Source: an uncultured Actinomycetes bacterium (GTDB lineage Bacteria; Actinomycetota; Actinomycetes; Mycobacteriales; Mycobacteriaceae). Taken from it: a DNA stretch of 17,929 nt. The stretch spans positions 1 through 17,929 of the forward strand of contig CAIWCQ010000111.1 of NCBI GenBank assembly GCA_903911165.1, read 5' to 3'. The notes under the pieces are model-generated. The model saw nothing but the letters and a program-made list of their open reading frames with translations, was not told the origin of the DNA and made no database searches. Both the position numbers and the translations under genes were made by a program. Within the stretch, counting starts at the first letter, position 1. The number at the start of each line of letters is the position of its first letter. Positions 1 through 17,929 of the stretch are shown piece by piece.

Positions 1-34
1 CGAAGCCGGTCAGATCCACCCGTGCCTACTTTCC
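1..34 (-). other. possible 5' end of a gene leaving the window
   Basis: On the minus strand downstream of mshD, a GTG at 17-19 is preceded by a Shine-Dalgarno-like GGAAAG (29-34) with 9 nt between them. The few visible codons read V-D-L-T-G-F. In M. tuberculosis the gene after mshD is phoT, a phosphate-transport ATPase whose N-terminus contains a similar L-D-L-T stretch, so a phosphate-uptake gene is conceivable. Only six codons are visible, so this is a guess from synteny. Nothing else was seen in positions 35-117. Confidence 0.2.
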
Positions 35-117
35 GTTGAATGCGTTCTGGGCCAACCTATTAGGCGGCGGTGGACGCCTTGTGGAGCATGGGTAAACGAC
101 GGGTGAACAGCCCTCGA

Positions 118-1032
118 TTAGGCCGGCGCATACGCGGTATCCACCCTGGCCACGGTGAACCCGATCCCCTGGTAGGTCCGGATGGCGGCGACGTTATCGG
201 CTTCGACGTAGAGCATCACTGTCGGTTCGGGCAGGTGCGCCAACCGTCGCGAGAGGTAGTCCAGTCCCACCAGTGTCAGCGCCCGGCCCAGCCCTCGGCC
301 CTGGGCAGTGGGGTCGATGCCCACCACGTACACCTCGCCCACGCCCCGGTCGGCGTCATCGGCGTGCACCTTCGTCCAGTGAAAGCCCAGGAGTGCACCG
401 GTGGCGTCGTCGCAGGCGAGGAACAATCCGCTCGGATCGAACCAGGGTTCGGCGACACGTTCGACGATATCGGCATCCGCCCAGCCACCCTGTTCCGGAT
501 GCCAGTCGAAGGCGGCATTGTTGACTCGCAACAACTCGGGGTTGTCTTGGCTTCCGCGGTAGGTGTGAATCAAAACACCCACGGGCACAACGGTTTCCGG
601 GACATCCTGCAATAATCTGCGCATCTGGATCAGCTCACGCCGAGCGCGCAACCCGCAGACGTCGGCGACGGCGCGGGCGCCCGGCCCGGTGCCATGCGCC
701 CAGAACCGCACCCGCGCACCGCTGCGCTCGATCGCCGCCCGCACCAGGGCACTCCCGATGCCACTTCGGCGGGCATCGGGATGTACCACCAATTCCGCTA
801 TCGCGTCGTCGGCGTCGGTACGGCCAGGCGCCAGGTTGAGATAACCCGTAACGGTGCGCTCCTCGGACGGATCTGTGACGACGAGATGTTCGGTGCGCTG
901 CCGGCCGAGTTCGCGCAGCACCTGCTCCCCCACCGGGCTGATTGAGTCGACACTGCGGGCCGCATCGATGACACCGCGAACGCCAGACAACTCCGACGAG
1001 GTCAGCGCACTACGCCAGTGGGCAGCCCTCAC
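118..1032 (-). CDS. mshD: mycothiol synthase (tandem GNAT acetyltransferase)
   Basis: MshD transfers an acetyl group from acetyl-CoA to the Cys amine of Cys-GlcN-Ins, the last step of mycothiol synthesis in the cytosol. The 304-residue product has two GNAT domains. Each shows an acetyl-CoA loop: [10 protein letters not shown] near residues 84-93 and [10 protein letters not shown] near 240-249. The stretch [11 protein letters not shown] near 172-182 is, as I recall, characteristic of MshD. The M. tuberculosis protein is about 315 residues, so this one is full length. The GTG start at 1030-1032 overlaps the glnR stop in a GTGA, so translation is probably coupled to glnR. The glnR-mshD order is the same as Rv0818-Rv0819. 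The identification is firm; true activity is inferred from family. Confidence 0.93.
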
Positions 1033-1865
1033 CGGCCGGGCAGCGAGTGCGACAGGCCGGCGGCGGTGCCGTCGGGCATTTCGGCGCCCGAGGCGTCCTG
1101 GCTCGGCCCCGGGGCGCCCACGCGCTGGGAATCCACGCGCTGGGAATCCACGTCCGGGGAATCCACGTCCGGGGAATCGACTTCCGCGACCCGGTTGCGC
1201 GCCGGGCGGACCGCCTTGTAGCCGACGTTGCGGACTGTGCCGATCAGCGCCTCGTGTTCGGGGCCGAGTTTGGCGCGCAATCGCCGGACGTGAACGTCGA
1301 CGGTTCGGGTTCCGCCGAAGAAGTCATACCCCCAGACCTCCTGCAACAGCTGAGCTCGCGTGAACACCCGGCCGGCGTGCTGCGCCAGATACTTCAGCAG
1401 TTCGAATTCTTTGTACGTCAGATCCAGTGGGCGGCCCCGCAGTCGGGCCGTATAGGTTCCCTCATCGATGACGAGTTCGCCCAGGCTGACATTGCCCAGG
1501 CTCTCCTGATTGGCCAGTCCACCCCGCCGGCCCACCAGGAGGCGCAGTCGGGCGTCAATCTCTGCCGGGCCGGTGCCCGGCAGGAGAATATCGTCGATAC
1601 CCCAGTCGTTGTTCACCGCGACCAGGCCGCCCTCATTGACCACGGCGACGACTGGCACCGGCGCACCGGTGGACCCCAGCAACCGACACAAGCCCCGGGC
1701 GGCCGCCAGATCATGGCGTGCATCCACCAGGGCGACGTCGGCCGCTCCGGCGTCAAGCAACGAGGAGACCTCGCTCGGCACGCAGCGCACGGTGTGCGCC
1801 AGCAGCGACAATGAGGGCAGCACCGAGTCAGGATTGGGATCAGCAGTCAGAAGTAAAAGGTCCAA
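1029..1865 (-). CDS. glnR: GlnR, orphan OmpR-type nitrogen regulator
   Basis: GlnR is the actinobacterial transcription factor for nitrogen assimilation (ammonium transport, glutamine synthetase). The 278-residue product has an N-terminal receiver-like domain (about 1-110), with Asp48 in A-L-V-D-A-R, and a C-terminal OmpR winged helix (about 128-220). The latter contains the [10 protein letters not shown] segment and the recognition-helix region [12 protein letters not shown]. The open frame runs upstream to 2099, but I chose the TTG at 1863-1865. It has GGAG (1872-1875) 6 nt ahead, and it gives M-D-L-L-L-L-T, matching how I remember the M. smegmatis start. A GTG nine codons upstream (M-A-P-T-L-E-K) is an alternative. 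The tail after residue 222 is low complexity with a tandem repeat. The gene overlaps mshD by 4 nt. No sensor kinase lies nearby, as expected for this orphan regulator. Confidence 0.93.
1122..1181 (-). repeat. four tandem 15-bp units in the glnR 3' end
   Basis: Four adjacent 15-bp units lie at 1122-1136, 1137-1151, 1152-1166 and 1167-1181. The first two are identical, and the last two differ by one base. Read on the minus strand they encode [15 protein letters not shown] and V-D-S-Q-R in the C-terminal tail of GlnR, just after the DNA-binding domain. Because the unit is a multiple of three, copy-number change would keep the frame and only lengthen or shorten the acidic linker-like tail. Confidence 0.9.
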
Positions 1866-1871
1866 CGGTTT

Positions 1872-1893
1872 CTCCAGGGTCGGTGCCACTCTA
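1872..1893 (-). promoter_or_regulatory. glnR -10 element and ribosome-binding site
   Basis: On the minus strand, TAGAGT at 1888-1893 fits the mycobacterial -10 pattern TANNNT. A start site about 7 nt on would give a leader of roughly 15 nt holding GGAG (1872-1875), 6 nt before the TTG start. No convincing -35 was seen. If transcription does start here, the upstream GTG alternative would not be on the transcript, which supports the TTG choice. Confidence 0.45.
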
Positions 1894-1957
1894 ACCCCCG
1901 ACCTGCCGTTACCGACGATTCGGAGGGCCGGAAAAGGCAGTAGGGAAGAATAACGCC

Positions 1958-2752
1958 GTGCGAAGGCTCGTGACGGCAACGGCAGCGGTGCTCGCGGTCG
2001 TCGCGGGCGGCGTCGGCGCCGACACCGGTGCCGCGATCTATGCGGAGTACCAACTTTCGCGTCATGTCCGCTCGGCCACCGGCCTGCCTTTCGATCCATG
2101 GGTGGCGATCCTGGGCTTTCCGTTCACCCCGCAGGCACTCGCACACCGCTACCGCGAGCTGGAGATCCGGGCCGGCGGCGTCGATCACCCCGTGGTGGGC
2201 AAAGTCGCACTCGAGGCGACCATGCACGACATCGGTTTGAGGCAGGCCTCCTGGCTGATGCGGCCCGACGCCGATCTGCCGGTGGGGAAACTCGAGAGCC
2301 GGATCATCATCGACTCCCGCCACCTGGGCGGCTTCATCGGCGTCAAGGACCTCTCGGTGGGGGCGCCCGCGGCCGACACCAACGACGCCACCGGTGGCAC
2401 CACGGAATCAGGCATCTCCGGCAATAAGGGACTGGTGTTCAGCGGTACCCCGACGAACGCCGGGTTCGACAAGCGGGTGAGCGTCACCGTCGACCTGTCG
2501 GTCGCCGGCCCGGAGCAGACCACGCTGATTCTGACCCCGACCGCCGTGGTGACCGGTCCGAACACCGCCGATCAACCGGTGCCCGACGACAGGCGTGCGG
2601 CTGTCCTCGGCGCGTTCGCAGCCACCATGCCCGGGCAGCGATTGCCGTTCGGCCTGCGACCGACCACCGAGGGCGCCCGGGGGTCCGACATCATCATCGA
2701 AGGCATAGATACCGACGTCACCGTGCGACTCGACGGTTTCACCCAATCATGA
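1958..2752 (+). CDS. lmeA: LmeA-like DUF2993 envelope protein
   Basis: The homologue Rv0817c/LmeA is a periplasmic phospholipid-binding protein needed for maturation of lipomannan and for mannosyltransferase upkeep under stress. The 264-residue product starts with R-R-L and a hydrophobic stretch (about 4-27, [15 protein letters not shown]) that should be a signal peptide or anchor. The remainder fits the DUF2993 family: an N-terminal helix, then a beta-rich lipid-binding barrel with L-E-S-R-I-I-I near 107-113. There is no lipobox Cys, so it is not a lipoprotein. The start is a GTG at 1958, with GGGAAG (1943-1948) as a weak ribosome-binding site 9 nt ahead. It is divergent from glnR across 92 bp, and its stop overlaps the thiX start in ATGA. 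Synteny with Rv0817c supports the call. Confidence 0.85.
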
Positions 2753-3189
2753 GTGCTCTTGTCCCCGCGGGAGCGGCTATTGCCGCCGCCCTGGGGCTTG
2801 CCGGCGCGGCGGGCTTACTGCACAGCCGGCGTTCGGGGGTATTGCGCGACACCGCCGGCCCGGCCGACCTCGACACCACCGATTTGGGGCTTTCGCCGAC
2901 CGCGCCCACGATCGTGCACTTCACCGCCGAATGGTGCGGCCCCTGCGCCGCGGTACGCCGGGTGGTCGATCAGGTCTGCGCCGAGTTGCCACAGGTCGCC
3001 CACGTCGAGATCGACATGGACGCCGCCCCGGGCGCGGCGCGCCGGCTCTCGGTGCTGTCGCTGCCGACGACGTTCATCTTCGACGCCGACGGACATCAGC
3101 GTTACCGGTCCTCCGGTGTGCCGAAGGCAGCGGACCTGCGGGCGGCGATCGAACCCTTATTGGCCGCGGGGCCGGGCGGTTGGGTATGA
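2749..3189 (+). CDS. thiX: membrane-anchored thioredoxin-fold protein ThiX
   Basis: The 146-residue protein has an N-terminal hydrophobic helix (about 4-24, rich in Ala, Gly and Leu) that likely anchors it in the membrane with the thioredoxin domain outside. The active site W-C-G-P-C has Cys63 and Cys66, and the cis-proline loop is L-P-T-T-F with Pro106. Both are complete, so it should be redox active. It resembles Rv0816c, annotated ThiX in M. tuberculosis. The ATG at 2749 overlaps the lmeA stop (ATGA). Its own stop overlaps another ATG at 3186 that opens into the polycysteine leader frame. The context of a rhodanese and a DUF4395 CxxC membrane protein suggests a role in thiol or sulfur handling at the envelope. 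The substrate is unknown. Confidence 0.87.
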   Translation: MSALVPAGAAIAAALGLAGAAGLLHSRRSGVLRDTAGPADLDTTDLGLSPTAPTIVHFTAEWCGPCAAVRRVVDQVCAELPQVAHVEIDMDAAPGAARRLSVLSLPTTFIFDADGHQRYRSSGVPKAADLRAAIEPLLAAGPGGWV

Positions 3190-3190
3190 T
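3185..3190 (+). promoter_or_regulatory. leaderless promoter -10 for the cysteine leader peptide
   Basis: TATGAT matches the -10 consensus closely and ends 7 nt before the GTG at 3198, so the transcript is expected to begin with the start codon itself. TTGGCC at 3160-3165 is a possible -35, with a rather long 19-nt spacer. The hexamer lies across the thiX stop codon. Confidence 0.75.
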
Positions 3191-3197
3191 TCGCTTC

Positions 3198-3287
3198 GTG
3201 CACGCCCGCATTGAGCCGATGCTCACCAAACGCCGCGCAGTCGATCTGTGCCGCACCGCGGGCTGTTGTTGTTGCCGTAGCTGCTGA
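3198..3287 (+). CDS. polycysteine leader peptide (leaderless short ORF)
   Basis: This is a 29-codon ORF beginning with GTG: V-H-A-R-I-E-P-M, then L-T-K-R-R, ending C-R-T-A-G-C-C-C-C-R-S-C. Six of the last twelve codons are Cys, four of them consecutive (3264-3275). M. smegmatis has the same arrangement upstream of its DUF4395-cysA2-sseC operon. There, leaderless polycysteine short ORFs were shown to act as cysteine-responsive attenuators: ribosomes stalled on Cys codons block an RNA structure that hides the next gene's ribosome-binding site. The peptide itself is probably only a sensor. The same frame is also reachable from an ATG at 3186 that overlaps the thiX stop, adding M-I-R-F. The -10 spacing, the Cys run and the downstream pairing potential all agree. 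Confidence 0.88.
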   Translation: MHARIEPMLTKRRAVDLCRTAGCCCCRSC

Positions 3288-3370
3288 GAAGCCGCCGAAC
3301 CTTCGTTTCGTCGCGTCGCTTCCGGGTAGCGCCCGGATCTCATCGGTCCCCCCAGCAACAGGAGCTTGTC
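3263..3370 (+). promoter_or_regulatory. cysteine-responsive translational attenuator
   Basis: The Cys codons at 3263-3271 (CTGTTGTTG) can pair with 3353-3361 (CAGCAACAG), nine pairs with one G-U. This partner touches the AGGAG ribosome-binding site (3360-3364) of the DUF4395 gene. A 6-bp hairpin at 3321-3326/3332-3337 (loop TAGCG) lies between them and would bring the two arms together. A ribosome paused on the Cys run would cover 3263-3271 and free the site, so low cysteine should raise translation. The pairing is read by eye and not folded computationally. The mechanism is known from M. smegmatis. Confidence 0.72.
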
Positions 3371-3844
3371 ATGACACTCACCACCGTTACGCAATCCGTC
3401 GCCATCGATCAGGTGGACGTCCGCGGTCCGCGCTTCTCCGCGTGGGTCACCAGCGCCGTCCTGCTGTCGGTGCTCATCGTCTCGGCCTTCAGCACGACCG
3501 CCGCCGCGGTCATCCTGGCCGCACAGGCGGCCGTCTTCGCGATCGGCGCGCTAGCCGGCCCACGTCGGCATCCCTATGGCCGGATCTTCGCCGCCCTGGT
3601 GGCGCCGCGCCTGGGCCCTGCCACCGAACGCGAACCGGTTTCACCGTTGAAATTCGCCCAATTGGTAGGCCTGCTGTTCGCACTGGTGGGTGTGGCCGGG
3701 TTCGCGTTCGGCGCGCCGCTCGTGGGCGTGATCGCCACAGCGTTCGCGTTGGCCGCAGCCTTCCTCAACGCGGCGTTCGGGATCTGCCTGGGCTGCCAGC
3801 TGTACCCCTTGGCCACCCGCCTGCGGCCTACGCAAGCCACCTAA
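3371..3844 (+). CDS. DUF4395 membrane protein with CxxC
   Basis: The 157-residue integral membrane protein has about four hydrophobic segments, near 24-41, 44-63, 96-116 and 117-137. The last leads into G-I-C-L-G-C-Q-L-Y, with Cys139 and Cys142 as a CxxC pair at the membrane edge. DUF4395 proteins are of unknown function and often sit beside rhodaneses or thioredoxins, and this one lies between thiX and cysA2. A role in moving sulfur compounds or passing electrons across the membrane is reasonable inference. Its ATG has AGGAG (3360-3364) at 6-nt spacing, and that site is the target of the attenuator. I do not recall a counterpart at this place in M. tuberculosis, whereas M. smegmatis has one. 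Confidence 0.82.
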   Translation: MTLTTVTQSVAIDQVDVRGPRFSAWVTSAVLLSVLIVSAFSTTAAAVILAAQAAVFAIGALAGPRRHPYGRIFAALVAPRLGPATEREPVSPLKFAQLVGLLFALVGVAGFAFGAPLVGVIATAFALAAAFLNAAFGICLGCQLYPLATRLRPTQAT

Positions 3845-3866
3845 ACCCGCACCGAAAGGCAGACCC

Positions 3867-4700
3867 ATGTCTCGCTCCGACGTCCTGGTCTCCACCGACT
3901 GGGCCCAGAGCAATCTCGACACTGAATCCATCGTCTTCGTCGAGGTCGACGAGGACACCAGCGCCTACGACACCGGTCACATTCCAGGGGCGATCAAACT
4001 CGACTGGAAGACCGATCTGCAGGACCCGATCAAGCGGGATTTCGTTGATGCCCAACAGTTTTCAAAGCTGCTCAGCGAACGTGGGATAGCGAACGACGAC
4101 ACCGTAGTCCTCTACGGCGGCAACAACAACTGGTTCGCCGCCTATGCCTACTGGTACTTCAAGCTCTACGGCCACGACAAGATCAAGCTGCTCGACGGTG
4201 GCCGAAAGAAATGGGAACTCGACGGCCGCACCATGTCCGCCGATCCCGTCAACCGGCCGGCCACCAGTTACGCCGCCGAGGCGCCCGATACCAGCATCCG
4301 CGCGTTCCGCGATGAGGTGATCGCTGCCATCGGCAACAAGAACCTCGTCGATGTGCGCTCGCCGGACGAGTTCTCCGGCAAAATCCTGGCCCCGGCACAC
4401 CTCCCCCAGGAGCAGAGCCAGCGCCCCGGCCATATCCCCGGCGCGATCAATGTGCCGTGGAGCAGAGCCGCCAACGAAGACGGCACCTTCAAGTCCGATG
4501 AGGAACTGACCGCCATCTACGCCGCGGCGGGCCTCGACGACACCCGGGAGACCATCGCCTACTGCCGAATCGGGGAGCGTTCCTCGCACACCTGGTTCGT
4601 GCTGCAGGAGTTGTTGGGGCACAAGAACGTCAAGAACTACGACGGCAGTTGGACCGAATACGGCTCCCTGGTGGGGGCCCCGATCGAGTTGGGAAGTTGA
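3867..4700 (+). CDS. cysA2: thiosulfate sulfurtransferase CysA2/CysA3-like rhodanese
   Basis: Cytosolic rhodanese that moves a sulfane sulfur from thiosulfate to a thiophilic acceptor through a persulfide on the active-site Cys. The 277-residue product has two rhodanese domains. The inactive N-terminal one (about 5-125) contains D-T-G-H-I-P-G-A near 35-42. The catalytic one (about 145-275) contains R-P-G-H-I-P-G-A-I-N and the active-site loop C-R-I-G-E-R-S, with Cys233 as nucleophile. Length and loop match the M. tuberculosis CysA2/CysA3 proteins. It starts 22 nt after the DUF4395 gene with AAAGG upstream, and sseC follows 2 nt after its stop. It is therefore expected to sit under the cysteine attenuator at operon level. 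Confidence 0.93.
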   Translation: MSRSDVLVSTDWAQSNLDTESIVFVEVDEDTSAYDTGHIPGAIKLDWKTDLQDPIKRDFVDAQQFSKLLSERGIANDDTVVLYGGNNNWFAAYAYWYFKLYGHDKIKLLDGGRKKWELDGRTMSADPVNRPATSYAAEAPDTSIRAFRDEVIAAIGNKNLVDVRSPDEFSGKILAPAHLPQEQSQRPGHIPGAINVPWSRAANEDGTFKSDEELTAIYAAAGLDDTRETIAYCRIGERSSHTWFVLQELLGHKNVKNYDGSWTEYGSLVGAPIELGS

Positions 4701-4702
4701 TC

Positions 4703-5005
4703 ATGTGCGCTGCACCCGAGCAAGGGCAGAAGCTGCCCGCCGAGGTAAATCTGGAGAAGGAAACGGTGATCACCGGCCGGGTCGTCGACGGCGCCGGCCA
4801 GGCCGTCGGCGGCGCTTTCGTGCGCCTGCTGGACTCCGCGCAGGAGTTCACCGCCGAGGTGGTCGCCTCGGCGGGCGGCGACTTCCGGTTCTTCGCCGCG
4901 CCGGGCACGTGGACGGTGCGGGCCCTGTCGCGGGTGGGCACCGGCGATATCACGGTGGCTCCCTCCGGCGCGGGTCTGCACGAGGTCGACGTCAAAGTCG
5001 CCTGA
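4703..5005 (+). CDS. sseC2: SseC-like DUF1416 protein
   Basis: This 100-residue protein begins M-C and contains E-K-E-T-V-I-T-G-R-V-V-D-G and F-V-R-L-L-D-S, closely matching the SseC1/SseC2 proteins of M. tuberculosis. DUF1416 looks like a small all-beta, carboxypeptidase-regulatory-like fold. Its biochemical role is unknown, but it is nearly always next to a CysA-type rhodanese. The open frame extends back to 4649, inside cysA2. I chose the ATG at 4703 because it is 2 nt after the cysA2 stop, has GGGAAG just ahead, and gives the conserved M-C start and family length. The N-terminal Cys2 is worth noting as a possible sulfur-handling residue (inference). Confidence 0.88.
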   Translation: MCAAPEQGQKLPAEVNLEKETVITGRVVDGAGQAVGGAFVRLLDSAQEFTAEVVASAGGDFRFFAAPGTWTVRALSRVGTGDITVAPSGAGLHEVDVKVA

Positions 5006-5037
5006 GGACGCCCGCGCGCGTCGAGGCGAGGCAGCGA

Positions 5038-5043
5038 TAGACT
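5038..5043 (+). promoter_or_regulatory. leaderless promoter -10 for the 32-aa membrane peptide
   Basis: TAGACT fits TANNNT and ends exactly 7 nt before the GTG at 5051, the same geometry as at 3185 and 7303. No clear -35 was found. Transcription from here would separate the downstream three genes from the attenuated sulfur operon. Confidence 0.6.
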
Positions 5044-5050
5044 CAGCGAC

Positions 5051-5149
5051 GTGGTGCTCTTCTTCGAAATTCTGCTGGTCGTCGCGGCGGTGGTAATCAC
5101 CTGGTTTGCGATCTACGCGGTCTACCGCCTCATCACTGACGAATCGTGA
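5051..5149 (+). CDS. small single-pass membrane protein (32 aa)
   Basis: This GTG-initiated 33-codon ORF encodes a 32-residue peptide. A continuous hydrophobic segment (about 2-25, with [14 protein letters not shown] and W-F-A-I-Y) is followed by a short charged end, Y-R-L-I-T-D-E-S. This is a clear one-pass membrane peptide. The leaderless -10 at 7 nt, and the stop overlapping the next gene's GTG in GTGA, argue that it is translated and coupled to the nitrobindin-like gene. Function is unknown. I do not recognise a named family, and automatic annotation would easily miss it at this length. Confidence 0.72.
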
Positions 5150-5790
5150 CCGAAGGCGACATCGTCGGCAGCGCGGATCGAGCCGTCGCGGCCGCCGCCG
5201 AACGGGCCAAACAGACTGCAGGCCGCAACATTCCGGTGTTCGACGATCTCCCAATCAGCGACACCGCGAACCTACGTCAGGGCGCGGATCTACACGATGC
5301 ACTGCTGGCACTGCTGCCTCTGGTGGGCGTGTGGCGCGGCGAGGGCACGGGCTACAGTCCGCACGGCGACTACCGATTCGGTCAGCAGATCATCGTCTCC
5401 CACGACGGAAGCGATTACCTGAACTGGGACGCCCGCTCATGGCGGCTGGATGAGGCCGGGGATTACCACAGCCCGGGATTGCGGGAGACCGGCTACTGGC
5501 GGTTCGTCAACGACCCGGGCGACCCCGGCGAGTCCCAAGCCATTGAACTGCTGCTGGCCCACTCCTCAGGGTACGTCGAGTTGTTCTACGGCCATCCTCG
5601 AAGCCAGTCCTCCTGGGACTTGGTAACCGACGCACTGGCGCGCAGCAGGACGGGTGTTCTCGTCGGCGGCGCCAAACGGCTCTATGGGATCGTCGAGAAC
5701 GGGGATCTCGCCTACGCCGAGGATCGGGTCGACGCCGACGGCGGTCTGGTGCCGCATCTGTCCGCGCGGCTGTCGAGGCACGTCGGATGA
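5146..5790 (+). CDS. nitrobindin-like heme-binding beta-barrel (Rv0813c-like)
   Basis: The 214-residue protein matches the UPF0678/THAP4-like family, which includes Rv0813c and the mycobacterial nitrobindin Rv2717c. These are small beta-barrels, and nitrobindins bind ferric heme and isomerise peroxynitrite to nitrate. The family signature G-x-W-x-G-x-G is present as G-V-W-R-G-E-G (61-67). The C-terminal H-L-S-A-R-L-S-R gives His204, the position expected for the proximal heme ligand, so heme binding is plausible. The first 45 residues are an Ala-rich, probably flexible extension also seen in Rv0813c. The GTG start overlaps the 32-aa peptide stop, and the stop overlaps the lipoprotein start (ATGA). 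Whether this paralogue binds heme in practice is not shown by sequence alone. Confidence 0.85.
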
Positions 5791-6056
5791 TTCGCGCGAG
5801 TTTGATGGCAGCGATCGCCGCCTTCTGGTCGATCGCCGCCGTGTGGTCGATCGCCGGATGTGCGTCGAAACCAGCGCCGCCGGCCACCGATCCGCCGCCG
5901 GCTGAACACGGCTCGCTGGCCGAGTGCCTCAGCGCCAATGGTGTTGCGGAATCGGGATCCGCGGTTCTCGGCCCACCCGAGGGGGTCGACCCCCAGATCT
6001 GGGATCGCGCGATGACAGCATGTTCGACGCTGGCGCCCGGCCCGGCCGGGCCTTAG
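5787..6056 (+). CDS. small putative lipoprotein
   Basis: The 89-residue product has a signal peptide (M-I-R-A-S, then a hydrophobic stretch about 6-24) ending in the lipobox I-A-G-C with Cys25. It is predicted to be lipidated and displayed outside the membrane. The mature part starts with a Pro-rich linker, followed by about 45 residues with two Cys (in E-C-L-S and A-C-S-T) that could form a disulfide. Its ATG overlaps the nitrobindin-like stop. I do not recognise the family. Position suggests co-translation with the nitrobindin-like gene and the 32-aa peptide. Confidence 0.75.
5826..5856 (+). repeat. 13-bp direct repeat within the lipoprotein signal peptide
   Basis: TGGTCGATCGCCG occurs at 5826-5838 and 5844-5856, offset by 18 nt. 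It reads as a six-codon duplication, F-W-S-I-A-A / V-W-S-I-A-G, in the signal sequence. It is probably a recent in-frame tandem duplication that lengthens the hydrophobic core. Confidence 0.8.
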
Positions 6057-6123
6057 CCTCGCCGCTGCGCTCCCGCCCCGCGCAAACGCAACGTGCCCCA
6101 ACACAGCTAGTCCAGACATGAAG

Positions 6124-6175
6124 CGGCCCCCGAGCCTTGGTATCCAGGTTGGACGGACCGGGGGCTCGGGGGCCG
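6124..6175. terminator. 13-bp perfect inverted repeat, likely bidirectional terminator
   Basis: CGGCCCCCGAGCC (6124-6136) and its perfect complement (6163-6175) form a 13-bp GC-rich stem around a 26-nt loop. No U-run follows on either strand, as is common for mycobacterial terminators. It lies about 70 bp past the lipoprotein stop and would also end any minus-strand RNA from the 6350-6378 promoter. It could instead be a stable structural domain of a small RNA. Confidence 0.55.
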
Positions 6176-6239
6176 GGTAGCTGCCTGGAATTCGCCAGCG
6201 CGCGCAGAGCGCGGGTGATTTCCGGCACCTCAATAGTTT

Positions 6240-6265
6240 CGCCGCTGCACTGACGTTTAGCGGCG
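6240..6265. repeat. 7-bp stem with 12-nt loop
   Basis: CGCCGCT (6240-6246) pairs with AGCGGCG (6259-6265). On the minus strand it follows the stop of the 13-codon ORF by a few bases. A second small stem (6270-6274/6281-6285, loop TAGCGG) covers that stop codon itself. Confidence 0.5.
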
Positions 6266-6273
6266 GCGTGCTG

Positions 6274-6315
6274 CTAGCGGGCAGCCACCTCACATGTCCA
6301 AGAAGAACTACTCAA
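6274..6315 (-). CDS. possible 13-aa peptide ORF behind a perfect Shine-Dalgarno
   Basis: On the minus strand AAAGGAGGTGG (6325-6335) is an almost complete match to the 16S rRNA 3' end. A TTG at 6313-6315 follows and opens M-S-S-S-S-W-T-C-E-V-A-A-R, with a TAG stop at 6274-6276. The TTG lies 12 nt after AGGAGG, which is long. An in-frame ATT at 6316-6318 lies at 9 nt and is a rarer possible start. The frame stays open after the TAG, but codon use there does not look coding. The ribosome-binding site is real to the eye; translation is inference. Confidence 0.35.
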   Translation of the reverse strand: MSSSSWTCEVAAR

Positions 6316-6349
6316 AATTCCGGACCACCTCCTTTCCTGTGTACCCGCA

Positions 6350-6378
6350 ACCGTACCCGCGCGCCGGGGGTGTGCCAA
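6350..6378 (-). promoter_or_regulatory. minus-strand promoter with 17-bp spacer
   Basis: On the minus strand TTGGCA (6373-6378) and TACGGT (6350-6355) are separated by exactly 17 bp. This is good SigA-type spacing with five of six -35 matches. Transcription would start near 6342-6343, a few bases before the AAAGGAGGTGG site. It lies downstream of the aminotransferase gene and points into the gap, where no annotated gene follows in that direction. Confidence 0.55.
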
Positions 6379-6394
6379 GCATTTTTTCGGCCGG

Positions 6395-7276
6395 TCAGCG
6401 ATCCTGGAGGATCGCCGCCTCGACCAGTTCGGCCACCACGTCCGCCAACGGCGCCGGCGGCAGTCGGCGTCCGTCAAGGGTGTGCACCCGGGCAGCCAGA
6501 GTGATGCTTGATACCAGCCAAACCCCCTGCGCCGTATACAGATCGGCAGGCCGCAACCGGTGGTAATCGCAGTCGTAACCGCGCGTCCGGGCCACCTCGA
6601 AGAGCGCTTGCTGGGTCGTGCCGCGCAGGATCGGATACCACGGTGGCGGAGTCAGCAGGCATGGCCGCCCATCGGACCCGGCAGCGACGATCACCACCGT
6701 CGATCGCGGACCCTCGAGGACGAATCCGTCGGTGCTGGTGAAGATGACGTCGTCGGCGCCACGGGCGGCCGCATGCCGAAGCGCAGCCATGTTGATTGCA
6801 TAGGAGAGCGTCTTCGCCCCGGCCAGCAGCCACGGCATGGCGTCGACTCCCGACGCCGCGAGCCCGCGTTCGAGCAGCGTGGCCGATGCTCCGTCACGCC
6901 TCGCCACCACTGCCCGCGGCGGCACCGGATTGATCATCAGGTACGCGGTCGGCTCCGAACCAAACTCCCGGCCGCGGCTGTACACCAGTCGCAGCGCGCC
7001 CTCCGCGGACGTCTGTTGGGTCCAGAGTCGGACCGCAATGTCGATGGCGCTGCGCCAGGCACCCAGATCAGGGTCCGGCAGTTCCAGCATGACCGCCGAG
7101 GAGACCAGTCGGCGCAGGTGTGATTCGACCAGACAGGGGGCGCCCCCGCGGATGAGCAGTGTTTCGAAGACACCGTCGCCACGCACGGCAGCCAGGTCAT
7201 CGCCAGTCAGCAGGGGGCTACCCGGATCACGGACGGCACCGTCGAGGGTTACGAGCACCGAGGCGTCGCCGGACAT
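6395..7276 (-). CDS. pabC: class IV PLP aminotransferase, probable aminodeoxychorismate lyase
   Basis: Probable 4-amino-4-deoxychorismate lyase, which eliminates pyruvate to give p-aminobenzoate for folate. The 293-residue product has the fold-type IV hallmarks: G-D-G-V-F-E-T near 33-39, the Schiff-base lysine Lys155 in L-A-G-A-K-T-L-S-Y-A, and Glu188 in V-L-E-G-P-R-S-T, the residue that usually contacts the PLP ring nitrogen. It corresponds to Rv0812, which is reported to have this activity. A branched-chain or D-amino-acid aminotransferase of the same class is the main alternative. The ATG at 7274-7276 lacks a Shine-Dalgarno and sits 8 nt after TAGGCT, so a leaderless start is likely. It is divergent from a folate-binding YgfZ protein, which fits a folate link. 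Confidence 0.85.
   Translation of the reverse strand: MSGDASVLVTLDGAVRDPGSPLLTGDDLAAVRGDGVFETLLIRGGAPCLVESHLRRLVSSAVMLELPDPDLGAWRSAIDIAVRLWTQQTSAEGALRLVYSRGREFGSEPTAYLMINPVPPRAVVARRDGASATLLERGLAASGVDAMPWLLAGAKTLSYAINMAALRHAAARGADDVIFTSTDGFVLEGPRSTVVIVAAGSDGRPCLLTPPPWYPILRGTTQQALFEVARTRGYDCDYHRLRPADLYTAQGVWLVSSITLAARVHTLDGRRLPPAPLADVVAELVEAAILQDR
6398..6415 (-). terminator. stem-loop at the pabC stop codon
   Basis: GCGATCC (6398-6404) and GGATCGC (6409-6415) form a perfect 7-bp stem with a 4-nt loop, ending at the pabC stop. There is no U-run on the minus strand; the nearby T6 is on the plus strand. It may be a short terminator or 3'-end stabiliser for the aminotransferase mRNA. Confidence 0.35.
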
Positions 7277-7284
7277 GGGCTTTG

Positions 7285-7290
7285 AGCCTA
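7285..7290 (-). promoter_or_regulatory. leaderless-type -10 for pabC
   Basis: TAGGCT on the minus strand lies 8 nt before the pabC ATG, one base more than the other leaderless sites in this window. No Shine-Dalgarno is present, which supports leaderless initiation. Confidence 0.5.
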
Positions 7291-7302
7291 CTGGCAGGCC
7301 CG

Positions 7303-7308
7303 TAGAGT
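7303..7308 (+). promoter_or_regulatory. leaderless promoter -10 for the ygfZ-like gene
   Basis: TAGAGT ends exactly 7 nt before the GTG at 7316. TTGAGC at 7282-7287 is a possible but short-spaced -35 (15 bp). It faces the pabC -10 with 12 bp between the two hexamers. Confidence 0.65.
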
Positions 7309-7315
7309 TCGGGGT

Positions 7316-8413
7316 GTGTCAGCCGTGCCCGCCCCCGACCACTCCCCCGATGCCGGCGCAGTCTGGCACTACGGCGATCCGTTCTCCGAGCAGCGGTCCG
7401 CCGAACACGATGCGGTGGTGGTGGACCGCTCGCACCGGCCGGTCATCGCGGTGACCGGAGCTGACCGCCGTGCCTGGCTGCATTCCATCTCCACCCAGCA
7501 TCTCACCGGGTTGTCCGACGGAGCCTGCACGGAGAACCTCAGCCTCGACGGCCAGGGGCGGGTGGAAGATCACTGGCAGCAGACCGAACTGGGCTCCGAT
7601 TCCGACGGGGTCAGCTATCTGGACACCGAGCCGTGGCGCGGGGAGCCGCTGCTGGCCTATCTGAGGAAAATGGTCTTCTGGTCCGATGCCCACCCGGTCG
7701 AGGCCGATCTCGCGGTGTTGTCGCTGATCGGGCCGAAACTGGCGGATCCCGCGGTGTTGGAGGCGCTGGGACTCGACGCACTGCCCGCTGAGTCGACCGC
7801 GGTGAGCCTCACCGGCGGCGGATTCGCGCGGCGGATGCCAGCCACGTCCGATGCGGTCGAGCTGGATCTCGTGGTGCCCCGCGCCGATGTCGACGCGTGG
7901 CTGGTCCGGCTTACCGCCGCCGGGGTGCGCCGGGCAGGCATCTGGGCGTTCGAGGCGCACCGGGTGGCGGCGGGGCGTCCCCGCCTCGGGGTGGACACCG
8001 ACGACAGAACAATCCCCCACGAGGTGGGCTGGATAGGGCCGCCCGGGCAGGGCGCGGTGCACCTGGACAAGGGCTGCTATCGCGGCCAGGAGACCGTGGC
8101 TCGGGTGCACAACCTCGGTCGGCCGCCCCGGATGCTGGTGCTCGTGCATCTGGACGGCTCCGGTGAACGCCCGGTGACCGGCGATCCCCTGCTGGCCGAC
8201 GGACGACCGGTGGGCAGGTTGGGCACCGTCGTCGACCATGTCGACCTCGGCCCGATCGCCCTGGCGTTGATCAAGCGCGGCATTGCCTCCGGTACCGCGT
8301 TGACTACCGGCGGCGAGCACCCGGTCGCCGCCGAGATCGATCCGGACTCCCTACCAGCCGCCGATCACACCGGTGCCGGCCGTCGCGCTGTCGACCGCTT
8401 GCGCGGTGCCTGA
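7316..8413 (+). CDS. ygfZ: YgfZ/GcvT-like folate-binding protein
   Basis: The 365-residue protein belongs to the YgfZ branch of the GcvT family, tetrahydrofolate-binding proteins that help assemble or repair certain Fe-S enzymes. The diagnostic motif K-G-C-Y-x-G-Q-E is intact at 252-259 (K-G-C-Y-R-G-Q-E), followed by T-V-A-R-V-H-N-L-G-R. The N-terminal folate-binding part includes V-D-R-S-H-R and V-T-G-A-D-R-R-A-W-L. Upstream of the motif lie G-I-W-A-F-E-A-H-R-V-A-A-G-R-P-R-L-G. The counterpart is Rv0811c. GTG at 7316 is chosen for the leaderless -10 at 7 nt. An in-frame GTG three codons later is an alternative. PurF nearby is an Fe-S enzyme, but a link to YgfZ is only speculative. Confidence 0.9.
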   Translation: MSAVPAPDHSPDAGAVWHYGDPFSEQRSAEHDAVVVDRSHRPVIAVTGADRRAWLHSISTQHLTGLSDGACTENLSLDGQGRVEDHWQQTELGSDSDGVSYLDTEPWRGEPLLAYLRKMVFWSDAHPVEADLAVLSLIGPKLADPAVLEALGLDALPAESTAVSLTGGGFARRMPATSDAVELDLVVPRADVDAWLVRLTAAGVRRAGIWAFEAHRVAAGRPRLGVDTDDRTIPHEVGWIGPPGQGAVHLDKGCYRGQETVARVHNLGRPPRMLVLVHLDGSGERPVTGDPLLADGRPVGRLGTVVDHVDLGPIALALIKRGIASGTALTTGGEHPVAAEIDPDSLPAADHTGAGRRAVDRLRGA

Positions 8414-8477
8414 CCGGCGGGACGTGCTTTTCGCCGCTTGGTGAATGGGCCTGCGAACACTTCGCCGCGCGGCACGG

Positions 8478-8483
8478 TAAAGT
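8478..8483 (+). promoter_or_regulatory. candidate -10 for the DUF3073 gene
   Basis: TAAAGT fits TANNNT, with a likely start near 8490. That gives a 5' leader of about 70 nt carrying the stem-loop at 8510-8537. No good -35 was seen. Confidence 0.4.
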
Positions 8484-8509
8484 AATTTCAGGACACACAC
8501 AACACTGAC

Positions 8510-8537
8510 CGGAGCCGCCTGGCTGCAGGCCGCTCCG
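8510..8537 (+). promoter_or_regulatory. leader stem-loop upstream of DUF3073
   Basis: CGGAGC (8510-8515) pairs with GCTCCG (8532-8537). Inside it GCCT (8517-8520) pairs with AGGC (8527-8530) around a 6-nt loop, leaving a single C-C mismatch between the two helices. The result is a ten-pair hairpin in the leader, 23 nt before the start codon. Function is unknown and no known riboswitch class is recognised. Confidence 0.5.
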
Positions 8538-8546
8538 TTATTGCGC

Positions 8547-8560
8547 GAGGGGGTTCCCCC
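8547..8560 (+). promoter_or_regulatory. palindromic ribosome-binding site of DUF3073
   Basis: The Shine-Dalgarno GAGGGGG (8547-8553) is followed by TTCCCCC running into the ATG at 8561. GGGGGTTCCCCC is thus a perfect palindrome that places the ribosome-binding site and the bases before the start in one possible small hairpin (three or four pairs once the loop is allowed for), or in an intermolecular duplex. Confidence 0.55.
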
Positions 8561-8734
8561 ATGGGCCGCGGCCGGGCTAAGGCAAAGCAGACCAAGGTTG
8601 CCCGAGAGCTGAAATACAGCTCTCCGCAAACCAATTTCGAGCGGCTCCAACAGGAGCTGACCGGATCCGAAGCCGATGATGCGCGGGGCGCGGTCAACGG
8701 TTCGGACGACTCCTGGGACGACGAGGGCCGCTAA
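8561..8734 (+). CDS. DUF3073 small protein (57 aa)
   Basis: The 57-residue product begins M-G-R-G-R-A-K-A-K-Q-T-K-V-A-R-E-L-K-Y and contains D-F/N-F-E-R-L-Q-Q-E-L near the middle, here T-N-F-E-R-L-Q-Q-E-L, with an acidic end D-D-S-W-D-D-E-G-R. This basic head and acidic tail is typical of the actinobacterial DUF3073 family (Rv0810c-like). Function is unknown. The charge layout suggests binding to nucleic acid or the ribosome, which is inference. It lies 147 bp after ygfZ with its own leader, and converges on purM across 49 bp. Confidence 0.88.
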   Translation: MGRGRAKAKQTKVARELKYSSPQTNFERLQQELTGSEADDARGAVNGSDDSWDDEGR

Positions 8735-8766
8735 AGCCCCGCCGGCCCTGCCAGCCCCGCCGGCCC
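8735..8766. repeat. imperfect tandem repeat between convergent genes
   Basis: AGCCCCGCCGGCCC occurs at 8735-8748 and 8753-8766, an 18-bp period. It fills most of the gap between the DUF3073 and purM stops. No terminator-like stem with a U-run is evident, though GCCGGC palindromes occur in both copies. Confidence 0.7.
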
Positions 8767-8783
8767 CGCGGCGCGTGGACCGA

Positions 8784-9848
<1,065 letters not shown>

Positions 9849-9856
9849 CGGCGCTA

Positions 9857-9887
9857 AGGCTACCGGCAGCCGTCCGGCAGCGGTCAA
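9857..9887 (-). promoter_or_regulatory. purM promoter overlapping the DUF2461 stop
   Basis: On the minus strand TTGACC (9882-9887) and TAGCCT (9857-9862) are 19 bp apart, and the -10 ends 8 nt before the purM ATG. The upstream gene's TGA stop is embedded in TTGACC. The -35 is strong, the spacer long. Confidence 0.5.
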
Positions 9888-10513
9888 CCGACGTTGCGGG
9901 TCAGCCATTGGCTCAATGGCGCCGCGGCTCGCAGTGCCGTGACCACACGATCCTTGGCCTTTACGGTGCCCATCCACGCGCCCACCGGCCAGGCCTTCAT
10001 CACCGCCATGCCCTTGTGCCTGAGCAGTTCGATCCGAGGATGGTCCGCGGCGGTCCCGCGCGGTGCGGTCTTGAGCACCTCGTGCGCCATGGTCGTGAAT
10101 CCAGCCTCGCGCAAGGCGACGACGATCGCGGCGAGTTCGGCGCCGGACTTCTCCCGGGTGACGGCGGCGCGATAGCGCTGCAGAGCCGCCGAGTCGGGCA
10201 TGTACAAACCGCCGCCGGCAGACAGTCCGTCGGCGGAGAAGGACACGTAGGCCTGGCCTGGGCCCGAGCCCAGCGTCGCCGCGCAGGTGGTCTTATACGG
10301 CGTCTTATCGGCGCTGAAGCGCACGTCGCGGTAGGGCCGGAAGAGCTTTGCGGGACCGAACTCATCAGCGAGTTCGGCGAGCAGTTGCTCCATCGGGGCG
10401 CGCACGCAGTCGTCATACACGGCTTTGTTCCCCTGCCAGTACGTCTTGGAGTTGTCGGCCCCCAGACCCTCGTAGAACTCGACAGCCTCAACAGGCCAAC
10501 CGGTGAACGCCAT
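9884..10513 (-). CDS. DUF2461 family protein
   Basis: The 209-residue product begins M-A-F-T-G-W-P and contains F-Y-E-G-L-G-A-D-N-S-K-T-Y-W and F-R-P-Y-R-D-V-R-F-S-A-D-K-T-P-Y-K-T, the hallmark stretch of DUF2461 (TIGR02453-like) proteins. Function is unknown for the family. The protein looks soluble, with no signal or membrane segment. It ends 35 bp before purM on the same strand. A CACAAT 6 nt before the ATG is a weak leaderless-promoter candidate. It is not at this place in M. tuberculosis as I recall, so it was gained here or lost there. Confidence 0.8.
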   Translation of the reverse strand: MAFTGWPVEAVEFYEGLGADNSKTYWQGNKAVYDDCVRAPMEQLLAELADEFGPAKLFRPYRDVRFSADKTPYKTTCAATLGSGPGQAYVSFSADGLSAGGGLYMPDSAALQRYRAAVTREKSGAELAAIVVALREAGFTTMAHEVLKTAPRGTAADHPRIELLRHKGMAVMKAWPVGAWMGTVKAKDRVVTALRAAAPLSQWLTRNVG

Positions 10514-10567
10514 GGCTTCATTGTGGCGAGTTTCCTGACGGTGCCGTGACAGTTCCCGGCAGACCCG

Positions 10568-10585
10568 TGCGGGGATGGCCCCGCA
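10568..10585. repeat. 7-bp perfect stem-loop in a divergent intergenic region
   Basis: TGCGGGG (10568-10574) and CCCCGCA (10579-10585) form a 7-bp stem with loop ATGG, midway in the 130 bp between the divergent DUF2461 and SDR genes. That region has no TANNNT match on the plus strand near the SDR start, so its promoter is not visible. The hairpin could be an operator or part of the SDR mRNA leader. Confidence 0.4.
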
Positions 10586-10643
10586 GTGTGTTCAATGACA
10601 TCGAAGCGTTGAATGGGGCCCAACACAACGATCGGAGGCGCGG

Positions 10644-11966
10644 GTGGCCGCGAAGCAGCAGAGGTGCCTGGTGACGGGTGCCACCGGCTACATCGGCGGC
10701 CGCCTGGTGCCCAGGCTGCTGGAAAGCGGGTTCGCGGTTCGGGCGCTGGCCCGCACTCCGGACAAGCTGGCGAGCGTCCCGTGGCGTGACCGGATCGAGG
10801 TGGCCCGCGGCGACCTCAGCGACGCGTCCTCCCTGGAGGAGGCCTTCGACGACGTCGACATCGTCTACTACCTGGTCCACTCGATGGGCTTCTCCAAGGA
10901 CTTCGCGACCGAGGAACGTCGGGCCGCCCAGAACGTGGTTGCCGCGGCCCGGCGGGCCGGGGTACGGCGCATCGTCTACCTCAGCGGCCTGCATCCTGAG
11001 GGCACGGAATTGTCGAATCACCTGTCCTCGCGCACCACCGTGGGCGAGATCCTCATCGCCTCCGGCATCGAGACCATCGTGCTGCAGGCCGGGGTGGTGG
11101 TTGGCTCCGGTTCAGCGTCGTTCGAGATGATTCGTCACCTCACCGACCGACTTCCGGTGATGACCACGCCGAAGTGGGTACACAACAAGATCCAACCCAT
11201 CGCGATCCGCGACGTGCTGCACTACCTCGTCGCCGCCGCTACCTGCCCTGTGCCGGAGTCGCGAACCTGGGACATCGGCGGCCCCGACGTCCTCGAATAC
11301 GGCGACATGATGCAGATCTACGCCCAGGTCGCCGGGTTGCGCCACCGCCACATCCTGGTGCTGCCGGTTCTCACGCCGCGAATCGCGGCGCTGTGGGTCG
11401 GCTTCGTGACCCCGATCCCATCTGGGTTGGCTCGCCCACTCGTCGAATCACTGCACTGCGACGCGGTGATGAACAACCATGACATCGACACGATCATCGA
11501 GCCTCCCGACGGGGGCCTGACTCCCTACCGGCGATCGGTCTCCCTTGCACTGGCGCGCATCGCCCGCGGCGATGTGGAGACCACCTGGAACACCGGCACC
11601 GCCGCGAACCTGCCCAGCGATCCGGACTGGGCCGGCGAGGTGGTGTACACCGACACGCGATCCCGGCACACCTCGGCCAACCCCGAGCAACTCTGGAAGG
11701 CGGTCGAGCGCAGCATCCCGGCGAATTGGCGAGTCGAGGAACGCGAACACGGACGCATCCTCAAACTGCGGGCCGATAGGCGCGGCCCCGGCGACCGCTG
11801 GCTGGAAATGCGAATCACCCCCGAGGGCAACGGAAGTCGCTACGAGCAGCAGGCTATTTTCTATCCGCGCGGACTGCTGGGCCGGGTGTACTGGTTCGCC
11901 GGGCGACCACTTCAGGCGATGGCACTGGACCGCCGAGTGCGAAGGGTCACCTCGGCGGTCAGCTGA
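10644..11966 (+). CDS. SDR/NAD(P)-binding protein with shortened DUF2867 domain
   Basis: The 440-residue protein has an N-terminal extended or atypical SDR Rossmann domain, with the dinucleotide loop T-G-A-T-G-Y-I-G-G at 11-19 and V-Y-Y-L-V-H-S-M-G following. The C-terminal region (about 330-440) resembles DUF2867, with W-R-V-E, L-K-L-R-A-D, W-L-E-M-R-I and F-Y-P-R-G-L-L-G-R-V-Y-W. This is the architecture of E. coli YbjT-like proteins, usually 470-500 residues. Between S-I-P-A and N-W-R-V-E the Gly/Trp-rich core I expect in DUF2867 (about 45 residues with a W-R-x-R-G and G-G-V-G-L-R-R-G-R type motif) appears absent, with the frame kept. The GTG start has GGAGG (10634-10638) at 5 nt. The substrate is unknown. 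It converges on purF with a 5-bp gap. Confidence 0.82.
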   Translation: MAAKQQRCLVTGATGYIGGRLVPRLLESGFAVRALARTPDKLASVPWRDRIEVARGDLSDASSLEEAFDDVDIVYYLVHSMGFSKDFATEERRAAQNVVAAARRAGVRRIVYLSGLHPEGTELSNHLSSRTTVGEILIASGIETIVLQAGVVVGSGSASFEMIRHLTDRLPVMTTPKWVHNKIQPIAIRDVLHYLVAAATCPVPESRTWDIGGPDVLEYGDMMQIYAQVAGLRHRHILVLPVLTPRIAALWVGFVTPIPSGLARPLVESLHCDAVMNNHDIDTIIEPPDGGLTPYRRSVSLALARIARGDVETTWNTGTAANLPSDPDWAGEVVYTDTRSRHTSANPEQLWKAVERSIPANWRVEEREHGRILKLRADRRGPGDRWLEMRITPEGNGSRYEQQAIFYPRGLLGRVYWFAGRPLQAMALDRRVRRVTSAVS

Positions 11967-11971
11967 AAAGG

Positions 11972-13573
11972 TCAGGGACGACTGAGCGCCGACGCGTTGT
12001 CGTTGTCGGCCTGCACCGCGGCCAGCATGTTCTCCATTACGTTCTTGCCAAGTGCGGACGCGCTCGGTAGCTCGATCGGATACTTGCCGTCAAAGCAGGC
12101 GCAGCACAGTCTGCTGGTCGGTTGCTCTGTTGCCGCGACCATCCCCTGTTGGGAGATGTAGACCAGGGAATCGGCACCAATGGCCTGGCGTACCGACTCC
12201 AGCATCTCGCCGTCGTCGGTCTGGGTGCCCGGGGCGTTGGCGATCAACTCAGCCGGGGTGGCGAAGTCGATGCCATAGAAGCACGGCCATTTCACCGGCG
12301 GTGAGGCGATGCGCACGTGCACCTCGAGTGCGCCGGCCTCGCGAAGCATCCGGATCAGCGCGCGCTGGGTGTTGCCGCGCACGATCGAGTCGTCGACAAC
12401 GATCAGCCGTTTTCCGCGGATGACCTCTTTGAGCGGGTTGAGCTTGAGTCGGATACCGAGTTGCCGAATCGTCTGGGAAGGCTGAATGAAAGTACGCCCG
12501 ACGTAGGCGTTCTTCATCAGGCCCTGACCGAACGGGATGCCCGACTCCTGGGCGTAGCCGACCGCGGCCGGTGTGCCCGACTCCGGCACGCCGATCACCA
12601 GGTCGGCCTCGACCGGCTTCTCCCGGGCCAACCGGCGGCCGATGTCTACCCGGGTGCCGTGCACTGAGCGCCCGGCGATGACGCTGTCTGGGCGAGCCAG
12701 GTAGACGTACTCGAAGACGCAACCCTTCGGGGTGGGCGGGGCAAAGCGGGTGGAGCGCACCCCATCGGCATCGATGGCCAGTAACTCTCCTGGTTCTATG
12801 TCCCGCACGAAGGAGGCACCGACGATGTCGAGTGCCGCGGTCTCCGAGGCAACCACCCAGCCGCGGTCCAGCCGACCCAGGCACAGTGGACGCACCCCGA
12901 ACGGATCGCGGGCCGCGTACAGCGTGGTCTCGTCCATGAAAACCAAACAGAACGCGCCACGCACTCCCGGCAACAACTCGAGTGCGGCCTGCTCGACACT
13001 GGTGTCAGCGGCCCCCCCGGCCAGCAGTGCGCCGAGGATGTCGGAGTCGGTCGTCGCCGCTCCCGGAACGTTGTGGTTGATCAGGCCGGCCTTTCGAGCC
13101 CGGTCGGCGAGTTCAGTGGTGTTGACCAGATTCCCGTTGTGCCCCAAGGCAACTCCGGTGCCGGCGGCGGTGATGTGGAATACCGGCTGCGCGTTCTCCC
13201 AGGTAGTCGAACCGGTGGTCGAGTAGCGGCAGTGGCCGATCGCGACATGTCCGGGCATCGCGCCGAGGGTCTGCTCGTCGAACACCTGGCTGACCAGGCC
13301 AAGATCCTTGAACACCAGCACCTGAGAGCCGTCGGCGACCGCGATCCCGGCGGCCTCCTGCCCGCGATGCTGCAGTGCGTAGAGGCCGTAGTAGGTGAGT
13401 TTGGCGACTTCCTCACCGGGAGCCCAGACGCCGAAGACGCCGCATTCTTCCCGGGGTGATTCTTCCAGTTGGCCGGTCACGATATGGGCTGCTCCCTCGC
13501 GGGTGTCGGCTGTCGGTTTCTCAAGTCTACGGCTACGGACCGCTAAACCGGGAATCGAATCACCGGACGTCAT
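11972..13573 (-). CDS. purF: amidophosphoribosyltransferase (Fe-S type)
   Basis: PurF makes phosphoribosylamine from PRPP and glutamine, the committed step of purine synthesis. The 533-residue product has a propeptide of 43 residues before the glutaminase nucleophile Cys44 (E-E-C-G-V-F-G), which is removed in this class. The PRPP loop is V-V-D-D-S-I-V-R-G-N-T (about 392-402). Cys285, Cys431, Cys490 and Cys493 sit in the contexts of the four Fe-S ligands of the B. subtilis enzyme, so it should carry a 4Fe-4S cluster. The ATG at 13571-13573 overlaps the SCP_3 stop in ATGA and is preferred over an in-frame start 13 codons upstream. An internal GTG at codon 32 is also possible. It is the last gene of the minus-strand operon and Rv0808-like. 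Confidence 0.95.
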   Translation of the reverse strand: MTSGDSIPGLAVRSRRLEKPTADTREGAAHIVTGQLEESPREECGVFGVWAPGEEVAKLTYYGLYALQHRGQEAAGIAVADGSQVLVFKDLGLVSQVFDEQTLGAMPGHVAIGHCRYSTTGSTTWENAQPVFHITAAGTGVALGHNGNLVNTTELADRARKAGLINHNVPGAATTDSDILGALLAGGAADTSVEQAALELLPGVRGAFCLVFMDETTLYAARDPFGVRPLCLGRLDRGWVVASETAALDIVGASFVRDIEPGELLAIDADGVRSTRFAPPTPKGCVFEYVYLARPDSVIAGRSVHGTRVDIGRRLAREKPVEADLVIGVPESGTPAAVGYAQESGIPFGQGLMKNAYVGRTFIQPSQTIRQLGIRLKLNPLKEVIRGKRLIVVDDSIVRGNTQRALIRMLREAGALEVHVRIASPPVKWPCFYGIDFATPAELIANAPGTQTDDGEMLESVRQAIGADSLVYISQQGMVAATEQPTSRLCCACFDGKYPIELPSASALGKNVMENMLAAVQADNDNASALSRP

Positions 13574-13974
13574 AGGTCGCCGACCTGACGAAGGCTGACC
13601 AGCGGAAACCACGCCGAGATCGCCCCGGCGCGCGCTCCGGAGAGTCGCAGCAGACCCTCGGCCACGGCCTCGTCGAAGGTCTTGCGCCCGGTGACCAGCA
13701 GCAGCCAGGTTCGCGGATCAGTCTCCGTCACGTTCGGCGGTGTTCCGCGGGTGTGTTTCGGGCCCGAAATGCATTGCACCGCAACGAAAGGCGGAATCCG
13801 AACCTCGACGCTGGCACCCGGCGCCAGCGCGGCGAGGGCCCGGGCGGTGAGCCGGACAGCGGCGGCGATCTCCGCCCGGTCCGGTTCCGGGGCGGTGCCG
13901 TCGTTCAGCCATCCCGCGACCTTGACTACCGCGGCTCGAGTTGTCTCCGCATCGCCCGCACGCTGTTTGGGCAT
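13570..13974 (-). CDS. SCP_3-like protein (Rv0807-like)
   Basis: The 134-residue protein has an N-terminal helical part (V-R-L-T-A-R-A-L-A-A-L) and a conserved core, V-E-V-R-I-P-P-F-V-A-V-Q-C, followed by H-T-R-G-T-P-P-N-V-T-E-T-D and T-W-L-L-L. This matches Rv0807 and the bacterial sterol-carrier-like family (SCP_3). Small SCP-like folds bind hydrophobic ligands, but no ligand is known here. It starts 3 nt after the MFS stop and overlaps purF by 4 nt, so it is co-translated with purF. Conservation of this linkage in mycobacteria hints at a purine-related role (inference). Confidence 0.8.
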   Translation of the reverse strand: MPKQRAGDAETTRAAVVKVAGWLNDGTAPEPDRAEIAAAVRLTARALAALAPGASVEVRIPPFVAVQCISGPKHTRGTPPNVTETDPRTWLLLVTGRKTFDEAVAEGLLRLSGARAGAISAWFPLVSLRQVGDL

Positions 13975-13977
13975 ATT

Positions 13978-15371
13978 TCAGCAGCGTTCCGATGCGGGGT
14001 CTGCGGTGCGGGAGGCCACAGCGACAACGAGCAGACCTGCGGGTAGTAGTGCCGCTGCGAGGATCGCGAAGATGAGATCGATCCCGCTGGCCGTTGACAT
14101 GCCGGTGCTACCCAGCCGCTCCAGCATCGTGCTGGCCACCGCCACCCCGATGCCCCCAATCGCGATCATGGCGGTCAATGCGATTCCCGCGGCCTCACCG
14201 GCCCGTTGCGGGCTGACGACCGATTGGGTAGCCACGGTGGTAAAGGCGTAGACCAATCCCAGAGTGAATCCGCATGCCGTCAAGGCCGGCACGTACAACG
14301 CCCAGTCGCGGGCGGCCGCGAGCAGTCCCAGGCTGGCGGCGGCGAGTATGGTCGCGACGCCCATCACCCGCACCGGATGCCCGGCCGCCAGCCGTCCCGA
14401 CAGCACGCCGCCGGCCGCGGCACCGGCAGAGGGCCCGAGAAAAACCAGCCCGGCCGCCAACGGGTCGAGTCCGCGAGCGTCCTGCAAATACACGGTGGAC
14501 AAAAAAATTGTCACCCCGTAGGCGACATTGGCGATCGTTCCCGCGGCAACCAGCACGGTAAAGCGGGTGTTGCGCACCAACGATAAGTCGACCAGTGGCC
14601 AACGCACCCGGCGTTCGACAACGACGAAAAGTGCGAGCAACGCGATGGCACCGGTGAATGCGCCGACGGTGGCAAGTGACCACCAACCCCACGCCGGTGC
14701 CCGATCGAAGGTCAGCGTGAACACACCGATGCCGGCAGTCAGCAGGGCCAGGCCTGCGAGGTCGATCCGGCGCGGCGCCTCGGTGTCACGGGACTCACTG
14801 ATCGCGAACGCCCCGATGAGCACGCAGGCCGCGGTCAGCGGGATGTTGAGCGCGAAGATCCACCGCCAGCCGACGGTCTGGGTGAGCATGCCTCCGATCA
14901 GCGGCCCGGCGGCGCTACCAAGACCGGCGATGCCGTATGCCAGCCCGATCATGCGGCCCGACTGCGCCGGGGGGAACGCGTTCGTGATGACGCTGACCGA
15001 TGCGGGGAAGATCAGCGCCGCTCCCGCACCCTGAAGCGCGCGGAAAGCCACCAGCGTTGCCGCCGACGCCGCGATGGCACAGAGCAGCGATGCCAGCCCA
15101 AACAGCGCGATCCCGATCAGCAGGACTCGTTTACGACCGAAGATGTCGGCAAGTCGTCCCGCCGGCACCATCAGCGCGCCGAGTGTCACCATGTAGATGC
15201 TGATGATCCACTGCAAATCCGTTGCCGTGCTGCCGAAGTCGCTTGCCATCCGCGGCAGCGCAAGATTCATCGCGAAGTAATCGATCTGCACACAGAACAA
15301 CGCCATCGATACAGCGACCATCAGCCATTTGCCGTTAGCAGGACCGACGTCGGCGCTGGCCGGGGTCCCGG

Positions 15372-15375
<4 letters not shown>
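13978..15375 (-). CDS. MFS transporter, DHA2 (EmrB/QacA) type
   Basis: The 465-residue membrane protein has about 14 hydrophobic segments, as in the DHA2 drug:H+ antiporter family. Motif A is [12 protein letters not shown] (73-84), and the antiporter motif C is near 148-162 ([15 protein letters not shown]). In helix 1 the usual L-D-x-T-I-V-N-V-A-L-P is changed to [12 protein letters not shown]; Asp32 is kept. The start overlaps the purL stop (ATGA), and the SCP_3 gene follows 3 nt later. A drug exporter inside a purine operon is unusual; it could export purine-like or other compounds. The gene has a run of seven A on the plus strand (14501-14507). I do not recall a counterpart between purL and purF in M. 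tuberculosis. Confidence 0.85.
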
Positions 15376-17657
<2,282 letters not shown>

Positions 17658-17658
17658 G

Positions 17659-17929
17659 TCAGCCCATCACCGGCGCAACGCAGAACACATTGCCGTCGGG
17701 GTCCTCCAGCACCACCCAGCCGTAGTCACCGAACGAGTGGCGTCCGGTCTCCGCGGCGCCGAGTTCGACGAGGCGGGCGATCTCAGCCTCCACATCGACG
17801 GTCGCGAAGTCGAGGTGGATGCGGGCCTTGCCGGGGGTCGGGTCATCCACCCGCTGAAAGCCCAGCCGCGGACCCGCCGCACACGCCACCATGAGGAATT
17901 CGCCCGGCACCACCGGGACCACCAGATCG
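17659..17929 (-). CDS. VOC/glyoxalase-like protein, 5' end outside the window
   Basis: About 90 C-terminal residues are visible, and the frame is open to the window edge, so the start is missing. A GTG at 17920-17922 exists but would give an unusually short protein. The segments [22 protein letters not shown] and [11 protein letters not shown] are typical of the second half of a vicinal-oxygen-chelate fold; metal-type residues His and Glu are present in these strands. It resembles Rv0801 and its fast-grower homologues. The reaction is unknown. It ends 1 nt before purL, so it is in the same operon. Confidence 0.75.

Follow-up and report, generated by a model that had tools for sequence, protein, structure and literature searches.

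A polycysteine leader upstream of the mycobacterial DUF4395-cysA2-sseC genes is probably a cysteine-responsive attenuator whose sensing codons can pair with the next ribosome-binding site

A short polycysteine reading frame precedes the sulfurtransferase genes of this mycobacterial contig, and we conclude that it probably gauges cysteine, since the RNA can fold so that the cysteine codons pair with the ribosome-binding site of the next gene. We put the probability that this leader is a cysteine-responsive translational attenuator of the sulfurtransferase operon at about 0.7. According to the model, transcription would start at the leader's own GTG and a ribosome would translate its 29 codons. 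When Cys-tRNA is plentiful, the ribosome would pass and leave, letting the UGU/UGC tract pair with an arm that overlaps the Shine-Dalgarno (SD) site of the DUF4395 gene and holding initiation down. Under a shortage of Cys-tRNA, the ribosome would stall in the tract and presumably cover it, which would free the DUF4395 start; the resulting on-state would, as we suppose the cysteine response to run, yield more translation of the sulfurtransferase operon. The support described here consists of a conserved leader, its -10 box, a bias toward UGU codons, a complementary arm, stems within the reading frame and the modeled effect of removing the tract. A first-pass annotation of this DNA had proposed a switch in which the sensing codons themselves form the anti-SD arm; that mechanism is plausible and is partly supported by comparison of sequences within the Mycobacteriaceae.

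The window, by which we mean the whole 17,929-nt stretch of DNA that was analyzed, comes from a 3.14-Mb assembly of 524 contigs that is 97.6% complete. Its + strand carries all of the elements described below unless another strand is given. A gene for an LmeA-type protein (1958-2752) is followed by a thioredoxin gene (2749-3189), which lies just upstream of the leader; downstream of the leader come genes for a DUF4395 protein (3371-3844, with its ATG at 3371; PF14340, 143 bits), a cysA2-type rhodanese, that is, a sulfurtransferase (3867-4700; PF00581, 126 bits), and an sseC-type DUF1416 protein (4703-5005; PF07210, 141 bits). We take the names cysA2 and sseC for the last two from gene order, as an assumption; the Pfam order DUF4395, rhodanese, DUF1416 downstream of the leader is that expected of the cysA2-sseC operon, in which DUF4395 would be the first gene controlled. 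Further along, the actinobacterial sRNA Ms_IGR-5 (Rfam RF02471) matches 6118-6342 on the - strand with 152 bits over the full length of the model.

The leader itself (3198-3287) consists of 29 codons and a TGA stop, starts with the GTG at 3198 and encodes the peptide VHARIEPMLTKRRAVDLCRTAGCCCCRSC, which has four consecutive cysteines (CCCC) and six in all. A -10 box, TATGAT (3185-3190), stands 7 nt before the GTG and runs across the 3' end of the thioredoxin gene; a consensus promoter scan of 3000-3500 found no two-hexamer promoter. The leader is read as probably leaderless, with a transcript that would start at the GTG. The TATGAT, the GTG, the 29-codon frame and the run of four cysteines had all been reported by the first-pass annotation, and every coordinate proved correct in the sequence.

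The 169 DUF4395 loci compared were that of the window, 80 on named genome contigs (the best 80 of 162 confirmed) and 88 from other genomes of the family (29 given and 59 fetched stretches, from a search with a match in 265/301 genomes); the named and the further sets share species in part. A homologous leader of 26-31 codons with a cysteine-rich run at its end was present in 161/169 of these loci. The eight without one are six in which DUF4395 lies beside thiX, together with L191 and with L073, which has too little upstream sequence. By peptide type, the 161 leaders fall into 98 like those of Mycobacteriaceae (AGCCC...) and 63 of other genera (LGGCCC...), and a core, LTKRRAVDLCR..GCCC, is conserved across the Mycobacteriales; one alignment covered 30 of 91 leaders. 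The start codon is GTG in 158/161 loci. All 161 starts are preceded, at a distance of 6-8 nt (7 nt in 149), by a TANNNT box, compared with 2.3% in shuffled sequence; the count is partly conditioned, since our start-picking script slightly favored candidates with such a box. A search of 3150-3450 against Rfam gave no match even at E 5. The kinship with the mycobacterial cysA2 polycysteine leader that the earlier annotation had asserted is borne out by the Pfam gene order and by this conserved leader, and the same data support its membership of the known family of polycysteine leaderless small reading frames upstream of cysA2-sseC. Among the best 80 of the 162 confirmed matches, the nearest DUF4395 outside the source genome (89% identity) is in contig CAMDFY010000033.1 (L002), and the next relatives are mycobacteria at 62-79% identity and lower ranks. 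The L002 contig bears the title of a Bifidobacterium breve MAG and has a leader nearly identical to that of the window; it is apparently a mycobacterial contig that was binned wrongly.

The sensing cysteine codons supply the putative anti-SD strand, CTGTTGTTG (3263-3271), which can form nine base pairs, a single U.G among them, with the arm CAGCAACAG (3353-3361). The SD site of DUF4395, read in the sequence as AGGAG (3360-3364), is overlapped by the last two bases of the arm only (3360-3361). The nine-pair complement overlapping AGGAG in the first-pass annotation is therefore confirmed, with a two-base overlap and one U.G pair. When the 34-nt arm of the window was shuffled with AGGAG kept, an equally good helix arose in 1.6% of 2000 trials; when only the cysteine codons of its leader were redrawn at local usage, 18.4% of the recodings equaled the real helix. 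The annotation had also pointed to a hairpin that shortens the distance between the two strands. The hairpin, TCCGGG-TAGCG-CCCGGA (3321-3337), is there, with six perfect pairs; as a conserved functional spacer it was rejected, being found only in the window and its nearest relative L002 (2/161 loci).

Across relatives, the complementarity is most evident in the Mycobacteriaceae. In 77/98 of their loci, CAACA occurs within the final 34 nt upstream of DUF4395, compared with 7.8 expected from shuffles, and CAACAGGAG does so in 53/98, compared with 0.1; 21/98 have no CAACA near the SD. In other genera, CAACA is found in 5/63 loci against 2.3 expected. Where its position could be scored (72 loci), CAACA sits right against the SD in 50 loci and 4-9 nt upstream of it in 15, at 0-2 nt in 3 and downstream of it in 4. 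Duplex energies follow the same pattern: in the Mycobacteriaceae, 88/91 loci are better than the median shuffle and 32/91 better than 95% of shuffles, and in other genera 34/57 and 3/57. Redrawing the cysteine codons weakens the best helix in mycobacteria (from 19.5 to 16.3, with the native leader above the recoded mean in 65/88) and makes no difference elsewhere (15.6 to 15.5; 31/58). The tract is also rich in UGU, which accounts for 354/565 cysteine codons (63%) in 88 distinct mycobacterial leaders and 11% in neighboring genes, and for 132/256 (52%) in other genera, where neighboring genes use it at 2%; this bias could serve pairing, slower decoding or both. Taken as sequence evidence, these comparisons support a complementarity between tract and SD arm that is conserved in Mycobacteriaceae beyond shuffled arms and is weaker in other genera.

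We then examined the predicted helix by partition-function folding of the leader and start region, with shuffled arms that kept the SD as controls; L042, L016, L032 and L189, in which the start or tract is doubtful, were left out of this test and of the recoding and arm-swap tests. In the Mycobacteriaceae, the model gives 12.87 expected tract-arm pairs, compared with 3.19 for shuffled arms, and the native arm is higher in 90/94 loci. Removal of the leader up to its stop codon, which mimics occupancy of the tract by a ribosome, makes the start site cheaper to open by a predicted 5.36 kcal/mol, compared with 1.76 kcal/mol in shuffles, and the native drop is the larger in 82/94. Other genera show 6.48 expected pairs against 2.52 (native higher in 46/63) and an opening gain of 1.69 against 0.20 kcal/mol (49/63). 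The window has 15.6 expected pairs, compared with 2.9 with shuffled arms; on leader removal its opening cost falls from 10.1 to 7.6, and with shuffled arms it stays at 10.2 (10.2 before, 10.2 after). The pairing across mycobacteria on which the first-pass annotation had staked its proposal is thus retained in Mycobacteriaceae, in CAACA and in expected pairs alike.

When explicit ribosome footprints were placed on the window, the opening cost rose from 10.1 without a ribosome to 13.4 when one occupied codon 6, and dropped to 5.7 when it was stalled at the first cysteine of the tract (L042 was left out of the footprint model). In the model, a ribosome that has reached the stop codon is as effective as a stalled one in opening the start, and AGGAG is mostly paired in every modeled state, with a mean unpaired value of 0.27 when free and 0.35 when stalled. 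The fold of 3198-3400 that the annotation had called for places the tract-SD helix in the minimum-energy structure, but the leader as a whole folds about as well as its shuffles (z -0.63). Folding 3245-3375 gave z -1.05, again with the helix in the minimum-energy structure.

The evidence from covariation is only suggestive. Tracts interrupted by arginine have GAC in the arm in 11/13 cases, compared with 13/75 of the others (Fisher p 4e-6, uncorrected), or in 17/29 compared with 24/92 under a looser definition. The group with a CCCCRCR tract has CGACA in its arm, and in L010 CTGTTGTTGTCG stands opposite TGACAACAACAG in 12 pairs. On the DUF4395 tree, from which L042 was left out, 11 independent pairs differ in the trait, with 2.1 concordant against 0.3 discordant and a median p of 0.5. 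Swapping arms among 88 distinct mycobacterial loci gave nearly the same helix, and 196/2000 permutations were as good. Because UGY repeats and CA-rich arms pair promiscuously, the helix can persist without strict covariation; covariation cannot be claimed either. The compensatory changes that the first-pass annotation had looked to as support do exist, but they are not significant once relatedness is counted. We have therefore set covariation aside as proof of the tract-SD helix.

Does the arm go with the leader? Once identical DUF4395 rows are taken out, CAACA occurs in 93/121 rows with a leader and in 1/18 without; the stretch examined was 45 nt in part of the rows and 75 nt in the rest, and because the leader state changes only twice on the DUF4395 tree, this contrast is close to a single evolutionary event. 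A survey downstream of thioredoxin genes, in which 118 further genomes of the genus were searched and 60 stretches fetched, gave, with 10 loci added, 70 loci. The leader was followed by DUF4395 in 36 and directly by cysA2, with DUF4395 undetected, in 4; in 30/70, including three unrelated thioredoxins, the leader was not found. Upstream of DUF4395, CAACA occurred in 2/23 leader-less loci (L261 and L269), several of the 23 being duplicates. In L240 and L243, where DUF4395 is undetected between the leader and cysA2, CAACAGGAG is retained on the downstream side of the leader, at a distance from the cysA2 start; these are probably recent losses of DUF4395. Two 3.3-Mb genomes keep DUF4395 and cysA2 with a leader that is altered at its end (GCCCSWLK; L255) or was not found by our script (L261). 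A subgroup of the genus (L202-L207 and similar loci) has the thioredoxin-DUF4395 pair without the leader and without cysA2 within the stretches fetched.

An alternative is that the leader controls transcription through Rho. In that case, the ribosome, translating or stalled, would decide whether Rho gains access to RNA polymerase in the 83 nt that separate the leader from DUF4395, and the complementarity of tract and SD would be incidental or secondary. Rho was suggested for mycobacterial cys leaders in 2005 (PMC1262725), and no intrinsic terminator is evident here: we found none between 3288 and 3370, and TTTTT occurs in the intergenic stretch of 5/98 and 3/63 loci (8/161). A terminator-like scan site at 3245-3262, before the U-rich tract, was rejected, as three of its six pairs are wobble pairs and it lies inside the leader frame. 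Against Rho, the SD-complementary arm is conserved in Mycobacteriaceae beyond shuffles, which that model does not require; the prediction was called weak by its own authors in the passage concerned (PMC1262725); and later papers, where they describe the M. smegmatis leaders, do so in terms of translation attenuation (PMC13236596, PMC9031893, PMC13091356). We consider regulation through Rho unlikely.

The reading frame of the leader may also be folded. Three stems can be drawn within it. In P0, the 5' strand GCCCGC (3204-3209) pairs with the 3' strand GCGGGC (3258-3263), which adjoins the cysteine tract, so that C3263 is common to P0 and the tract-SD helix. P1 is a hairpin, GAGC-CGAT-GCTC (3213-3224), beginning at leader base +16, and P2 is a hairpin, GCGCAG-TCGAT-CTGTGC (3235-3251), whose 3' strand holds the first cysteine codon. 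These were measured against a null in which synonymous codons were redrawn at local usage, with all pairs required and distinct leaders counted (L016, L160 and L161 were left out for indels). All four pairs of P1 (GAGC-N4-GCUC) are present in 76/76 mycobacterial leaders, compared with 10.8 under the null, and in 52/54 elsewhere, compared with 15.3. All six pairs of P2 (GCRCRG-N5-CUGUGY) are present in 73/76 against 13.8 and in 54/54 against 6.6, and all six of P0 (GCCCGC/GCGGGY) in 65/76 against 6.0 and in 3/54 against 0.2. RNAalifold, unprompted, found P1 and P2 (P2 with one closed pair fewer in mycobacteria) and, in mycobacteria, part of P0. The pairing of P2 survives G.U/A-U exchanges, through one-sided changes only.

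The same constraint is apparent in codon choice. In 74 named mycobacterial leaders, L9 is CTC and A21 is GCG in 74/74, and in mycobacterial leaders A14 is GCA in 64/68 and D16 is GAT in 63/70, codons used at 8% (GCA) and 11% (GAT) in neighboring genes. The mean top-codon fraction is 0.89 in the leader, compared with 0.75 expected from conserved cysA2 columns. Codon 8 is represented in mycobacteria by nine different codons, all ending in G, and its amino acid varies freely. The three stems account for much of the synonymous fixation in the leader, and their role is probably to hold the tract beside the SD arm. A broader reading, to which we give slightly less than an even chance, is that the polycysteine leader frame is a folded RNA element across the Mycobacteriales, with P1 and P2 (and P0 in mycobacteria) under nucleotide selection, and not just a codon sensor. 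P1, from +16, would then lie at about the edge of an initiating 70S ribosome and P0 would abut the SD-blocking helix of UGU codons, the same bases serving as codons, leaderless 5' end, stem and anti-SD strand. In 30/63 loci outside the Mycobacteriaceae (for example, L081, L130 and L141), the SD stands in the context GC(G/A)CAGGAG. Since GC(G/A)CAG is the sequence of the P2 5' strand, this SD context could be a rival partner for the P2 3' strand in those genera; we make no claim for this alternative arm, which our tests did not distinguish from the tract arm.

For P1 alone, GAGC-N4-GCTC might instead be a DNA operator, bound by a regulator just downstream of the start site, and not an RNA hairpin, an arrangement that would be compatible with the attenuator. 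The motif is a perfect palindrome, invariant in 76/76 mycobacterial sequences, and because it hardly varies it offers no covariation to prove RNA pairing, which leaves room for an operator. However, the neighboring P2 is an imperfect palindrome whose pairing is kept through G.U/A-U exchanges, as suits RNA, and P1 and P2 both emerged from RNAalifold unprompted; we regard an operator as improbable. Arrest leaders occur in other bacteria, and the peptide core is conserved across Mycobacteriales, but the idea that the peptide LTKRRAVDLCR..GCCC itself stalls the ribosome, with a signal other than cysteine level, is very unlikely given that synonymous sites are constrained as much as amino acids, that codon 8 is free in amino acid and fixed in its third base, and that the tract ends in many different residues.

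A cysteine-responsive attenuator would agree with what is described for related leaders. Ribosome occupancy of the cysA2 leader (Msmeg_5788 / Rv0815 leader) was described in M. smegmatis in 2015, in a paper that also names the nirA (Msmeg_4527) and Rv0485 leaders (PMC4633059). Papers citing Canestrari 2020 (PMC9031893, PMC13236596, PMC13091356) describe cysteine-responsive leaders that act on downstream translation, one of them with alternative RNA structures as the means, and by these accounts the M. smegmatis ortholog has a translated leader and cysteine-responsive expression (PMC4633059, PMC13236596, PMC9031893). The window leader resembles the cysA2 leader as portrayed there (PMC4633059) in being short, of leaderless type, with a C-terminal cysteine cluster and upstream of cysA2; it differs from that description in having DUF4395 between leader and cysA2, as do, with 4 exceptions, the leader-bearing relatives in the survey downstream of thioredoxin genes. 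Leaders with cysteine runs were predicted in 2005 at mycobacterial cys operons, in P. acnes and at B. longum cbs; in the part of that paper dealing with them, no conserved hairpin capable of termination is given, and Rho is suggested and called weak (PMC1262725). By description, these are like the window leader in having a run of cysteine codons near the stop codon and no conserved terminator; unlike it, they are presented with Rho and with no RNA structure reported (PMC1262725). Terminator attenuators such as ilvB1 of M. tuberculosis likewise have a leader frame that encodes consecutive residues of the sensed amino acid (PMC13236596); the window locus differs from them in having no U-tract terminator.

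The closest mechanistic parallel is the LEU element, in which leucine codons pair with the SD of leuA (PMC1262725), so that there too the sensing codons pair with the SD of the controlled gene. The LEU element differs, as described, in its leucine codons, in having a pseudoknot and in belonging to another operon; the window leader would work like it but is not a member, having cysteine codons and a sulfur operon. The nirA leader (Msmeg_4527, PMC4633059; 30 loci here) is likewise short, with a -10-like box and a peptide, RRHVDxKRVC.CCC, that recalls RRAVDLCR..CCC. The nirA leaders end in C.CCC-type runs but have CAACA in 1/30 loci (L283/L313, L314-L342), which led us to reject tract-SD pairing as a general rule for polycysteine leaders. 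A GCTCC-N-GGAGC hairpin surrounds the nirA SD in 13/30 loci, compared with 0.09 expected, which suggests a different SD-blocking design that reaches the same end through another hairpin. A search of the source genome with a -10 filter found no further convincing polycysteine leader (42 matches to a four-cysteine-codon pattern; 33 to CCC-x-C, 3 of them left out); these patterns miss leaders with only three cysteines in a row, such as those of nirA.

That mycobacterial cysteine leaders act as switches is known already, and pairing of sensing codons with an SD had earlier been proposed in the case of leuA (PMC1262725). Our literature search, which covered few subscription journals, found no account of the tract-SD helix of this operon, so we do not claim the helix as new; in the literature as far as it was covered, the conserved folded structure inside the leader frame is the part least covered. 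The accounts of the mycobacterial cysteine switch, in the parts that bear on it, leave the bases that block translation unnamed. Our comparisons single out one tract-SD helix and particular stems in the reading frame, and the mechanism is thereby testable base by base. If true, it would be a second actinobacterial case, after the LEU element of leuA, of sensing codons doubling as an anti-SD strand.
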